Of a stretch of 64,000 nt of DNA, positions 1 through 64,000 are shown in pieces. The stretch comes from Halomonas sp. ML-15 (lineage in GTDB: Bacteria; Pseudomonadota; Gammaproteobacteria; Pseudomonadales; Halomonadaceae): assembly GCF_014779595.1 (NCBI RefSeq), contig NZ_JACXZT010000001.1, positions 186,001 to 250,000 on the forward strand, given 5' to 3'. The position numbers and the translations under genes were made by a program. The notes under the pieces are model-generated. The model was not told where the DNA came from, did not search any database, and saw only the letters and a list, made by a program, of their open reading frames with translations. Position 1 is the stretch's first letter. Every line of letters begins with the position of its first letter.

Positions 1-1
1 G

Positions 2-286
2 CTGGCCCGCGGCGACTGCGCCTCCATCGGCCTGATCGGCTCGCACAGCAAATGGGCCAGCTTCCAGCGCCGCCTGCGCGATGCGGGCTACGCGCAGGAT
101 CGTCTCGATTCGGAGGTGCGCTGCCCGATCGGGGTGGCCGGCGCCAAGGGCAAGCTGCCCTATGAGATCGCACTCTCGGTGGTCACCGAGCTACTCACGC
201 TCAAGCCCGCGCAGAGTCACGAGGACCGACGCGGCGCAGCACCCGAGACCCTGCGCGAGGCGTTTACGCCCCCAACAACCGAGTGA
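2..286 (+). CDS. xdhC: XdhC-family protein, C-terminal part (5' truncated by window edge)
   Basis: Only the last 94 codons are present, ending in TGA. They carry the XdhC C-terminal signature: GLIGS near the start (Rossmann-type region), then CPIGV, a KGKLPYEIA stretch and an alternating hydrophobic helix. XdhC proteins bind molybdenum cofactor and insert it, sulfurated, into xanthine dehydrogenase. The next gene on the same strand is guanine deaminase, which makes xanthine, the substrate of xanthine dehydrogenase. This supports a purine-degradation operon whose xdhAB genes would lie to the left of the window. The call rests on motif resemblance plus neighbourhood. Confidence 0.85.
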   Translation: MARGDCASIGLIGSHSKWASFQRRLRDAGYAQDRLDSEVRCPIGVAGAKGKLPYEIALSVVTELLTLKPAQSHEDRRGAAPETLREAFTPPTTE

Positions 287-324
287 CGGCGGGGGCCGAG
301 CCGCCCGCCCAGACGGAGAACGAC

Positions 325-1665
325 ATGACCAACGCTGGACCCTCAGCGGAACGCGTGCTGCGCGGCCCCGTGGTGAGCTTTCTCAACGACCCGGGTGAAG
401 GCGACACGCCAGAGCCGGGTAGCCTGCTGCATCTGCAGGATGGCGCCATCTGGCTGGTCGATGGGCGCATCCAGGCGGTCGGCGACTATGCCGAGCTGGC
501 CCCGCGTCTGCCCGTCGGCATCGAAGTAGTGGACTATGCCGGCAAGCTGATGATGCCGGGCTTTATCGACAGCCATGTGCACTATGTACAGCTCGATATC
601 ATGGCCTCCTACGGCCGACAGCTGCTCGACTGGCTCAACGAGTACACCTTCCCGGAGGAGTGCCGCTTCGCCGAGCGTGCCCACGCCGAGAACGTTGCCG
701 AGGCCTTTCTCGATGAGCAGTTGAGGGTCGGCACCACCACCGCCCAGGTGTTCTGCACCTCGCACCCAGTGTCGGTGGACACCTTCTTCGCCGCCGCCCA
801 GCGCCGCGGACTGCGCATGCTGGCCGGCAAGGTGCTGATGGACCGCCATGCCCCCGAGGCGCTGACCGATAGCGTCGAGAGCGGCGTACGCGACAGCGAG
901 CGGCTGATCGGCGACTGGCACGGCAAGGATCGTCTCGGCTACACCCTGACGCCGCGCTTCGCGCCTACCTCCAGTGCTGCCCAGCTTGATACAGTGGGCG
1001 GCATCCTGCGCAACGCGCCGGACCTGCACCTGCAGACCCACCTCTCCGAGAACAAGGGCGAGATCGACTGGGTCGCCGAACTGTTTCCGGACTGCCGCGA
1101 CTATCTAGGGGTCTACGAGCGCTATGGCCTGGTAGGCCCCCGCAGCACCTTTGCCCACGGCATTCACCTCGATCAGCCGATGCGCAACCGACTGGCCGCC
1201 GCCGGCGCCAATATCGCCTTCTGCCCGACCTCCAACCTGTTCCTGGGCAGCGGGCTGTTCGACCGCCTGGCGTGCCGCGACGCCGGCCTCAACACCACCC
1301 TGGCCAGCGATGTCGGCGGCGGTACCGACCTGTCAGGGCTTGCCACGCTAAAGGCGGCCTACCAGGTCGGCCAGCTGCTCGGCCAGCCGCTGACCGCCTG
1401 GCAGGGCTTCTATCGCCTGACGCTAGGTAACGCCCGGGCGCTGCACCTCGATACGCATATCGGCAGCCTGCGCGAGGGCAAGGAGGCCGACATCGTGGTC
1501 CTCGACCCCGCCGCCACCCCGCTGCTGGCCCGTCGCAGCGCCAGAACGCGGAATCTCGCCGAGCAGCTGTTTGCGCTGATGATGCTCGGCGACGACCGCA
1601 GCGTCTACGCCACCTGGGCCAACGGTGAATGTGTGCACCAGCGCGAAGCTGCCTCTACGCCCTGA
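325..1665 (+). CDS. guaD: Guanine deaminase
   Basis: Converts guanine to xanthine and ammonia (zinc amidohydrolase, cytosol). The 446-residue product has the usual family length. Seen in order: the metal-binding SHVHYVQ motif after PGFID, the guanine deaminase stretch LLDWLNEYTFPEE, THLSENKGEIDW, FAHGIHLD and ASDVGGGTD with the metal-binding Asp. I chose ATG 325 because a GGAG lies 6 nt upstream at 315-318. A GTG at 283 would add 14 residues without a good ribosome site. It follows xdhC closely and is probably cotranscribed. A terminator follows after about 50 nt. Confidence 0.95.
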   Translation: MTNAGPSAERVLRGPVVSFLNDPGEGDTPEPGSLLHLQDGAIWLVDGRIQAVGDYAELAPRLPVGIEVVDYAGKLMMPGFIDSHVHYVQLDIMASYGRQLLDWLNEYTFPEECRFAERAHAENVAEAFLDEQLRVGTTTAQVFCTSHPVSVDTFFAAAQRRGLRMLAGKVLMDRHAPEALTDSVESGVRDSERLIGDWHGKDRLGYTLTPRFAPTSSAAQLDTVGGILRNAPDLHLQTHLSENKGEIDWVAELFPDCRDYLGVYERYGLVGPRSTFAHGIHLDQPMRNRLAAAGANIAFCPTSNLFLGSGLFDRLACRDAGLNTTLASDVGGGTDLSGLATLKAAYQVGQLLGQPLTAWQGFYRLTLGNARALHLDTHIGSLREGKEADIVVLDPAATPLLARRSARTRNLAEQLFALMMLGDDRSVYATWANGECVHQREAASTP

Positions 1666-1712
1666 TACCGCACACAGGACTCTGTGCCAGGTAGTAAGGC
1701 GTTGCGCTGATT

Positions 1713-1744
1713 GGGCGGCCATCCACGATGGTCGCCCCTTTTTA
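1713..1744 (+). terminator. Rho-independent terminator after guaD
   Basis: An 11-bp stem (gggcggccatc paired with gatggtcgccc, one G-T wobble) with a 3-nt loop is followed by five T residues. It is placed correctly to end the xdhC-guaD transcript before the convergent msrPQ genes. Confidence 0.8.
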
Positions 1745-1762
1745 TGCCCCGTTAGCGAGAGA

Positions 1763-2347
1763 TCACTGACGATACCGCCAGGCATCGACCAGTCGAAACA
1801 CGCACAGCGCCATCAACACTGCCAGCGCCACGCCGGGCCACAGATAATCGGCTCGCGTCAGCACCCAGAAGTGCATGACCCCCAGCCCCGCCGCCACATA
1901 CACCAGCCGGTGCAACCAGTGCCAGGCGCGGGCGCCCATCGCATGACGCACCGCGGCCGGTGAGGTCAACGCCAGCGGTATCAACAGCAGCAGCCCCGCC
2001 AGCCCAAAGCGCACATAGGGCAGGTCGACCATCTCGCGGCGAATCCACGGCCAGTCCCAGTACTGATCCAGCCCCATCCACGCCAGCGCATGGAGTAGCA
2101 GCCAGGCGAAGGCCCACAGCCCGATCTGCCGACGCGCCACCATGAACCCTACCCAACGGGTCAGCCGGAAGGCAGGACTGAAGGCGATGGTGGCCAGCAG
2201 CAGAACAAGGCCGGTGCGACCGGTCATATGTACCACTGACTCGGCGGGCACAGGCCCCAGATCGCCCCACCACCACTGATAAAGCAACCACGCGCCGGGC
2301 AGGCTGCCGGCCAGGAGTACCAGCAAGCGAAACAGCATCACCCCCAT
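1763..2347 (-). CDS. msrQ: MsrQ, haem-containing membrane subunit of methionine sulfoxide reductase
   Basis: The inner-membrane cytochrome-b-type partner that passes quinol electrons to periplasmic MsrP. The 194-residue product has about six hydrophobic segments and histidines in or beside helices (LLHALAWMG, RHAMGARAWHWLHRLVYV, MHFWVL) that fit haem ligation in the ferric-reductase-like family. Its ATG overlaps the TGA of msrP by one base, a pattern typical of translational coupling. Length and order match the msrPQ pairs of other proteobacteria. Confidence 0.92.
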   Translation of the reverse strand: MGVMLFRLLVLLAGSLPGAWLLYQWWWGDLGPVPAESVVHMTGRTGLVLLLATIAFSPAFRLTRWVGFMVARRQIGLWAFAWLLLHALAWMGLDQYWDWPWIRREMVDLPYVRFGLAGLLLLIPLALTSPAAVRHAMGARAWHWLHRLVYVAAGLGVMHFWVLTRADYLWPGVALAVLMALCVFRLVDAWRYRQ

Positions 2348-3312
2348 CAGTAATGTGTCTCCAGATCCATGTCCGCATAGAGGTCGGCGACCTCGTCGCC
2401 ATAGCCGTTGAACATCAGCGTTTCGCGGCGTCCACTCTCGCCGATGCGGCGCTCACGGGCCTGGGTCCAGCGCGGATGATCGACCCGTGGATTGACGTTG
2501 GCGTAGAAGCCGTACTCCTCCGGATTCTGTTCCGTCCAGGAGGTGGTCGGCCGCTCTTTCACCAGGCGGATCTTGACCACCGACTTGATGCTCTTGAAAC
2601 CATACTTCCATGGCACCACCAGGCGAATCGGGGCGCCATTCTGGTTGGGCATCGGCTCGCCGTAGAGGCCCACCGCCATCAGCGTCAGCGGGTGCATGGC
2701 CTCATCGATGCGCAGCGCTTCACGATAAGGCCAATCGATAATCGAGCGCCGCTGGCCGCGCAGATTGTCGGGGTCATAAAGCGATTCGAAGACGACATAG
2801 TTGGCATCCGAGGTGGGCTCATGGAGGGCCAACAGGTCGCGCAACGGAAAACCGATCCAGGGAATCACCATCGACCAGGCCTCGACACAGCGTAGCCGAT
2901 AGATACGCTCCTCGAGATCCATGTCACGCAGGATATCCTCCAACGCCACGCTGCGAGCCTTGTTCACCTCTCCCTCGATGGTGACCGACCATGGGTCGGT
3001 AACAAGGCGATGGGCATACACGTCGGGGTCGCTCTTGCGCGTGCCGAACTCATAGAAGTTGTTATAGGTGGTGATATCGCGACGCGACGTCAGGGCTTCG
3101 TCACCGGCCATCTCACGGCTAGGCAGGGAGTCCTCCAAGCGCGACTCGAGCAAGGACGGCCAGGCATTGGCGCGCCGGGGCCAAAGCGCGCCCGGCAGAA
3201 GTGCCGCCGCCGCCAGCGCGGCACTCCCGGCAAGAAATCGCCGGCGCTGTTCGAATAGCGCGCGCGGGGTGACCTCGGACTCGGCGATGGCGGGATATCG
3301 GTAGCGCCCCAT
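2347..3312 (-). CDS. msrP: MsrP, periplasmic molybdopterin methionine sulfoxide reductase
   Basis: Catalytic subunit that repairs oxidised methionines of periplasmic proteins. The start at 3312 gives 321 residues and has an AGGAGGG ribosome site at 3316-3322. A longer frame (to 3357) lacks one. The N-terminus is a Tat signal: RRRFLAG at residues 23-29, a hydrophobic Ala/Leu stretch, and a probable cleavage after ANA around residue 50. The molybdenum-ligating cysteine lies in YRLRCVEAW, near residue 142. The sulfite-oxidase fold is recognisable (NQNGAPIRLVVPWKYGFK). Followed without a gap by msrQ and divergent from the peroxidase gene. Confidence 0.95.
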   Translation of the reverse strand: MGRYRYPAIAESEVTPRALFEQRRRFLAGSAALAAAALLPGALWPRRANAWPSLLESRLEDSLPSREMAGDEALTSRRDITTYNNFYEFGTRKSDPDVYAHRLVTDPWSVTIEGEVNKARSVALEDILRDMDLEERIYRLRCVEAWSMVIPWIGFPLRDLLALHEPTSDANYVVFESLYDPDNLRGQRRSIIDWPYREALRIDEAMHPLTLMAVGLYGEPMPNQNGAPIRLVVPWKYGFKSIKSVVKIRLVKERPTTSWTEQNPEEYGFYANVNPRVDHPRWTQARERRIGESGRRETLMFNGYGDEVADLYADMDLETHY

Positions 3313-3420
3313 TGACCCTCCTGTAGCTCTCGATGGCTGCTTGAAAATGCTTATCACCGCCCACCATCGGGCACGCCCTGAAGTGTTGTCCAGCGCAATA
3401 TGCGGCCAATTGCATAAGGC

Positions 3421-3434
3421 TTGATCCAGCTCAA
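3421..3434 (+). promoter_or_regulatory. FNR/Anr-type box upstream of cytochrome c peroxidase
   Basis: TTGATCCAGCTCAA differs at one base from the FNR/Anr consensus TTGAT-N4-ATCAA. Its centre (about 3427.5) would be 41.5 bases upstream of a transcription start near 3469, the class II activator position. CATTAC at 3455-3460 sits at the matching -10 spacing. Peroxidases of this family are classic oxygen-regulated FNR/Anr targets. The site itself is seen; its function is inferred. Confidence 0.6.
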
Positions 3435-3545
3435 GGCAGCTCCCTTTGCCGACCCATTACGCTGTGGGTGAAAAACAAATGCCCGAATTACATCAGCAGG
3501 TCGGCAAGGCCCGCTACACCAAAAGGCATCGTGAGGGGAACCACC

Positions 3546-4535
3546 ATGATCAAGAAAAGACCGCTAATTACCGCCATCGCCATCGGCTCGCTGATGGCAG
3601 TGGCAACATCCGCCAGCGCCGATGATGGCTATGGCGATTACCGAGATCGCTTCGAACCATTGCCTTACTTGCCACCCATTCCCGCCAGCAACTCGCTGAC
3701 CGAAGAGAAGGTGGAATTGGGCAACATGCTGTTCTTCGAGCCGCGCATCTCCTCGAGCGGCGTCATCAGCTGTGCCACCTGCCACAATCCAGCACTTGGC
3801 TGGACCGACCGTATTCCGCGCGCCACCGGCCATGACGGTCAGATCGGTGAGCGCAATACTCCAACGGTGCTCAACTCAGGCTTCCTCGAGTCACAGTTCT
3901 GGGACGGTCGCGAACCGGATCTGGAAGGCCAGGCACTGGGCCCCATCGAAGCCGATGTGGAAATGGCCATGGACCTTGATCAGGCCCTGGAGCGACTCAG
4001 AGACTTCCCGCTCTACCACGAGAAGTTTGCCGAGGCCTACCCGGACCAGGATGACCCCATTACCGCTGACAATCTGGCCCATGCGCTGGCCAGCTTCCAG
4101 CGCACACTGAATACGCCCAACTCGCCCTTCGACCGCTACCTGCATGGCGACCTCGATGCGCTTAGCGAGCAGGAGAAGCGTGGCATGGTGGCCTTCGTCG
4201 ATAATGGCTGTGCGGCGTGTCACAGTGGCCCGGCCTTTACCGACAGCAATTTCCACCGTATTCAGGTCCCGGGATCCACCGACGTCGGCCGCTACGAGGT
4301 CACCGGAGAAGAGAGCGACAAGTATCGCTTCCGGACACCGACACTGCGCAATGTCGGTGTGACCTACCCCTACATGAACAACGGCGCCACCGAAACCCTC
4401 GAAGAAGCCGTGGCCATCATGGGGACCGAAATGCTCGGCCGGGAGTTCGAGGAGGAGAAGATCAACGACATCACGGCCTTCCTCCACACCCTCACTGGCG
4501 AGATGCCAGACTTTGAGGTGCCGGCTCTGCCCTAG
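3546..4535 (+). CDS. Di-haem cytochrome c peroxidase
   Basis: Reduces periplasmic hydrogen peroxide with electrons from cytochrome c (CcpA/MauG superfamily). The start at 3546 gives 329 residues beginning MIKKRPLITA. A signal peptide ends about TSASA (residue 25), and GAGGGG lies upstream. An earlier ATG at 3468 would read through the likely transcription start and displace the signal peptide. Two c-type haem sites are present: CATCH at residues 76-80 and CAACH at 222-226. The C-terminal FRTPTLRNVGVTYPYMNNG block is typical. Divergent from msrPQ, so both oxidative-repair units share one control region. Confidence 0.93.
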   Translation: MIKKRPLITAIAIGSLMAVATSASADDGYGDYRDRFEPLPYLPPIPASNSLTEEKVELGNMLFFEPRISSSGVISCATCHNPALGWTDRIPRATGHDGQIGERNTPTVLNSGFLESQFWDGREPDLEGQALGPIEADVEMAMDLDQALERLRDFPLYHEKFAEAYPDQDDPITADNLAHALASFQRTLNTPNSPFDRYLHGDLDALSEQEKRGMVAFVDNGCAACHSGPAFTDSNFHRIQVPGSTDVGRYEVTGEESDKYRFRTPTLRNVGVTYPYMNNGATETLEEAVAIMGTEMLGREFEEEKINDITAFLHTLTGEMPDFEVPALP

Positions 4536-4551
4536 ACACCACGTAGTGAAA

Positions 4552-4579
4552 AACGCCACCGGCGCAGGCCAGTGGCGTT
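4552..4579. terminator. Hairpin downstream of cytochrome c peroxidase
   Basis: An 8-bp stem (aacgccac with gtggcgtt) and 12-nt loop lies 16 nt after the peroxidase stop. No T-run follows on the plus strand, but five A precede it, so it would be a better terminator for leftward transcription. Confidence 0.35.
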
Positions 4580-4654
4580 CCCTCAGGTGGCGATCTCACC
4601 GCTCGATGGTAGGCTGGGCAGCGACACTCCTCTATCACTGCCGGAGATATGCCG

Positions 4655-5101
4655 ATGACCGTCACCCTCAGCGCCCCTCAGGACACCGACCACGCTGCCT
4701 GGACGCAGCTCTACCGCGGCTATGCCGACTACTACGGCATGCCGATGACCCAGGAGACGCTGGATACCGTGTGGAGCTGGATACAGCAACCGGACATGGC
4801 GTTCTACTGCCGGCTGGCAAAGGATGAGGCTGGCCAGACGATCGGCCTGATGCACTACCGAGCCATGCCGTCGCCGCTGCGCGGGACCCATATCGGCTTT
4901 CTCGACGACCTCTATGTAGATCCCGTCCACCGCGGCAGCGGAGCGGTCGACAGCATGCTCGAGGCGCTGCGTGACGAGGCTCGCGGACATGGCTGGCCCT
5001 TCGTCCGCTGGATCACCCGCGAGCAGAACTACCGCGCCCGGGGTGTCTACGACCGCCTCGCCACCCACACCGACTGGCAGACCTATCAGCTGGACACCTA
5101 G
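4655..5101 (+). CDS. GNAT-family N-acetyltransferase
   Basis: 148 residues with the GNAT core: FLDDLYVDPVHRGSGAVDSMLEAL carries the acetyl-CoA-binding R-G-x-G-A loop, followed by a late NYRARGVYDRL helix. The substrate cannot be told from sequence. Two ATG codons lie close together. I prefer 4655 because the GGAG at 4643-4646 is 8 nt upstream of it, but only 2 nt from the ATG at 4649. It appears to be a single gene with its own leader. Confidence 0.85.
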   Translation: MTVTLSAPQDTDHAAWTQLYRGYADYYGMPMTQETLDTVWSWIQQPDMAFYCRLAKDEAGQTIGLMHYRAMPSPLRGTHIGFLDDLYVDPVHRGSGAVDSMLEALRDEARGHGWPFVRWITREQNYRARGVYDRLATHTDWQTYQLDT

Positions 5102-5141
5102 TCTGCAAGTTGGGAATGCAACATGAACAGGACGTTCACTT

Positions 5142-5762
5142 ATGCAATGGATCAGCGACAATGCCCAGGCGATCAATGCCGTCGCCGGGGTACTAACGCT
5201 CTTCGTCTGGGTGTTCTACGCCCAACTGCTCTACAACGGCTACGTGCGTCAGCGCCGGGCGCGGGTCATCATCAACCGCGGCCAGGGCAAGGACATCAAC
5301 TCGCTGTGCCTGGTCAGCAATATGAGCGCCGAGGCGATCTTCATCCAGCACATCGTGGTACGTATCGAAACCTCGGACAGGCCCCTGTTGCTCGACGTCA
5401 GCGATTATCAGCAATCCAATGACGACGGCCAGACCGAGTACCGCAGCCATCAGGGGCCGCTATCATCCGGCGGCTACCTGCATATCGGCACCTTCCAGGA
5501 ACTGATTCAGCGTGTCGCCGAGGCGCATAAGATCCAGCTCGATGACCATCGGCCGACCGGCGAACTGACCTTCAAGGCCATCGAGCTGAGGGTCATCGCC
5601 ATCTACGGTTCCGAGGATGAGCCAATTGGCGCCAGACGCCGCTTCGTACTCGATGGCGAAGGTGCAGCCTGCTCGATCACCCCCGACGAGCTCGATACTC
5701 GGCGACTGGCTAGCCGGCGCGACCGTCGACTGGTCAAGCAGTGGATGCGCAATCTCGAGTAG
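5142..5762 (+). CDS. Unknown protein with one N-terminal membrane segment
   Basis: 206 residues that I do not recognise. One hydrophobic segment (about residues 13-32) precedes a basic RQRRAR stretch, so the N-terminus is probably outside or within the membrane and the rest cytoplasmic. The remainder is a mixed alpha/beta domain, with an arginine-rich tail (RRLASRRDRRLVKQWMR). AGGA at 5129-5132 lies 9 nt before the ATG. It converges on the adenine deaminase gene with only 10 nt between stop codons. Confidence 0.75.
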   Translation: MQWISDNAQAINAVAGVLTLFVWVFYAQLLYNGYVRQRRARVIINRGQGKDINSLCLVSNMSAEAIFIQHIVVRIETSDRPLLLDVSDYQQSNDDGQTEYRSHQGPLSSGGYLHIGTFQELIQRVAEAHKIQLDDHRPTGELTFKAIELRVIAIYGSEDEPIGARRRFVLDGEGAACSITPDELDTRRLASRRDRRLVKQWMRNLE

Positions 5763-5772
5763 CGGTTGAACG

Positions 5773-6768
5773 TTACGCCATACCGTCAAGACGTGCTAGC
5801 AGCTCATGGCGCCGCGCATCATCCATGAACCCTACCTCGATGGCGTTGCGCGCCAGCGTCAGCAGGGTCGCCTCGGACCAGCCGAAGGCACCCTGGCAGG
5901 CCAGGAAGTTCTCACGCATGCCGCCGCCAAAATAGGCCGGATCGTCGGAGTTGATGGTCAGCAGCAAGCCCGCGTCGAGCAGCTGTGGCAGCGGATGGTC
6001 TTCGATCCGATCGACTACCTTAAGCTTGACGTTGGAGAGCGGGCAGACCGTCAGCGGCATCTTAAGCTTGCGCAGTCGTTCGACCAGAGCGGGATCCTCG
6101 AGGCAGCGCACCCCGTGATCGATGCGACACACATCGAGCAGATCCAAGGCCTGCTCGATATAGGCCGGAGGTCCCTCTTCGCCGGCATGGGCCACACGGG
6201 CAATCCCCAGCGCACGGGCACGCTCGAACACCTCCACGAATTTCTCCGGCGGATGGCCATGCTCGGCGCTGTCCAGGCCGATGGCATCGAGCATCTCCCA
6301 GTAGGGGGCTGCCCGCTCCAGCACCTGCATCGCCTCTTCCGCAGAGCGGTCACGCAGGAAGGCCATGATCAGCGCCGTGCTGACGTCCAGCTCACGCCTT
6401 GCCACCCGGCAAGCGCGGGCGAGACCCTCGATCACCACCTCGAGTTTCACCCCTCTCGCCAGATGCGCCTGAGGGTCGAAGTGCAACTCCACATGCACAA
6501 CGCCTTCGGCGCTGGCACGGCGAAAATAGTCCATGGCCAGATCGAAGAAGTCTTCGGCGCTGCGCAGTACGCTCATGCCCTGGTAGTAGAGATCGAGAAA
6601 CGACTGCAGATCGTCGAACTGATAGGCGGCATGCACTTCCTCGACGCTGGCATAGGGCAGTGCGACGCCGTTGCGCTCGGCAAGGGAAAACATCAACTCA
6701 GGCTCCAGCGAGCCCTCGATATGCAGATGCAGCTCTGCCTTGGGCAAGCGGGTAATGAAATCGTGCAT
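5773..6768 (-). CDS. Adenine deaminase (adenosine-deaminase-like family)
   Basis: Expected to convert adenine to hypoxanthine in purine salvage or catabolism. The 331-residue product has the metal site ELHLHIEGS (His14, His16), HAGEEGPP, the IDHGVR stretch and NSDDPAYFGGG. The FDPQ, SAEHGHPP and CPLSNVKLKV blocks closely match the Pseudomonas-type adenine deaminases rather than true adenosine deaminases, though many databases label them Add. The start at 6768 has CAGGAA 6 nt upstream; an upstream ATG at 6789 has no ribosome site. It fits the purine theme of guaD and xdhC, although it is not in the same operon. Confidence 0.88.
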   Translation of the reverse strand: MHDFITRLPKAELHLHIEGSLEPELMFSLAERNGVALPYASVEEVHAAYQFDDLQSFLDLYYQGMSVLRSAEDFFDLAMDYFRRASAEGVVHVELHFDPQAHLARGVKLEVVIEGLARACRVARRELDVSTALIMAFLRDRSAEEAMQVLERAAPYWEMLDAIGLDSAEHGHPPEKFVEVFERARALGIARVAHAGEEGPPAYIEQALDLLDVCRIDHGVRCLEDPALVERLRKLKMPLTVCPLSNVKLKVVDRIEDHPLPQLLDAGLLLTINSDDPAYFGGGMRENFLACQGAFGWSEATLLTLARNAIEVGFMDDARRHELLARLDGMA

Positions 6769-6857
6769 GATAAGTTCCTGATCAAGCAATCGAGCGGATT
6801 TACTACATCCTGCGACACTTTGACCGTTTGCGCAAAACCCTGCTGCCCCAATAGGAA

Positions 6858-8585
6858 TTAACGCTCCCCGTCTCTCTTTTCAATCGCTCGACCGTTGCTC
6901 AGTAGATAGCTGTCATGCACTCCTAGTGCGGCCAGCGGCTGACCTTCGCGCTGATGGCAGAGCATCAGCAGGCTGCGCCCCACGAGCCAGTCGCTCAGGC
7001 GCACGGCGAGCCGCTCGGCCAAGGCCGCATCGAGCCCGGCGAAGGGTTCATCGAGAATCACGATGCGCGGCTCGGCGAGCAGCAATCTGGCCAGACACAG
7101 CCGCCGCGCCTGGCCGCCTGACAGCTGCCGCCCGCCCTCGCCGACCCGCGTTTCCAAGCCCTGAGCCTGCTGAGCCCAGCCGTCGAGCTCGACCAGTGCC
7201 AGCACCTGCCAGAGCTGGCTGTCGCTGGCCTGCGATGCGCCCAGACGCAGATTGGCCGCCAGGCTATCGTCGAGCAGCTCGCCCTGCTGTGTGAGCAGCC
7301 CCACACAGCCCCGCACTGACTCAATCGAAAGCGTCGGCAGCGCCACGTCGGCGAGACGCACCTGGCCCTGCTGGGGATCCAGCAGGCGGGTCGCCAACTG
7401 CGCCAGACTCGACTTGCCAGCACCCGAAGCGCCCAGCAGCGCCAGGCGCTGACCGGGCTCGAGGCGCAGCGATACGTCGTCCAACGCCGCGGTGAGCGCC
7501 CCAGGATAGCGCAGCGACACCGCGTCGAATTCAAGACTCGGCGTCGTAGATTCCAGAGCAGCAGGCTGCAGGGGATCGCGTATCGCACCCTGGGCGGCCC
7601 CCAAGGCGTTGAGGCGTCGCGCCGCCGCTCGGGTGGCACCGAGCTGGGTAAAAGCGCTCGGCAATAGCGCCAGGGTTTCGCCCATGGCCAGCAGGGCCAG
7701 CGGCATCATCACCAGCAGCGGCCCGCTCAAGGCGCCGCGGGCATAGGCCAGGCTAGCCAGCCACAGCACCGCCAACAGCGTCACCCCTATGCCGACGCCC
7801 ACCAGCGCATTGCCGACTGCCGCGCGCCGCCCCAGCAGGCGCTGGTCATCATACAGGCGCCGCTCATGCTGACCCAGCGCCTCACGGTGCGCCGCCAGGC
7901 TGCCATAGCCGCTGAGCTCGGCGAGCCCCTGGACATGTTCGATACTGCCACTGCGCAAGCGCTCCAGGCTGGCCACCCGACGCTGGCTCGCCGCCATGCC
8001 GAGCCGCGCCTGACCGATGGTGAGCAGCCCCCATAGCGACAGCAGCAGCAGCGCCGCCACCGCACCGGCCGCCGGCAGGAAGATGCCGATCAACAGCGAC
8101 ACGGCGGCGATCGCCACCAGCGCCACCAGCGGTGGCGCGAGCAGTCGCAGATAGAGGCTATCGAGGGTATCGATATCGGCGGTCAGACGGTTGAGCCACT
8201 CGCTGGCGCGACGCCGTGACAGCGCCTGGCCGTCGAGGCCGGACAGCACCCGGAACATGCCCCCGCGCAGATCGGCCAGCAGTCGCAGCACGGTATCGTG
8301 GTTGTAGAGTCGCTCGAGATAGCGCGCCACGGTGCGCGTCAGGGCGAAGAAGCGGATGCCACCGCCGGGCACATAGACATCCAGGCTTGCCGATACCCCC
8401 GCCGCCAGCAGCATGCCGGTTAGCGCGGTGGCGGTGATAAACCAGCCCGACAGCGCCAGCAGCCCGATGCCGGCGAAGGCGGTGATGGCCATCAGCAGCG
8501 CCCCCAGCGCCAGCCGTCCGCGACGGCGCCCCAGCAGTCGCAGCCAGGGCCGCAGCTCGCGGTAGAGCGTCGCCACCCGGCTCAT
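6858..8585 (-). CDS. cydC: CydC, cytochrome bd assembly ABC transporter subunit
   Basis: One half of the heterodimeric CydDC exporter needed to assemble bd-type oxidases. Its transported molecule is debated (thiols and/or haem). The 575 residues comprise a six-helix membrane domain and an ATPase domain with Walker A GASGAGKS near residue 385, signature LSGGQARR and Walker B VILDEPFAGLD. RYLERLYNHD in the membrane domain is characteristic of CydC. The ATG overlaps the cydD stop by four bases (ATGA). It is the last gene of the cydABDC unit. Confidence 0.93.
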   Translation of the reverse strand: MSRVATLYRELRPWLRLLGRRRGRLALGALLMAITAFAGIGLLALSGWFITATALTGMLLAAGVSASLDVYVPGGGIRFFALTRTVARYLERLYNHDTVLRLLADLRGGMFRVLSGLDGQALSRRRASEWLNRLTADIDTLDSLYLRLLAPPLVALVAIAAVSLLIGIFLPAAGAVAALLLLSLWGLLTIGQARLGMAASQRRVASLERLRSGSIEHVQGLAELSGYGSLAAHREALGQHERRLYDDQRLLGRRAAVGNALVGVGIGVTLLAVLWLASLAYARGALSGPLLVMMPLALLAMGETLALLPSAFTQLGATRAAARRLNALGAAQGAIRDPLQPAALESTTPSLEFDAVSLRYPGALTAALDDVSLRLEPGQRLALLGASGAGKSSLAQLATRLLDPQQGQVRLADVALPTLSIESVRGCVGLLTQQGELLDDSLAANLRLGASQASDSQLWQVLALVELDGWAQQAQGLETRVGEGGRQLSGGQARRLCLARLLLAEPRIVILDEPFAGLDAALAERLAVRLSDWLVGRSLLMLCHQREGQPLAALGVHDSYLLSNGRAIEKRDGER

Positions 8586-10258
8586 GACCCCACCTCATCG
8601 ACGCGTCTACCCTGCTCGAGGCGTATCACGCGATCGGCCATCGCCATCAGCGCCGGATGGTGGGTGGCCACCACCAGCGTGCGCCCCTCTTCCGTCAACG
8701 CTTGAAGGGCCTCGACGACAAAGGCTTCGGTCTCCTCGTCGAGACTGGCGGTAGGCTCATCCAGCAGCAACAGCTGAGCGCGGGAGAGAAACACCCGCGC
8801 CAGCGCCAGCCGCTGCGCCTGACCGCCAGAGAGCCCGACACCGCGCTCACCCAGGGCGGTATCGATCCCCGCCGGCAGCGCGGAAAGCAGCTCGCCGAGC
8901 CCGGCCCGCTGCAGCGCCAACTGGATCTCATCGTCACTCGCCGCAGGGGCGGCAAGGCGCAGATTGTCGGCCAGGCTGCCATGAATCAGCAGCGGTCGCT
9001 GATCCATCCAGGCGATCTCGCCTGCCGCTCTTGTTACCTCACCGCTGTCGCTGTCGACGAAACCGGCGATCAGCTGCAGCAGCGTCGACTTACCGGCACC
9101 GGATGGCCCCACCAGCGCCACGCACTCGCCGGGCGCTATCTCGAGATCCAGCGGCCCCAGTACCCGCCCGCGGCCGAGAAAGCTCACACCGGCCTGCTGC
9201 AGCGACACTGCTGCAGGCGTCTCACCTACCCGGTTCACAGAGCCCGCCTCCGGAAGCGGCGTATTGAGCAGGTTGACCAGCGCATCCGCCGCGCCCAGCG
9301 CCGCGGCACGGTCATGGTAGTGCTGGGACAGGGTGCGCAGCGGCTGGAAGAACTCCGGCGCCAGCAGCAGGATCAGCAGGCCGCTGAACAGGGTCAGCTG
9401 CGGCGAGGGGCCGTAGTTGATATAGCCGAGCAGGCCGAAACCGATATAGATCGCCAGCACGGCGATCGCCACCGCGGCGAAGAACTCGAGTACCGCCGAG
9501 GAGAGAAACGCCAGCCGCAGGGTGCGCATGCTCAGCCGCCGGTAGTGGTCGGCGGCGGCGTGCACCTCGTCAGAGGCCTGCTCGGCACGGTTGAACAGCT
9601 GCAGGGTAGTAATGCCGCGCACGCGGTCGAGAAAGTGCCCCGCCAGTCGGCTGACGGCAGCGAACTGGCGCCGATTGAGCCGCTCGGCGCCGATCCCCAC
9701 CAGCGCCATGAACACTGGAATCATGGGAGCGGCCAGCAGCAGGAAGAGCGCCGCCAGCCAGTCGAGCCACACCACCAGCGCGGCGATAATCGCGGGGATC
9801 GCCACGGCTAGCCGCAGCTGCGGCAGGAAGCGGGCGAAATAGCCATCCAGCGCCTCCACCTGCTCGACCAGCTGCCCGCCGATAGCCGCACTGTGGAGGC
9901 CCCCCAGCCGTACCGGCCCCAGGGCCTCGATATGCGTCACGAGTTCAGCCCGCGCCGCCTGGCGGATGCGCAAGCTGGCTTCCAGGCCAGTCACCTCCTG
10001 TGCCCACTGGGCGCCAGCGCGCAGCGCCAGCACCAAGACCAGCGCCAGCCCCCACCAGAGCAGCTCCTGGGGCGCCACGCCGTGTACCAGCAAGGCGCTG
10101 ATCCAGCCTGCCAGCAGCGCCATCTGCACAATGGTAGCCAGTCCGACGGCGAGACCTGCTCCCACCGAGAGCCCGATCAAGCGCCGCTGCTGAGCTGCCA
10201 GCCGCTGCAGCCAGCGGCGTGGCGTCAGCGTCTCAGGAGATGCACCGCCCTGTGCCAT
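8582..10258 (-). CDS. cydD: CydD, cytochrome bd assembly ABC transporter subunit
   Basis: Partner of CydC. The 558 residues have a membrane domain followed by an ATPase domain with Walker [10 protein letters not shown] near residue 386, signature LSGGQAQR and Walker [12 protein letters not shown]. The start at 10258 (MAQGGASP) has AGGA 8 nt upstream and leaves 10 nt after cydB. An alternative at 10285 would overlap cydB. Lying directly behind the oxidase genes, it is expected to be made in step with them. Confidence 0.92.
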   Translation of the reverse strand: MAQGGASPETLTPRRWLQRLAAQQRRLIGLSVGAGLAVGLATIVQMALLAGWISALLVHGVAPQELLWWGLALVLVLALRAGAQWAQEVTGLEASLRIRQAARAELVTHIEALGPVRLGGLHSAAIGGQLVEQVEALDGYFARFLPQLRLAVAIPAIIAALVVWLDWLAALFLLLAAPMIPVFMALVGIGAERLNRRQFAAVSRLAGHFLDRVRGITTLQLFNRAEQASDEVHAAADHYRRLSMRTLRLAFLSSAVLEFFAAVAIAVLAIYIGFGLLGYINYGPSPQLTLFSGLLILLLAPEFFQPLRTLSQHYHDRAAALGAADALVNLLNTPLPEAGSVNRVGETPAAVSLQQAGVSFLGRGRVLGPLDLEIAPGECVALVGPSGAGKSTLLQLIAGFVDSDSGEVTRAAGEIAWMDQRPLLIHGSLADNLRLAAPAASDDEIQLALQRAGLGELLSALPAGIDTALGERGVGLSGGQAQRLALARVFLSRAQLLLLDEPTASLDEETEAFVVEALQALTEEGRTLVVATHHPALMAMADRVIRLEQGRRVDEVGS

Positions 10259-10268
10259 GCCGCTAGTC

Positions 10269-11270
10269 CTAGTGATAGCCCTCACCTACCCTGACCTTGC
10301 CGCGGAACACCCAGTAGGTCCAGGCGGTATAGGTCAGGATGATCGGAATGACGAACAGTACGCCGATCAGCAGGAACAGCTGCGACTCCGGCGCCGAGGC
10401 GGCATCCCAGATGGTGTAGTTGGGCGGCACGATCACCGGCCACTTGCTCACCACCAGCCCGAGATAAGTGAACAGGAAGATGCCCAGGGTGGAGAGAAAA
10501 GGCATCAGCTCGCGACGCTGCCGAATCGACATCACCAGCAGCGCCATGCACGCCGTGGCCAGCCCCGGCAGTATCCAGATGACCTCGATATTGCCGAACC
10601 AGCGCTGCCAGACGACCGGGTTGACGAAAGGCGTCCACAGACTGATAGCGAAGAAGATCACCACCACCCCGATCAGCAGCTTGGGCGTCAATCGATAGGC
10701 CCACTCCTGGATATAGCCCTCCGACTTGAGTATCAGCCAGGTCGTACCCAGCAGCGCATAGCCGATCATCATGCCGATACCGGTGAGTACGGTGAACGGC
10801 GTCAGCCAGTCGAAGGCGCCGCCGACGAAGGCGAAGTTCTCGGTCTCGAAGCCCTGAATATAGGTGCCTACCACCGCGCCCTGGGCGAAAGCTGCCACCG
10901 AAGAGCCCCAGCAGAAGGCGCGATTCCACCAGCGCCGGTTCTTGCGCGACTTGAAGCGCAGTTCGAAGGCCACGCCGCGAAATACCAGCCCGGCCAGCAT
11001 CAGAAACACGCCGATATAGAGTGCCGGCAAGAACACCGAATAGACCAGCGGGAAGGCCCCCAGCAGGCCCGCTCCGCCCAGCACCAGCCAGGTCTCGTTG
11101 CCGTCCCATACCGGCGCCACCGAGTTCATCATCACGTCGCGGGCGTCCTCGTCGGGCGCAAAGGGGAACAGGATCCCCAGGCCCAGATCGAAGCCATCCA
11201 TCAACACGTACATCATGATGCCGAAGCCGATGATCAGCGCCCAGATCAATGACAGATCGAACATTTCCAT
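10269..11270 (-). CDS. cydB: bd-type (CIO-like) quinol oxidase subunit II
   Basis: Integral membrane subunit of the bd-family quinol oxidase, 333 residues with about eight to nine hydrophobic helices. The N-terminal block MYVLMDGFDLGLGIL and WDGNETWLV are diagnostic of CydB/CioB. AGGAG lies 7 nt before ATG 11270, and only 3 nt separate it from the cydA stop. The paired subunit I is of the short-Q-loop type, so the oxidase is closer to CioAB than to E. coli CydAB. Confidence 0.95.
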   Translation of the reverse strand: MEMFDLSLIWALIIGFGIMMYVLMDGFDLGLGILFPFAPDEDARDVMMNSVAPVWDGNETWLVLGGAGLLGAFPLVYSVFLPALYIGVFLMLAGLVFRGVAFELRFKSRKNRRWWNRAFCWGSSVAAFAQGAVVGTYIQGFETENFAFVGGAFDWLTPFTVLTGIGMMIGYALLGTTWLILKSEGYIQEWAYRLTPKLLIGVVVIFFAISLWTPFVNPVVWQRWFGNIEVIWILPGLATACMALLVMSIRQRRELMPFLSTLGIFLFTYLGLVVSKWPVIVPPNYTIWDAASAPESQLFLLIGVLFVIPIILTYTAWTYWVFRGKVRVGEGYH

Positions 11271-11273
11271 TGT

Positions 11274-12689
11274 TCAGCTCCTCTCCGCCGGTGCCGGATC
11301 GTCGTCAAAAGGAATATGGCTCGCCGACCAAGGGCGCTTGGGTCGTTCGACGTCATCGACCAGCAGCTCTTCATCCTTGGGCACCATGCCGTTACGCACC
11401 ACCCGGGTCAGGTAGTAGACCCCGGCGTAGAACACCACGCCGTAGACCGCGATATAGCCGAGCAGCGTGAACAGCGCCATGCCGCCGGTCAGCGATGGAG
11501 TCAGGCCCTCGGCGTGGGTCATGATGCCGTACACCAGCCAGGGAGCGCGGCCCGACTCGGTGGTGATCCAGCCAGCCAGCACGGCAATAAAGGGGGTCAC
11601 GCTCATGACTCTGAGCAGCTGCAGGAAGGCACGGTGCTCATAGACGCGGCCGCCGCGACGCAGTACCAGTCCGGCCAGCGACACCGCGATCATCAGAAAG
11701 CCGAGACCCACCATCACGCGGAACGACCAGAACACCAGCGCCACCGGGGGCTGCTCCTCTGCGGCCACCTCATTCAGGCCCGGCACCTCGCCGTCCAGGT
11801 CGTGGGTCAGGATGAGGCTGGCCAGCTTGGGGATACCGATCTCGAAGCGATTCTGCTGGGCCTCCTGGTCGGGCAGCGCAAACAGCAGCAGCGGGACCCC
11901 TTCACGGGTCTCCCAGTTGCCCTCCATCGCCGCCACCTTGGTCGGCTGATACTCCAGGGTATTGATGCCGTGAAAATCCCCCATCAGCGCCTGGGCCGGG
12001 GTCAGGAACAGCAGCAGCCAAAGGCACATCGACAGCGCGCGCTTGTTGGCCTCCAAGTCGCGCCCCTTGAGCAGGTACCAGGCACTGACCCCGGCCACCA
12101 CGAAACCACCGGTGATAAATGACGCCAATGCCATATGGCCAAAGCGGTACGGGAACGACGGGTTGAAGATCGCCTCCATCCACGACACCACGTAGAAGGA
12201 GTTGTCGCTGAACTCGACTCCCGCCGGCGTATGCATCCAGCTGTTGGCAGAGAGGATCCAGAAGGTCGAGATAAAGGTACCGATGGCCACCATGATCGCG
12301 GCAAACAGATGTACCCCTTGGGGCACCTTACCGCGACCGAATAGCAGCACCCCCAGGAAGGCAGCCTCGAGGAAGAAGGCGGTCACCACCTCGTAGCTAA
12401 GCACCGGCCCGAGGAAGTTGGCAGCGGCCTGGGAGAAATTGCTCCAGTTGGTGCCGAACTGGAAGGACATCACGATCCCCGACACCACCCCCATACCGAA
12501 CACCACGGCAAACACCTTGGTCCAGAAAACGGCCAGGCGCTCCCAGGCGGGATTTTCGGTCTTGTAGAAGAGGCCATGCAGCAGGGCGATATAGGACGCC
12601 AGGCCGATGGTAAAGACCGGAAAGATGGCGTGAAACGAGACAACAAAAGCAAACTGGATACGCGACAGGACGAGCGGATCAAGCTCCAT
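11274..12689 (-). CDS. cydA: bd-type (CIO-like) quinol oxidase subunit I
   Basis: Oxidises quinol and reduces oxygen to water without pumping protons. It binds the haems. The 471 residues include RIQFAFVVSFHAIFP with the conserved N-terminal histidine, WMHTPAG, AAMEGNWET, and the GRAPW motif. The Q-loop after HDLDGEVPG is short, as in cyanide-insensitive oxidases, and lacks the E. coli insertion. Three ATGs are stacked at the start. I chose the third (12689, MELDPLV), 7 nt after GGGAG. No cydX-like small ORF was noticed downstream, since cydB follows within 3 nt. Confidence 0.93.
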   Translation of the reverse strand: MELDPLVLSRIQFAFVVSFHAIFPVFTIGLASYIALLHGLFYKTENPAWERLAVFWTKVFAVVFGMGVVSGIVMSFQFGTNWSNFSQAAANFLGPVLSYEVVTAFFLEAAFLGVLLFGRGKVPQGVHLFAAIMVAIGTFISTFWILSANSWMHTPAGVEFSDNSFYVVSWMEAIFNPSFPYRFGHMALASFITGGFVVAGVSAWYLLKGRDLEANKRALSMCLWLLLFLTPAQALMGDFHGINTLEYQPTKVAAMEGNWETREGVPLLLFALPDQEAQQNRFEIGIPKLASLILTHDLDGEVPGLNEVAAEEQPPVALVFWSFRVMVGLGFLMIAVSLAGLVLRRGGRVYEHRAFLQLLRVMSVTPFIAVLAGWITTESGRAPWLVYGIMTHAEGLTPSLTGGMALFTLLGYIAVYGVVFYAGVYYLTRVVRNGMVPKDEELLVDDVERPKRPWSASHIPFDDDPAPAERS

Positions 12690-13020
12690 CATCATTCTCC
12701 CTACGAAGACACTGACTCGGATCGCCGCGATCGATGCGTTGGGGTGACAGCTCGTCACCACGTCTTGTCACTCGGGCCTGGCAAGGCCGTTGCACATTCT
12801 TGCGCGACTGGCGGGGTGCCGCAGACCTCAGCCTAGTCGCTAAGCGGCCTGCCAACACCCATGTCCGGCATATCGTTTCACCGGAAGCATCATGTTACGT
12901 ATAGGAGCCGTACAACTGAAGAAGGTTTCTCCGCTAACGGTGTGTCGCGTTGCCGCAGGGCAGCACGAATCGAGGCCATGCATGCAAAGGCAGCGAGCGC
13001 CGCCAGTTTTCGTGCATGGC
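12690..13020. other. Intergenic region between cydA and the phn operon
   Basis: About 330 bases hold the leader of the cyd operon and the downstream end of the phn operon. I see an 8-bp inverted repeat (gccatgca with tgcatggc, about 12975-12982 and 13015-13022) bracketing the end of the last phn gene. I found no FNR box or T-rich terminator here. Confidence 0.5.
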
Positions 13021-13836
13021 TTAGATGATGGCGCGCCGAACCCTTACCGACACCCACTCCGAGACCAGTACCGTGACGAAGATCATCAGGAAAATCACGC
13101 TGACCTGATTCCACGCCAGGCTGTTGATCGCCGAATTGAGCTGTAGCCCGATACCGCCGGCGCCCACCAGCCCCAGCACCGTCGACTCACGGATATTGAT
13201 ATCCCAGCGGTAGACGCTGATCCCCGCGAAGGCAGGCATGACCTGCGGGAGCACCGCGTAATTCATCACCTGCATGCGACTGGCCCCCGTAGCGCTGATC
13301 GCCTCCACTGGCGTGGGGTGTATCTCCTCGATGGCTTCATAGAGCAGCTTGCCGATAAAACCGATGGAGCGCAGCGCGATGGCGATGATCCCCGCCAGCA
13401 CGCCGGGGCCCAGGATGGTCACCAGCAGCATGGCCCAGATCAGCGAGTTGATCGAGCGCGAGGCGACGATGATCACCAGCGCGATACTGCGCACCAGCGG
13501 ATGTGGCGTAGTATTGCGCGCCGCCAGAAAGGCCACCGGAAAAGCCATGGCGATGCCCAGCAGCGTACCGAGGGTGGCGATGTTGATCGTGTCCCACATC
13601 GGTTTCCATAGGCGGTGGGCGTAGCTCCACTGCGGTGGCAGCATGCGGCTGATCAGATCGCCGCCCTGACGGCCGGCATCCTGGACGAATACCCACATGG
13701 TGTTGTCGGAAATCAGCTTCCAGCACAGCAGAAACAGCGACGCGCCTGCCAGCCAGCCGATATATCCCAGCCACTGGGCGCGGGAGGTGCGCAGGCGCCA
13801 GATCGGCTGCCCCTGCTCATTGGTCGAAACAGGCAT
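13021..13836 (-). CDS. phnE: PhnE-type ABC permease (second copy)
   Basis: Membrane subunit of a phosphonate/phosphite-type importer, 271 residues with about six helices. The EAA-loop region reads EAISATGASRMQVMNYAVLPQ, followed by YRWDINIRESTVLGLVGAGGIG, the PhnE hallmark. The start at 13836 has AGGAG 7 nt upstream. It is homologous to, but clearly different from, the neighbouring permease 13981-14796, so the two probably form a heterodimer. It is separated from that gene by a 125-bp palindromic element, unlike the overlapping genes further upstream. Confidence 0.9.
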   Translation of the reverse strand: MPVSTNEQGQPIWRLRTSRAQWLGYIGWLAGASLFLLCWKLISDNTMWVFVQDAGRQGGDLISRMLPPQWSYAHRLWKPMWDTINIATLGTLLGIAMAFPVAFLAARNTTPHPLVRSIALVIIVASRSINSLIWAMLLVTILGPGVLAGIIAIALRSIGFIGKLLYEAIEEIHPTPVEAISATGASRMQVMNYAVLPQVMPAFAGISVYRWDINIRESTVLGLVGAGGIGLQLNSAINSLAWNQVSVIFLMIFVTVLVSEWVSVRVRRAII

Positions 13837-13857
13837 GTATTGACTCCTTGATAAGCC

Positions 13858-13982
13858 GATGCAATGAGCGAGCGAAATGAAGCGCAAGGCGCTTGGGGCA
13901 CAAGAACCGGAGCATATGGGTTATATGTGAGGAGTCTTGTGGTTCAAGCAACGCAGCGATTCGTTCGCGCAGCCATTGCATC
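13858..13982. repeat. ERIC-like 125-bp imperfect palindrome
   Basis: The ends are exact 9-bp inverted repeats (gatgcaatg and cattgcatc). Inside, the two halves continue to match imperfectly: gcttg and cacaaga recur in inverted order, and the centre is catat-gggtt-atatg. One arm also holds its own aagcgc-aag-gcgctt hairpin. Size, overall symmetry and intergenic setting resemble enterobacterial ERIC/IRU elements, although the sequence is different. The right terminus includes the first two bases of the upstream phnE stop triplet (13981-13983 on the minus strand). The element probably folds in the mRNA between the two permease genes. Confidence 0.65.
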
Positions 13983-14796
13983 ACTGGGTCCAGCGCCGTA
14001 CGTGACTGGAGCAGTACTCACACAGCAGCACGATGGCGATGATGATCAACAGAATCGCCGCCGAGGTGTCGTACTCGTAGCGGCTGATCGAGGTGTTGAG
14101 GGTCGCGCCGATCCCTCCGGCGCCGACGATGCCGATCACTGCCGACTCGCGGAAGTTGATATCCAGTCGGTACATGGAGAGGCCGATCAAGCGCGGCATT
14201 ACCTGCGGCTGCACCGCGTGGTTAATGGTCTGCCACCAGCTAGCGCCGGTCGCTCGTACCGCTTCGACCTGCCGCCAGTCGAGGTCTTCGATGTCCTCGG
14301 CAAGCAGCTTGGCCATAAAGCCGATGGTGGCAAACGCCAGGGTGATCATCCCCGCTAGCGGGCCGAAGCCGAACATCACCACGAACAGAATCGCGATAAT
14401 GATCTCCTGAAAGGTGCGCGACACCGTGATGATGCCTCGGCACACCAGATAGATCGGCAAGGGCGAGATATTGCGCGCCGCTCCCAACCCCACCGGAATC
14501 GCCAGTGCGACGCCAATTACCGTCGAGGTCAGGGTCATGGTCAGGCTTTCCAGCAGGCCGTTGACGATATCGCTGCGGCGGCTGACGAAATCCGGCTGGG
14601 CGAAAGCCGCCAGGAAGTTGAGGCCGCGGCTCATGCCCTCGGCGACCCGCGCCCAGTTGACGCTGATCGAGGCCAGCGCCAGCACCAGATAGAGCAGCAC
14701 GCCGAGTGCCAACAGCCAGCGCAGTCGCGCATCGCCGATAAACGGCAGCCGTCGCCACTCGCCCTGCTCCGCCAGCCGCTCACGTGGTGCACTCAT
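13981..14796 (-). CDS. phnE: PhnE-type ABC permease (first copy)
   Basis: 271 residues with about six helices. The permease signature [21 protein letters not shown] is followed by [22 protein letters not shown]. Its ATG overlaps the phnC stop by four bases. GGGAGG lies upstream. The protein ends VRRWTQ, and its stop codon falls inside the terminal repeat of the palindromic element, so the C-terminus may have been reset by insertion of that element. Confidence 0.9.
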
Positions 14797-15629
14797 CGCT
14801 CACCTCCCACCGCAAGCAGCGGCGCAGGGGTGGTATTCGCCGGGGTGCTGTCGTCAGCCGTGCCCTCCTCGTCCCCCTCCACACTGCCCCAGTCCTCTTC
14901 GCCATAGATGGTGGTGAGGATCTCGGCGTCGAGTTCGGCGGGCGTGCCGTCGAAGACGATCTCGCCGGCACGCAGCCCGACGATACGATCAGCGAACTGA
15001 CGCGCCAGCGCCACGTCGTGGATATTGATGATCGCCGCCAGATCTCGCTCGGCACACAGCTCGCGAATAAGGCGCATGATCTGGCGGGAGGTCTTGGGGT
15101 CGAGACTCGCCGTGGGTTCATCCACCAGCAGCAGACGCGGATCCTGCAGCAGCGCACGGGCGATCCCCACGCGCTGACGCTGACCGCCGGAGAGCGCGTC
15201 GGCACGCTTGTCCAGCGCATGAGCCAGGCCGACCCGCTCGAGCAGGCGAAATGCCTCGACCACATCTGCCTGGGGATAGCGGCGCAGAAAGCTGCGCCAG
15301 AAGCCGACATAGCCGAGCCGCCCGGACAGCACGTTCTCCATCACCGTCAGGCGATCCACCAGCGCGTACTCCTGAAAGATCATCGCCATGACCCTGCGCA
15401 CCTCACGCAGCCGCCCAACGGAGAGGCCTGTCAAATCCGTGCCTTCAAGCTCGATGCTGCCACTGCTCGGCTCCACCAGCCGATTGACGCAGCGGATCAG
15501 AGTGCTCTTGCCGGCACCGGAAGGGCCGATCAGCGCCATCACCTGGCCGCGGGGCAGCGACAAATGGATATCGTTGAGGGCTAGATCGCCGGTGGCGTAG
15601 CGCTTGGTTACCGCGCGTAGAGTTAGCAT
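14793..15629 (-). CDS. phnC: PhnC-type ABC transporter ATPase
   Basis: ATPase of the phosphonate/phosphite importer, 278 residues. Walker A is GPSGAGKST near residue 38, the signature [15 protein letters not shown], Walker [12 protein letters not shown] and the switch histidine in [29 protein letters not shown] is typical of PhnC. The start at 15629 has GGGAG 8 nt upstream; an in-frame ATG at 15647 has none. The C-terminus extends as an acidic, Thr/Pro-rich tail, fitting a halophilic proteome. It overlaps the first phnE gene by four bases. Confidence 0.9.
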
Positions 15630-15648
15630 CAGTGTCTCTCCCGTCATA

Positions 15649-15683
15649 GCGCACCGCCGGAAGCGTTCATCTCTCGGCGGCGC
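15649..15683. other. Intercistronic hairpin between phnD and phnC
   Basis: gcgc-a-ccgccg pairs with cggcggcgc (one bulge) across a loop of about 15 nt. A second 7-bp stem at 15693-15709 spans the phnD stop. No T-run follows. The placement suits 3' protection of the binding-protein mRNA, so that PhnD outnumbers the membrane subunits. Confidence 0.45.
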
Positions 15684-15705
15684 AGCCATTATCTGATCGC
15701 AGCGA

Positions 15706-16671
15706 TCAGTCGCAGTCGTAGGTCACGCCGTTGGCGTCGGCGATGGTACGTATCACCGCCCAGTGCTCTTGATAGGTAATCGGGATGAACTGGGACTCGC
15801 CGGAGTTGGCGAACTCCTCCTCCAGCGCACTGCCCTCCCACTCGAAGGTGTCGAATGCTTCGACAACCTTGTCGGCCAGTGCCGGGTGGAGGTTATGGAC
15901 ATGGCCATAGGCGGTAGTGGGGAAGGTTTCCGAGGTATAGATGATGTCGTAGTCGCCTTCGTCGACCACGCCGCGGGAGATCATCCGCGTGGCCACGGAG
16001 TTGGCAATAGCGGCGGCGTCGTAATCAGCGTTGACCACGCCAAGAATCGAATTGTCATGACTCCCCGAGAACGCCGCCTCGAAGTCCTCGTCGGCCTCGA
16101 GGCCATACTCGGAGCGAAGCAGCGCCGACGGTGCGCGAAAGCCGGAGTTGGACGTCGGCGAGGTAAAGGCCAGATTGCGGCCGGCAAGGTCCTCGACGCT
16201 TTCGATCCCGCTACCCGGATAGGTGATGATCTCCATCTCATAGCCGAAGGAGCCGTCCTCGGAGGCCATCATGGTAAAGGGCACGAAGCCCGAGCAGTTG
16301 ACGGCCACCGGCACGCCACCGGTGTTGAAGCCTGCCACGTGCAGGCGCCCGGCGCGCATCGCCTCTAGCTGGGCGGAGTTGGACTGCACCGGGAAGAACT
16401 GCACCCGCTTGCCGGTCACCTCCTCCATATGCTCGAGAAAATCGGCCCAGACTTCGGCATAGACCGCCGGATCTTCCACCGGGGTATAGGCGAAGACCAG
16501 GGTGTCCGGATCGACCCACTGCGACTCATCGCTGGGGGCATCGGCCACCATGTCACCATCGGCGTCGCTGAAGCGCGGTGCCAGGTCGGCGCTGGCCAGG
16601 GAGGAGCAGAGCACCAGGCCGGCGGCGCCGGTGCTCAGCAGAGTGCGATACATTGCATGGGGAAATGCCAT
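15706..16671 (-). CDS. phnD: PhnD-type phosphonate/phosphite-binding protein
   Basis: Periplasmic solute-binding protein, 321 residues with a signal peptide ending about SLASA (residue 28). The mature N-terminus carries an acidic DADGDMVAD loop. The PhnD core follows ([57 protein letters not shown]). The ligand could be a phosphonate, phosphite or hypophosphite. No C-P lyase, phosphonatase or ptxD gene is in the window. GAGG is upstream of ATG 16671. First gene of phnD-phnC-phnE-phnE. Confidence 0.9.
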
Positions 16672-16747
16672 GGGAGTGCCTCGTCGTAATAGGGTCTACG
16701 GGGCACTACCCTAGGCGGCCAAGATGACAGCCAGACAACCATCGCAT

Positions 16748-16786
16748 GGCAATTAGACGGCAATCATATGACGATCAGGCGGCAAT
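16748..16786. repeat. GGCAAT direct repeats at 11-bp spacing upstream of phnD
   Basis: Exact GGCAAT copies begin at 16748, 16759 and 16781. A degenerate GACGAT at 16770 fills the fourth 11-bp step. Eleven-base periodicity is the geometry used by PhoB/OmpR-family tandem sites. The last copy lies in the final codons of the convergently placed antiporter gene, so part of the pattern could be coding chance. Confidence 0.4.
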
Positions 16787-17758
16787 CACGCTATTCACCA
16801 GATAGCCGGTATAGGCAACGAACAGCGCCAGCAGTGTCGCCCCTTCGTAGCGGTTGATGCGCCCCGGACGCCCGCGCCAGCCCATGGCAAACAGCGCCAG
16901 TAGCCCGGTCATCAGCGCCATCACCCACCAGTCCCGGGCCAGCACCTCGGATCCTACCTCGATCGGTGTAATCACCCCGGCCAGCCCTACCACCGCCAGG
17001 GTGTTGAACAGGTTGGAGCCCACCACATTGCCCAGCACCAGGTCGTGCTCGCGGCGACGCAGCGCACTGATCGACGAGGCCAGCTCAGGCAGCGAGGTAC
17101 CGACCGCCACTACCGTCAGGCCGATGATCAGATCGCTGACGCCAAAGGCCGCGGCAATGTCCACGGCGCCCCAGACCAGGATCCGCGAGCTCACGATCAG
17201 CAGCGCCAGACCGAGTAGCGTCCAGAATAACCCGCGCAGCAGCGACATCGACTGCTGCTCGAGACTCTCGGCGGTATCGCTGGCCAGGGCATCCTCTGCG
17301 CCGCGCTGTCGGCTGCGCCAGATACTGAAACCGATAAACAGCGCCAGCGCGGCCAGCAATACGCCGGCCTCAACGGCAGTAATCACCCCGTCACGCAGCT
17401 GCCAGGCCGCCAGGAGGGTGACCGCACCCAATATAGGAAGCTCCTGCCGCAGCACCTGGGAGTGCACCGCCAGCGGTGACATCAGTGCCACCAGGCCCAG
17501 AATCAGGCCGATATTGGCAATATTGGAGCCGTAGGCGTTACCCAGCGCCAGGCCCGGGCTGCCTTGCAGGGAGGACAACGCCGAAACCATCAGTTCGGGT
17601 GCCGAGGTACCGAACCCGATCACCAGCATGCCAATCAGCAGTGGCGACAAGCCCAGGTGTCGCGACGTCGCCACGGCGCCGTCGACGAAGCGTTCGGCGC
17701 TCCACACCAGGATCACCAACCCCACCACAACCGCCGCTGCCGGCAGCCATATCGTCAT
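16775..17758 (-). CDS. Calcium/sodium antiporter (CaCA family, YrbG type)
   Basis: 327 residues with about ten membrane helices arranged as two homologous halves. Each half carries an alpha-repeat: GFGTSAPELMVS near the N-terminus and AVGTSLPELASS in the second half, with the ion-binding Glu in each. Expected to exchange cations across the inner membrane. The start at 17758 (MTIWLPA) is preceded by a weak AGGAAATAGG; an upstream start at 17806 would add an unlikely charged leader. Divergent from pqiA. Confidence 0.9.
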   Translation of the reverse strand: MTIWLPAAAVVVGLVILVWSAERFVDGAVATSRHLGLSPLLIGMLVIGFGTSAPELMVSALSSLQGSPGLALGNAYGSNIANIGLILGLVALMSPLAVHSQVLRQELPILGAVTLLAAWQLRDGVITAVEAGVLLAALALFIGFSIWRSRQRGAEDALASDTAESLEQQSMSLLRGLFWTLLGLALLIVSSRILVWGAVDIAAAFGVSDLIIGLTVVAVGTSLPELASSISALRRREHDLVLGNVVGSNLFNTLAVVGLAGVITPIEVGSEVLARDWWVMALMTGLLALFAMGWRGRPGRINRYEGATLLALFVAYTGYLVNSVIAA

Positions 17759-17897
17759 ATGCCTATTTCCTATCCTCTGCACCGCGCCCGCGCTTGCACG
17801 GTACATTCAAGATTGAATGTTTAACTGTGGTGTCTCAATCGGCATAATGCCATGAATCACCACTCTCCCCCGATTCGCCTGGCTGGTACCGCTGCCC

Positions 17898-19229
17898 ATG
17901 ACCGACAACGCCTTCGACACGGCTCGAGGATCTCAACCACCGCTGCGTACGCGGCGGCGCCTGCGTGCCTGTCATGAATGCGACCTGGTCGTTGCACTAC
18001 CGCCGCTGCGCGCCCGAGAGCGGGCCGACTGCCCGCGCTGTGGGCATACCCTCAGCAAGCGCCACCATCGCCCCGCCCAGCGCAGCATGGCCCTGGCCTG
18101 TAGCGCCCTGATCGCACTGATGATGGCGGTGAGTTTTCCCTTCATCAGCTTTCAAGTCGGCGGCATCGGCAACCGTATCGAACTCTCCGAGACCGCCTCG
18201 ACGATGATCGGCTTTCATCAACCGCTGGTGGCGATCGCCGTGGCACTGACCATCATCGTCCTGCCGGCGGTCTACCTGTGCGGCATGATCTGGCTGCAGT
18301 ACGGACTGCTCAAACGCCAGCCGCTGCCGTTCAGCCGCGGCATCGCACGCTCGCTGTCGCATTTGCACCCCTGGATGATGGCCGATGTCTTCATCATTGG
18401 CGCCCTGGTGAGCCTGATCAAGGTCGCCGGCATGGCCCAGATCGAATTCGGCATGGCGTTCTGGGCCTTCTGTGCCTTCGCCATTCTGCTGCTCTACACC
18501 ACCCAGTCGGTGGACTCGGACTGGATGTGGTTCTCGCTGGCCGGTGAACCGCTGGCGCCACGCGGCGTGCGCACCGGAGAAACTGCCGCCCCGCAGAAAG
18601 TCACCGGCTGCCCCACCTGCGGCCTTATCAATCGTCTGACCGCCGAGGGACATGGCCAGTGTCGGCGCTGCGGAGAACGCCTCCACGCCCGCCTGCCCCA
18701 CAGTCTGCAGCGTACCTGGGCACTGCTGGCCGCCTCGGTGGTGATGTATGTTCCCGCCAACCTCTACCCGATCATGACCACCACCACCATGGGCCATACC
18801 TCGGAGTCGACGATCATCGGCGGCGTGGTCGAGCTGTGGCAGATGGGCGACTGGCCGGTGGCCACGGTGATCTTCGTGGCCAGCGTGATCGTGCCGGTGG
18901 GCAAGATCCTGGCACTATCCTGGCTATGCCTGATGATCAATCGCAGCGACGAACTCAGCAACGCCACCCGCACGGTGCTGTACCGTATTACCGAGTTCAT
19001 CGGCCGCTGGTCGATGATCGACGTCTTCGTGGTCGCCATGCTGGTGGCCCTGATCCGCGCCGGGGCCCTGATGTCGATCACCCCCGGGCCCGCTGCCCTG
19101 GCCTTCGGTGCCGTGGTCGTCCTCACCATGCTCGCCGCCATGACCTTCGATCCACGCCTGATCTGGGACGACCCGCAGAGTAAACACGCCGACACCGCCG
19201 AGCCCGACGCTCCAGGAACCGCCCGATGA
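17898..19229 (+). CDS. pqiA: PqiA, inner-membrane protein of the Pqi lipid-transport system
   Basis: 443 residues made of two PqiA domains, as in E. coli. Each has a zinc-ribbon-like pair of CxxC motifs (CHECD with CPRCG; CPTCG with CRRCG) before about four membrane helices. PqiA works with the MCE protein PqiB and lipoprotein PqiC in lipid traffic between the inner and outer membranes. The gene overlaps pqiB by four bases (ATGA). The full pqiABC order is conserved here. Confidence 0.95.
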   Translation: MTDNAFDTARGSQPPLRTRRRLRACHECDLVVALPPLRARERADCPRCGHTLSKRHHRPAQRSMALACSALIALMMAVSFPFISFQVGGIGNRIELSETASTMIGFHQPLVAIAVALTIIVLPAVYLCGMIWLQYGLLKRQPLPFSRGIARSLSHLHPWMMADVFIIGALVSLIKVAGMAQIEFGMAFWAFCAFAILLLYTTQSVDSDWMWFSLAGEPLAPRGVRTGETAAPQKVTGCPTCGLINRLTAEGHGQCRRCGERLHARLPHSLQRTWALLAASVVMYVPANLYPIMTTTTMGHTSESTIIGGVVELWQMGDWPVATVIFVASVIVPVGKILALSWLCLMINRSDELSNATRTVLYRITEFIGRWSMIDVFVVAMLVALIRAGALMSITPGPAALAFGAVVVLTMLAAMTFDPRLIWDDPQSKHADTAEPDAPGTAR

Positions 19230-20893
19230 CCGAAGACCGCCCCGCCGCCCCCGTCCACAAGGCCAAGCGTCGCCGCCAGAGGCGCATCTCGCCGATCTGG
19301 ATCGTCCCCATCGTGGCCCTGCTGATCGGCCTGTGGCTGGCCTACGACAACTACCTGCAGCGCGGCACCCAGATCACCCTGATGATGGATAATGCCGAGG
19401 GAATCGAGGCCGGCAGCACCCTGATCAAGACCCGCAATGTCGAAATCGGTCGCGTCGAGCGTGTGGGGCTCTCCGACGACCTGCGCAGCACTGAAATCAT
19501 CGCCCGCATCAGCCCCGATGCCGAGCGCATGCTGGTCGACGACTCGCGCTTCTGGGTGGTCAAGCCACGCATCGGCCGTGAGGGCATCAGCGGCCTTGGC
19601 ACCGTACTATCCGGCGCCTATATACAGCTTCAGCCCGGCAGCAGCGCGTCGCCGCGTCGCGAGTTCGATGTACTCGATCAACCGCCGGTGGCCGCGCAGG
19701 ACGCCGAGGGCATTCGCATCAATCTGCTTAGCCAACTGGGCAACTCGCTGCGGCTAGGCGATCCCGTCACCTATCAGGGCTACACCGTTGGCCGCGTCGA
19801 GGCCACCGAGTTCGACGCCGAGAACCGCCAGATGCGCCAGCGTCTGTTTATCGAGAGCCCCTACGACGTACTGGTCACCGAGAGTACCCGCTTCTGGTCG
19901 GCCAGCGGCATCGACCTGCGTCTCGATTCCGAGGGGGTGCGCGTCAACGTCGAGTCCTTCGAAGCCCTGCTCGGTGGCGGCGTGACCTTCGGCGTGCCCG
20001 AGGACGTTCCGCTAGGCCCGATGGTCGAGCCCGACACCACCTTCAATCTTTATCCCGACGAGGACAGCGCCCAACAGGGCAGCTTCAATCGCTATCTGGA
20101 GTACGTGTTGCTGATCGATGACACTGTGCGCGGCCTGTCCCGCGGCGCCCCGGTGGAGTTCCGCGGTGTACGCATCGGTACCGTCGCCAGCGTGCCTTGG
20201 AACTTCAGCGCCACCCAACCGGAGGGACGTGAGGGCTTCGCGATCCCGGTGTTGGTGCGAATCGAACCACAGCGCCTCGCCAATGATGACGACGACGCCA
20301 ATTTCGACCTCAACGAGTGGGAAGAGCGCTTCGAGCGGCTGTTCGACATCGGTCTGCGCGCCTCGCTCAAGGCCGGCAACCTGCTGACAGGCGCCATGTT
20401 CGTCGACCTCAACTTCCAGCGTGACCTGGAGGGCGAGTATATCGCCGAGGTCTTCGAGGAGCGTCGTGTATTCCCCACCACCTCTGGCGGGTTTGCCCAG
20501 ATCGAGGCCCAGGTCGGCAACCTGCTCGACAAGCTCAACAACCTCGAGATCGAACCGATTCTCAGCGGCCTGGACCGTAATCTGGCGCAGTCCGAAGCGA
20601 TGCTCGAAGAGGTCCGCGAATTGACCGGTACCTTCCAGGCCATCGCCGACGATCCGGCCACCCGCGAGATGCCGGACAACCTCAATCGCAGTTTGATCGA
20701 ACTGCGTGAGACGCTCTCCGGTCTGTCGCCAGAATCCGACGCCTATCGCGAATTGACGGGCGCCATGCAGCGCCTCGAGCGTCTGATGCGCGACCTGCAG
20801 CCCGCCGCCCGAACCATCAGCGAGCAGCCAAGCGCACTGATCTTCGATCGCCGCAGCGGTGATGACCCGGAACCTCGAGCGCCGCGCGATTGA
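19226..20893 (+). CDS. pqiB: PqiB, MCE-domain protein bridging the envelope
   Basis: 555 residues: a short basic N-terminus, one membrane anchor (ISPIWIVPIVALLIGLWLAY), then three MCE domains recognisable by their repeated RGTQITLMMDNAEGIEAG, LRLGDPVTYQGYTVGRVE and LSRGAPVEFRGVRIGTV starts. The C-terminal third is helical and would form the long tube seen in PqiB. Length agrees with the E. coli protein. ATG overlaps the pqiA stop. Confidence 0.95.
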   Translation: MTEDRPAAPVHKAKRRRQRRISPIWIVPIVALLIGLWLAYDNYLQRGTQITLMMDNAEGIEAGSTLIKTRNVEIGRVERVGLSDDLRSTEIIARISPDAERMLVDDSRFWVVKPRIGREGISGLGTVLSGAYIQLQPGSSASPRREFDVLDQPPVAAQDAEGIRINLLSQLGNSLRLGDPVTYQGYTVGRVEATEFDAENRQMRQRLFIESPYDVLVTESTRFWSASGIDLRLDSEGVRVNVESFEALLGGGVTFGVPEDVPLGPMVEPDTTFNLYPDEDSAQQGSFNRYLEYVLLIDDTVRGLSRGAPVEFRGVRIGTVASVPWNFSATQPEGREGFAIPVLVRIEPQRLANDDDDANFDLNEWEERFERLFDIGLRASLKAGNLLTGAMFVDLNFQRDLEGEYIAEVFEERRVFPTTSGGFAQIEAQVGNLLDKLNNLEIEPILSGLDRNLAQSEAMLEEVRELTGTFQAIADDPATREMPDNLNRSLIELRETLSGLSPESDAYRELTGAMQRLERLMRDLQPAARTISEQPSALIFDRRSGDDPEPRAPRD

Positions 20894-20930
20894 TGAAAAC
20901 TGACGCACGATAGACCATGATAGCGCCCAG

Positions 20931-20952
20931 CGGCACGGCCTCGACCGTGCCG
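20931..20952 (+). other. Intercistronic hairpin between pqiB and pqiC
   Basis: A perfect 8-bp stem (cggcacgg with ccgtgccg) and 6-nt loop ends a few bases before the pqiC ribosome site. No T-run follows. It could adjust translation or mRNA stability of the last gene. Confidence 0.5.
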
Positions 20953-20972
20953 CCTGACAGGGAGATCACCAC

Positions 20973-21602
20973 GTGCCGAACCTTCGCTCATGCGACCGCT
21001 CCACTCCGCTCAGACCACGCTGGCTTGCCACCGCCACGCTGCTGCTGATCCTCGTCCTGCTGGCCGGCTGCGCCAGCGGCGGCGGCACCAGCGCCCAGCG
21101 CTACAGTCTGCCGGAGGGCGCCCAATCCCCCCCGATCAGCCGCGGCGAGGCTCCCAGCCAGCGACTGGTCGTCGCGCGGGTCCGGATCACTGACTACCTC
21201 GATGCCGAGGGCATCGTCATGCAGCTCGACGACATCACCCTCAACCGCGCCCGCCAACACCTCTGGGCCGAGGACCTGCCGCGCCAACTGCAGCGGGGTC
21301 TCCGCCAGCGGCTCGCCGAGCGCCTGCCGGATACCCAGGTACTGGGCGAGGACGGACGCCGTGACGGCGCCTATGAACTGCGTCTCGACGTCACCCATTT
21401 CCAGGGACGATACGATGGGCGCGCCATCGCCCGCGGCGAGTGGCAGCTGCGCGATGCGCAAGGCGAGGTCGTCACCCTGGAACCATTTTCCGCCATCACC
21501 ACCCTCGATGCCGACGGTTACCCGGCCCTGGTTCGCGCGCTGGGCCACAGCTGGGACGCGGTGGCCGATCAACTCGCCGACCGCCTGCAGGAATTGCGCT
21601 AG
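20973..21602 (+). CDS. pqiC: PqiC, outer-membrane lipoprotein of the Pqi system
   Basis: 209 residues with a hydrophobic leader and lipobox LLAGC, so it is lipidated. The rest matches the ABC-type transport auxiliary (PqiC/YmbA) fold: RYSLP near the start, VVARVRITDYLDAEGIV and LWAEDLPRQLQRGLRQRLAERL. PqiC is thought to anchor the PqiB tube at the outer membrane. It starts with GTG, supported by AGGGAG about 9 nt upstream at 20959-20964. Confidence 0.9.
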   Translation: MPNLRSCDRSTPLRPRWLATATLLLILVLLAGCASGGGTSAQRYSLPEGAQSPPISRGEAPSQRLVVARVRITDYLDAEGIVMQLDDITLNRARQHLWAEDLPRQLQRGLRQRLAERLPDTQVLGEDGRRDGAYELRLDVTHFQGRYDGRAIARGEWQLRDAQGEVVTLEPFSAITTLDADGYPALVRALGHSWDAVADQLADRLQELR

Positions 21603-21642
21603 GCTATTGAGGTGTTCACCACCCCGCCAAAGGACTCATGAC

Positions 21643-22122
21643 ATGGACGATCAGCGTCAACAGCAGCACGCCCTGGCCCTCGACCTCAAGGCCCGAGCAG
21701 AGCGGGTCGAGCACGCCCTCACCCAGGCCATCGACAGCCAGGACACCACCGAAAAGCGCGCCCTGCTGGGCCAAGCCCTCGAGGACATCGTCGCTCTCGA
21801 AGCCTTGACCCAGGCGCACCCCGAGATCCAGCTGCCGCCGCTGGCGCGAATCCGCCAGGGCATGGCCGGTCTGGCCCTGATGCTTTATCAGCAGGGCGCC
21901 TGCGATGGCCTGAGCGAGGACCAGCAGCACGCCTTCCTCGACGCCCATGCCGCCCCGCTCACTGCCGTCGACGGTGTCGGTACGGTCACCGCCCGCCGCC
22001 TGCTGCTGGCCGGCGTGACCAGCATTGAAGCACTGCGCGCGCTATCGCGTGAGCAGCTGGAAGCCATCCCCGGCATTACCAATGCCACCCTGGCGCGCCT
22101 GCAGGCCGGCCTTAGTCAGTAA
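21643..22122 (+). CDS. Unknown protein with a C-terminal helix-hairpin-helix
   Basis: 159 residues. The N-terminal two-thirds is helical and rich in Gln, Ala and Leu (a likely coiled coil at about 10-60). The C-terminal 50 residues hold two helix-hairpin-helix repeats, [17 protein letters not shown] and [16 protein letters not shown], a DNA-binding or protein-contact module. The open frame extends further upstream, but only ATG 21643 has an AGG at proper distance and avoids overlapping pqiC. It may be cotranscribed with pqiABC. Function unknown. Confidence 0.75.
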
Positions 22123-22460
22123 GGGAGCAATTGCCCCTAAGCGAAGGGCGCCGGGGACAGGCCGAAGAGGAGGTTTCGATGCCAGGGATGGCATCGGTAG
22201 CGCCCAGGGATGGTTTACAGCGCCTCCTCGCAGGCCTGTCGACGGATCAGCCCGAGCGGTGCCACCCACCTGCAATAGCATTGGAAACAGCTAATCCTTT
22301 AGTGCAAGACAACGCGATGTCTGTCATCATGACGCGCTGCGGCACTTCACGGTCCCTTCTTGCCGCGCCTGTCATCGATTTTTCCCACGATGTGTCCCGG
22401 GACTCACGCTTCTCACACCCAGGAGAGGCGAGCGGTCACCTCGTGATATCCGGAGTTTGC
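22123..22460. other. Intergenic region and long leader upstream of the RhlE-type helicase
   Basis: About 340 bases without a convincing gene. The first third contains the structured element described separately. The rest is a probable long 5' leader with a GGAG at 22452-22455, 7 nt before the helicase ATG. Long leaders are common before cold-responsive helicase genes. I found no clear -35/-10 pair. Confidence 0.5.
22156..22240. repeat. Structured intergenic element with nested inverted repeats
   Basis: Outer arms gacaggcc plus gaagaggagg (22156-22173) pair imperfectly with cctcctcg plus caggcctgtc (22223-22240). Inside lies a perfect 6-bp hairpin, gatgcc-agggat-ggcatc (22178-22195), and the 9-mer cagggatgg occurs twice (22183-22191, 22205-22213). 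The whole could fold into a branched RNA or cruciform. It has the look of a dispersed intergenic repeat, but only one copy is in the window. Confidence 0.55.
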
Positions 22461-23759
22461 ATGAGCTTTTCCGACCTCGGCCTACGGGCCGAACTGCTGC
22501 GCGCTGTTGACGAACAGGGCTACACCACCCCTACGCCCATTCAGCTGAAAGCGATCCCTGCGGTGCTCCAGGGCCGCGATATGCTCGCCAGCGCCCAGAC
22601 CGGCACCGGCAAGACCGCCGGCTTCACCCTGCCGTTGCTGCAGCGCCTCGCCGACGGCCCGCGCCCCAAGCCGCGTCAGATCCGTGCGCTGGTGCTGACT
22701 CCAACCCGTGAGCTGGCCGCGCAGATCGGCGAGAACGTCACCGGCTATGGCCGCTACCTCAAGCTGCGCTCCCACGTGATCTTCGGCGGCGTCGGCCAGC
22801 AGCCCCAGGTCGACGCCATCCGCGGCGGCCTGGATATCCTGGTGGCGACGCCGGGCCGACTGCTCGACCTGCATCAGCAGAAGCACGTCGATCTGTCGCA
22901 AATCGAGACCCTGGTGCTCGATGAAGCCGACCGCATGCTCGACATGGGCTTTATCCACGACATCAAGAAGATCCTCCGCGTGCTTCCCAAGCAGCGCCAG
23001 AACCTGCTGTTCTCGGCGACCTTCTCCGACGAGATTCAGCGTCTCGCCGGCGGCCTGCTGAACAACCCGGAGATGATCGAGGTGGCGCGTCGCAACACCA
23101 CCGCCGAGCTGGTCGATCAGGCCGTCTACAAGGTCGACCGCGAGAAGAAGCGTGAGCTGCTGGCCCACCTGATCAGCACCCAGCAGTGGAACCAGGTGCT
23201 GGTATTCACACGTACCAAGCACGGTGCCAACCGGCTCGCCGAGCAGCTCTCCAAGCAAGACATCCCGGCCATGGCGATTCACGGCAACAAGAGCCAGTCG
23301 GCACGCACCAAGGCGCTGGCATCGTTCAAGGCCGGCGACCTGCGAGTGCTGGTCGCCACCGATATCGCCGCCCGCGGCCTGGATATCAGCGAGCTGCCCC
23401 ACGTCGTCAACTTCGAACTGCCCAATGTTGCCGAAGACTACGTGCACCGCATCGGGCGTACCGGCCGTGCCGGTAGCGAGGGCAAAGCGGTATCGCTGGT
23501 CTGCGTCGACGAGCACGGCCTGCTCAAGGGCATCGAGCGGCTGATCAAGCGCGACCTCGAGAAGCACATCGAACCCGGTTTTGAGCCCGACCCCAACGCC
23601 AAGCCCGAGCCGATCGAGAACGGCCGTCGCGGCCAGCAGAAACGCGGCAACGGTGGCGGCCAGCGTGCCAGCGGCAATCGCAACGACCAACCCCGCCGCA
23701 GCGCTGATGACACCCGCGCGCCACGCCGTCGGCGCGGCGGTCGCTCGCAGCAGGCCTGA
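22461..23759 (+). CDS. rhlE: DEAD-box ATP-dependent RNA helicase, RhlE type
   Basis: 432 residues. Motifs in order: the Q motif YTTPTPIQ, Walker A AQTGTGKT (residues 45-52), [20 protein letters not shown] ([13 protein letters not shown]), [14 protein letters not shown] and [10 protein letters not shown]. The tail is a disordered Arg/Gly/Asn-rich RNA-binding segment, typical of RhlE. It unwinds RNA in ribosome assembly or mRNA decay. The start at 22461 fits the family and has a GGAG; the frame is open for another 330 nt upstream, but that part lacks family similarity. A strong terminator follows. Confidence 0.93.
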
Positions 23760-23782
23760 ATGGGCTGGATATGCTGATCACA

Positions 23783-23812
23783 CGGCCACCCTCCCGGGTG
23801 GCCGTTTTTTTT
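23783..23812 (+). terminator. Strong Rho-independent terminator after rhlE
   Basis: A perfect 9-bp stem (cggccaccc with gggtggccg), a 4-nt loop and eight consecutive T residues, about 25 nt after the helicase stop. Confidence 0.95.
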
Positions 23813-23994
23813 GAGTGGAAATGCGTTCGGCATGCGAGGCGTTCACCGTGGCCGGCGCCAACGCCCCTTAGTTCGCACTAGCCAAATTGTCAGTGTCGAC
23901 GGTGACGAGTAGTATCCTACTCATCCCCCAGGATGAGAACGAGGCATGACAGTCCGCCATCGGGGCCCGACCGGATCGAACGCAGGGAACCAAC

Positions 23995-25263
23995 GTGCCA
24001 TCACGCAGCGACACTCCTCTGGCCAACGCGATCGCCAGCGATGACCTTGCCGAAGACAGCTACTGCATTGCGCTGCAGCCGGTGTGCGATGCCGATTTAC
24101 ATCACATCGGCGACGAACTCCTCTACCGCGCCAGCGCTAGCGACGACAGCGCCACTATCACCGATCCGCTGCTGGCCACCGCTCGAGCCAGCAGCATGGC
24201 TATCTACGAGATCGGACTCGACAAGCTGATTGGTGAACGGCTGCTGTTTCTCAAGGTGTCCAGAGAGTGGCTCGAACGGCCGGAGCTGCTGCCGTTTCCG
24301 GCCAACAATGTGGTCATCGAAGTCCTTGACGACGGCACGCCACTCAACGACCTTACCAACGCCTTGGCGCAGATCAAACAGCGCGGTTACCAGCTGGCCC
24401 TGGACGCCAGCGCCGTGCTTCAGGGAGACATCGAGACCCTCAGCGGTATCGCCGATATCATCAAGTTCCGTCTCGACGAGGGCATCACATCCGAGCGCCT
24501 CGACGCCTTCCGCTCCGCCGACTGCCAGCTGCTCGCCCAACGCCTCGAAACCCGCGATCAGATAGACGCCGCGCGTCGGGCCGGCTGTTCGCTACTGCAG
24601 GGGTTCTTCTTCGCCCAGCCAAGCAATGTTGCCCCTCCCACCGCGAGCCGGCGCAGCAATCCCAGCATTCAGATCAAGCTGATTCGCGAGCTCTACCGCG
24701 AGATGGTCAACACCGAGCGCCTGGCTGACATGATCGCTCAGGACCCACACCTGTACCTGATCGTCATCAAACGCGCCAACTCAAGCTACTACGCCCAGAC
24801 TGGGGGTAGCAGCCTGCGCAGAAGCCTGCACGTGCTCGGTATCAATGAACTGCGCACCCTGGTCGCCACGGTGATGCTGGCCCAGAACGGCCCGGTGTCA
24901 CGCCTGGCGCTCAAGCACGCCCTGACCCGCGCCACCATGTGCAAGCATCTGGCCGCGCCCTTCCCCCAGCTCGATCCGGAAGACGCCTTCACCACCGGCC
25001 TGTTCTCGCTGATGGACACCATGCTGGGAATCGGGATGAGCGCGCTGCTCGACGAAGTCGAACTGAGCGATTCCATAAACGCCGCGATTCGCGACGGCAG
25101 TGGCCAGCTCGGCGCTATTTTGACCATCGCCCGCGACTACCAGGCCTTCGTCGCTCTCGATGCAGAAGATTCAGGGATGCCGCCCAATGCGCAGTTGAGG
25201 ACGGCCTATCTGGGAGCGCTGCAGGAGACGCAGGCGCTGATGAGCAGCCTGCAGGAGGAGTAG
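23995..25263 (+). CDS. EAL-HDOD signalling protein (degenerate EAL)
   Basis: 422 residues. The N-terminal half is an EAL-like domain in which the catalytic motif is altered to ELLYR and most metal ligands are missing, so it probably does not hydrolyse c-di-GMP; QGFFFAQP marks its end. The C-terminal half is an HDOD domain (LIRELYREMVNTERLADMIAQDPHL, SLRRSLHVLGI). Such proteins, called CdgJ or YuxH-like, influence motility in Vibrio and relatives. The GTG start has AGGGA 6 nt upstream. Lying next to the flagellar cluster, but on the opposite strand, suggests a link between surface and motility signals (inference). Confidence 0.85.
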   Translation: MPSRSDTPLANAIASDDLAEDSYCIALQPVCDADLHHIGDELLYRASASDDSATITDPLLATARASSMAIYEIGLDKLIGERLLFLKVSREWLERPELLPFPANNVVIEVLDDGTPLNDLTNALAQIKQRGYQLALDASAVLQGDIETLSGIADIIKFRLDEGITSERLDAFRSADCQLLAQRLETRDQIDAARRAGCSLLQGFFFAQPSNVAPPTASRRSNPSIQIKLIRELYREMVNTERLADMIAQDPHLYLIVIKRANSSYYAQTGGSSLRRSLHVLGINELRTLVATVMLAQNGPVSRLALKHALTRATMCKHLAAPFPQLDPEDAFTTGLFSLMDTMLGIGMSALLDEVELSDSINAAIRDGSGQLGAILTIARDYQAFVALDAEDSGMPPNAQLRTAYLGALQETQALMSSLQEE

Positions 25264-25286
25264 CGGACGTCGCGGTCCGCCAGGGA

Positions 25287-25982
25287 TCAGGTCAGCCGCG
25301 CCTTGAGACGCGTCACTGCCTGACTGTGCAGCTGGCAGACCCGCGATTCACTGACGCCGAGTACCGCGCCAATCTCCTTGAGGTTGAGCTCTTCTTGATA
25401 GTAGAGGCCCAGGAGCAGTTTCTCGCGCTCGGGGAGCTGTTCAATCGCTTCTACCAATCGCTGGCGCTGCTCGCCATCGACCAGTGCAGCAAAGGGTGAC
25501 GGCGGTGCGCCCTCGCCGTTCCCCGGCTCCACGCCCTCTGCCACCATCTCCTCGTAGGGCAGCAACTGGCCGCCGTTGGTGTCGCCTAGCAGCTGATGGT
25601 ACTCAGCAAGTTCGACGCCCATCTCGTCGGCGATTTCCTGCTCTTCGGCGGCACGCCCCAGGCGCTGCTCGGCTCGCCGCAGGGCCTCGTCCAGGGCTCG
25701 CGCATTGCGCCGAACGCTGCGCGGCACCCAATCGCGGCTGCGCAGCTCATCGATCATCGCCCCACGAATGCGCTGACTGGCATAGGTGGCAAAGCTCGCC
25801 CCCTGCCCCGCATCGAAACGATTGAGACAGTCGAGCAGCCCGACCATGCCGGCCTGGATCAGGTCGTCGAGTTCGACGCTCGCCGGCAACTTGACCTGCA
25901 TGGCCAGCGCCTGGCGGCGCACCAGCGGCAGATACTGCTCAAGCAGTGCGCCTTGATCGATCTTGCCCTTTGCCGTGTACAT
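25287..25982 (-). CDS. fliA: Flagellar sigma factor 28 (FliA)
   Basis: Sigma factor for late flagellar and chemotaxis genes. The 231-residue form shows LPASVELDDLIQAG (region 2), TYASQRIRGAMIDELRSRDWVPRSVRRNAR (regions 2.4-3) and the region 4 helix-turn-helix LNLKEIGAVLGVSESRVCQLHSQA. The start is unclear: ATG 25982 gives MYTAKGK, matching the family N-terminus, but has no close ribosome site. A TTG at 26006 would add eight residues. Last gene of the long cheB-to-fliA series. Four sigma-28 promoters elsewhere in the window are its likely targets. Confidence 0.93.
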   Translation of the reverse strand: MYTAKGKIDQGALLEQYLPLVRRQALAMQVKLPASVELDDLIQAGMVGLLDCLNRFDAGQGASFATYASQRIRGAMIDELRSRDWVPRSVRRNARALDEALRRAEQRLGRAAEEQEIADEMGVELAEYHQLLGDTNGGQLLPYEEMVAEGVEPGNGEGAPPSPFAALVDGEQRQRLVEAIEQLPEREKLLLGLYYQEELNLKEIGAVLGVSESRVCQLHSQAVTRLKARLT

Positions 25983-26093
25983 CGCTATCGCTGCGACCTC
26001 AGTCAACCTGGAAATCGAATCGCACCCCTAGGGGCAGAGCCATCATGCTGGCATTATCCCGCGATGGGGCAAACCGCCATGCCAAGAATAGCC

Positions 26094-26549
26094 TCACTGC
26101 CCGACGGTTTTTTGCGCCTTTGCCTCGACCGGCCGACGATAGTCGACGAACACCTGCAGCTCGCTGATCTGTGCCGGCCGGCTCCCCGCCCCAAGCCGAA
26201 AGCGAAACGTCAACGGCTCGCTTGCTGACAGTCCCGCCAGCGCCTCGCTGCGACCCCGCGAGCTGCCAAGACGCATGCAACGCTGCGGATGGCATAGCCA
26301 GGCCTGGTACGCCGTGCCCGGTGGCGTGGCGTACTGCCAGCCCACCTGGGAAATCTGCGCCCGCGCCGGGACGCCTGGCCCCGGCGCCAGCGGCCGACTA
26401 TGCGTGTCGCGACCGGGTACCGCCACTCGTACGCCATCGGTCTCGGCAATCCAGCTGCCCGACACCGCGGCGGTATCCGCCATGCCCCACTGCGCGCAGG
26501 CAGCCAGCACAGCCAGCGCACCCAGTCTGGGCACCCACGCCGCCCTCAT
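26094..26549 (-). CDS. flhE: FlhE, periplasmic flagellar protein
   Basis: 151 residues with a signal peptide ending near GMADT (about residue 25). Similarity to enterobacterial FlhE is visible in VGWQYATPPG, LCHPQRCMRL (cysteine pair), SASEPLTFRF and the C-terminal VFVDYR. FlhE has been linked to preventing proton leakage through the flagellar export apparatus. In enterics it follows flhA; here flhF and an unknown gene intervene. ATG overlaps the upstream stop by four bases. Confidence 0.8.
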   Translation of the reverse strand: MRAAWVPRLGALAVLAACAQWGMADTAAVSGSWIAETDGVRVAVPGRDTHSRPLAPGPGVPARAQISQVGWQYATPPGTAYQAWLCHPQRCMRLGSSRGRSEALAGLSASEPLTFRFRLGAGSRPAQISELQVFVDYRRPVEAKAQKTVGQ

Positions 26550-27073
26550 GTACCGCTCCCCGCGGCGCCGGGCTTTACCAACAACAGACGGATGCCGAGA
26601 AACTCGGCGGCGGCCTGACGCAGATTGTTGAGCAGGCCGCGTGACGTGCTCAGGCGTGGATGCAGCGCCATCAGACAGCTCGGCCCGCCACGCTCGGCGA
26701 GCTGCTTGAGCAAACGGTAGCTACGCCGAAAGGCCTCGGGATCGCTGTCGATCCATAGCGCCCAGCGCATCTGCTGTTCCGCCAGCACGGGCAGGTGGTG
26801 ACTGTCAGTGGTCAACGGCACCACTCGCCAGGCACTTGGCTCGCCGACCCAGGCTTGTCCCTGACGCCGCCACGACTCCAGCAGACGGTAGACGGGTGCC
26901 GCATCGTTAGCAGGCAGTCCTACCACCATCAGGGTACGCCGGGCCATGGCAGACTCGACCTGCCGGGTACGTGACGCCCCGGGCGGCGATGACGCCACCG
27001 GCTCCGCAGCGGAGGATTCACCCGCCCACTGGCGCAACCCTGCCGCCTGATCCTTGAACGACATGCTCGACAT
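26546..27073 (-). CDS. Unknown protein at the flhG position
   Basis: About 175 residues (start uncertain: ATGs at 27100, 27073 and 27064; 27073 chosen because it follows the flhF stop by one base). It has RRTLMVVGLPANDAAPVYRLL, a beta-strand-loop-helix resembling a nucleotide-binding fold, but without a Gly-Lys-Thr P-loop. Later segments MRWALWIDSDPEAF and RGLLNNLRQAAAEFLGIRLLLV look like alternating strands and helices. This is the slot normally filled by the MinD-like ATPase FlhG, but family membership cannot be claimed. It overlaps flhE by four bases, so it belongs to the flagellar operon. Confidence 0.7.
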   Translation of the reverse strand: MSSMSFKDQAAGLRQWAGESSAAEPVASSPPGASRTRQVESAMARRTLMVVGLPANDAAPVYRLLESWRRQGQAWVGEPSAWRVVPLTTDSHHLPVLAEQQMRWALWIDSDPEAFRRSYRLLKQLAERGGPSCLMALHPRLSTSRGLLNNLRQAAAEFLGIRLLLVKPGAAGSGT

Positions 27074-27074
27074 C

Positions 27075-29405
27075 TCAGGCGGCCACCTCACGGAAGACAT
27101 CCCGCGCCGTCAACAGATGGATCAACGCATCGAGCAGGGACGCCGCCTGCCGGCTGCGTTTACTGCCCAGCAGTGTCAGCAACTGAGCGCGCACATCCAT
27201 CGCCCACTCGCCCTCGTCCTGAGCCAGATTGAGCGCTACGCAGGCCAAGCCGTAAGCAAGCTGCAAGCGCAGCTCGGCGTCGCCGGCGCCGAAACCGGCG
27301 TCGATCACGCCCTGCCAGGCCCGACGCGTCAAGCCAGGCATCTCCGCCAGCATCAGCTGCTGGGCAATCAACGACTGCGGCGGAGTATCGGATGCTAGTG
27401 ATGTCAGCCAGTAGCGGCATGCCAGTCGCTTACCGCTGTCGAGATCCACTGGTATCGCAGTCAACAGCGATAGCGGCGGCACCTCCAGGCCACTGCGGGC
27501 GGCATGGCTGACCGGCAGCTGATGCAGCGCCAGCGACAAGCGTCGCCCCTGATGGCGAATTGTCACCTCACTGTGTGGCGACGCCTGCGTCACCAGCGCA
27601 CCTACCGGGATCCGCTGGCCGTCGACCAGCACTCGCTGGTTCGGTTTGGTTGCAGCCAACCACGGCAGCTGCCAGGCGCTGAGCCAGCTCAGCGCATCTC
27701 CCGTCGGCAAGGAGGCCAGCACGTGGGCCTCAGGCCCCAGCTGCTGAGCGCTCCACTCGAACCGCTCGAGATCCCCCGCCGGAAGGCGTTGGGTCTGCCA
27801 GCCGCTGGCCAACAGCCGACCATCGGCGCTGGTCGCTCCACACGGCAGCCGCCAGTCGCAGCCGTTCACCCGCTGAGTGCCCCACAGCAGGGTCAATCCG
27901 TGACTGTCACCGGTCTCACGAGCCGCTGCCAGCTGAGCGGCATGCAGTCCATCCAGGGCGCCGCGCTGGCGCTCCAGGGGCTGGCACGCCAGCTGCCAGG
28001 CGCCCTCGACCAGCGCAAAGCCGGGCTGATGAGCGCGTAGCGCATCGAGCGCTGCCCGCAGTGCTCGGCCCTGGCCCAACAGCCCCCGCGACAGCGCCGT
28101 CAGGCGCTTCTGGCCACTCGCCGCCGGCTCGCGCAGCGCACTGAACTCGGGGGTAAACGGCGAATCTCCCTCGACCCGCAGCGCCTCGGCGACCAGCGCC
28201 GCCGCGTCGGCCAGGCTCAGGTCCTCCGGCACCTGCTGACCATGCGACTCATAGTGCAGCGACAGGCCGTGGCGAATCACGCTATCCAATAGCGGCCCCA
28301 GCCTTGCCGCCTCATCGCGCTTGGTCAGAATGCAGTCATCGAGGCGATTGTTGGCCGCCCGCGCCGCCTGACGATAGCTGACAATGACGTCCTCGAGCGT
28401 ATCGCCATGGCTGGCGGCGTTGAGCAACAGCAGCAGCCGCACTCGGCGACCGCTGGCGGAGAGCTGCTCGATCTGTTGCACCAGACGCCCGTCGCGCTGG
28501 CTCATGCCGACGGTATCGATGATCACCAGGCGTTTATCGGCAAGCCGCGCCAGGGTCTCGTCGAGCGGCGCGTCGGCGTCCTGTGCGTGCACCTCGACGC
28601 CCAGCAGGCGCGCATAGATACGCAGCTGCTCATGGGCGCCGATGCGATAGCTGTCGGTGGTCACCAGCGCCACACCGTCGCTGCCGTGACGCATCACGTA
28701 GCGCGCGGCGAGCTTTGCGGTCGTCGTCGTCTTGCCAACCCCGGTGGGGCCGACCAGGGCAATGACCCCGCCTTCATCGAGCAGCGCCGCTTCATCACGC
28801 GGTGCGCTGAGGCGTGCGCTGAGCTGACGTGCCAGCCAGGCGTCCTGGGCATCGCTGTCGGTGGCCGCATCCAGCTCGGCCGGCAGTTCGGCCAGCAGCT
28901 CAGCCGCCAGCCGCGGACCGACCCCGGCCGACCACAAGCGTTGATACAGCCGCGCCAGGGGGTCGCGATCGCCGTGCTGTTCGCGCTGCTGGCGCCCCAG
29001 CATGTCACGCATCTCCTGCATTTCACCGAGCAGGCGCTCGCTGAGCGCAGCAAAATCTGGCTGAGCGGGCGCTGTCGGCTCGGCGGCGGGACGAGTCTGC
29101 GGTTCGGCTTGACGCGGCGCTGCCGTGCGCGCCGCCGCCTGGCTGGCATAGGCCCGCGCCTGGCGCGACGCATCGGCGGGAGAGCGCAGCCCTGCCACTG
29201 GCTCACGGGAAGACGTCTCAGCGGAGGGCGACGGCGCCTCATTCGGCGAGGTCATCCGGCCATGGGCCTCGTCGGCCAGGGCAAGCACCTCAACGCCACC
29301 CTCGACGTCGCGGTTGGAGAGGATCAGCGCATCGTCGCCCAGGGCGGCGCGTACCTGGCGCATCGCCTCGCGGCTATTGACGCCGAGAAACCGTTGAACA
29401 CTCAT
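27075..29405 (-). CDS. flhF: FlhF, SRP-like GTPase with a long C-terminal extension
   Basis: 776 residues, against roughly 400-450 for usual FlhF. Residues 1-45 match the FlhF B-domain start, followed by an Ala/Pro-rich linker. The NG GTPase domain has GPTGVGKTTTTAKL (about 218-232), DSYRIGAHEQLRIYA, IIDTVGMSQRD, the G4 motif TKRD and GQQVPEDL, ending near residue 412. The last ~360 residues resemble nothing I know: they are Leu/Ala/Gln-rich, with several Trp. FlhF helps place flagella in polar species. The start at 29405 has GAGGA 7 nt upstream. Cotranscribed with flhA. Confidence 0.9.
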   Translation of the reverse strand: MSVQRFLGVNSREAMRQVRAALGDDALILSNRDVEGGVEVLALADEAHGRMTSPNEAPSPSAETSSREPVAGLRSPADASRQARAYASQAAARTAAPRQAEPQTRPAAEPTAPAQPDFAALSERLLGEMQEMRDMLGRQQREQHGDRDPLARLYQRLWSAGVGPRLAAELLAELPAELDAATDSDAQDAWLARQLSARLSAPRDEAALLDEGGVIALVGPTGVGKTTTTAKLAARYVMRHGSDGVALVTTDSYRIGAHEQLRIYARLLGVEVHAQDADAPLDETLARLADKRLVIIDTVGMSQRDGRLVQQIEQLSASGRRVRLLLLLNAASHGDTLEDVIVSYRQAARAANNRLDDCILTKRDEAARLGPLLDSVIRHGLSLHYESHGQQVPEDLSLADAAALVAEALRVEGDSPFTPEFSALREPAASGQKRLTALSRGLLGQGRALRAALDALRAHQPGFALVEGAWQLACQPLERQRGALDGLHAAQLAAARETGDSHGLTLLWGTQRVNGCDWRLPCGATSADGRLLASGWQTQRLPAGDLERFEWSAQQLGPEAHVLASLPTGDALSWLSAWQLPWLAATKPNQRVLVDGQRIPVGALVTQASPHSEVTIRHQGRRLSLALHQLPVSHAARSGLEVPPLSLLTAIPVDLDSGKRLACRYWLTSLASDTPPQSLIAQQLMLAEMPGLTRRAWQGVIDAGFGAGDAELRLQLAYGLACVALNLAQDEGEWAMDVRAQLLTLLGSKRSRQAASLLDALIHLLTARDVFREVAA

Positions 29406-29454
29406 CGCACAGTCCTCGCTTGCTGGCATTTAGTGACATGATCGAGCAGGCGGC

Positions 29455-31539
29455 TCATCCGCGGGCTCCCACCGTGCTGGTGACACGCAGGGTGCGATCG
29501 TCGGGAATCTCGGCCTGGGACAGCACCACCAGGTGGCGTAGGCGACGCCGCAGGAAGCGCGCCAGCACCGCGCGCAGGTTGTGCTGCACGACCAGCACCG
29601 GCGGCTCGCCGGCCATCTCCTGATGGCTCAGCGCCTGCTCGGTCTCGGCCATCAGGGTATCGGCCAGGCCGGGCTCCAGGGCCCCGCCGTTGTTCATCGC
29701 CTGCATAAGCACCTGCTCGAGGTTGGCATCCAGGCCGATCACGTGCAGCTCCTCGTCGCCGGGGAACCACTGCTGTGTAATCGAGCGACCCAGCGCCACC
29801 CGCACCACCTCAGTAAGGCTGGCGGCATCGCTCTGCGGACCGGCATGCTCGGCCAGGGTATCGAGAATGGTACGCATGTCGCGAATCGACACATCCTCGT
29901 CGAGCAGGTTCTGCAGCAGCCGCTGCAGGGTGGTGAGGGTGATCGCCTTGGGCACCACATCCTCGACCAGCGACTTATTGTCCTCGCCGAGCTTGTCGAG
30001 CAGCTGCTGCACCTCGCTGCGGCCAAGCATCTCGCTGGCGTGACGATGCAGCAGGTGATTGAGGTGGGTGGCGACCACGGTGCCGGCATCGACCACGGTA
30101 TAGCCATACACCTGGGCGTGCTCGCGTTGCGCGGTATCGATCCACACCGCCGGCAGGCCGAACGCCGGATCAGTGGTCGCGGTGCCCTCGACGTGACCCG
30201 ACACCTGGCCCGGATCGATGGCCAGCCACTTGCCCGGGAAGGCGTCGCCGCGTCCTACCTCGACACCCTTCAGCGAAATCACGTAAGTGTTGGGACCCAG
30301 CTCGAGGTTGTCGCGGATATGCACCACTGCCGGCAGGAAGCCGACGTCCTGGGCAAATTTCTTGCGCACGCTCTTGATGCGCCCCAGCAGCTCGCCCTGC
30401 TGGCGATGATCGACCAGCGGAATCAAGCGATGACCGACTTCCAGGCCCAGGGTATCGACGAGTTGCACATCGTCCCAACTGGCCTCCGGTGCCTCGGGTG
30501 GTGGTGGCGGTGCAGCGCTGATCTCCTGCTCGGCCAGCTCGGTCTCCTTACGCCGCATCAGCCACCAGGCCAGACCGCCCAGTAGCACAGTAAAGAACAG
30601 GAACACGAAGTTAGGCATCCCCGGCACCATACCCAGCATGCCCATCACACAGGCTGCCAGGATCAACACCTGGGGATTGACGAACAGCTGACTGATCATC
30701 TGCTGGCCGACATCTTCATCGGTAGTGACGCGGGATACCGTCACACCTGCCGCAGTGGAGATCACCAGTGCCGGGATCTGCGCCACCAGGCCATCGCCAA
30801 TGGTCATCAAGGTATAGGTACGCGCAGCGCTACCGAAATCCATGCCGTGCTGGAGCATGCCGATCAGCAGGCCACCGATGATATTGACCACCATGATCAC
30901 CAGGCCGGCCATGGCGTCGCCGCGCACGAACTTGCTGGCACCGTCCATGGAGCCGTAGAAATCGGCCTCCTGAGCCACCTCGGCGCGCCGCTTGCGGGCG
31001 TCGTCTTCGCCGATCAGACCGGCGTTGAGGTCGGCGTCGATGGCCATCTGCTTGCCGGGCATGGCATCCAGCATAAAGCGAGCGCCGACTTCGGCAATCC
31101 GCCCGGCCCCCTTGGTGATGACCATGAAGTTGATGATCACCAGGATCAGGAACACCACCAGGCCAACCGCGAAGTTGCCGCCGACCAGAAACTGGCCGAA
31201 CGCCTCGATCACCTTGCCCGCCGAGTCTCCACCGCTATGCCCTTCCATCAGAATCACGCGGGTCGAAGCCACGTTCAGCGACAGCCGCAGCAGGGTGGTG
31301 AACAGCAGAATCGCCGGGAAAGCGGCGAAGTCGAGCGGCTTCTGGGTAAACATGCTGACCAGCAGCACCATCACCGCTAGCGCGATATTGAAGGTGAAGA
31401 ACATGTCCAGTGCGAATGGCGGCAGCGGCAGGATCATCATCGACAGGATCATGAGGATCAGGATCGGGCCGGCCAGCAGTTTCATGTGCACGTCGCCCAT
31501 CCAGTCGCGACGGCCCAGCAGATCAGTCAGCGCTCTCAT
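29455..31539 (-). CDS. flhA: FlhA, flagellar type III export gate
   Basis: 694 residues, normal length. The N-terminal half has about eight membrane helices with the signature LLRLSLNVASTR and the conserved FHIPEP-region counterpart GDAMAGLVIMVVNIIGG. The C-terminal half is the cytosolic docking ring for chaperone-substrate complexes. GAGGAG lies upstream and ATG overlaps the flhB stop by four bases. Confidence 0.97.
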   Translation of the reverse strand: MRALTDLLGRRDWMGDVHMKLLAGPILILMILSMMILPLPPFALDMFFTFNIALAVMVLLVSMFTQKPLDFAAFPAILLFTTLLRLSLNVASTRVILMEGHSGGDSAGKVIEAFGQFLVGGNFAVGLVVFLILVIINFMVITKGAGRIAEVGARFMLDAMPGKQMAIDADLNAGLIGEDDARKRRAEVAQEADFYGSMDGASKFVRGDAMAGLVIMVVNIIGGLLIGMLQHGMDFGSAARTYTLMTIGDGLVAQIPALVISTAAGVTVSRVTTDEDVGQQMISQLFVNPQVLILAACVMGMLGMVPGMPNFVFLFFTVLLGGLAWWLMRRKETELAEQEISAAPPPPPEAPEASWDDVQLVDTLGLEVGHRLIPLVDHRQQGELLGRIKSVRKKFAQDVGFLPAVVHIRDNLELGPNTYVISLKGVEVGRGDAFPGKWLAIDPGQVSGHVEGTATTDPAFGLPAVWIDTAQREHAQVYGYTVVDAGTVVATHLNHLLHRHASEMLGRSEVQQLLDKLGEDNKSLVEDVVPKAITLTTLQRLLQNLLDEDVSIRDMRTILDTLAEHAGPQSDAASLTEVVRVALGRSITQQWFPGDEELHVIGLDANLEQVLMQAMNNGGALEPGLADTLMAETEQALSHQEMAGEPPVLVVQHNLRAVLARFLRRRLRHLVVLSQAEIPDDRTLRVTSTVGARG

Positions 31540-32720
31540 CGAGGCTCCTCGGTAACATCATTCTCTCCAGATGCCGCGCCATTCGGCGCCTTGGCATCGA
31601 GTTCAGCCGGGACCGGCAGGTCACTGGGCGTATCTGGCATTTCCTCCACCCCGTCATGGGCACGCTTGAGGCGGAACGCCCAGGCCAGGACCTCTGCCAC
31701 CGCGGTATACAGCTCAGCCGGAATCTCACGGTCGAGATCGACATGGTGATAGAGCGCCCTTGCCAGCGGCGGCGCCTCCAGCAGCGGCACCCCGTGCTCC
31801 TCGCCTAGCTCGCGGATTCTGCCGGCCACCGCATCGGCCCCCTTGGCCACCACCCGCGGCGCCGACATCAGCCCATCGTCGTAGCTCAGCGCCACCGCGT
31901 AATGGGTCGGGTTGGTGACGATCACGTCTGCCTCGGGCACCTTGCTCATCATGCGGTTGCGCGCCATCGACTGCTGCTGGGAGCGGATCCGCGCCTTGAG
32001 ATGCGGGTCACCCTCGGTCTCCTTGTGCTCGCGCTTGACCTCCTCCTTGCTCATGCGCAGCTTCTTGGCATGGCTCCAGAGCTGGTACGGCACGTCGATC
32101 AGGATCACCACCACCAGTGCCAGGATAGCCAGCCCACAGGCCAGCGCCGCCAACTGCATGGCACTGGCCAGGGCCTGCTGGATCGGCTGATCCATCAGGC
32201 TCAAGTATCTGCCGCGGTTGGTGTAGAGAAAGGTCAACGCCACACCGCCCACCAGCGCCGACTTGGCGATCGCCTTGAGCAGCTCGATCACCGCCTGCAC
32301 GCCGAACATCCGCTTGAGGCCCTTGAGCGGGTTGAGCTTTGACAACTGCGGCTTGAGCGACTTGGCCGAAATCAACCAACCGCCGAGTAGCGCCGGGGCC
32401 ACCAGCGCCACCAGCATCAGCAGCAGGAATAGCGGCAGCATTGTCAGCAGCGTGTGCTGGCCGATATTGAATATGTGCGTCAACATCGGCATTACCTCGA
32501 AGGCGTGCCGACGCTCGAACAGAAACGCCTGCTCCATGGCCAGCCCCAGCTGGTCATAGAGCATCGCCCCCATGGTATAGAGGCCGATCACGCCGCCCAG
32601 CAGCAGCATGAAGGTGGTCAACTCACGGGAACGCGCGACCTGACCATCATCGCGCGCCTTCTGCAGGCGTCGCGGCGTGGCTTCTTCGGTCTTTTCCTGA
32701 TCGCTGTTCTGGTCGGCCAT
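31536..32720 (-). CDS. flhB: FlhB, flagellar export switch protein
   Basis: 394 residues. The N-terminus ADQNSDQEKTEEATPRRLQKARDDGQVARS is typical. Four membrane segments are followed by a cytoplasmic domain with the autocleavage motif NPTH in IVTNPTHYAVAL. Cleavage there switches export from hook to filament proteins, in concert with FliK. A C-terminal acidic/Pro tail extends past the family core. The second, FlhB-tail-only homologue is at 51487-51771. Confidence 0.97.
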   Translation of the reverse strand: MADQNSDQEKTEEATPRRLQKARDDGQVARSRELTTFMLLLGGVIGLYTMGAMLYDQLGLAMEQAFLFERRHAFEVMPMLTHIFNIGQHTLLTMLPLFLLLMLVALVAPALLGGWLISAKSLKPQLSKLNPLKGLKRMFGVQAVIELLKAIAKSALVGGVALTFLYTNRGRYLSLMDQPIQQALASAMQLAALACGLAILALVVVILIDVPYQLWSHAKKLRMSKEEVKREHKETEGDPHLKARIRSQQQSMARNRMMSKVPEADVIVTNPTHYAVALSYDDGLMSAPRVVAKGADAVAGRIRELGEEHGVPLLEAPPLARALYHHVDLDREIPAELYTAVAEVLAWAFRLKRAHDGVEEMPDTPSDLPVPAELDAKAPNGAASGENDVTEEPR

Positions 32721-32875
32721 GGCGCGTAGGCGTCTTCACGAAGCTGAGGGGTGGACGCTGGCCATTGTCGAGAAAGAGAGGCAAGGGTGATACGCCAAAA
32801 AGCGCGGCGAATCGTGGCTTTATTCACGACTACCGCGCTGCGGGCGCTATCTGGGGGAGAGTATCTACTGCCGGC

Positions 32876-33565
32876 CTAGAAGCCGAGGTCGTCTAGCAGG
32901 TCGTCGACCTGGTCCTGGGAACTGACCACGTCGGCACCTTCCGGCTTGATCTGCGGTCCGTTGAGCAATGACTCCTCGCGCTTCTTGGCATCGGCTTGCC
33001 ACTGACCATCGGCGCGGCGCTGGAGCTTCTCGCGCTCTTCGCCTGCGGGCACGCTATCGAGCAGCACCTGCACCAGCTGATGCTCGATCTCACGGATCAT
33101 CTCCATCATCTTCTTGATGACCTGGCCCGTCAGATCCTGGAAATCCTGTGCCATCATGATTTCCATCAACTCAGCATTGGTGGCCTGAGTCTGGGCCGGC
33201 ACCTTGCCGAGATAGGCGCGGGTATCCTGGACCAGTGCCTTGGCCTCGTCGAGCTCCATGGGATTCTCGAACCAGGCCTGCCACTGCTTGTCGAGCGCCT
33301 CGGCCTGTTCGCCCATCGCATCCTGAATTGGCTGAGCGCGGTCAATCGCATTGAGCGCCCGTTCGGCGGCCTGCTCGGTCATCGACGCCACATAGCTCAG
33401 ACGGTCGCGAGCGTCGGGAATTGCCTCCGCAGCACGCTCGATCTCCTTCTCCAAGCCCAGCTCGCGCATGCTTTCGCGCAGCATTCGGGTCAGGTGGCCG
33501 ATGCGCTGAACCAGATCATCGCTGCCGGCCGCCCCCTGGGCAGACGCACGCTGTGCATCGCTCAT
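32876..33565 (-). CDS. cheZ: CheZ, CheY-P phosphatase
   Basis: 229 residues, largely helical. The catalytic region is MAQDFQDLTGQVIKKMMEMI with the conserved DFQDLTGQ, and the CheY-binding tail is DQVDDLLDDLGF at the very C-terminus. AGGAG lies 9 nt before ATG 33565; the frame is open further upstream, but that part is not CheZ-like. Follows cheY, as in enterics. Confidence 0.96.
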   Translation of the reverse strand: MSDAQRASAQGAAGSDDLVQRIGHLTRMLRESMRELGLEKEIERAAEAIPDARDRLSYVASMTEQAAERALNAIDRAQPIQDAMGEQAEALDKQWQAWFENPMELDEAKALVQDTRAYLGKVPAQTQATNAELMEIMMAQDFQDLTGQVIKKMMEMIREIEHQLVQVLLDSVPAGEEREKLQRRADGQWQADAKKREESLLNGPQIKPEGADVVSSQDQVDDLLDDLGF

Positions 33566-33620
33566 AATCGTTTTCTCCTTGAGGCCGGCTAATGGCCCAC
33601 GGTGAGTGAATTCACCCCGC

Positions 33621-34010
33621 TCACATACCCAGCTTTTCGAAGATCTTGTTGAGCTTCTCTTCAAGGGTCGCGGCAGTGAACGGCTTGACGACATAGCCGT
33701 TGGCGCCGGCCTGAGCGGCGGCAATGATATTTTCCTTCTTGGCCTCGGCGGTCACCATCAATACCGGCAGGTCCTTGAGGGCATCATCGGCGCGGATCTG
33801 CTTGAGCATCTCCAGACCATCGAGGTTGGGCATGTTCCAGTCCGAGACCACGAACTCGAAATTGCCGCTGCGCAGCTTCGACAGCCCGTCCTGACCGTCT
33901 TCGGCCTCTTCCACGTTGGTGAATCCCAGCTCCTTGAGCAGGCTACGTACGATCCGACGCATGGTCGGAAAATCGTCCACCACCAGAATACTCATGTTCT
34001 TGTCGGCCAT
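33621..34010 (-). CDS. cheY: CheY, chemotaxis response regulator
   Basis: 129-residue single receiver domain with all key residues: the acidic pair at 12-13, phosphoacceptor Asp57 (SDWNMP), Thr87 and Lys109. Phospho-CheY binds the flagellar switch and changes rotation. Lies between an mcp and cheZ. Confidence 0.97.
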
Positions 34011-34043
34011 TGGTCTTCCTCGTTACGTCATGGCGGTCAATCA

Positions 34044-34062
34044 GGGCCGGCGGCGCCGGCCC
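34044..34062. other. G+C-rich hairpin between mcp and cheY
   Basis: An 8-bp perfect stem (gggccggc with gccggccc, 3-nt loop) is followed toward the mcp stop by a second stem, gcgtcg-ttag-cgacgc. Neither has a T-run, so partial attenuation or mRNA stabilisation is more likely than full termination. Confidence 0.45.
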
Positions 34063-34092
34063 GCTTAGGTCATTGCGTCGTTAGCGACGCGA

Positions 34093-35799
34093 TCAGAACT
34101 CTTCCCAGTCGTCTTCGGTCACGGCTTCGCGGCGCGAGCGCTTGGCTGGCTCAGGCGCCTTGGACGACGGTTGCGCCAGTCGGGCAGGCGTCTCACGGTC
34201 GGCGTCACGCTCACCCACAGGCAGCGCCTGGTGCTGAGCGCCGCCCTGGATGCGGAACACCGCCACCGCCTGCTCGAGACGATTGGCCTGGTCTTCAAGC
34301 GATACCGCCGCTGCCGCCGCCTGCTGCACCAGCGCAGCGTTCTGCTGGGTCACCTCATCCATCTGACTGACGGCCTGGCTGACCTGCTCGATACCGTCAC
34401 TCTGCTCCTGAGAGGCCGCCGAAATCTCATCCATGATATCGGTGACGCGTTTGACCGCGGCCACCACCTCCTGCATGGTCTCGCCGGCCTGCTCGACCAG
34501 CGTCGACCCCTCCTGCACCTGGGATACCGAGCTCTCGATCAGCCCCTTGATCTCCTTGGCGGCATCGGCACTGCGCCCGGCCAGGTTGCGCACCTCACCA
34601 GCCACCACGGCAAAGCCACGGCCCTGCTCGCCGGCCCGCGCCGCCTCCACCGAGGCGTTGAGCGCCAGAATATTGGTCTGGAAAGCGATCGAGTCGATCA
34701 CCCCGGTGATATCGGCGATCTTCTTGGAACTGCCGGAGATACCATGCATGGTGGTGATGACACGATCAACCACCTCGCCGCCGCGGCCGGCTGTGCTCGA
34801 GGCCTCGAACGCCAGCCCGCTGGCCTGACGGGCGTTGTCGGCATTCTGCTTCACCGTCGCGGTCAACTCTTCCATGCTGGTGGCGGTCTCCTCGAGGGAA
34901 GCGGCCTGCTGCTCCGTACGCGAGGAGAGGTCGGCGTTACCGCCAGCGATCTCGCGAGTGCCGACATGGATCGAATTGCTGCTCTGGCGCACGTCGCCGA
35001 CGATGCGCATCAGACTCTGCTGCATATTGCGCATCGCGTTGAACAGCTGGCCGATCTCATTGCGGCCCTTGACCTGAATCTCCTCGGAGAGGTCCGCCTC
35101 GGCAATCCGCTCCAGGCTCTCCACCGCCCGTCCCAACGGTTTGACCAGCAGCGCCCGCAGCACCACGAACAGCACCATGACCAGCAGCGCCACCAGCACC
35201 AGCATGGCGATCTCGAACCAGGCAAATAGCTGGGACTGACTGTCATAGGACTCACGCTGCTCCGCGATGCGCTGGTCAGCATGCGTCACAAACGCTTCGG
35301 ACGCCTCGGCCAGTTGGGCACCGGGCGCTTCCATATCCGCCCTTACCTGGGCAAAGCCACTGGTATCCATCTGGTCCAGGCTCTCGACCTGCTCTGTGGC
35401 CATTACCAGCAGCGTCTCGAAATGGGTAATGACAGGCGCGGCCAGGGTCTCTCCCTCAGGGCTCTTAGGCGCGTCGATAAAATTCTGGAGCCGTACCTGA
35501 GCGCGCGCCAGGAACTCTTCGGCGGTCTCGCCCGCCTCGCGAGCGTCCCCCATACGGCCAACCATCATATGCCCCAGACCCGCCTCCAGGTTGACCCGCC
35601 CCTGGTTAAGCAACGCCTCGGCGCGGTTGAACTCGTTGAGCTGATGATCGCTGACCAGTGTTTGCAGATCGATGGTCTGGTTGGCGCTGCGCGATTCCAG
35701 CGTACTCAGCACCAGCAGCGCACCGAACATCACGATAAAGGCGGCCAGTACCACGTTTACCAGCAGGCTGATCTTGAGGTTGCGCAATAATCCCATCAT
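34093..35799 (-). CDS. Methyl-accepting chemotaxis protein, Tar/Tsr type
   Basis: 568 residues: membrane helix at about 10-31, a periplasmic four-helix-bundle-like sensor domain, a second membrane helix near 190-215, HAMP, and the signalling domain with the highly conserved tip [23 protein letters not shown]. The C-terminus ends DWEEF, a pentapeptide of the NWETF type that docks CheR/CheB. The ligand cannot be deduced. Two ATGs are adjacent at the start. It lies between cheB and cheY. Confidence 0.93.
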
Positions 35800-35886
35800 C
35801 CCGGCGTTTCCTTAATGGTATTTTTTATGCCAATCCGGCCGCTAAGCGACAGACTGGCGTTGTTCTCATGGGTGGGGCGTACCACC

Positions 35887-36948
35887 CTATACGCGCTGGG
35901 CACGGCCCGACGCTGCCACTAGCGCCATCAGGCGCGGGGCAACGTCATCGAGGCTGACCACCTCGGCGGCACCGCCCAGGGCAATCGCCTCGCGAGGCAT
36001 GCCAAACACCACGCAGCTCGCTTCGTCCTGGGCCAGGGTCACTGCGCCGGCCTGCCGCATGGTCAACAGGCCCTTGGCGCCGTCCTTGCCCATCCCCGTG
36101 AGCAGCACGCCGATGGCGTTGCGACCCGCCTGCTTGGCCGCCGAATCGAACAGCACATCCACCGACGGCCGATGGCGATTGACCGGCGGTCCATCGTTGA
36201 GCCGCACTACATAATTCGCGCCGCTGCGCGCCAGCTCGAGATGCTGATCACCGGGGGCGATATAGGCATGCCCAGGCAGCACCCGCTCGCCCTCCTGGGC
36301 CTCCTTGACGGTGATCCGACACAGCTTGTCGAGACGCTCGGCAAACGACCGAGTAAACCCCCCGGGCATGTGCTGAGTGATCAGAATCGCCGGACTGTTG
36401 GCGGGCAGCGGTTCCAGCACATGCCGAATCGCCTCAGTACCACCGGTTGAGGCGCCAATGATCAGCAGCTTCTCACTGCTGATCAGAGGCGCCTTGAGCG
36501 CCTTGGGCGCCGGACTGTCACTGCGTCGCGCCTGACGCGGCCGTGAGCGTGCCGCCGCACGTATCTTGTCGGCGATCAGCTCGGCGTAATCGAGCATCCC
36601 ACTGCGAATCCCCAGAGCCGGCTTGGCCAGGAAGTCCACCGCACCAAGCTCCAGCGCGCGTAGCGTCACTTCCGAGCCGGCCTGGGTCAGCGACGAGACC
36701 ATCAGTACCGGCATCGGCCGCAGCCGCATCAGCCGCTCGAGAAAATCGAGACCATCCATGCGCGGCATCTCGACATCCAGGGTCAACACATCAGGGTTGT
36801 GCTGCTTGATCAGATCGCGTGCGGCGAGCGGGTCAGGTGCTACCGCGACCACTTCCATATCGTCATGGCTATTGACGATTTCGCTGAGCAGATCACGAAT
36901 CAACGCAGAATCATCGACACATAGCACCTTGATCTTGGCTGCACTCAA
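35887..36948 (-). CDS. cheB: CheB, chemoreceptor methylesterase
   Basis: 353 residues: receiver domain with phosphoacceptor Asp58 ([12 protein letters not shown]), then the methylesterase with catalytic Ser in GASTGGTEA, His in TQHMPGGF and Asp in [10 protein letters not shown] place the start at TTG 36948, because AAGGAGG ends 6 nt upstream and the product [13 protein letters not shown] matches the usual CheB N-terminus. An ATG at 36972 has no ribosome site and would put the Shine-Dalgarno inside the gene. A sigma-28 promoter lies about 60 nt upstream. Confidence 0.95.
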
Positions 36949-37008
36949 GGCAGACCTCCTTAACAACAACAAGCCGCGGCCACACCTCGTGAGGCACCAT
37001 GACTCGAG

Positions 37009-37035
37009 ATATCGGCGCGTGTCAGGAAGACTTTA
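37009..37035 (-). promoter_or_regulatory. Sigma-28 (FliA) promoter for cheB
   Basis: On the minus strand: TAAA, 15 nt, GCCGATAT. This is one mismatch from the TAAA-N15-GCCGATAA consensus. The -10 element ends about 60 nt before the TTG start of cheB. Confidence 0.85.
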
Positions 37036-37350
37036 GGCGTTTGCGGAAAATCCGTATGGAAAGTGCGGGGTGAGGAGCCCATTCTGCCCCTAGCGTCCAG
37101 GACGAGATGGCCCGCGCCGATGTAAGCATGCGGATTGGGTCTCTACGCCATGGCTTGCGCTGCTTGCTGGTACGGCGCACCCGCCAGGACTGGACCCGAT
37201 ACGGATGCGCAAGCGAGTGCTTGCTATTAATGCATATGAGTCATAGGCGAACGACACATGAGCCGAATGGGGAATAGACTCCACGGCTATCAATCGGTTT
37301 GATGATATGGATAGCGACAGCCATTTCATCACCCTCTCGTTCGGACCCTC

Positions 37351-37392
37351 AACGAATGATAAATATTATCTTGAGTATAATGATCATTCGTT
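37351..37392. promoter_or_regulatory. Palindromic A+T-rich site with embedded TATAAT
   Basis: 10-bp exact arms (aacgaatgat and atcattcgtt) enclose 22 bases of nearly pure A/T. A perfect -10 hexamer TATAAT sits at 37376-37381. No good -35 is visible, so this may be an activator- or repressor-controlled promoter, or a dimeric regulator site. Confidence 0.5.
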
Positions 37393-37493
37393 CTTAGAGG
37401 GCCAGCACCAGTCTTACGCACGGCTGCAGCACGCTGCGGCAGAGGACTAAACGTGAGGATAAAGAAATTCTTTTACCACGCCGGAGGTAGTGC

Positions 37494-37661
37494 ATGCACT
37501 CGCATGAACACCATATGATAACTTCACTTATCCACACCAAACACGATAGAAATACCGCGACTAGCATTCGGAGCTGTGGTGTCTCTTACAAACCTGCGGC
37601 AGTGGTATCTGGGCATGTTGAAACTGATCGCCTGCCGGAGAAATCTCGCCCTCTTCCATGA
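37494..37661 (+). CDS. Candidate small His-rich protein
   Basis: 55 codons beginning MHSHEHHMITSLIHTKHD. GGAGG at 37483-37487 is 6 nt before the ATG, an ideal ribosome site. About 113 nt upstream is a TATAAT hexamer inside a palindrome. The N-terminal cluster of histidines could bind metal. No family is recognised. The alternative is a chance ORF in non-coding DNA; the signals around it are the only evidence. Confidence 0.35.
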   Translation: MHSHEHHMITSLIHTKHDRNTATSIRSCGVSYKPAAVVSGHVETDRLPEKSRPLP

Positions 37662-37750
37662 TCTGTTATCGTCGGTGATGACGTGGCATCCTCGTCACCA
37701 CGAGCAGGGGCAGACTCAATAGCGGGTGGAGCTTGAGACCGCCAACCTGT

Positions 37751-38449
37751 TCATGTGTAGCTCACATTCGAATTTATCAGCTTGCTGCTGTACGCGCCTA
37801 GAGGAGGTGGCACGCCAAGGTGCTGCCTTGCCCAGTTGGCCGCCTGAAGACGGTTGTGAACATTGATCTTGCGAAATATGTTATAAAGGTGTGACTTGAC
37901 AGTATGCTCGCTAACGAATAGCTGATCGGCCATTTCCACGTTGGAAGCCCCAGAGCCGAGCAATCCGATGATCTCTAGTTCGCGCTGTGTAAGTCCACAA
38001 GCGGGACGTCGGTAGGAATTAATATGATGGAGACGGTAGTTGTCGATCAATCGTGCCATCAATGAGCGTGACATCCACATGTCACCCACCAGCAGCGTCT
38101 CGATTCCCTTGCAGATTAATTCCAGCGTATCATTTCGATAGAACACGCCATGCAAGTTCATGAACATCGAAAGCTCTTGGGCGTGGTCTTCGTCCTTGAG
38201 ATTCAACGCCGTCAGCATCCATTCAGGATGGTCAAAGTAGGACGTCTGCCATGCTTGCATGACACTCCCTTCCAGATGGTCATGATCCAGAAGCACCACG
38301 GTTCTCCCCCCACCACCTACTTCCATGAAATCATTGGTGGATACGATTAGTACGGGGCATTCGAGTTGACGATGAAGATAGTCGACAAATAGTTGTGACT
38401 GAGGATTGTGCTCCGTGACCAGCAGGACCGTTCCTTTGCCTTGGCTCAT
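37751..38449 (-). CDS. CsgD-like LuxR-family transcriptional regulator
   Basis: 232 residues. An N-terminal receiver-like domain without a complete set of phosphorylation residues (LLVTEHNPQSQLF, VVLLDHDHLE, LHGVFYRND) is followed by a LuxR helix-turn-helix: LTQRELEIIGLLGSGASNVEMADQLFVSEHTVKSHLYNIFRKI. Both halves resemble CsgD, the curli and biofilm regulator of enterics. The start at 38449 has GGAG upstream. Base composition is lower in G+C than in the adjacent che genes, suggesting transfer. A role in switching between motility and attachment is inferred from family and position only. Confidence 0.85.
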   Translation of the reverse strand: MSQGKGTVLLVTEHNPQSQLFVDYLHRQLECPVLIVSTNDFMEVGGGGRTVVLLDHDHLEGSVMQAWQTSYFDHPEWMLTALNLKDEDHAQELSMFMNLHGVFYRNDTLELICKGIETLLVGDMWMSRSLMARLIDNYRLHHINSYRRPACGLTQRELEIIGLLGSGASNVEMADQLFVSEHTVKSHLYNIFRKINVHNRLQAANWARQHLGVPPPLGAYSSKLINSNVSYT

Positions 38450-38930
38450 CGTACCTGTCTCCGGTGATGTGAATGTAGCCGGGCTTAGACGCACGGCGCG
38501 AGATACACCCCACTAAACGTCATGATGGCTCAGCAACCCATATTAGTAAAGTTATGTTACCTAGCGTGTTTTTACCATACTGCAGTACCACTTTTCTAAT
38601 ACCAGAGTTTTTTCCATTAAAAACATGCAGATAACACGGATCAGCGCAGTGGTGCAATGCAACGACACCCTCCATCATCACTTTTTCGTAACAGATGTGT
38701 TAGCGTCGCGTGTTTGACATCCTCTCTATTCAGCAAGTTCGGGGCGCTCTATCGCCGAGCGACATACCGTGTTATCTACCAAAATGGCAATATTGATAAT
38801 CATTCACAAGCGCCGACGCCGCCATTGTCGTCGGCCCTACGCTGGGGCCGTCTGGGCGATGGGGTGAGTTGCAGTGATGCGGAGAGAGCCGTTAGAGGAG
38901 GCAGCCCCTACGACAGAGGGGCCGCCACGC
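38450..38930. other. Intergenic region upstream of the CsgD-like gene
   Basis: About 480 bases. The part next to the regulator gene is A+T-rich, with T-runs and a TACTGCAGTA palindrome at 38578-38587, and presumably holds its promoter. No confident -35/-10 pair was found. The last 35 bases carry a hairpin that fits the end of cheR. A 96-codon rightward frame at 38657-38947 is not protein-like. Confidence 0.5.
38900..38926 (-). terminator. Hairpin after cheR
   Basis: A 10-bp stem (ggcggcccct with aggggctgcc in the minus-strand reading, one G-T pair) and 7-nt loop begins a few bases after the cheR stop. Only a weak pyrimidine run (tcctct) follows. Confidence 0.5.
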
Positions 38931-39812
38931 TCAACGCGCCGGGTTGAGCACGTAGACGGTTTGGCCTCGCAGCCGAAACGCCTCGCTGATATAGGAAAAG
39001 TTCTCGGAATGTCCTGCAAACAGCAAGCCGTCGGGCTTCAACAGCGGAGCAAAACGCGCCAGGATCTTGGCTTGGGTCGTCTTGTCGAAATAGATCATGA
39101 CGTTGCGGCAGAAGATCGCGTCGAAGGGCCCCTTCACCGACCAGTTCGGCGCCAGCAGGTTGAGCGGTTCGAAGTCGACCATCTCAGTCAGTTCGGGACG
39201 CACCTTGGCCAGGCCAATCCGCTCTCCTCCGCCTTTGAGAAAGAAGCGCTTGGCCCTCGCCTCATCGAGCTTACGCACCTGCTCCATTGGATAGATGCCG
39301 GCGCGGGCGCGCTCCAGGGCGTCGGTATCGATGTCGGTTGCCACCACCCGTGCCTCCTTGGCCCGTGGCCCAAGCGCTTCCGTCAGACACATGGCAATCG
39401 AATACGGCTCCTCGCCGGTCGACGCTGCCGCGCTCCAGACCCGGACCGGGCCGCTCTGACGCGCCACATGCTCGGCCAGCAACGGAAAGTGATGCGCCTC
39501 ACGAAAGAACGCGGTGAGGTTAGTAGTCAAGGCGTTGGTGAAGGCCTCCCACTCCTTGGCCGCCGGCTGACGCTCGAGCCGCGCCAGATAGTCCCCGAAG
39601 CGCGTAAGGCCGTGATGGCGCAGACGCTTGGCAAGACGACTGTAAACCATCTCGCGCTTATGTTCGGCAAGTACGATACCGGCGCGCTGGTAAATCAGCT
39701 CACGGATGCGGGTAAAATCGCTTTCAGTGAGCTCGAGATCCCGCTCCAGTAGGCTACTACTTGAGGCCCAGCCGGATCCGCTGGCCTCCTGTCGCGGCGG
39801 CAGTCTGCTCAA
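38931..39812 (-). CDS. cheR: CheR, chemoreceptor methyltransferase
   Basis: Transfers methyl groups from S-adenosylmethionine to receptor glutamates. 293 residues. N-terminal helical domain LIYQRAGIVLAEHKREMVYSRLAKRL, then the catalytic domain with VWSAAASTGEEPYSIAM (SAM site), ATDIDTDAL and FDAIFCRNVMIYFD. No ATG precedes the conserved region. I propose TTG 39812, which overlaps the upstream receptor stop by four bases (TTGA) and has GGAGG 4 nt upstream, lying inside the codons of that receptor's terminal DWEEF. An in-frame TTG at 39824 is an alternative. Confidence 0.92.
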   Translation of the reverse strand: MSRLPPRQEASGSGWASSSSLLERDLELTESDFTRIRELIYQRAGIVLAEHKREMVYSRLAKRLRHHGLTRFGDYLARLERQPAAKEWEAFTNALTTNLTAFFREAHHFPLLAEHVARQSGPVRVWSAAASTGEEPYSIAMCLTEALGPRAKEARVVATDIDTDALERARAGIYPMEQVRKLDEARAKRFFLKGGGERIGLAKVRPELTEMVDFEPLNLLAPNWSVKGPFDAIFCRNVMIYFDKTTQAKILARFAPLLKPDGLLFAGHSENFSYISEAFRLRGQTVYVLNPAR

Positions 39813-42025
39813 AACTCCTCCCAATCATCAGCGGTAGCCGGCTGAGACGCCTTGGCGGTGGGTTTATGCCGTGCCTGGGTATCACGCGCTTCGCCATCAT
39901 CGATGCGCTCGACCTGACGCTCGATGCGCTCTGCTCGGGCCTCGACGCGCTGTTCCAGATGCTGGAGCGAGGCGTTCGCGGCCTCGGCGCGCTTTACCTC
40001 CTCCATACCCGCACCACGCAGGCGGAAGGCTGCCACCGCGTTGGCCAGCATCAGTGCCTGGCTCTCAAGCTCGGCGGCAGCATGCGCCGAGGCCTGAACC
40101 CGGGCGGCATTCTGCTGGGTCACTTCGTCCATCTGGGCGATGGCCTGGTTGATCTGGGTGATCCCGCCACTCTGCTCGTCCGAGGCGGCGGTGATCTCAC
40201 CCATGATGTCGTTGACCCGAGTGGCCGAGGACACCACCTCGCCAATCGACGTCTCGGCACGCTTGACCAGCTTGGCACCGCTGTCGATCTCGGCGTTCGA
40301 ACCGTCGATCAGCTGGCGAATCTCGCGGGCGGCATCGGCGCTACGCCCGGCCAGGCTGCGCACTTCGCCGGCGACCACGGCGAAGCCGCGGCCCTGTTCA
40401 CCGGCCCGTGCCGCTTCCACCGAGGCGTTGAGCGCCAGGATGTTGGTCTGGAACGCGATCGAGTCGATCACACCGATGATCTCGCTCATCTTGCGCGAAC
40501 TCTCGGTGATGCGCTGCATGGTCTCGACCACGTCGTTCATCACCTCACCGGTGCTACGCACGCTGCTGGCATTTTCCACCGCCAGGCCGCTGGCCTGTCG
40601 CGCATTGTCGGCGTTCTGGCGCACGGTGGCGGTCATCTCCTCCATGCTCGACGCGGTCTGCTGGAGCGAAGCGGCCTGCTGCTCGGTGCGCGACGACAGA
40701 TCCTCGTTACCACTGGCGATATCACGCGCCGCCGGCGTTACCACCTTAACGCCCTGATTGACGTCGCCGACGATACTGCCAAGACTCTTGCGCATGGTAT
40801 CCAACGCACCGAGCAGTCGCCCGACTTCATCGTTGCGGCGCGCCGGCACTTCAGCGGCAAGGTTGCCACCGGCAATCTGCAGCGTGAAGTTCATCGCCTC
40901 GCGCAACGGCCTGACCACCGCGCGAATGGTCATCAGCCCCATACCGATCAGTAGCAACAACCCTGCCAACAGCACCCCAGCCTGAGCCACCAACATCATC
41001 TGCTGGCCGGCCTCGGCTTCGGCGGCCAGCGCCTGGGCATCGGCCTGCTTGTCGGCAATCAGCGTATTGATATCGCCGGCCAACTCCTGGCCCACTTCGT
41101 TACTGATCTCGTTGTGGGCGGTGTAAGCCTGATAGTAGTCGCGCTCTTCCAGATAGTGCACCGACATCATCAGGCCATCTTGCATGACGTGCTCGAGCTG
41201 TTCGCCGAACGCTGCCACCTCAGGTGTCTGGTTGATTTCGCGGGCAGTGAATTCGGCCCAGATCTCGTCGATGCGATCAACCACCGCCTGAGTATCACGT
41301 CTCGCGGCCTCGACGTCGGCGCTCATGGCGTTGCTGATCGGTCGATCCATGCCTTGCCGCCCCTGGGTCAGCAGCTGGTCGACCTGCTGCAGGCGCGCGA
41401 CATCCCCGAGACCGTCGCGGTTCAGCGTCTGCAAACGCTCGCCGGAAACCTGCAGCCCGTAGAGCCCCAGGCTACCGCTAGCCACCAGCAGCGTCACCGC
41501 CACCACCACCATGCCGGTCATTCTGGCGCGTAGGGTGCGCAGGTTGATCCGCGCCGCCATTCCCGCCAGCCCACGCCGCCGCAGCGCGCCACGCTCCAGG
41601 GTCAGATGCTTGCCCTGGCCTTCGCGGAGCTGTCGATAGGCGGTCTCGGCACGCTCGATCGCGTCACGCTCGGCCTTGATCCGTACCGAGGTATAGCCGG
41701 CCACCTGGCCGTTCTCGATGATCGGTGTGACATTGGCATCGACCCAATAGTGGTCACCATCCTTGCGCCGGTTCTTGACCAACCCGCGCCAGGTCTCGCC
41801 GGCCTGCAGCGTCTGCCAAAGGTTGGCGAAAGCCTCGGTCGGCATGTCTGGATGGCGCACCAGATTGTGCGGCGCCCCAATCAACTCCGCCTGGGTAAAA
41901 CCGCTGACCTCGATAAAGGCGGGATTGGCGTAGGTAATACGCCCCTTGAGATCAGTGCGCGAAATCAGGAAATGCTCATCGTCGAGCACATATTCACGCT
42001 GCGTAACTGGCTGATTATTCTTCAT
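39809..42025 (-). CDS. Aer-like chemoreceptor with PAS domain and extra periplasmic domain
   Basis: 738 residues. Residues 10-125 are a PAS domain very close to that of the redox/aerotaxis sensor Aer (LVRHPDMP, KNRRKDGDHYWVDANVTPI), which binds FAD in Aer. Unlike Aer, a membrane helix (about 168-190) is followed by a periplasmic helical segment of roughly 150 residues and a second helix, then HAMP and a standard signalling domain. It ends DWEEF. GGGGGA lies just before ATG 42025. It may sense both a cytoplasmic redox signal and a periplasmic ligand (inference). cheR is translationally coupled to it. Confidence 0.9.
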   Translation of the reverse strand: MKNNQPVTQREYVLDDEHFLISRTDLKGRITYANPAFIEVSGFTQAELIGAPHNLVRHPDMPTEAFANLWQTLQAGETWRGLVKNRRKDGDHYWVDANVTPIIENGQVAGYTSVRIKAERDAIERAETAYRQLREGQGKHLTLERGALRRRGLAGMAARINLRTLRARMTGMVVVAVTLLVASGSLGLYGLQVSGERLQTLNRDGLGDVARLQQVDQLLTQGRQGMDRPISNAMSADVEAARRDTQAVVDRIDEIWAEFTAREINQTPEVAAFGEQLEHVMQDGLMMSVHYLEERDYYQAYTAHNEISNEVGQELAGDINTLIADKQADAQALAAEAEAGQQMMLVAQAGVLLAGLLLLIGMGLMTIRAVVRPLREAMNFTLQIAGGNLAAEVPARRNDEVGRLLGALDTMRKSLGSIVGDVNQGVKVVTPAARDIASGNEDLSSRTEQQAASLQQTASSMEEMTATVRQNADNARQASGLAVENASSVRSTGEVMNDVVETMQRITESSRKMSEIIGVIDSIAFQTNILALNASVEAARAGEQGRGFAVVAGEVRSLAGRSADAAREIRQLIDGSNAEIDSGAKLVKRAETSIGEVVSSATRVNDIMGEITAASDEQSGGITQINQAIAQMDEVTQQNAARVQASAHAAAELESQALMLANAVAAFRLRGAGMEEVKRAEAANASLQHLEQRVEARAERIERQVERIDDGEARDTQARHKPTAKASQPATADDWEEF

Positions 42026-42069
42026 TCTATTTCCCCCGGAACTGCCGCGACGATGATCGTTGACATGGT

Positions 42070-43764
42070 TTAAAAGGCTTCCCACTCGGTTTCTGGCTGG
42101 CGCGAGCTGGCCCGTGGCGACCGCGGCCGCTCCTCGGGCGCACCCAGTGCCGGACGCGAGGCCTCCAGGCGAGCGGTACTGGCCCGCTCGGCCGTCTGAG
42201 CCAAGCGGAAGGCCGACACGGCCTCACGCAGCCGGCTCGATTCCAGCTCGAGTTCGCTTGCCGCACTCGCCGCCTGCTGTACCAGCGTGGCGTTCTGCTG
42301 GGTCACCTGATCGAGTTGGGTGATAGCCTGATTGACCTGGCCGATACCGTTGCTCTGCTCCTGGGAGGCCGACGCGATCTCATCCATGATATCGGTGACC
42401 TTCTGCACCGAGTCGACGATCTCGGTCATGGTCTTGCCGGCCTGATCCACCAGCGTGGTACCCGCCTCGACCTTGCTCACCGAGGCCTCGATCAGCGTAC
42501 GGATCTCGCGGGCCGCCTCGCCGCTGCGCCCTGCCAGGTTGCGCACCTCACCGGCGACCACCGCAAAGCCACGGCCCTGCTCGCCGGCGCGCGCCGCTTC
42601 CACCGAGGCGTTGAGCGCCAGGATGTTGGTCTGGAAGGCGATCGAGTCGATCACCTTGATGATCTCGGTGACCTTGTGCGAGCTCTCACTGATCTCGCGC
42701 ATGGTGCTGACCACGTCGCCGACCACCTCGCCCCCACGGCTGGCAGTCTGCGAGGCAGTGGTAGCCAACTGGCTGGCCTGGCGAGCGTTATCGGCGTTTT
42801 GGCCGACTGTCGAAGTGAGCTCCTCCATGCTCGAGGCGGTCTCCTCGATGGACGCGGCCTGCTGTTCGGTGCGCGCGGAAAGATCATTATTGCCGTGCGC
42901 GATCTCCTGGGAGCCGGAGAAGATCGACTGGCTGCTGGTGCGCACACTGCTGACCGTGGTCGAAAGCCCCTCCTGCATATGCTTGAGAGAGGCGAACAGC
43001 TGGCCGATCTCGTTGTTGCCGCGCTGCTCGATGGATGCCGACAGGTCGCCCTTGGCGATCTGCTCGAAGTGCGCCACCACTCGCTTGAGCGGACGAATCA
43101 CATTGACGGTCACACCCCACAGTACGATCACGATGGTCGCGGCCGAGGCAAGCAGCACGGCGATGATGGCGTACTGCACCAGATCCGCGACCCGATTGAA
43201 GCCTTCATAGAGAGACGCTCCTTCCGCTTCGGCGGTGTGGAAGAAGGCCACTGAATCGCTGTAGAACCGCTCGGTAAGGCGATTGCTGTCCGCCTGAAGA
43301 TCGCGATAATCCGCTAACCGATTGGCGGCCAGTGCCGCTTGCTGGGGACGCAGCGCGTCCTCCATCAGGGCCCTGTAGCTGGCCTCGACCTCCTCGATCA
43401 ACACCAGATGCTGCTCCCGCACCGGCAGTGCCAGAAATTCGTCGAACACCGCATCGACACGGTCAAGCTCGGCAGACATGCCGGCGGCGCGCTCACGGGC
43501 CGTCTCGGTCTCACCTCGGCCGGAAGCAGCTTCGAGTGCCTCCCCCACATCCGCCATCGCCAGGCGTGCCGACAGCAGCTGAGAGTTGGCACGATTGAGC
43601 GTCGACTGTTGATCGACGTTGACCTGATTGAAGGTCGCCATCGCCCCCTGCCCGTGATTCACGGCATACAGGCCGAGTGCACTAAGCACGCCAACCAGCA
43701 CCGCAAACACGGCCAGTACCAGGCCCCAGCTCACTCGTACCGTCATGTTGTCGAGTAACTTCAC
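42070..43764 (-). CDS. Methyl-accepting chemotaxis protein, Tar/Tsr type
   Basis: 564 residues: first membrane helix at about 12-33, a four-helix-bundle periplasmic domain (Tar/Tsr ligand-binding type), second helix near 190-212, HAMP and signalling domain, ending EWEAF, a CheR-docking pentapeptide variant. It starts with GTG (43764), with GGAG 11 nt upstream; an in-frame ATG at 43746 is the alternative. A sigma-28 promoter lies about 90 nt upstream, and a terminator of the previous gene separates it from cheW's transcript. Confidence 0.92.
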
Positions 43765-43852
43765 GTCAGTTGTTTCTCCATTTCGACATTACCAACCCCC
43801 ATCGGCGCTAGCTCGCCAGCGCACAGGCATGCTTAAAAGGGCCACTTATCAA

Positions 43853-43879
43853 CTATCGGCAATAAAGCCCAGGTCTTTA
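43853..43879 (-). promoter_or_regulatory. Sigma-28 (FliA) promoter for the mcp-mcp-cheR unit
   Basis: On the minus strand: TAAA, 15 nt, GCCGATAG, one mismatch from consensus. It lies between the terminator of the preceding transcript and the GTG start of the receptor gene. Confidence 0.88.
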
Positions 43880-43899
43880 GACTGAAAGGGAAATATCCA

Positions 43900-43926
43900 A
43901 ATAAAACAGGAGGCCGAAGCCTCCTG
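43900..43926 (-). terminator. Terminator of the motA-to-mcp transcript
   Basis: A perfect 8-bp stem (caggaggc with gcctcctg) with a stable ttcg tetraloop on the minus strand is followed by TTTTATTT. It lies about 30 nt after the receptor stop. Confidence 0.92.
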
Positions 43927-43954
43927 AGGTGGTCACGAGCAGCCACGCTGGTGA

Positions 43955-45565
43955 TCAGGTGGTCGCCTCGGGCAGCTGCAAGCGTGCAGTAGGCTGCCAC
44001 TGATAGTCGCCAGCCCGCGACTCGGCATCCGCAATGCGAAAGCGTGCGATGTGCTGTCGTAGCTGACTGCTCTGCGCCTCCATGCGCTGGGAGGCCGACG
44101 CGCTCTCCTGCACCAATCCCGCATTCTGCTGAGTCATTTGATCCATCTGGGTGACGGCCTCGTTGACCTGCTCGATGCCGTGACTCTGTTCGACAGAGGC
44201 AGCCGAGATTTCGCTGACCAAGGTACTCAGTTGAGTGATGCTATCGACCATCCCGGTGATGATGGCACCGGTATCACGGGCTTGCTCGCTGCCTGCCGCG
44301 GTCTGGTTATCAGAGTTCTCGATCAAGGACTTGATCTCGCTCGCCGCCTCGGCGCTCCGGCTGGCCAAGTTGCGTACCTCTCCAGCCACTACGGCAAAGC
44401 CGCGCCCCTCCTCGCCAGCACGGGCCGCTTCGACCGAGGCATTGAGGGCCAGAATATTGGTTTGAAAGGCGATTGACTCGATGGTATCGACAATCGTGCT
44501 CATCTGGCTGGCACTGGCGTTGATGCTCTCCATGGTGGAGACCAGAGTCTCCATGGACTGCCGGCCGCGATGGGCGCTGTGTGACGTATCCTCGGCCAGC
44601 GAACGCGCATGCTCGGCGTTCTCGGCATTCTGCTTCACTGTCGCCGTCAACTCTTCCATGCTCGAGGCCGTCTCTGCCAGGGAGGCCGCCTGCTGCTCGG
44701 TGCGAGCCGACAGCTCATCGTTGCCTGCAGTGATCTGCACCGCAGCCGAGCTAACGTCATCGGCGCTGCGGTTAATATCGCCGATAGTGCTAACCAGCGC
44801 CTCGCGCATGCGGTTGATATCGTATAGCAGACTGTCGCGATCACCCTCTCTAAGTGCAGCTTGATGCGTCAGGTCACCATCTGCGATGAGCGTTACCACT
44901 TCAGCCGCATAGCGGGGATCGCCGCCTAGACGCCTGGAAACATCGCGAATCACCAGCCCCATCAGCAGTGTCAGGGGCACCCCGATCGCCAGCAGGATGA
45001 CTGCCGAGCGCAACAGACCGGTTATGAACGCAGCGTTGATGTCGTCGATATAGACACCGGTGACGACATACCAGTCCCACTCTGGAAAACGCTCTACATA
45101 GCTGACCTTGGCCGATTGCTCCTCACCCCCTGCGCGACGCGAGTAATACTCGACGAAGCCGCCCCCCTCACTGCGTGCTATATCGAGTAGATTGGCATAG
45201 GTACGGTTACCCCGTGGGTCCTCGAATCCACTCATGTCATCGCCAGCGCTGCGCCTGGCGTGGGACACGATATGCATCTCGCTGTCGAAAGCGAAGATAT
45301 ATTCGTCTTCCCCGAAGCGTACGCTATCCAGATTGGCCAGTGCACGCTGCTGAGCCTCCTCCTCGCTCAGCTCACCGGCCACGACACGCTGCTGCAGCGA
45401 TTCCAGCTGACTCATGACGCTCTCGATGACGTAGCGTACGCTATCGCGCCGTTCGCTCTCGATCGTCTGGCGATTCTCCCAATTCATCCATCCAACCAGC
45501 ATCAGCATTGCCAGCCAGATTCCTCCAAGCAAACTCCACAACTTCTTGTTCGTCGTCATCTGCAT
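43955..45565 (-). CDS. Methyl-accepting chemotaxis protein with single-Cache sensor
   Basis: 536 residues. Between the first membrane helix (about 8-27) and the second (about 185-205) is an sCache-type domain: [24 protein letters not shown] and [15 protein letters not shown] are typical. Such domains bind small carboxylates or similar ligands. HAMP and a standard signalling domain follow. It lacks a CheR-docking pentapeptide, ending LPEATT, so methylation must depend on other receptors. Transcribed after cheW, 41 nt downstream, and closed by a strong terminator. Confidence 0.92.
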
Positions 45566-45606
45566 TACTTCACGATTCCTCTACGACAAGCCGTGACGTT
45601 TGCGCC

Positions 45607-46104
45607 TTACTCGGCGACATGATCGACCAACGCCATCTCTTCACTGGTTAGCAGCTTCTCGATGTCGACCAGCACCAGCATGCGATCCTCGAGACTGCCC
45701 AGCCCGCTGAGATAGTCAGACGACAGGGTGACGCCGAACTCGGGTGCCGGCTTGATCTGTTCCGGCGTCAGGCTCATCACGTCGGACACCCCGTCGACCA
45801 CGATGCCGACGATACGCTCGCCGACATTGACCACGATCACCACGGTCTGGCCGCCGTACTCGACGCTGTCGAGGTGGAATTTGATGCGCAGGTCGACGAT
45901 CGGCACGATCACACCGCGCAGATTGGTGACGCCCTTGATGAAATCTGGCGCATTGGCAATCCGCGTGACGTTTTCGTAACCGCGAATCTCCTGCACCTTG
46001 AGGATATCGACGGCGTACTCCTCTTCGCCCAACGAGAACACCAGAAATTCACGGCTGTGCGCATCGGCGGCAGCGACGTTAGCGGCATTGAGGTTGCTGG
46101 TCAT
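45607..46104 (-). CDS. cheW: CheW, receptor-kinase coupling protein
   Basis: 165 residues with a single CheW domain: [37 protein letters not shown] and [11 protein letters not shown]. Links CheA to chemoreceptors. ATG overlaps the cheA stop by four bases. Confidence 0.97.
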
Positions 46105-48233
46105 GACGGTTCTACCTCCTTGAAAGGCACGGGGGCGTTGACGCCCGCGGGAAAACGTGAGGCGTGACGCGCCTCTTTCTTGGTTCGACTCAGGCGGTGC
46201 ATGTCGGCGATATCGAGGATCAGCGCAACACTGCCATCGCCGAGGATGGTCGCGGCAGACACGCCGGGGACCTTGCGATAGTTGGTTTCGAGATTCTTGA
46301 CCACCACCTGCTGCTGACCGATCAGATCGTCCACCAGCAGCGCATAGCGACGCCCCTCACCCTGCACGATCACCGCAATCGACTCGGTGAGCTTGGTTCG
46401 CGCATTTTCGACATCGAGCACCTCATGCACGGCGATCACCGGCAGGTACTCATCGCGCACCTTGAGCAGGATGTCGTCGCCGGCCATGGCGTACAGCTCC
46501 TCCTCGGTAGGCTGCAGTGACTCCAGCACCGCCCCCAGTGGCAGGATGAAGATCTCTTCTCCGACCTTGATCGACATGCCGTCGAGGATCGCCAGGGTCA
46601 GCGGCAGCACGATGCGCGTGGTGGTACCCTCGCCGGGACGTGACAGAATCTCGACGTGACCGCCCATTGTCTGGATATTGCGTTTGACCACGTCCATGCC
46701 CACGCCGCGTCCGGAGACGTCGCTGACTTCCTGGGCAGTGGAGAAACCCGGCGCGAAGATCAGCTGCCAGACCTCGTCGTCGCTCATGCTGTCCGATACG
46801 CTAAGGCCATTCTCGCGGGCCTTGGTCAGCAGTTTTTCACGATTGAGGCCGGCGCCATCATCGATGACCTCGATCAGGATATTGCCGCCCTGATGCTGAG
46901 CGGAAAGGGTCAGCCGGCCGGTGCGTGGCTTGCCTGCCGCCTCGCGCTTGTCGGGCGTCTCGATGCCATGGTCGAGGCTATTGCGGACCAGGTGGGTCAG
47001 CGGATCGATGATGCGCTCGGTGAGGCTCTTGTCGAGCTCGGTGGACTTGCCCTCGGCGACCAGCTCCACATCCTTGTCGAGCTTGGCTGCCAGGTCGCGC
47101 ACCAGTCGCGGAAAGCGGCTGAACACATAGTCCATCGGCACCATGCGGATCGACATCACGGCCTCCTGCAGATCCCGCGCATTGCGCTGCAGCAGGCTCA
47201 TGCCGTTGACCATCGCCCCATGCGCCACGCCATCCAGCTCACTGGCGGTCTGGTCGAGCATCGACTGTGTGATGATCAACTCACCGACCAGATTGATGAT
47301 CTGGTCGACCTTGTCGACCGGGACCCGTATCGAGGTCGACTCGCCGGCGCCGCCCTTGGCCTTGGGCTTGCTGCTCGGCGGCTTGGCGGTCACGGTCTTC
47401 GCTGCTGATGCAGCAGGTGTTTCGGTTTCGGTTTCGGCCTCGGCCTCGGCCTCGACCTTCGCCGGTGGTTGTGTCGGCGCCGGCGGCGGCGGTGTATCGC
47501 CCTGCTCGCCCTGAGCAGCAGCTGCAGAAAGCGTACGCACCTCGACCTGATCGGGGTCGATGATGAAACACATCACCGCCTCGATATCATCGGCGCTGGC
47601 ACTGGTGTCGAGGGTTACCAGGTAACGCTCGCCGTCGCTGCGCTGTGACAGCACTTCGCCCAGTTGCCCCAGCTCCTCGACCAGCAGCTCACGATCCTTG
47701 TCGGCCACCTTGACCAGCGCCACCTCGAGATGGTCGCCGCTTGGCGCCGCATCGCCAGTCTCTTCGGGTTCCGGCTCAGCAGCCGCCGTCAGCGTGGGTT
47801 CCGACTTGGCTGCCGGTGCCGGCGCGCCCTCATCCACATCGACGCCCATCTCATCGAGCGCCATCTTTTGCAGAGTCTGACAGATCCGTGCATAAGCTTC
47901 GGCGTCAGGCTGTGCGCCGTTTCGGTAGGCATCCAGCTGGTCGTGAAGCATATCCTTGGTTTCCAGAAAGGTGTCGACGATGTCGCGGCGCAGCGCCAGC
48001 TCACCGCGACGAGCATGATCGAGAATGTTCTCGAACAGATGGGTGGTGTGCTGCAGCACATCGAAGCCGAAGGTCCCGGCGCCGCCCTTGATCGAGTGGG
48101 CGGCACGGAAGATGGCATTGAGCTGCTCGGCGTCTGGATCGTCGAGATCCAGCTCCAGCAGATGCCGCTCCATATCGCCGAGAAGCTCTTCGGCCTCTTC
48201 GAAAAATGTGTCGTAAAAGTCGGTGATATCCAT
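46101..48233 (-). CDS. cheA: CheA, chemotaxis histidine kinase
   Basis: 710 residues in the standard five-domain order. The HPt domain has phospho-His46 in [16 protein letters not shown]2-like domain follows within Ala/Pro/Glu-rich linkers. The dimerisation domain has [18 protein letters not shown]. The kinase domain has [11 protein letters not shown] (N box), DDGAGLN (G1) and [10 protein letters not shown] (G2). The CheW-like domain is C-terminal. Phosphorylates CheY and CheB. Lies between motB and cheW in a motAB-cheAW operon, as in enterics. Confidence 0.97.
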
Positions 48234-48258
48234 GCGCGTTCCCTGAATAGTTAAACCG

Positions 48259-49200
48259 CTAGTCGTCGCCCAGCGTCTCTTCTAGCCCTTGACGAAACTC
48301 CTCGACCGGCGAGGTATCGATCTCATCGGCAAGCCGGGAGGCAGCTGGTGACGGCACGCTCCCCCCACCTGGCAGCCCCTGAGAGCGGATCGCCTCGGCC
48401 GAGCGCTCATCGAGCACCACAATGGCGATACGACGATTGACCGGGTCATCGGGTGCCGTGTCGGAAAGCGGCACACGATCCCCCATGCCGGCCACCCGCA
48501 ACAACTTGTCGGGGTCGAGTCCACCGGCCACCAGCTCGCGACGAGACGCGTTGGCACGGTCGCTGGAGAGCTCCCAGTTGCTGTAGCCGCGGTAACCGCC
48601 AACATAGGGCAGACTATCGGTATGCCCACTCAGACTCAGTGGATTGTCCATCTCGTTGAGCAGCGGTGCGATGGCGCGCAGCAGGTCACGCATGTAGGGC
48701 GCCACGGCATCGCTACCCACCTCGAACATCGGTCGCTGCTCGGTATCCACCAACTGCACTCGCAGCCCTTCGGGGGTCATGTCGAAGCGGATCTGGCGGC
48801 GCAACTGACGCAGCTGCGGATCCCCTTCGATCAGGGTCTCCATACGCTGCTGAAGATTGCGGAAGCGCCGGATCTCATCGCTGCTGCGACTCTGGGTGCG
48901 CATGTCGATGCGCATCCGCTCACCCTCTTCATGCGCCGGATCAGGACCACCACCAGGAATCGCGCTGTCGCTGGAGGAGGTGCGATCGCCGCCGGCAATC
49001 GCCACCGACAGGGGGGTACTAAAATACTCGGCAACGCTTTGCAGCTGCTCCTCGCTGGCCGTGGCCAGAATCCACAGCACCAGGAACAGCGCCATCATCG
49101 CAGTCATGAAATCGGCCAGGGCAATCTTCCAACTGCCCCCGTGATGCGCGTGGACGACCTTCTTGCGCTTGATGATGATTGGGCGGCGATCCTCGCTCAT
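48259..49200 (-). CDS. motB: MotB, flagellar stator subunit
   Basis: 313 residues. The single membrane helix contains the proton-carrying Asp30 in ALADFMTAMMALFLVLWIL. The C-terminal OmpA-like peptidoglycan-binding domain has LSLSGHTDSLPY, NWELSSDRANASRRELV and NRRIAIVVL. The C-terminus is acidic. ATG overlaps the motA stop by four bases. Confidence 0.96.
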   Translation of the reverse strand: MSEDRRPIIIKRKKVVHAHHGGSWKIALADFMTAMMALFLVLWILATASEEQLQSVAEYFSTPLSVAIAGGDRTSSSDSAIPGGGPDPAHEEGERMRIDMRTQSRSSDEIRRFRNLQQRMETLIEGDPQLRQLRRQIRFDMTPEGLRVQLVDTEQRPMFEVGSDAVAPYMRDLLRAIAPLLNEMDNPLSLSGHTDSLPYVGGYRGYSNWELSSDRANASRRELVAGGLDPDKLLRVAGMGDRVPLSDTAPDDPVNRRIAIVVLDERSAEAIRSQGLPGGGSVPSPAASRLADEIDTSPVEEFRQGLEETLGDD

Positions 49201-50072
49201 GCGCCCCCCGTACCAGTGCTCTTGGCAGCGCGGACGTGATCTTCAAGCTCATTGAAGGTCGGACGCTCGGCGGTATGCAGCGCCTTGCGCCCGAACTCCA
49301 CTGCCAGTTGGGGAGCGTAGCCGTTGAGACTTGCCAGCAGCGTCACACGAATGCACTGCAGCATCTTGACCGCTTCATTGACCTGGCGGTCGATGCGACT
49401 CGCCAACGGATTGACGAAGCCATAGGCGAGCAGAATACCCAGGAAGGTCCCCACCAGCGCATGCGCGATCATGTAGCCCATCTCATCGGGCCCCGCATCG
49501 GCAGCACTCAATGCCTTGATGACCCCGAGCACCGCCGCGACGATACCAAATGCCGGCAGCGCATCGCCGACCTTGGCCAGCGCATCGGCAGGAATATGCG
49601 CCTCATGCTCGAACGCCTCGATCTCATGCTCCATCAACTCATCGATCTGGTGCGGATCCATGTTGCCGCTGATCATCAGCCGCAGGTAATCGGTGAGAAA
49701 GCCCATGATCATCGGATCGGCCTGAATCTTGGGATACTCCGAAAACAGCGGGCTCTCCTGGGGGTTATCGATATCTCGCTCGATGGCCAGCATGCCGTCG
49801 CGGCGGGCCTTGGCCAGCAGCTTGTACTGCAGGGCCATCAGCTCCATGTAGGTTTCCTTGTTGTACTTCACCGTGCGCTTGAGCTTGGAGGTAGTTCGCA
49901 GGGTCGCGATCATCGCCTTGCCGTTGTTGGCAGCGATGAAGGCACCTAGCGCCGCGCCACAGATCATCAGGATCTCGGTGGGCTGGTAAAGAGGCCCGAG
50001 GTTGCCGCCGGCAAGCGCAAAGCCGCCGAATACGGAGAAAGCAACGATCAAAAATCCAATAGGTATCAGCAC
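49197..50072 (-). CDS. motA: MotA, flagellar stator subunit
   Basis: 291 residues with four membrane helices and a charged cytoplasmic loop (RRDGMLAIERDIDNP). DALPAFGIVAAVLGVIKAL and HALVGTFLGILLAYGFVNPLA are the conserved helix 3 and 4 motifs. Whether protons or sodium drive it cannot be settled by eye, although the residues are E. coli-like. Preceded by a sigma-28 promoter. Confidence 0.96.
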   Translation of the reverse strand: MLIPIGFLIVAFSVFGGFALAGGNLGPLYQPTEILMICGAALGAFIAANNGKAMIATLRTTSKLKRTVKYNKETYMELMALQYKLLAKARRDGMLAIERDIDNPQESPLFSEYPKIQADPMIMGFLTDYLRLMISGNMDPHQIDELMEHEIEAFEHEAHIPADALAKVGDALPAFGIVAAVLGVIKALSAADAGPDEMGYMIAHALVGTFLGILLAYGFVNPLASRIDRQVNEAVKMLQCIRVTLLASLNGYAPQLAVEFGRKALHTAERPTFNELEDHVRAAKSTGTGGA

Positions 50073-50113
50073 GACCTGTATCCTTTGCTACGGCATGGGT
50101 GGCTTAAACACAG

Positions 50114-50140
50114 TTATCGGCATAAACCCGGCTGGCTTGA
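50114..50140 (-). promoter_or_regulatory. Sigma-28 (FliA) promoter for motAB-cheAW
   Basis: On the minus strand: TCAA, 15 nt, GCCGATAA. The -10 element is a perfect match and the -35 has one mismatch. It ends about 42 nt before the motA ATG. Confidence 0.9.
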
Positions 50141-50189
50141 GGGCGAGTCGATAAAAACTTGTGTCGCTGCAGCCACCTTGGAAACGAAA

Positions 50190-50215
50190 AGCCCCGCGCC
50201 GGAAGGCGCGGGGCT
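50190..50215 (-). terminator. Terminator after flhDC
   Basis: An 11-bp perfect stem (agccccgcgcc with ggcgcggggct) and 4-nt loop is followed on the minus strand by ttttcgttt. It lies 19 nt after the flhC stop, separating flhDC from motA. Confidence 0.93.
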
Positions 50216-50233
50216 GGCATGGCACCGGGAGAA

Positions 50234-50818
50234 TCAGCGCACGGAGGTAACTATCGCGGAGGGCTCGAATGACGAGACCGCCTTGGCCTTGGCCGCGGCC
50301 AGGCGCTTGCGGGTCTTACCCGCCCGCGAGGGGGGCTGGCAGATACCGCATACAAAGTCATGGCATGGGGTATGAGCGTGGGCCACGAAATGGCCACCGC
50401 AACTAGTGCAGGGGTTCAGCTCGAGCATTTCGCTCTCGAAGAATCGAATCAGCGTCCAGGCACGAGTCAGACCCAAGACCGGCTCGGCATCGTCCAGCTC
50501 GACCTGTTCGAGATAGAGCCGGAACGCTTTGACGAACGCCTCCATTCGATCACAACCGTGATCCTGCTTGAGACGTAGATAGATGTTGTAGAACAGCGAG
50601 GAGTGGACGTTGGGCATCCAGGTGATGAACCAGTCAGTGGAGAACGGCAGCATCCCCTTGGGCGGTGACATGCCGCGCACCTCCTTGTACAGGCGAATCA
50701 GCCGCGCCCGACTCAGATCAGTCTCGGTCTCCAACACCTGCAGGCGGGCCCCGAGCTCAATCAACTCGATAGCCATCTGCACCTGCCGCATCTCGGTCAC
50801 CAGGCTCTTGTCCGCCAT
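50234..50818 (-). CDS. flhC: FlhC, master flagellar activator subunit
   Basis: 194 residues. The zinc site is made of CTSC followed by CHDFVCGIC, as in enteric FlhC. The N-terminal region LIELGARLQVLETETDLSRARLIRLYKEV is the helix-turn-helix. Acts as a complex with FlhD to switch on class 2 flagellar genes. Starts 2 nt after the flhD stop. Confidence 0.96.
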   Translation of the reverse strand: MADKSLVTEMRQVQMAIELIELGARLQVLETETDLSRARLIRLYKEVRGMSPPKGMLPFSTDWFITWMPNVHSSLFYNIYLRLKQDHGCDRMEAFVKAFRLYLEQVELDDAEPVLGLTRAWTLIRFFESEMLELNPCTSCGGHFVAHAHTPCHDFVCGICQPPSRAGKTRKRLAAAKAKAVSSFEPSAIVTSVR

Positions 50819-50820
50819 GA

Positions 50821-51150
50821 CTACCCCTCCCGAAGCGCAGTCAGGCCCGCTGGCGCAGCCGCCATCAGCAGCGCCGCGTGGGTCTGGGAGAGGCCCTGCT
50901 CGCGCTGATTATGGGTCAGCTTACGCAGTTGATCGGGATCGTCGTAGCAGAGTCGGCACAGCAACTGATTGGTACGCGACAGCTTGCTCAGCTGCTTGGC
51001 TGAGAGTGTCGCCAACAGGTCAGCCATCTCTTCGGTGAGTTTTAAACGGAACATCGCCGATGCACGGTCTTCGCTGATCAGGCGCTGCACCAGCAGCAGG
51101 TAGGACAGGTTGAGGTCCTGGATTTCGTCCAGAATGGTGTCGGTAGTCAT
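50821..51150 (-). CDS. flhD: FlhD, master flagellar activator subunit
   Basis: 109 residues, all helical, with ILDEIQDLNLSYLLLVQRLI and LSKLSRTNQLLCRLCYDD typical of FlhD. The cysteine in LLCRLCYD corresponds to the intersubunit disulfide region. Found mainly in peritrichous enteric-type systems, which makes the nearby flhF notable. Confidence 0.95.
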   Translation of the reverse strand: MTTDTILDEIQDLNLSYLLLVQRLISEDRASAMFRLKLTEEMADLLATLSAKQLSKLSRTNQLLCRLCYDDPDQLRKLTHNQREQGLSQTHAALLMAAAPAGLTALREG

Positions 51151-51404
51151 GTAAGTGTTCCCTGCGATTATTCGTTTTCAGGCCGAGCTCTCGTGGCTCT
51201 GGGCAGTTCAGATGCTATGCCCTTATAATTTTTTGCCCTTTAGGCTCCCGCCTCGAGTACCAGCAACTGGTACAGATTAGGATGGACATAGTGTGAGACT
51301 TTTTCATGATGCCTTTCAACACCCAGACTCAACGGCCTGATGAAAACGTCGCACGGCTTGACCTGGATCAGATGCTACATAAGGAAGGGAAAACAGGACG
51401 TTAA

Positions 51405-51424
51405 GCGAAATTGCAAAATTTCGC
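51405..51424. promoter_or_regulatory. Perfect palindrome in the flhDC control region
   Basis: gcgaaatt-gcaa-aatttcgc: 8-bp perfect arms with a 4-base centre, about 255 bases upstream of the flhD start. It could be a dimeric regulator site or a hairpin; there is no T-run. Confidence 0.5.
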
Positions 51425-51458
51425 CGTATCGAATTAGCGACATCACGCCTTGTATACA

Positions 51459-51483
51459 GAGACAATTTATTACAATTTGTCTC
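51459..51483 (-). other. Inverted repeat after fhlB
   Basis: gagacaa and ttgtctc, 7-bp arms around an 11-base A/T centre, beginning 3 bases after the fhlB stop. It may be a weak terminator of the fliSTK-fhlB transcript or part of the flhDC control region. No T-run is present. Confidence 0.4.
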
Positions 51484-51486
51484 CCA

Positions 51487-51771
51487 TCACTGACGCTTTT
51501 CTTCCTCCACCGACAGCTCACGGGCCCAGATCAGCAGCTCCGCGATCACTTCATACAGGGTCGGCGGTATCCGCTCATCGATGTCGAGCTGCATCAACAG
51601 GCTGACCAACTCCGGGGCGTCATGCACGAAGAGGCCCTGACGCCGCGCCTCGGCAATGATGCGCTCAGCCAGATCACCATACCCCCGCGCCAGCACCCGC
51701 GGCGCTCCATCGCTCTCCTGATAGGCCAACGCGACGGCCTGGCGTCGCCGGGGCCTTCCGCGCTCACTCAT
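51487..51771 (-). CDS. FhlB, FlhB C-terminal-domain homologue
   Basis: 94 residues resembling only the cytoplasmic tail of FlhB: RRQAVALAYQESDGAPRVLARGYGDLAERIIAEARRQGLFVHDAPELVSLLMQLDIDERIPPTLYEVIAELL, described here in separate parts as AVALAY, VLARGYGD and IPPTLYEVIAE. The NPTH cleavage motif and membrane part are absent. Such small proteins are known beside fliK in several proteobacteria and can substitute for the cleaved FlhB tail. It overlaps fliK by eight bases. Confidence 0.85.
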   Translation of the reverse strand: MSERGRPRRRQAVALAYQESDGAPRVLARGYGDLAERIIAEARRQGLFVHDAPELVSLLMQLDIDERIPPTLYEVIAELLIWARELSVEEEKRQ

Positions 51772-53083
51772 ATCGCTCCTCCTCGTCTACCCGCAGCCGA
51801 GCCAGCAGCGATACCTGGCTGAATCCACGCGCGGTCAGGCGATCGTGCAAGACCTCCTTGCCCCCCTCCAGGCGCTCCACCACCTGCTGCGAGGCGCTCT
51901 CCAGCGTCAGCGCTACCCGCTCCCCCTTGAGACGCAGGTCGACCTGGATCTCGCCCAGCGCGGGCAGCGTCAGCGACAGCGTAGAGTGCCAAGCCGGCTC
52001 CTCATCCGCCTGGCCGGCGTCCTCGTCACCCTGCGAGCGACGCTCACGCTCATCGGGCAGCTGAATCATCAGCGCCATGAAAATGCCCGACCACACATCG
52101 CCTTCCCAGCGCAGTACCGGCGTCACCAAGACTTCCAGCTGGTGTCGAATCATCCCCTGCAACAGCTCATTAGCCGACTCGACAAGGCCGCCGCCGGCGC
52201 GCATAGCGCTCGGCTCGGCAATCTCCGCGGCCTGGGCGGCAAAGGCTGCGGCGGCTTGGGCCGGCAACATCTGCGGCGGCGAATTGGCACTGAGTGGCGC
52301 GCCTGAAAGGCCTTGCTGGACAGACGGAGGCGCCGGCGTAGATAACGGTATATTTCCCATCATGGCGCCTGCGCCAGCGGACGCCGCCCCGCCCTGCTGC
52401 GGGGCTGATGCGGCGCCCAGCCCGGCCAGCGTAGCCGGAGTACTCACCGGCAAGAAGGGGCCGCTGAAGACCAGCGCACCGCGCGGCGACTGGGGCGCCG
52501 CCGGCCACTGCATGACACTCCCGGGAGGCGTCACCAGCACCGGTGCAGCAGGCACCGCCCGCGCCCCCTGGCTGAGCTGCATCTGGGGCTGGGCCTCGAG
52601 CGCCTGGCGCGGCAACTCACCGCGGTACCAGCGCCCGAGGTGAGATTCGTAGAACAGACCGCTCTGGTTGATCGACGCTTTCAGCTGCGCTGCCAGCTGT
52701 CCGGCGGAGACGTCTGCCTGCTGAGCCGAGGCGATCAGCGGCACGGCGGGGCGCAGCGCCGAGGGCGGTGCGGGAAACTTCATCAGAATATCGGCAATGG
52801 TACGTGCCGACTGGCTGAAGTGGGTATGGGTGGAGGTGGGGGCATTGCCGGTGGGCATCGCCGGCCCGGGAAGGCTAGTGCCTTCGCGCGCGGCAGCACC
52901 GCCCAGCCCTGGCAGACCAGGCTGGCGCGAGTCGAGGCGCGAGTCACTATGTACCGCCCGAGTGGCACGACTCGGGTCGGTAGGACGAACCGGCTCATTC
53001 AGCTCACGCTGAACCGGCACATCGACGCGCTTGCCCAGCACCTGATGCAGCAGAGTGTCGAGCAGCGGAGTGATGCCACTCAC
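51764..53083 (-). CDS. fliK: FliK, flagellar hook-length control protein
   Basis: 439 residues. The long N-terminal and middle portion is Pro/Ala/Ser/Gln-rich and low in complexity, fitting the ruler role. The C-terminal 100 residues form the conserved hook domain that contacts FlhB: LTLPALGEIQVDLRLKGERVALTLE and LHDRLTARGFSQVSL. FliK is exported and stops hook growth. Overlaps fliT upstream and fhlB downstream. Confidence 0.85.
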   Translation of the reverse strand: MSGITPLLDTLLHQVLGKRVDVPVQRELNEPVRPTDPSRATRAVHSDSRLDSRQPGLPGLGGAAAREGTSLPGPAMPTGNAPTSTHTHFSQSARTIADILMKFPAPPSALRPAVPLIASAQQADVSAGQLAAQLKASINQSGLFYESHLGRWYRGELPRQALEAQPQMQLSQGARAVPAAPVLVTPPGSVMQWPAAPQSPRGALVFSGPFLPVSTPATLAGLGAASAPQQGGAASAGAGAMMGNIPLSTPAPPSVQQGLSGAPLSANSPPQMLPAQAAAAFAAQAAEIAEPSAMRAGGGLVESANELLQGMIRHQLEVLVTPVLRWEGDVWSGIFMALMIQLPDERERRSQGDEDAGQADEEPAWHSTLSLTLPALGEIQVDLRLKGERVALTLESASQQVVERLEGGKEVLHDRLTARGFSQVSLLARLRVDEEERYE

Positions 53084-53508
53084 GAGGCGCCTGGCGTTTC
53101 ACGGTTGCCGACGAACACATACTCGGCGTCGACGACGTTAGTGCCGCTGGCGGTGCGATAGGCCCGACTCAGGTCGCGCCTGCGCTGACTGGTGCCAATC
53201 AGTGCTCCCAGCTCGTCACGGCGCGCCACCAGTCGCTCCCGCACCTCGCGGTCACGTTCGAGAATGGCCTCGAGCAGCGCCGCCTTGCGTTGGCGATGAG
53301 GGGCGTCGAGCACCAGCTCCTGCTCCATCCGCGACAGGCGCTCCACTTCGATCACATAGCGTGATTGCAGCTCGATGAGCTCTCCCCACGCTTCATCACG
53401 CGCCAGCTTCAGCATGTCATCGGCCTGTGCACGCAGCGCTTCATAGCACTTGATGACCAAGGCCTGCTTGTCTGCCGCCGACAACCCATGGCGATCCTGC
53501 CCGCTCAC
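53080..53508 (-). CDS. fliT: FliT-like flagellar chaperone
   Basis: 142 residues, almost entirely helical, with heptad-like spacing and conserved LIELQSRYVIEVERL. FliT is the chaperone for the filament cap FliD and, in enterics, an antagonist of FlhDC. Identification leans on its place directly after fliS, overlapping it by four bases. Sequence conservation in this family is low. Confidence 0.75.
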   Translation of the reverse strand: MSGQDRHGLSAADKQALVIKCYEALRAQADDMLKLARDEAWGELIELQSRYVIEVERLSRMEQELVLDAPHRQRKAALLEAILERDREVRERLVARRDELGALIGTSQRRRDLSRAYRTASGTNVVDAEYVFVGNRETPGAS

Positions 53509-53936
53509 TGGCCGCTCGCTTGCATGCCAGGCTGGGTGCCAATATCACGCCAAGCGGTGCCAATATCGTCGAGCAGCTTGGACGCTTCCTCGAGACTCTG
53601 CTCATCGTTACGCAGATTGGCCGCCAGCAGCAGGCGGGCAATATAGTCGTAGAGCGACGCCAGACGCTGCGCGACCTCACCGCCGCGTTCGGCGTCCAGC
53701 GCGGCCATCAGGCCGTTATTGACGATATCCAGCGCCTTGGAGATGGCCTTGCCCTTCTCTGCCGCATTGCCGTTCTGCATATGAATCCGTGCCGCCCGAA
53801 TCGATGCCAACGCACCATCGAACAGCATCACGATCAGCTGGTGTGGGCTGGCTGACATCACGCCACTCTCGACGCCGACCTTGGCGTAGGCATTAGCTCC
53901 GCGGCCATAGGCGGCCGCTCCACGCATCGCACTCAT
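53505..53936 (-). CDS. fliS: FliS, flagellin chaperone
   Basis: 143 residues with the family pattern: YAKVGVESGVMSASPHQLIVMLFDGAL, KAISKALDIVNNGLMAALD and LYDYIARLLLAANL. Binds flagellin C-termini before export. fliC and fliD are not in the window. First gene of fliS-fliT-fliK-fhlB, with a sigma-28 promoter about 95 nt upstream. Confidence 0.95.
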   Translation of the reverse strand: MSAMRGAAAYGRGANAYAKVGVESGVMSASPHQLIVMLFDGALASIRAARIHMQNGNAAEKGKAISKALDIVNNGLMAALDAERGGEVAQRLASLYDYIARLLLAANLRNDEQSLEEASKLLDDIGTAWRDIGTQPGMQASGQ

Positions 53937-54028
53937 GTGAGGGTTCCTCTTTATCGATGGCTACCTTTTTACCAGCCTTGCTGACAACCGGTCATGGGAA
54001 AAGGCTTGGCGTTGGTGGTCAATTCAAA

Positions 54029-54055
54029 CTATCGGCCCCGCTTCACCGATCTTTA
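54029..54055 (-). promoter_or_regulatory. Sigma-28 (FliA) promoter for fliS
   Basis: On the minus strand: TAAA, 15 nt, GCCGATAG, one mismatch from consensus. It lies between the terminator of the polyamine-type operon and fliS. Confidence 0.85.
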
Positions 54056-54075
54056 GCCATGTTCGACCACAAATG

Positions 54076-54103
54076 GCTGCGCCCGGCCAAGGCCGGGCGC
54101 AGC
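54076..54103 (-). terminator. Hairpin ending the polyamine-type ABC operon
   Basis: A perfect 13-bp stem (gctgcgcccggcc with ggccgggcgcagc) separated by two bases. The following minus-strand bases (catttgtgg) have only a short T-run, so efficiency may rest on stem strength. It lies about 25 nt after the last permease gene. Confidence 0.75.
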
Positions 54104-54127
54104 GTCACCTCCACCAGCGAGACAACA

Positions 54128-54979
54128 TCAGCCGGGCGTCACCCCACGCAGGCGCTCACCGCGCCGGCGCAGCAGCTCGAGGGTGGTAAGCATCATCATC
54201 GACAGCAACACCAGCAGGGTCGCCACGGCCAGAATGGTCGGGCTGATCTGCTCGCGAATCCCCGACCACATCTGGATCGGCATGGTGCGCTGCTCCGGCC
54301 CGGCAATGAACAGCACCACCACCACCTCGTCGAAAGAGGTGATAAAGGCGAACAGCGCCCCCGATACCACTCCTGGGGTCACCAGCGGCAGCACCACCTT
54401 GAAGAAGGTCCGGGTAGGATTGGCGCCCAGGCTGTGGGCCGCGCGAATCAGCGTGGTATCGAAGCTCGACAGGGTCGCAGTGACGGTAATCACCACGAAC
54501 GGAATGCCCAGCGCGGTATGTGCCAGGATCACGCCGAGGTAGGTCTGCGCCAGATTGATACGCGAGAAGAAGAAGAACATTGCAGCCGCGGAAATGATCA
54601 GCGGCACGATCATCGGCGAGATCAGCAGCGCCATCACCAGGCCCCGAGCCGGCATATGTCGGCTCGACAGCCCCAATGCGGCAATGGTGCCCAGCACGGT
54701 TGCCAGGATCGTCGATGCGATACCAATGATAAAGCTGTTCTTGATCGCATTCAGCCAGCGACTGGAGGTGAAGAAGTCCTGGTACCAGCGTAGCGAATAG
54801 CCTGCCGGATCGAAGGTCAACATCTCCTGGCTGAAGGTGAAGTAAGGCTGCGCATTGAACGACAGCGGGATGATGATCAACAGCGGGCCGATCAGAAAAA
54901 GAAAGATCAGCGCGCAGATCCCACGAAACACGTAGTACCAGATTCGCTCACCGCGAGTGGCATAGGAAGGAATCGCCAT
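54128..54979 (-). CDS. Polyamine-type ABC permease (PotC/PotI-like)
   Basis: 283 residues with about six membrane helices. The ATPase-contact loop reads AAHSLGANPTRTFFKVVLPLVTPGVVSGALFAF, with the key parts AAHSLGA and VLPLVTPG. SFDEVVVVLFIAG matches the PotC/PotI subgroup. Starts 3 nt after the first permease gene. The substrate (putrescine, spermidine or another compound) cannot be told from the sequence. Confidence 0.88.
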   Translation of the reverse strand: MAIPSYATRGERIWYYVFRGICALIFLFLIGPLLIIIPLSFNAQPYFTFSQEMLTFDPAGYSLRWYQDFFTSSRWLNAIKNSFIIGIASTILATVLGTIAALGLSSRHMPARGLVMALLISPMIVPLIISAAAMFFFFSRINLAQTYLGVILAHTALGIPFVVITVTATLSSFDTTLIRAAHSLGANPTRTFFKVVLPLVTPGVVSGALFAFITSFDEVVVVLFIAGPEQRTMPIQMWSGIREQISPTILAVATLLVLLSMMMLTTLELLRRRGERLRGVTPG

Positions 54980-54982
54980 GTC

Positions 54983-56233
54983 TTACCCCAGTTTGACCTT
55001 GTCGACGCCGATCAGGCGATTGAAGACCATGTAGAACACCACCACCACGAGCAGCAGAATCGATGCTATCGCTGCCGCCAGGCCCCAGTTCAAGGAGGTC
55101 TGCATGTGATAGGCGATATAGTTGGTAATGAAGCGTCCCGACTGTCCGCCCACCAGCGCCGGCGTAATGTAGTAGCCGATCGACAGGATGAATACCAGGA
55201 TTCCCCCGGCCGCCATCCCCGGTATGGTGAGCGGGAAATAGACGCGCCGAAAGCTGAGAAACGGTTTCCCGCCCAGCGACCTGGCCGCACGCATGTAGCT
55301 CGGTGGGATGGTCTTCATTACCGAGTAGAGTGGCAGAATCATGAACGGCAAGAGGATATGCGTCATCGCCACCACCGTACCGATCTTGTTGTGAATCATC
55401 TGCCAACGCGCCTCATCGGCAATCACACCGAGGAACACCATCACATCGTTCAACACCCCCTGGGACTGCAGAATGGCGATCCAGGTAGTCGTACGCACCA
55501 GCAGCGAGGTCCAGAACGGCAGCAATACCAGAATCATCAACAGGTTGGAGTGTCGCAGCGGGAGACTCGCCAGCAAGAAGGCAATCGGGTAGCCGAGCAG
55601 CAGCGTCATCAGCGTGATCAAGCCACTCATCCAGAACGTCCGCCAGAACAGATTGACGTGAATCTGCAGATTGTCAGGGGCTCGGGTAATCTGCCCGTCC
55701 GGTGACAGTTGGCGGTCGACTGCCGCCAGATAATAGGAAGGCGTGTACAAGCGCGCCTCGCGCTGAATGATCTTCCAGGTATCCAACTCTCCCCAGCGCG
55801 CGTTGGCCTCGATGACGCCCTCGCGATAGGGTGGATCCATGGTCCGCAGCCCCCGCGCCGTGCGGTTGATCGCCGAGCGCATGCCGGAGCGTTCATAGTT
55901 GAGGCGGCTGGCCAGCAGCCCCAGATTGCGGGCTTCCTGCCCCTCGAGAAGGTCCTCGACCAGCGCTTCGAACACCGGCTCACCGGGAACGTCCTGGCGG
56001 TCCCAGTCTTCCAGCGCTGCAACGGTGCGCGGCAGATGATTGACCACCTCAGGATTCGCCACGCTACGCGAGAGCATCTCGAAGATCGGAATCACGAAGG
56101 CAATCATCAAGAACAGCAGTAACGGCGATACCAGCAGCAGCGCCTTGAATTTGGAGCGTCGTACAGCGCGACGCAGGCTGACCTTGAGCGGCACACCATC
56201 GGCCGTGGTCAGCGGAGCAGCAGAGTCAGACAC
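54983..56233 (-). CDS. Polyamine-type ABC permease with large periplasmic insert (PotB/PotH-like)
   Basis: 416 residues, about 100 more than PotB or PotH. After the first membrane helix (about 35-56) comes a stretch of about 140 soluble residues before the remaining five helices. Permease loop AARSLGGKPFLSFRRVYFPLT and GYYITPALVGG are typical. Long-insert permeases occur in some proteobacterial importers. I choose GTG 56233 (GAGG 5 nt upstream). The ATG at 56281 lies inside the terminator hairpin that follows the binding-protein gene. Confidence 0.88.
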   Translation of the reverse strand: MSDSAAPLTTADGVPLKVSLRRAVRRSKFKALLLVSPLLLFLMIAFVIPIFEMLSRSVANPEVVNHLPRTVAALEDWDRQDVPGEPVFEALVEDLLEGQEARNLGLLASRLNYERSGMRSAINRTARGLRTMDPPYREGVIEANARWGELDTWKIIQREARLYTPSYYLAAVDRQLSPDGQITRAPDNLQIHVNLFWRTFWMSGLITLMTLLLGYPIAFLLASLPLRHSNLLMILVLLPFWTSLLVRTTTWIAILQSQGVLNDVMVFLGVIADEARWQMIHNKIGTVVAMTHILLPFMILPLYSVMKTIPPSYMRAARSLGGKPFLSFRRVYFPLTIPGMAAGGILVFILSIGYYITPALVGGQSGRFITNYIAYHMQTSLNWGLAAAIASILLLVVVVFYMVFNRLIGVDKVKLG

Positions 56234-56269
56234 GCGGACCTCACCATCAGTCAGTCGGCAGGAAAAAAG

Positions 56270-56300
56270 ACGCCGCGCCACTCGAAGAGTGGCGCGGCGT
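56270..56300 (-). terminator. Terminator/attenuator between binding-protein and permease genes
   Basis: A 14-bp perfect stem (acgccgcgccactc with gagtggcgcggcgt), 3-nt loop, then six T on the minus strand. It sits 7 nt after the binding-protein stop and 36 nt before the permease GTG. Read-through would give less permease than binding protein. Confidence 0.93.
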
Positions 56301-56306
56301 GAGGTC

Positions 56307-57422
56307 TTACTGTGCCAGCCAGGCGTCGAAGCGCTGGCTCAACTCGTCGAGGTAGTCGGCCCAGAACTCGTCGTCCTTCTGAATCGCCGTGGCGAAGTTG
56401 GGCTCGTAGGTCGGCATGTGGGTTTCCATCTCAATGCCGCTCTCTGCATGGGTCGAGACCAGGTCAGAAGAGGACAGCCGCGCCGGGCCATAAGAGATGT
56501 ACTGGGCCTGATCGGCCAGCCGCTGAGTATCGGTGGCGAAGTAGAGATAGTCGCGGACCTTGTCCAGCTTGCCGGTAGGCACGACCCAGCCGTCCAGCTC
56601 GAACACCTGGGCATCCCAGATGATCTCGAACGGCTGATTCTCGCTGACCATGGCGTCGAAGATACGGCCGTTATAGGCCGAGGCGAAAGCGACCTCCTGG
56701 TCAGCCAGCAGCTGTGGCGGCTGAGCACCCTCTTCCCACCAGATCACGCTGTCCTTGATGGTATCGAGCTTGTCGAAGGCGCGCTGAATGCCCTCCTCGG
56801 TCTCGAGCATGTCATAGACGTCGTCGCGGTCCACACCATCGGCGATCAGCGCCCACTCGAGGTTATTGATCGGACGCCGCATCAAAGCACGCTGGCCGGG
56901 ATAATTCTCGAGATCGAAGACGTCCTCGATGGTGCTGGGCTGAGCATCCTCCGGGAACATGTCGCTATTGAAGGCGACAATATTCGAATAGACGATCGAG
57001 GCGACAAAGCACTCACCCAACGCGCCGTCGACGAAGTCCTCGCTGGGCGGCGTACCGTCCGGTGCATCGGCCAGTAGCTCGTCGTGATCCAGCGGTTCGA
57101 TCAACCCCTCGGCGCAGGCGATCATGGCATCCGCCGGCAGCATGTCGACCAGGTCCCAGGTCACATTGCCCGCCTGGGACTGAGAGCGCAGTCCGGCCAG
57201 GGCATTGGCGCTCTGGTCGATATTGACGATCTCGTCGCCGGTCATCTCCATCCACGGTTCATGATAGGCGCGCTCCTGGCTCATGCTGTAGGCGCCACCC
57301 CAGGAGACGATATTCAACGTCTGCCCTTCGGCATGGGCGGCGACCGCCACTGCCAGCGCCGAGAGTCCGGCAACAGCGACACCGGTACCTTTAACGACAC
57401 GCTTACGAATAATGCTCTTCAT
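56307..57422 (-). CDS. Polyamine-type periplasmic binding protein (PotD/PotF-like)
   Basis: 371 residues. Signal peptide with KRVVKG before a hydrophobic core, ending near AAHAEG (about residue 31). The mature part begins TLNIVSWGGAYSMSQERAY, typical of the PotD/PotF family, with VDMLPADAMIACAEG and YNGRIFDAM as later family blocks. The acidic composition fits a halophile. The start at 57422 has GGAG 7 nt upstream; a longer frame to 57482 has none. Ligand unknown. Confidence 0.88.
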   Translation of the reverse strand: MKSIIRKRVVKGTGVAVAGLSALAVAVAAHAEGQTLNIVSWGGAYSMSQERAYHEPWMEMTGDEIVNIDQSANALAGLRSQSQAGNVTWDLVDMLPADAMIACAEGLIEPLDHDELLADAPDGTPPSEDFVDGALGECFVASIVYSNIVAFNSDMFPEDAQPSTIEDVFDLENYPGQRALMRRPINNLEWALIADGVDRDDVYDMLETEEGIQRAFDKLDTIKDSVIWWEEGAQPPQLLADQEVAFASAYNGRIFDAMVSENQPFEIIWDAQVFELDGWVVPTGKLDKVRDYLYFATDTQRLADQAQYISYGPARLSSSDLVSTHAESGIEMETHMPTYEPNFATAIQKDDEFWADYLDELSQRFDAWLAQ

Positions 57423-57502
57423 GGTGATTCTCCAATTGTTGTTGTTGCCACTTGCCGCCGGCACCGTTGGATGCCGCATCACGGCGATCGACTGACGCCC
57501 CC

Positions 57503-58648
<1,146 letters not shown>

Positions 58649-58866
58649 GCCACTTCCCTGAATTTGTCGTTGTTTTGTAAACCACTGCGTCGACATTAGT
58701 CGCAGCCGGGGGGGACCACAACCCCACCAGGGGACAATCAACGTTGAATATTACCTGTGCTGCATTTATGCATGTTGACTAACGAACGCCTGTTTACATC
58801 TCGACACGGGTCAGTGCCTTGATGCGTGGTAGAATTAAGTCCCATTTCCGCCGAAGATCTCGCTGC

Positions 58867-59361
58867 ATGCTCGACTGGTTCAAGCGCAACAAGTTACCTG
58901 AGGCCTGGGCCGTCAAGCAGATCGACAACGACCTGCTGCATCTCTGTGGCCGTGGCCAGCTCGAGTCCCACGAACGCAACGCCCTCAAGGCACTGCAAGA
59001 GAACCGTTTCGACGGTGCAATTCGCATGCACGACAGTGCCCTGGTGCTCAATACCCGGCTATTTGCCGCCCTCGCCCCCGTCGAGGAGCTGACCTTGGTT
59101 GGCCAGGATCAGGCCGAGTGGCAGGGCAAACGCTATTGCGTCTCCTGGGTCCCCCAGCGCTGCTGGGTCTACGAGGGCCGACTCACCGTCACCCATGGCC
59201 AGATCAATGGTATTCCTCAGCGCATCAGCGTCGAGGACGTCTCGGCGATTCGCGACAAGGCGGCATCCGTCAGTCATGACGAGTCCAACGTCCAGTTCAC
59301 CTCCCTCGACGCCCTGGAGATACTTCCGCCGCTCGACAAGGACCCCGACCGCCGCCGATGA
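58867..59361 (+). CDS. Unknown soluble protein upstream of an MFS transporter
   Basis: 164 residues; not recognised. It has no membrane segment or signal. The N-terminus MLDWFKRNKLPEAW is short and basic, and later WVPQRCWVYEGRLTVTHGQI suggests a beta-rich core. The ribosome site is weak. An ATG at 58822 would add 15 mostly basic residues. It overlaps the transporter gene by four bases (ATGA), so the two are probably coexpressed. No function is proposed. Confidence 0.7.
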   Translation: MLDWFKRNKLPEAWAVKQIDNDLLHLCGRGQLESHERNALKALQENRFDGAIRMHDSALVLNTRLFAALAPVEELTLVGQDQAEWQGKRYCVSWVPQRCWVYEGRLTVTHGQINGIPQRISVEDVSAIRDKAASVSHDESNVQFTSLDALEILPPLDKDPDRRR

Positions 59362-60587
59362 GTGACGCACCTCTCCCCGCGCAGCGTGGTGCTCACCGCT
59401 TGGCCGCTTTCATCGGCCTGATGGTGCTGGTAGGGCTCAACCTGCGACCGGCCCTCTCCTCACTCGCCCCGCTGCTGGGACGTATCCAGCAGGAAGCTGG
59501 CCTGACCCCCTTGGGGGTCGGTGCCCTGACGACCCTGCCGGTGCTATGCCTGGGACTATTTGCACCGCTGGCGCCGCGGCTATCACGCCGCCTGGGACCG
59601 GAGCGCGCACTCTCCCTGGGCTTGCTGACGCTAGCCGTAGCACTGGTGATTCGCGCCTTGCCCCACCTGTGGCTGCTGTTTATCGGCACGCTGCTGGTGG
59701 GGGCGGCTATCGGCGTCTGCGGCAGCCTGCTACCCGGCCTGGTCAAACGTGAGCTGCCTCGCGGCGCCGACCTGATGACCGGCGTCTATACCATGGCGCT
59801 GTGCCTGGGGGGCGCTCTCGGCGCCGGTATCAGCGTGCCGCTGGCCAACCTGCTCGGCAGTTGGCAGCTGAGCCTGGCCAGTTGGTCGATGCTGGCGCTG
59901 GCCGCCTGCCTGGCCTGGCGACTCGGCATGCCTCAGCCCCGTCCTGTCGCAATCTCTGCTGGCCAGGCAACGGTGCCGATCTCGCTGCTGCGTTCACCGC
60001 TGGCCTGGCAGGTCACCGGCTTCATGGGCAGCCAGTCGTCGCTGGCCTACATCGTGTTCGGCTGGCTGCCGGTATTGATGCAGCGACGTGGCCTGAGCGA
60101 GGGCGAAGCCGGCTGGCTGTTGGCAATGTCGGTGATGTCTCAGCTGCTCGCCGCCCTGGCTGCCCCCTGGCTGGCCCGCCTGGGGCGCGACCAGCGCCTG
60201 GCGGCGCTGCTGCTGCTGGGGGCAAGCGCCGCCGGCCTGCTGATCCTGCTGCTTGGCTCACTGGAAGCACGCTGGCTCGGGGCCGCCCTGCTCGGCATTG
60301 GCCAGGGCGGTTGTTTCAGTCTGGCGCTGACCCTCATCGTACTGCGCAGCGGCACCTCCCAGCTGGCCGGCCAACTCTCCGGCATGGTCCAGGGCATCGG
60401 CTACTGCATGGCCGCCGCCGGACCGCTCAGCGTCGGCGTGATGCTGCAGTTCGGGGCCAGCAACCGGCTGATCAGCCTGCTGTTGATGCTGATCACCGGC
60501 GTCGCCGGGAGCTGCGCGATGCTGGCCGGTCGCCAGCGGCGGCTCGATATCGAGCAGGGCCAGTTGGTCACCCGCCCGGCGCCGTGA
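59358..60587 (+). CDS. MFS transporter, CynX/NimT family
   Basis: 409 residues with 12 predicted membrane helices. The start GLNLRPALSSLAPLLGRIQQEAGLT is the hallmark of the CynX/NimT (cyanate, 2-nitroimidazole) group, with RxGPER between helices. No cynS or cynT lies nearby, so cyanate is not implied. Its last 20 bases overlap the convergent EamA gene. Confidence 0.88.
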   Translation: MSDAPLPAQRGAHRLAAFIGLMVLVGLNLRPALSSLAPLLGRIQQEAGLTPLGVGALTTLPVLCLGLFAPLAPRLSRRLGPERALSLGLLTLAVALVIRALPHLWLLFIGTLLVGAAIGVCGSLLPGLVKRELPRGADLMTGVYTMALCLGGALGAGISVPLANLLGSWQLSLASWSMLALAACLAWRLGMPQPRPVAISAGQATVPISLLRSPLAWQVTGFMGSQSSLAYIVFGWLPVLMQRRGLSEGEAGWLLAMSVMSQLLAALAAPWLARLGRDQRLAALLLLGASAAGLLILLLGSLEARWLGAALLGIGQGGCFSLALTLIVLRSGTSQLAGQLSGMVQGIGYCMAAAGPLSVGVMLQFGASNRLISLLLMLITGVAGSCAMLAGRQRRLDIEQGQLVTRPAP

Positions 60588-61482
60588 CCCGTCGCTGCGA
60601 TACCGCCACCCCGAGCAGGATCAGTACCAGTGCCAGCAGATGATTCCAGGCCAGGCGCTCGGCCATGAACAGCGTACCGATCATCACCGCCCACAGTGGG
60701 ATCAGATAGTTGATCAATGAAAGAAAGGTCGGCCCGGCAGCGGCAATCAGCTTGAAATAGACCACGCTACCCGCCGCCGTGCTCATGACCCCGAGCAGCA
60801 CCACCGCCCACAGCGCCGCAGCGGAGGGGTCAGGCATCGGCAGCGCCACGCTCCACACCGGTGCCAAGGCCATCGGCAGCGTCAACAACATTGCCATTCC
60901 CAGCACCACCGCCGAGGTGGCATACACGTCGCTTGCCGGCTTGCGCCGTGCCACGATGGTGTTCACCGCATAGCAGATCGAGGCACCCAGCACGGCCAGT
61001 TGGGCGATCAGGGTTTCCCCCTGCCCGCCCAGCTCGGCCAGAGCAGCCGGTCCGATCAGCACCACGATACCGGCGAACCCCACCACAAAGCCCACGACTC
61101 TATGCCGCGCCAGGCGCTCACCATCGATGAAGAAGTGTGCCAGCACCAGGGTAACCAGCGGCATCGCCGCCATCAGGATACCGGCCAGACCGCTGTCGAT
61201 CCGCTGCTGCCCCCAGCTGATCAGCAGGAACGGCATGGCGTTGCCGATCACCGCGATGACCGCCATATAGCCCCATACCCGCCGGCCCCTTGGCAGGCCG
61301 CGACGCCATACCAGCAGCAGACCACATAGCAGCAGCGCCGCCACCGCATTACGCCCCATTACCACCATTGACGGCGTCAGCTGTGCCACGGCAATCCGCG
61401 TCAGCGAGAACGAGCTACCCCACAGCATCACCAGGCTGAGCAACAGCCCCCAGTGCGACCAGGGGCGTCCTGCAGGCGTCAC
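60568..61482 (-). CDS. EamA/DMT-family transporter
   Basis: 304 residues with ten membrane helices in two EamA repeats (WGSSFSLTRIAVAQLTPSMVVMGR and ASICYAVNTIVARRKPASDVY regions). Family members export amino acids or other metabolites; the substrate is unknown. It starts with GTG immediately after the pyrC TGA, with no gap, so translation is probably coupled to pyrC. Confidence 0.87.
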   Translation of the reverse strand: MTPAGRPWSHWGLLLSLVMLWGSSFSLTRIAVAQLTPSMVVMGRNAVAALLLCGLLLVWRRGLPRGRRVWGYMAVIAVIGNAMPFLLISWGQQRIDSGLAGILMAAMPLVTLVLAHFFIDGERLARHRVVGFVVGFAGIVVLIGPAALAELGGQGETLIAQLAVLGASICYAVNTIVARRKPASDVYATSAVVLGMAMLLTLPMALAPVWSVALPMPDPSAAALWAVVLLGVMSTAAGSVVYFKLIAAAGPTFLSLINYLIPLWAVMIGTLFMAERLAWNHLLALVLILLGVAVSQRRVTAPGG

Positions 61483-62517
61483 TCAGAGTAGACGCCAGGG
61501 GAGCGTCTCACCTGCCAGCAGCGGCACGATCACGCCATCACCGACATAAGGTAGCGTCTCGGGCAGCTGCCAGCTCTCGTGCGCCAGGGTTATCTGACGC
61601 GGGTTGCGCGACAGCCCATAGAAGTCCGGCCCGTGGTGGCTGGCGAAGCCTTCCAACTGGTCGAGCTTGCCGGCCTGTTCGAACGCCATGGCGTACAGCT
61701 CGATGGCCGCCGGCGCCGTAAACGCCCCGGCGCAGCCGCAGGCCGACTCCTTGTCACCACGCGCATGAGGAGCGCTGTCGGTACCGAGGAAGAACTTGCG
61801 GCTGCCCGAGGTCGCCGCCGCCAGCAGTGCATCACGATGCCGCTCACGCTTGAGCACCGGCAGGCAGTAGTAGTGCGGCTTGATGCCACCGACCAGCATA
61901 TGATTGCGGTTGAACAGCAGGTGGTGGGCGGTGATGGTGGCAGCGATATTGGCCGAAGACTCACGCACGAAGCTCACCGCATCCTCGGTCGTGATGTGCT
62001 CGAACACCACCTTGAGTTGTGGAAAGCGGATCAACAGCGGCGCCATCACCCTTTCGATGAAGACCGCCTCACGATCGAAGATATCGATCTCGGGACTGGT
62101 CACCTCACCGTGCACCAGCAGCGGCAACCCGACCCGCTCCATGGCCTCGATCGCCCGCGAGCAGTGGTCGATATCGGTCACCCCGGAGTCCGAGTTGGTG
62201 GTCGCCCCAGCCGGATATAGCTTGACCGCATGCACGATGCCGCTGGCCTTGGCCCGCTCTATCTCGTCCGCTGGCGTATTGTCGGTGAGATACAGCGTCA
62301 TCAGCGGCTCGAAGGTACTGCCCTCGGGGAGCGCCTCGAGGATGCGCTGGCGGTAGGCGACGGCCTGTTCGGTGGTGGTCACCGGCGGCGTCAGATTGGG
62401 CATGATGATGGCACGGCCGAACTGGCGCGCGCTGTAGGCCAGCACCGCGGCCAGGGCGGCACCATCACGCAGGTGCAGGTGCCAGTCGTCGGGTTGGGTC
62501 AAGGTAATCTGAGTCAC
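61483..62517 (-). CDS. pyrC: Dihydroorotase (class II)
   Basis: Third step of pyrimidine synthesis: closes carbamoyl aspartate to dihydroorotate. The 344-residue product has the metal site [10 protein letters not shown] (His13, His15), the carbamylated lysine in [32 protein letters not shown] and GTDSAPH. It starts with GTG; AAGGG lies upstream. The length is that of E. coli PyrC. Confidence 0.95.
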
Positions 62518-62672
62518 GGGCGGCCCTTAGTTGAAAAATACGCTGTCGTTATACCATCGCATGGCGAAAATCCGGGCCATTATAGACGAACGCTGTCGCG
62601 CTGTTTATCGTCGCGACATTTCTTCTTGCCGCCCTCCTGCCAAGCGCCGCGGCAAGGTGGTTGAATGAGGCC

Positions 62673-62777
62673 ATGAACCCGCTGCAGTGGCTTGGCTGTG
62701 CCCTGATCTTTACCGCATTGCTGATCAATCGCTGGCACTGGGTGCGCCGGCTATGGCATAAACGCTCCGCAACATAA
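62673..62777 (+). CDS. Candidate small membrane protein
   Basis: 34 codons: MNPLQWLGCALIFTALLINR, then a basic, Trp-rich tail with HWVRRLWHKR and stop TAA. One hydrophobic helix followed by a positive tail is a plausible small inner-membrane protein. The ribosome site is ambiguous (GAGG only 2 nt before ATG). A TTG at 62661, directly after AAGGTGG, is an alternative start. It lies between divergent pyrC and a second membrane-protein gene. Confidence 0.4.
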   Translation: MNPLQWLGCALIFTALLINRWHWVRRLWHKRSAT

Positions 62778-62815
62778 GGTAGGCTGGTCGCGATAAGCAG
62801 AGACAGGACACGATA

Positions 62816-63226
62816 ATGCTAGCGGTACGCACGTCGGGCGATTTCGTCGCCCTGTTAGAAGGTGGCCTCTGGCTGTTGCTGGCATGGTCGGTCAGTTATT
62901 CAGCAGCGATTGGCGAGCCGCTGCCCAGCGTCGCCATGCTCAGCGTCACCGCCACGCTGGTATTCGTCTGCTGGGCGCATCGACCGTTTCGTCTCACCCT
63001 GCAGCGCTACCGCATCCGCCGTCGGCGCACCGAGATGCTGATGCACATCATTGCACTGCCGCTGCTGCTGGCCCTGTTCTTTGGTGCATTGATCGAGGGT
63101 CTGTTGACGCCGCTCAGTGGCCAGCAGAAAATGCTCATGTACAATGTCTTGGCCACGTCGGGGTGGCTGGTATTCGCCCTCACGCTACTGATCAAGTACC
63201 TGCTGTTCCGACTCTCGTCGCGCTAA
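62816..63226 (+). CDS. Unknown small integral membrane protein
   Basis: 136 residues with four hydrophobic segments (about 12-32, 38-55, 77-97 and 110-130). A strongly basic loop, RYRIRRRRTE, between segments 2 and 3 would face the cytoplasm. No family recognised. AGGA lies about 9 nt before ATG 62816. Confidence 0.7.
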   Translation: MLAVRTSGDFVALLEGGLWLLLAWSVSYSAAIGEPLPSVAMLSVTATLVFVCWAHRPFRLTLQRYRIRRRRTEMLMHIIALPLLLALFFGALIEGLLTPLSGQQKMLMYNVLATSGWLVFALTLLIKYLLFRLSSR

Positions 63227-63320
63227 AGCAGCCGACTGATTGGAAGGTGGCCGCCAAACAGACTAAGGTAGTAGCACTGTGTCGCCATAACGTGACACGC
63301 AACGCATACCCGGGTAACCC

Positions 63321-63926
63321 ATGAATAGCTCGCTTCATCGTCTATCGCGCTACGCGCTGATACCGGCCATGGCACTTGCCATGGGGGCCGCCTTGGCCGA
63401 TGAAGACGCCATACCCCATCACGTCAACGGTGACTTTACCGAGCTGGCGATACTCGACAACGGCGTGGTGCTGGAAGGGGCTGAAATGGCCATGCCGGAC
63501 GGCGCCACTTCAGGTTTTCGTCTGCTGGCCGGCTACATGCTGCCCAAAATGCCCAACCTAGGCATCGGTGCCGAAATCACCTACCTGGTCACCGACGAGG
63601 CCCCTACCGCCATCGACAACCAGCCGGTGCTACTCAACACCACCAGCCTGCAGGGAGCCGTAACGGCCGGCTTGCACCTGGGCAGATTCAGTCTGTTCGC
63701 CAAATCCGGCCTGACCGACTGGAGCGGCGACCTGGAGACCACCCTGGCCGGCAGCGACTCCCAGGAAATGGATATGGCCATGGGCGGCACCGCTCAGGTC
63801 CACGGCTTCGGCGCACGCATGAACTTCACCCCCCGCACCGTGGCACACCTGCAGTATGAACGCATCGATGCACCGCGCCTCGAGCACCTCAATCTCACCA
63901 CGGCCATGATCGCTTACCACTTTTAG
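63321..63926 (+). CDS. Outer-membrane beta-barrel protein
   Basis: 201 residues with a signal peptide ending near GAALA (about residue 26). The mature protein shows alternating aromatic/aliphatic strands (GFRLLAGYML, LGIGAEITYLV, FSLFAKSGL, FGARMNFTPRTVAHLQYERI) and ends in Phe (MIAYHF), the outer-membrane insertion signal. This fits an eight-stranded OmpA/OmpW-like barrel. The role is unknown. No strong ribosome site is visible. Confidence 0.8.
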   Translation: MNSSLHRLSRYALIPAMALAMGAALADEDAIPHHVNGDFTELAILDNGVVLEGAEMAMPDGATSGFRLLAGYMLPKMPNLGIGAEITYLVTDEAPTAIDNQPVLLNTTSLQGAVTAGLHLGRFSLFAKSGLTDWSGDLETTLAGSDSQEMDMAMGGTAQVHGFGARMNFTPRTVAHLQYERIDAPRLEHLNLTTAMIAYHF

Positions 63927-64000
63927 CCCTCCCCCTTCAGCGTCCCCTGATACGGGAAGCTACCGGCCAGAAGCATCTGCCAACCTGTCAATACATGCAT

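Follow-up and report, generated by a model that had tools for sequence, protein, structure and literature searches.

A transposase-derived domain at the C terminus of FlhF in Halomonas sp. ML-15 and related flagellar loci

Introduction

FlhF and FlhG form a central switch that sets the place and number of flagella. The canonical FlhF-FlhG pair of polar flagellates and Bacillus is covered in parts of a 2025 review, in which the DQAxxLR helix of FlhG is presented as an activator or enhancer of FlhF (PMC12826062). Section 12 of that review describes enterobacterial FlhDC flagella as devoid of FlhF and FlhG, and leaves open how this absence arose in peritrichous flagella (PMC12826062).

Two further described systems bear on the locus analyzed here. 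One is the NCBI model NF011312 (PRK14723), a Cupriavidus-type "flagellar biosynthesis regulator FlhF" of 768 positions covering the B, N, and G domains plus an extension, as in the window. The long form of FlhF is thus already known as plain FlhF through PRK14723, but neither the name nor the description of the model mentions a transposase; the C-terminal half of the model gives a match to an IS4 transposase. The other is the Tn5 transposase and its inhibitor (PDB entries 1b7e, 1mus, 1muh, 1mm8, 3ecp, and 4dm0), whose layout, an RNase H-like core with a beta insertion followed by C-terminal helices, is common to the extension. In the open-licence literature, we found no paper describing a transposase domain in FlhF.

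The window, i.e., the whole stretch of DNA that was analyzed, comprises 64,000 nucleotides of Halomonas sp. ML-15 (contig NZ_JACXZT010000001.1, positions 186,001 to 250,000). In E. coli the flagellar gene order is flhB-flhA...flhE, and the window resembles the enterobacterial system both in this order and in FlhDC control. Unlike in enterobacteria, the interval from flhA to flhE contains flhF and a reduced flhG, flhF being flanked by flhA upstream and by the FlhG-type gene downstream (Table 1). As in the canonical pair described in the review, FlhF has the B-N-G layout with GTPase motifs, and its neighbor carries the DQAxxLR helix (PMC12826062); in contrast to that pair, FlhF here has an extra domain, and the neighbor has no P-loop and is missing a large part of the MinD-like ATPase domain.

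Table 1. Features of the flhF region in window coordinates. FlhF residue numbers refer to the 784-residue form.
Feature	Coordinates	Strand	Evidence or remark
flhC	50303..50818 (contig 236303-236818)	minus	PF05280, 285.1 bits
cheZ	32876..33724	minus	
flhB	31536..32720	minus	
flhA	29455..31539	minus	
flhF, 776 aa	27075..29405	minus	TIGR03499 (FlhF), 256.7 bits, cut-off 174.15; start as in relatives
FlhF B domain, residues 9-65	29235..29405	minus	alignment with relatives
FlhF N and G (SRP-type GTPase) domains, residues 151-417	28179..28979	minus	
Hinge, residues 418-438	28116..28178	minus	low confidence in model
IS4/Tn5-type domain, almost certainly transposase derived, residues 439-784	27078..28115	minus	
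N-terminal helical part of that domain, residues 439-510	27900..28115	minus	
Site aligned with second catalytic Asp, Ala572	27714..27716	minus	
Site aligned with catalytic Glu, Ala695, then Glu696	27345..27347	minus	placement uncertain
mini-FlhG, 175 aa, ATG 27073	26546..27073	minus	DQAAGLR motif, then small alpha/beta domain without P-loop
DQAAGLR motif of mini-FlhG, residues 8-14	27032..27052	minus	
flhE	26094..26549	minus	PF06366, 68.6 bits
fliA	25287..26006	minus	

Results

Reading frame and domain layout of FlhF

The first in-frame ATG of flhF, at 29429, yields a frame of 784 residues (29429..27075, minus strand), and the ATG at 29405 yields a 776-residue FlhF that fits the MSVxRF start of its relatives. 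On the plus strand, the region 27075-29405 contains internal stops. FlhF is composed of a normal B-N-G core, with intact GTPase motifs (GPTGVGKTT, DTVG, and TKRD), and of approximately 345 further residues in phase. An earlier note on this DNA had placed the end of the GTPase core near residue 412, in good agreement with the Pfam SRP54 match (residues 222-417), which ends at residue 417 of the 784-residue form and 409 of the 776-residue form. It had also held that the extension is in phase and no frameshift artefact; the extension, which is read on the minus strand, is in phase and uninterrupted in all 23 long-form loci recovered in a search for relatives. Conservation and dN/dS values rule out an artefact caused by a frameshift or an insertion.

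The window FlhF aligns end to end with NF011312 (residues 9-774, 432.2 bits) and scores far below the curated cut-off of 951; it shares the architecture of that family without being a formal member. For comparison, the FlhF of Cupriavidus sp. EM10 reaches 1142.6 bits, and 8 of 22 extensions scanned alone match the model (best E value, 4.4e-21).

Fold and origin of the extension

The structure prediction suggested in the earlier note returned a folded extension (AlphaFold pLDDT, 87.3; pTM, 0.85), with pLDDT below 50 in the hinge region at residues 415-423 and 427-442 (model residues 1-9 and 13-28). Only six Foldseek matches in the PDB had E values of 0.001 or lower, all to Tn5 transposase entries, with modest TM-scores of 0.46-0.50 by query length. 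VIA Z scores for the six Tn5 entries ranged from 16.9 to 13.6 (rmsd 4.6-5.7 over 283-299 residues; next row, 6.9), with 12-14% identity in the structure alignment. The helical part at residues 439-510 resembles the N-terminal region of the transposase, as judged by eye and from a weak BLASTP piece (E = 0.055).

A profile of the extensions, A1, picked up an IS4 transposase encoded by a genome from a different family (E = 7.8e-8), a real transposase outside FlhF, where the earlier note had proposed to look. Five of eight transposases matched A1 at 28-40 bits, compared with at most 6.4 bits for a control of 160 shuffled and 8 reversed sequences, and there was no match to three more distant IS4 transposases. 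Comparison of A1 with the eight transposases using hhalign gave a probability of 95.5 and an E value of 1.5e-8 over 244 columns. The Cupriavidus FlhF extension provides a bridge, as it matches the A1-found IS4 transposase by BLASTP (E = 4e-11, 379 columns) and A1 itself by hhalign (probability 79.9, E = 1.4e-5, 317 columns). That same transposase is matched by NF011312 at positions 411-767 (E = 1.2e-37, 130 bits).

By itself, the window extension fell into none of the transposase families of Pfam and NCBIfam; none of the 22 extensions scanned singly had a Pfam transposase match, and one of them matched an IS701 transposase model (E = 7e-4). The window extension aligned with transposase P0003 at E = 0.005 in one single BLASTP comparison and scored 0.7 bits with the transposase profile A3; a tblastn search with it through 72,556 plasmid records found nothing. 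Pfam matches of single members, such as DAPG_hydrolase (E = 0.0026), were attributed to chance, as was the only row of a profile search against PDB sequences (6omp, E = 0.23). Pfam, NCBIfam, and PHROGs scans of the window extension and mini-FlhG gave no name, and an Rfam scan of the 20-40 kb region gave nothing.

Based on the model fold, the profiles, and the Cupriavidus bridge, the extension is almost certainly an IS4/Tn5-family DDE transposase domain by origin. It can thus no longer be called an extension of unknown kind, as the note had it. The companion claim that it matches no known domain holds for the Pfam and NCBIfam scans of the window extension but not for structure and profile comparison, which identify a transposase.

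Catalytic residues and selection

The alignment of 22 extensions has 11 invariant columns, and identity to the window ranges from 78% down to 21%, a conservation far above chance level. Two of the three catalytic acids are absent. No Asp occupies the D1 or D2 column in any of the 22 aligned relatives, the D1 column being gapped in most rows, and the catalytic Asp is missing at both columns also in two Cupriavidus sequences and in three from another family of the same order (f222). In two loci, L026 and L030, an Asp lies three residues N-terminal to the invariant Trp near D1. The Glu column is acidic in 13 of 22 sequences, and the other 9 have an acidic residue one position later; as all 22 carry an acidic residue at or next to this site, the third catalytic acid may be retained. 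Within the transposase set A3, one member (L085) has Asn at D1 and another (L087) is truncated before D1.

The extension also differs from Tn5 in being fused to FlhF and in that mobile-element ends were not seen around it: terminal inverted repeats are absent, and the inverted pairs seen in 26900-28300 are all short and internal. Its dN/dS values were 0.107-0.224, versus 0.073-0.118 for the N and G domains (NG), in eight non-independent pairs, some with dS above 1. Tree distances of NG and the extension correlate (r = 0.77, n = 37, 0/2000 permutations). The earlier note would have abandoned its idea for an extension absent from close relatives, or disordered and unselected; the domain is instead present in 22 relatives, modeled at a pLDDT of 87, and constrained at a dN/dS of 0.11-0.22. 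We are highly confident that the extension is selected as part of FlhF, and it is very likely a domesticated, catalytically dead transposase.

The gene downstream of long flhF

In most cases, the gene after a long FlhF encodes a shrunken FlhG in which the DQAxxLR helix is kept and the P-loop is missing. Such mini-FlhG genes were picked downstream of flhF by a motif near the frame start, [DN][QL][AS]..L or, in a second set of loci, [DN]QA..LR. The former pattern occurred in none of 7 short-FlhF loci and was missing from 2 of 23 long-FlhF loci. The second set of 22 loci overlaps the genomes of the first relatives, seven being the same contigs as judged by length; 16 of its 22 mini-FlhG proteins also match that of the window by BLASTP, while those of six Kushneria loci agree with it in motif and position only. 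D8, Q9, A10, G12, L13, and R14 are invariant in all 20 aligned mini-FlhG sequences, rows that had been picked by a looser form of the motif.

The deviant Walker A P-loop is absent from the mini-FlhG sequence, and no ATPase family of Pfam or NCBIfam was found in 20 members. In a structure comparison, FlhG (4rz2) came out on top (Z 7.3, rmsd 3.8, 121 residues), level with other entries, and the best Foldseek row was a flavodoxin (E = 9e-4). Alignments of mini-FlhG with FlhG by hhalign shared one register (E = 0.0015-0.01, at probabilities of 4-17; unrelated control, 0.53).

A P-loop FlhG was found beside no long FlhF among the loci whose neighbor was examined, nor anywhere in 37 family genomes, which include all 6 short-FlhF genomes. 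On a plasmid of Burkholderia glumae, an FlhF without the extension stands beside an FlhG lacking both P-loop lysines. Together with the short-FlhF genomes devoid of P-loop FlhG, this case indicates that FlhG can decay without the extension, and a strict link of the extension to FlhG loss is ruled out.

Distribution and association with FlhDC

Two class-wide profile searches scored up to 5 and up to 2 candidates per genome, respectively; the second detected FlhF in 193 of 369 genomes. In the family of the window, Halomonadaceae, long and short FlhF were told apart by score, one long case (G522) being a split match. FlhC was present in 177/177 family genomes with long FlhF versus 1/16 with short FlhF, related genomes being counted singly, and in all three Pseudomonas/Stutzerimonas genomes with long FlhF. 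In the two groups examined for FlhC, the extension is coupled to FlhDC-type flagella; it is also coupled to a reduced FlhG.

The search in other Halomonadaceae that the earlier note had advised found the extension widely, and beyond the family as well: long FlhF also occurs in f222, in the three Pseudomonas/Stutzerimonas genomes, and in Cupriavidus, loci that rule out a Halomonadaceae-only module. Among the matches listed in the second class-wide search, the longest FlhF open frame outside the window family has 623 residues (G356). The expectation of a conserved, folded, FlhF-linked module with a particular next gene is borne out, except that this gene is usual rather than constant.

Discussion

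A proposed non-catalytic scaffold and its alternatives

We slightly favor, as a whole, the view that a transposase domain was fused to FlhF, inherited together with it, stripped of catalytic acids, and now acts as a non-catalytic scaffold; the chances that the scaffold works in the mode described here appear evenly balanced. The extension would most likely serve as a dimerisation or docking surface, through which FlhF could take part in the assembly of FlhDC-type (non-polar) flagella. The B domain, on the FliG/FliF side, and the transposase domain would hold partners together, the DQAxxLR helix of mini-FlhG would turn the GTPase switch off, and FlhG would have ceased to use its MinD-like ATPase cycle.

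Two alternatives concern the origin of the domain. An RNase H-like fold might have arisen by convergence, without transposase ancestry, as the modest TM-scores and the lack of a significant transposase sequence match for the window extension alone could suggest; the significant colinear profile matches, the Cupriavidus bridge, and Tn5 Z scores far above those of other RNase H folds make this very improbable. Even less credible is a recent insertion or pseudogene, namely an IS element inserted at the end of flhF that gave rise to a fusion not under selection. The domain is indeed transposase derived and has at least one real IS4 relative elsewhere, but it is found end to end in 22 members despite identities as low as 21%, its low dN/dS and the missing flanking inverted repeats do not fit such an event, and the long form occurs, by score, in 177 of 250 family genomes.

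The other two concern function. As a DNA tether, the extension would still bind DNA without sequence preference and anchor FlhF at the nucleoid, which would place flagella along the cylinder rather than at the poles. Its ancestry, the retained N-terminal helical part, and the net charge of the extensions, which is positive in 19 of 22 (mean +3, versus +5 for eight transposases), speak for this model. However, two of the 22 are net negative and one is zero, and neither the Arg nor the Lys of the transposase YREK-type motif is conserved, 4 of 22 extensions having Arg in place of the Lys; we consider a tether unlikely. Somewhat more doubtful still is the proposal, made in the earlier note, that the extension replaces FlhG-type control, i.e., that it took over numerical or spatial control and let FlhG shrink. 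It accords with the long-FlhF neighbors examined, none of them a P-loop FlhG, and with the 37 family genomes. Nevertheless, FlhG is lost or P-loop-less with short FlhF too, in the 6 family genomes and in B. glumae, and the DQAxxLR helix persists in 20/20 mini-FlhG sequences. Since the activator motif is kept, FlhG-type control seems to have been partly retained and not replaced.

A dead transposase kept by selection within FlhF is a surprising case of domestication and provides a concrete possible intermediate toward flagella without FlhF and FlhG. The transposase domain within PRK14723 is, in addition, an annotation trap.

A lineage with a decayed GTPase

In one lineage, represented by two genomes of one genus (L136/L137), the G domain lacks the G2 and TKxD motifs, no mini-FlhG was seen, and the extension is 75% identical compared with 62% for NG. 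Judging from these sequences, the extension appears to outlive the GTPase there. We tentatively propose, although the odds are against it, that the dead transposase became a permanent part of the GTPase that places flagella in FlhDC-type systems, and that the role of this domain can outlive the GTPase. FlhF of this lineage would then be an adaptor made of a B domain and a transposase domain, without GTPase or adjoining FlhG. A series from FlhF with P-loop-less FlhG, through FlhF-transposase with mini-FlhG and GTPase-dead FlhF-transposase, to none might trace how the FlhF/FlhG switch came to be lost from FlhDC-type flagella. GTPase decay wherever mini-FlhG is missing is ruled out by L026/L030, which also lack mini-FlhG yet have near-normal GTPase motifs (SKTD for TKxD), so that only L136/L137 show GTPase decay.

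The long FlhF of the window and its relatives

The window protein matches the FlhF model TIGR03499 over residues 9-308 (256.7 bits; cut-off 174) and Pfam SRP54 over residues 222-417, and its GTPase motifs are intact. Its gene belongs to an operon on the minus strand with the order cheZ, flhB, flhA, flhF, a small gene that we call mini-FlhG, flhE and fliA. An earlier note had proposed a 776-residue FlhF at 27075-29405. The frame is real and lies on the minus strand, and this length is obtained from the in-frame ATG at 29405, which corresponds to the start in relatives (MSVxRF). Residues are numbered here on the 784-residue form, in which the extension covers residues 439-784. Adjoining fliA is a gene for a partial EAL domain and an HDOD domain.

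Locations of the features discussed, in the window and in loci of relatives
Feature	Sequence	Position	Strand	Remark
flhF	window	29429..27075	-	784 aa from first ATG
mini-FlhG gene	window	26546..27073	-	175 aa
EAL (partial)/HDOD gene	window	23995-25263	+	adjoins fliA
FlhC	window	50303-50818		
GTPase-decayed FlhF	L136	6635-8548	-	B and transposase-like domains conserved
GTPase-decayed FlhF	L137	7450-9405	+	B and transposase-like domains conserved
Betaproteobacterial FlhG	L138	7354-8169	+	DQAxxLR present
Betaproteobacterial FlhG	L139			DQAxxLR present
Betaproteobacterial FlhG	L140	3959-4771	+	DQAxxLR present

In a sample of 58 genomes of relatives, 37 of them from the family of the window, FlhF was long (with the extension) in 23 family genomes, short in 6 and absent from 8. 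The earlier note had asked whether the extension recurs in close relatives under selection. The long forms can be aligned from end to end, and dN/dS in eight non-independent pairs was 0.107-0.224 for the extension, compared with 0.073-0.118 for the N and G domains and 0.168-0.369 for the preceding linker. The alignment of 22 of the 23 extensions (one near-duplicate excluded) contains 11 invariant columns, with identities to the window sequence ranging from 78% down to 21%. Tree distances of the NG domains and the extension are correlated among 37 long FlhF proteins, Cupriavidus forms excluded (r 0.77, reached in 0 of 2000 permutations), indicating that for the most part they have descended as a unit.

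The extension is a transposase-derived domain

Structure prediction, as suggested by the earlier note, yielded a folded domain. The AlphaFold2 model based on the 22-sequence alignment has a pLDDT of 87.3 and a pTM of 0.85, and stretches of at least three residues with pLDDT <50 are confined to its first 28 residues, the hinge region. Foldseek searches of the PDB returned six chains with E<=0.001, every one of them Tn5 transposase (3ecp, 1b7e, 1mm8, 4dm0, 1muh and 1mus; TM 0.46-0.50 by query length), followed by the TRPML1 channel (E 0.014). By VIA-align, Z was highest for the Tn5 inhibitor 1b7e (16.9), and the remaining five chains scored 13.6-15.0 (rmsd for the six 4.6-5.7 over 283-299 residues); the next chain was piggyBat (Z 6.9).

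A profile of the extension (A1) was used to search 369 genomes of the class, scoring the best few candidates per genome. It matched at least three FlhF genes and at least one other gene, a 428-residue ORF (P0003) identified by Pfam DDE_Tnp_1 (25.6 bits) and by an NCBIfam IS4 transposase model (74 bits). P0003 also scored 129.9 bits on positions 411-767 of the NCBI FlhF model NF011312 (PRK14723). A1 was run against eight transposases, namely P0003 plus seven out of the eight that had been obtained from plasmids; five matched with 28-40 bits, against 6.4 bits for the top control among 160 shuffles and 8 reversed sequences. In the reverse test, a transposase profile scored 12 of the 22 extensions, the window's own not included, above the best of 440 shuffles. 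When the two alignments were compared by hhalign, the match covered the C-terminal two thirds with a probability of 95.5 (E 1.5e-8). The extension of Cupriavidus FlhF matched P0003 by plain BLASTP (E 4e-11 over 379 columns) and A1 by hhalign (E 1.4e-5, probability 79.9, 317 columns), and at the sequence level it is a bridge between the two.

Taken alone, the window's extension matched no transposase family in Pfam or NCBIfam and nothing in the plasmid records, and its pairwise BLASTP match to P0003 reached only E 0.005. When the 22 extensions were scanned one by one, there were 8 matches to NF011312, a single match to an IS701 transposase model (E 7e-4) and none to any Pfam transposase. The earlier statement that the extension matches no familiar domain holds for Pfam and NCBIfam scans of the single sequence, whereas structure and profile comparison lead to a transposase. 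The extension is no longer of unknown kind: the Tn5 fold and the sequence matches through profiles and the Cupriavidus bridge show that it is transposase derived.

Long FlhF is already known as a sequence family, PRK14723, whose name does not identify the domain. FlhF of Cupriavidus EM10 (847 aa; 825 aa in CH34) scores 1142.6 on this model, above the cut-off of 951, showing that it describes the EM10 type; the window FlhF scores 432. Positions 411-768 of this curated FlhF model include the IS4-type transposase domain. The cut-off guards against misnaming, but searches at low thresholds can mix FlhF and IS4 transposases. In plasmid records, the Cupriavidus extension matched four Cupriavidus replicons, including its own. 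No FlhF-transposase fusion was found among the titles and abstract openings listed by searches of an open-licence paper library, and neither "transpos" nor "Halomonas" occurs in the text of a 2025 FlhF/FlhG review (PMC12826062).

Loss of catalytic residues

In a joint alignment with transposases, none of the 22 extensions has Asp at either catalytic Asp column. The first of these columns is a gap in most extensions, making its exact partner uncertain; two sequences (L026 and L030) have an Asp three residues ahead of a nearby invariant Trp. At the catalytic Glu column, 13 of the 22 have an acidic residue; in the remaining 9 it is the next position that is acidic. Two Cupriavidus sequences and three from another family of the order (f222) likewise lack both Asp, and the surroundings of the domain showed no terminal inverted repeats. 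The extension is a domain under selection in which two catalytic acids are missing, and is probably a dead transposase.

Distribution and association with FlhC

FlhF (E<=1e-20) was found in 193 of 250 family genomes, 177 with the long and 16 with the short form as separated by score. FlhC was present in all 177 long-FlhF genomes and in one of the 16 others (a weak match, E 4.7e-15); 38 genomes had neither gene. FlhC without an FlhF match occurred in 19, an enterobacteria-like state among FlhF-keeping relatives. According to the 2025 review, enterobacteria received a betaproteobacterial operon, with flhF and flhG either not included or lost soon after (PMC12826062).

A pattern scan of genome contigs detected 22 long-FlhF loci, within the family in Franzmannia, Halomonas, Aidingimonas, Litchfieldella, Modicisalibacter and Kushneria, and outside it in Pseudomonas linyingensis, P. 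sagittaria and Stutzerimonas stutzeri K1. These last three have FlhC, and the long form is their sole FlhF. Their FlhDC-type operon (L103, L104 and L109) resembles that of Halomonas, which suggests that the usual Pseudomonas polar system was swapped out by transfer. Among 293 genomes of the order, long FlhF was also found in four genomes from one genus of f222, in the order cheZ-flhB-flhA-flhF followed by flhE-fliA, with a mini-FlhG homologue in between in two of the four. Transposases themselves aside, the domain was found in these searches on FlhF only, and in the family genomes and the three Pseudomonas/Stutzerimonas genomes it is tied to FlhC.

A probable reduced FlhG next to long FlhF

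Mini-FlhG starts with MSSMSFKDQAAGLR. Candidates downstream of flhF, chosen with a relaxed version of this motif, were present at 21 of 23 long-FlhF loci and at none of 7 short-FlhF loci, and DQA.GLR is invariant in 20 aligned proteins, against a mean column identity of 29%. In a second, overlapping set, a DQAxGLR frame follows long FlhF at all 22 loci; 16 match the mini-FlhG of the window by BLASTP, and six Kushneria frames were assigned by motif and position. At these Kushneria loci (L105-L108, L110 and L111), flhA, flhB and flhE were not found within the same 11 kb. DQAxxLR has been described as the enhancer helix of FlhG, with a Gln that stimulates the GTPase of FlhF (PMC12826062).

Beyond the motif, mini-FlhG has no P-loop and matched no ATPase family. 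Its second half could be aligned, always in the same register, to the C-terminal half of FlhG, whether intact FlhG (E 0.0066) or that of Cupriavidus (E 0.0015) or Burkholderia (E 0.01). All of these matches had low probability (4-17); with an unrelated control, E was 0.53. For its model, FlhG headed the VIA rows (Z 7.3) jointly with others, and the top Foldseek row was a flavodoxin. We read mini-FlhG as a reduced FlhG that has kept the activator.

Intact FlhG was found in none of the 37 family genomes, the best matches scoring about 80-91 bits and covering only part of the profile, compared with 313-497 bits in 13 of the other 21 genomes. The 37 take in all six short-FlhF genomes (L071-L076), where FlhC was not found either and fliA directly follows flhF, so that FlhF lacks the partner it normally has. 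Cupriavidus FlhG is full-length and has lost both P-loop lysines, as judged by eye. The same holds for FlhG of Burkholderia glumae BGR1, encoded on the 23-kb plasmid pBGF2 (L140; flhB-flhA-flhF-flhG-fliA) next to a 574-residue FlhF that does not match the part of PRK14723 corresponding to the extension. All three betaproteobacterial FlhG in the table lack both lysines by eye and so are probably not ATPases. Together, the short-FlhF genomes and B. glumae show that FlhG decay is wider than the extension.

Predicted role of the extension

Peritrichous flagella are common in Halomonas and Cupriavidus. We infer that the extension is a scaffold, with the predicted function of holding either another FlhF or a second partner; the mini-FlhG helix would reset the GTPase switch of FlhF, and the FlhG ATPase cycle would be dispensable. 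The extension might instead tether DNA, a possibility with which its mean net charge of +3 is compatible. As for the scaffold reading, the B domain has been reported as necessary for flagellar assembly and as the part that probably binds FliG (PMC12713375).

In two f222 genomes (L136 and L137), no mini-FlhG was seen and flhF abuts flhE. Their FlhF has lost the G2 segment by deletion as well as the TKxD motif, and the two proteins are 89% identical in B, 62% in NG and 75% in the extension. In only 5 of 666 pairs, this one among them, does extension identity equal or exceed NG identity; in the remaining four the margin is 0.1 to 2 points, and L136 or L137 is a member of three of these pairs. A GTPase under relaxed constraint beside a retained extension suggests, in this one lineage, a GTPase-independent role. 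L026 and L030 are also without mini-FlhG, yet their GTPase motifs are near-normal.
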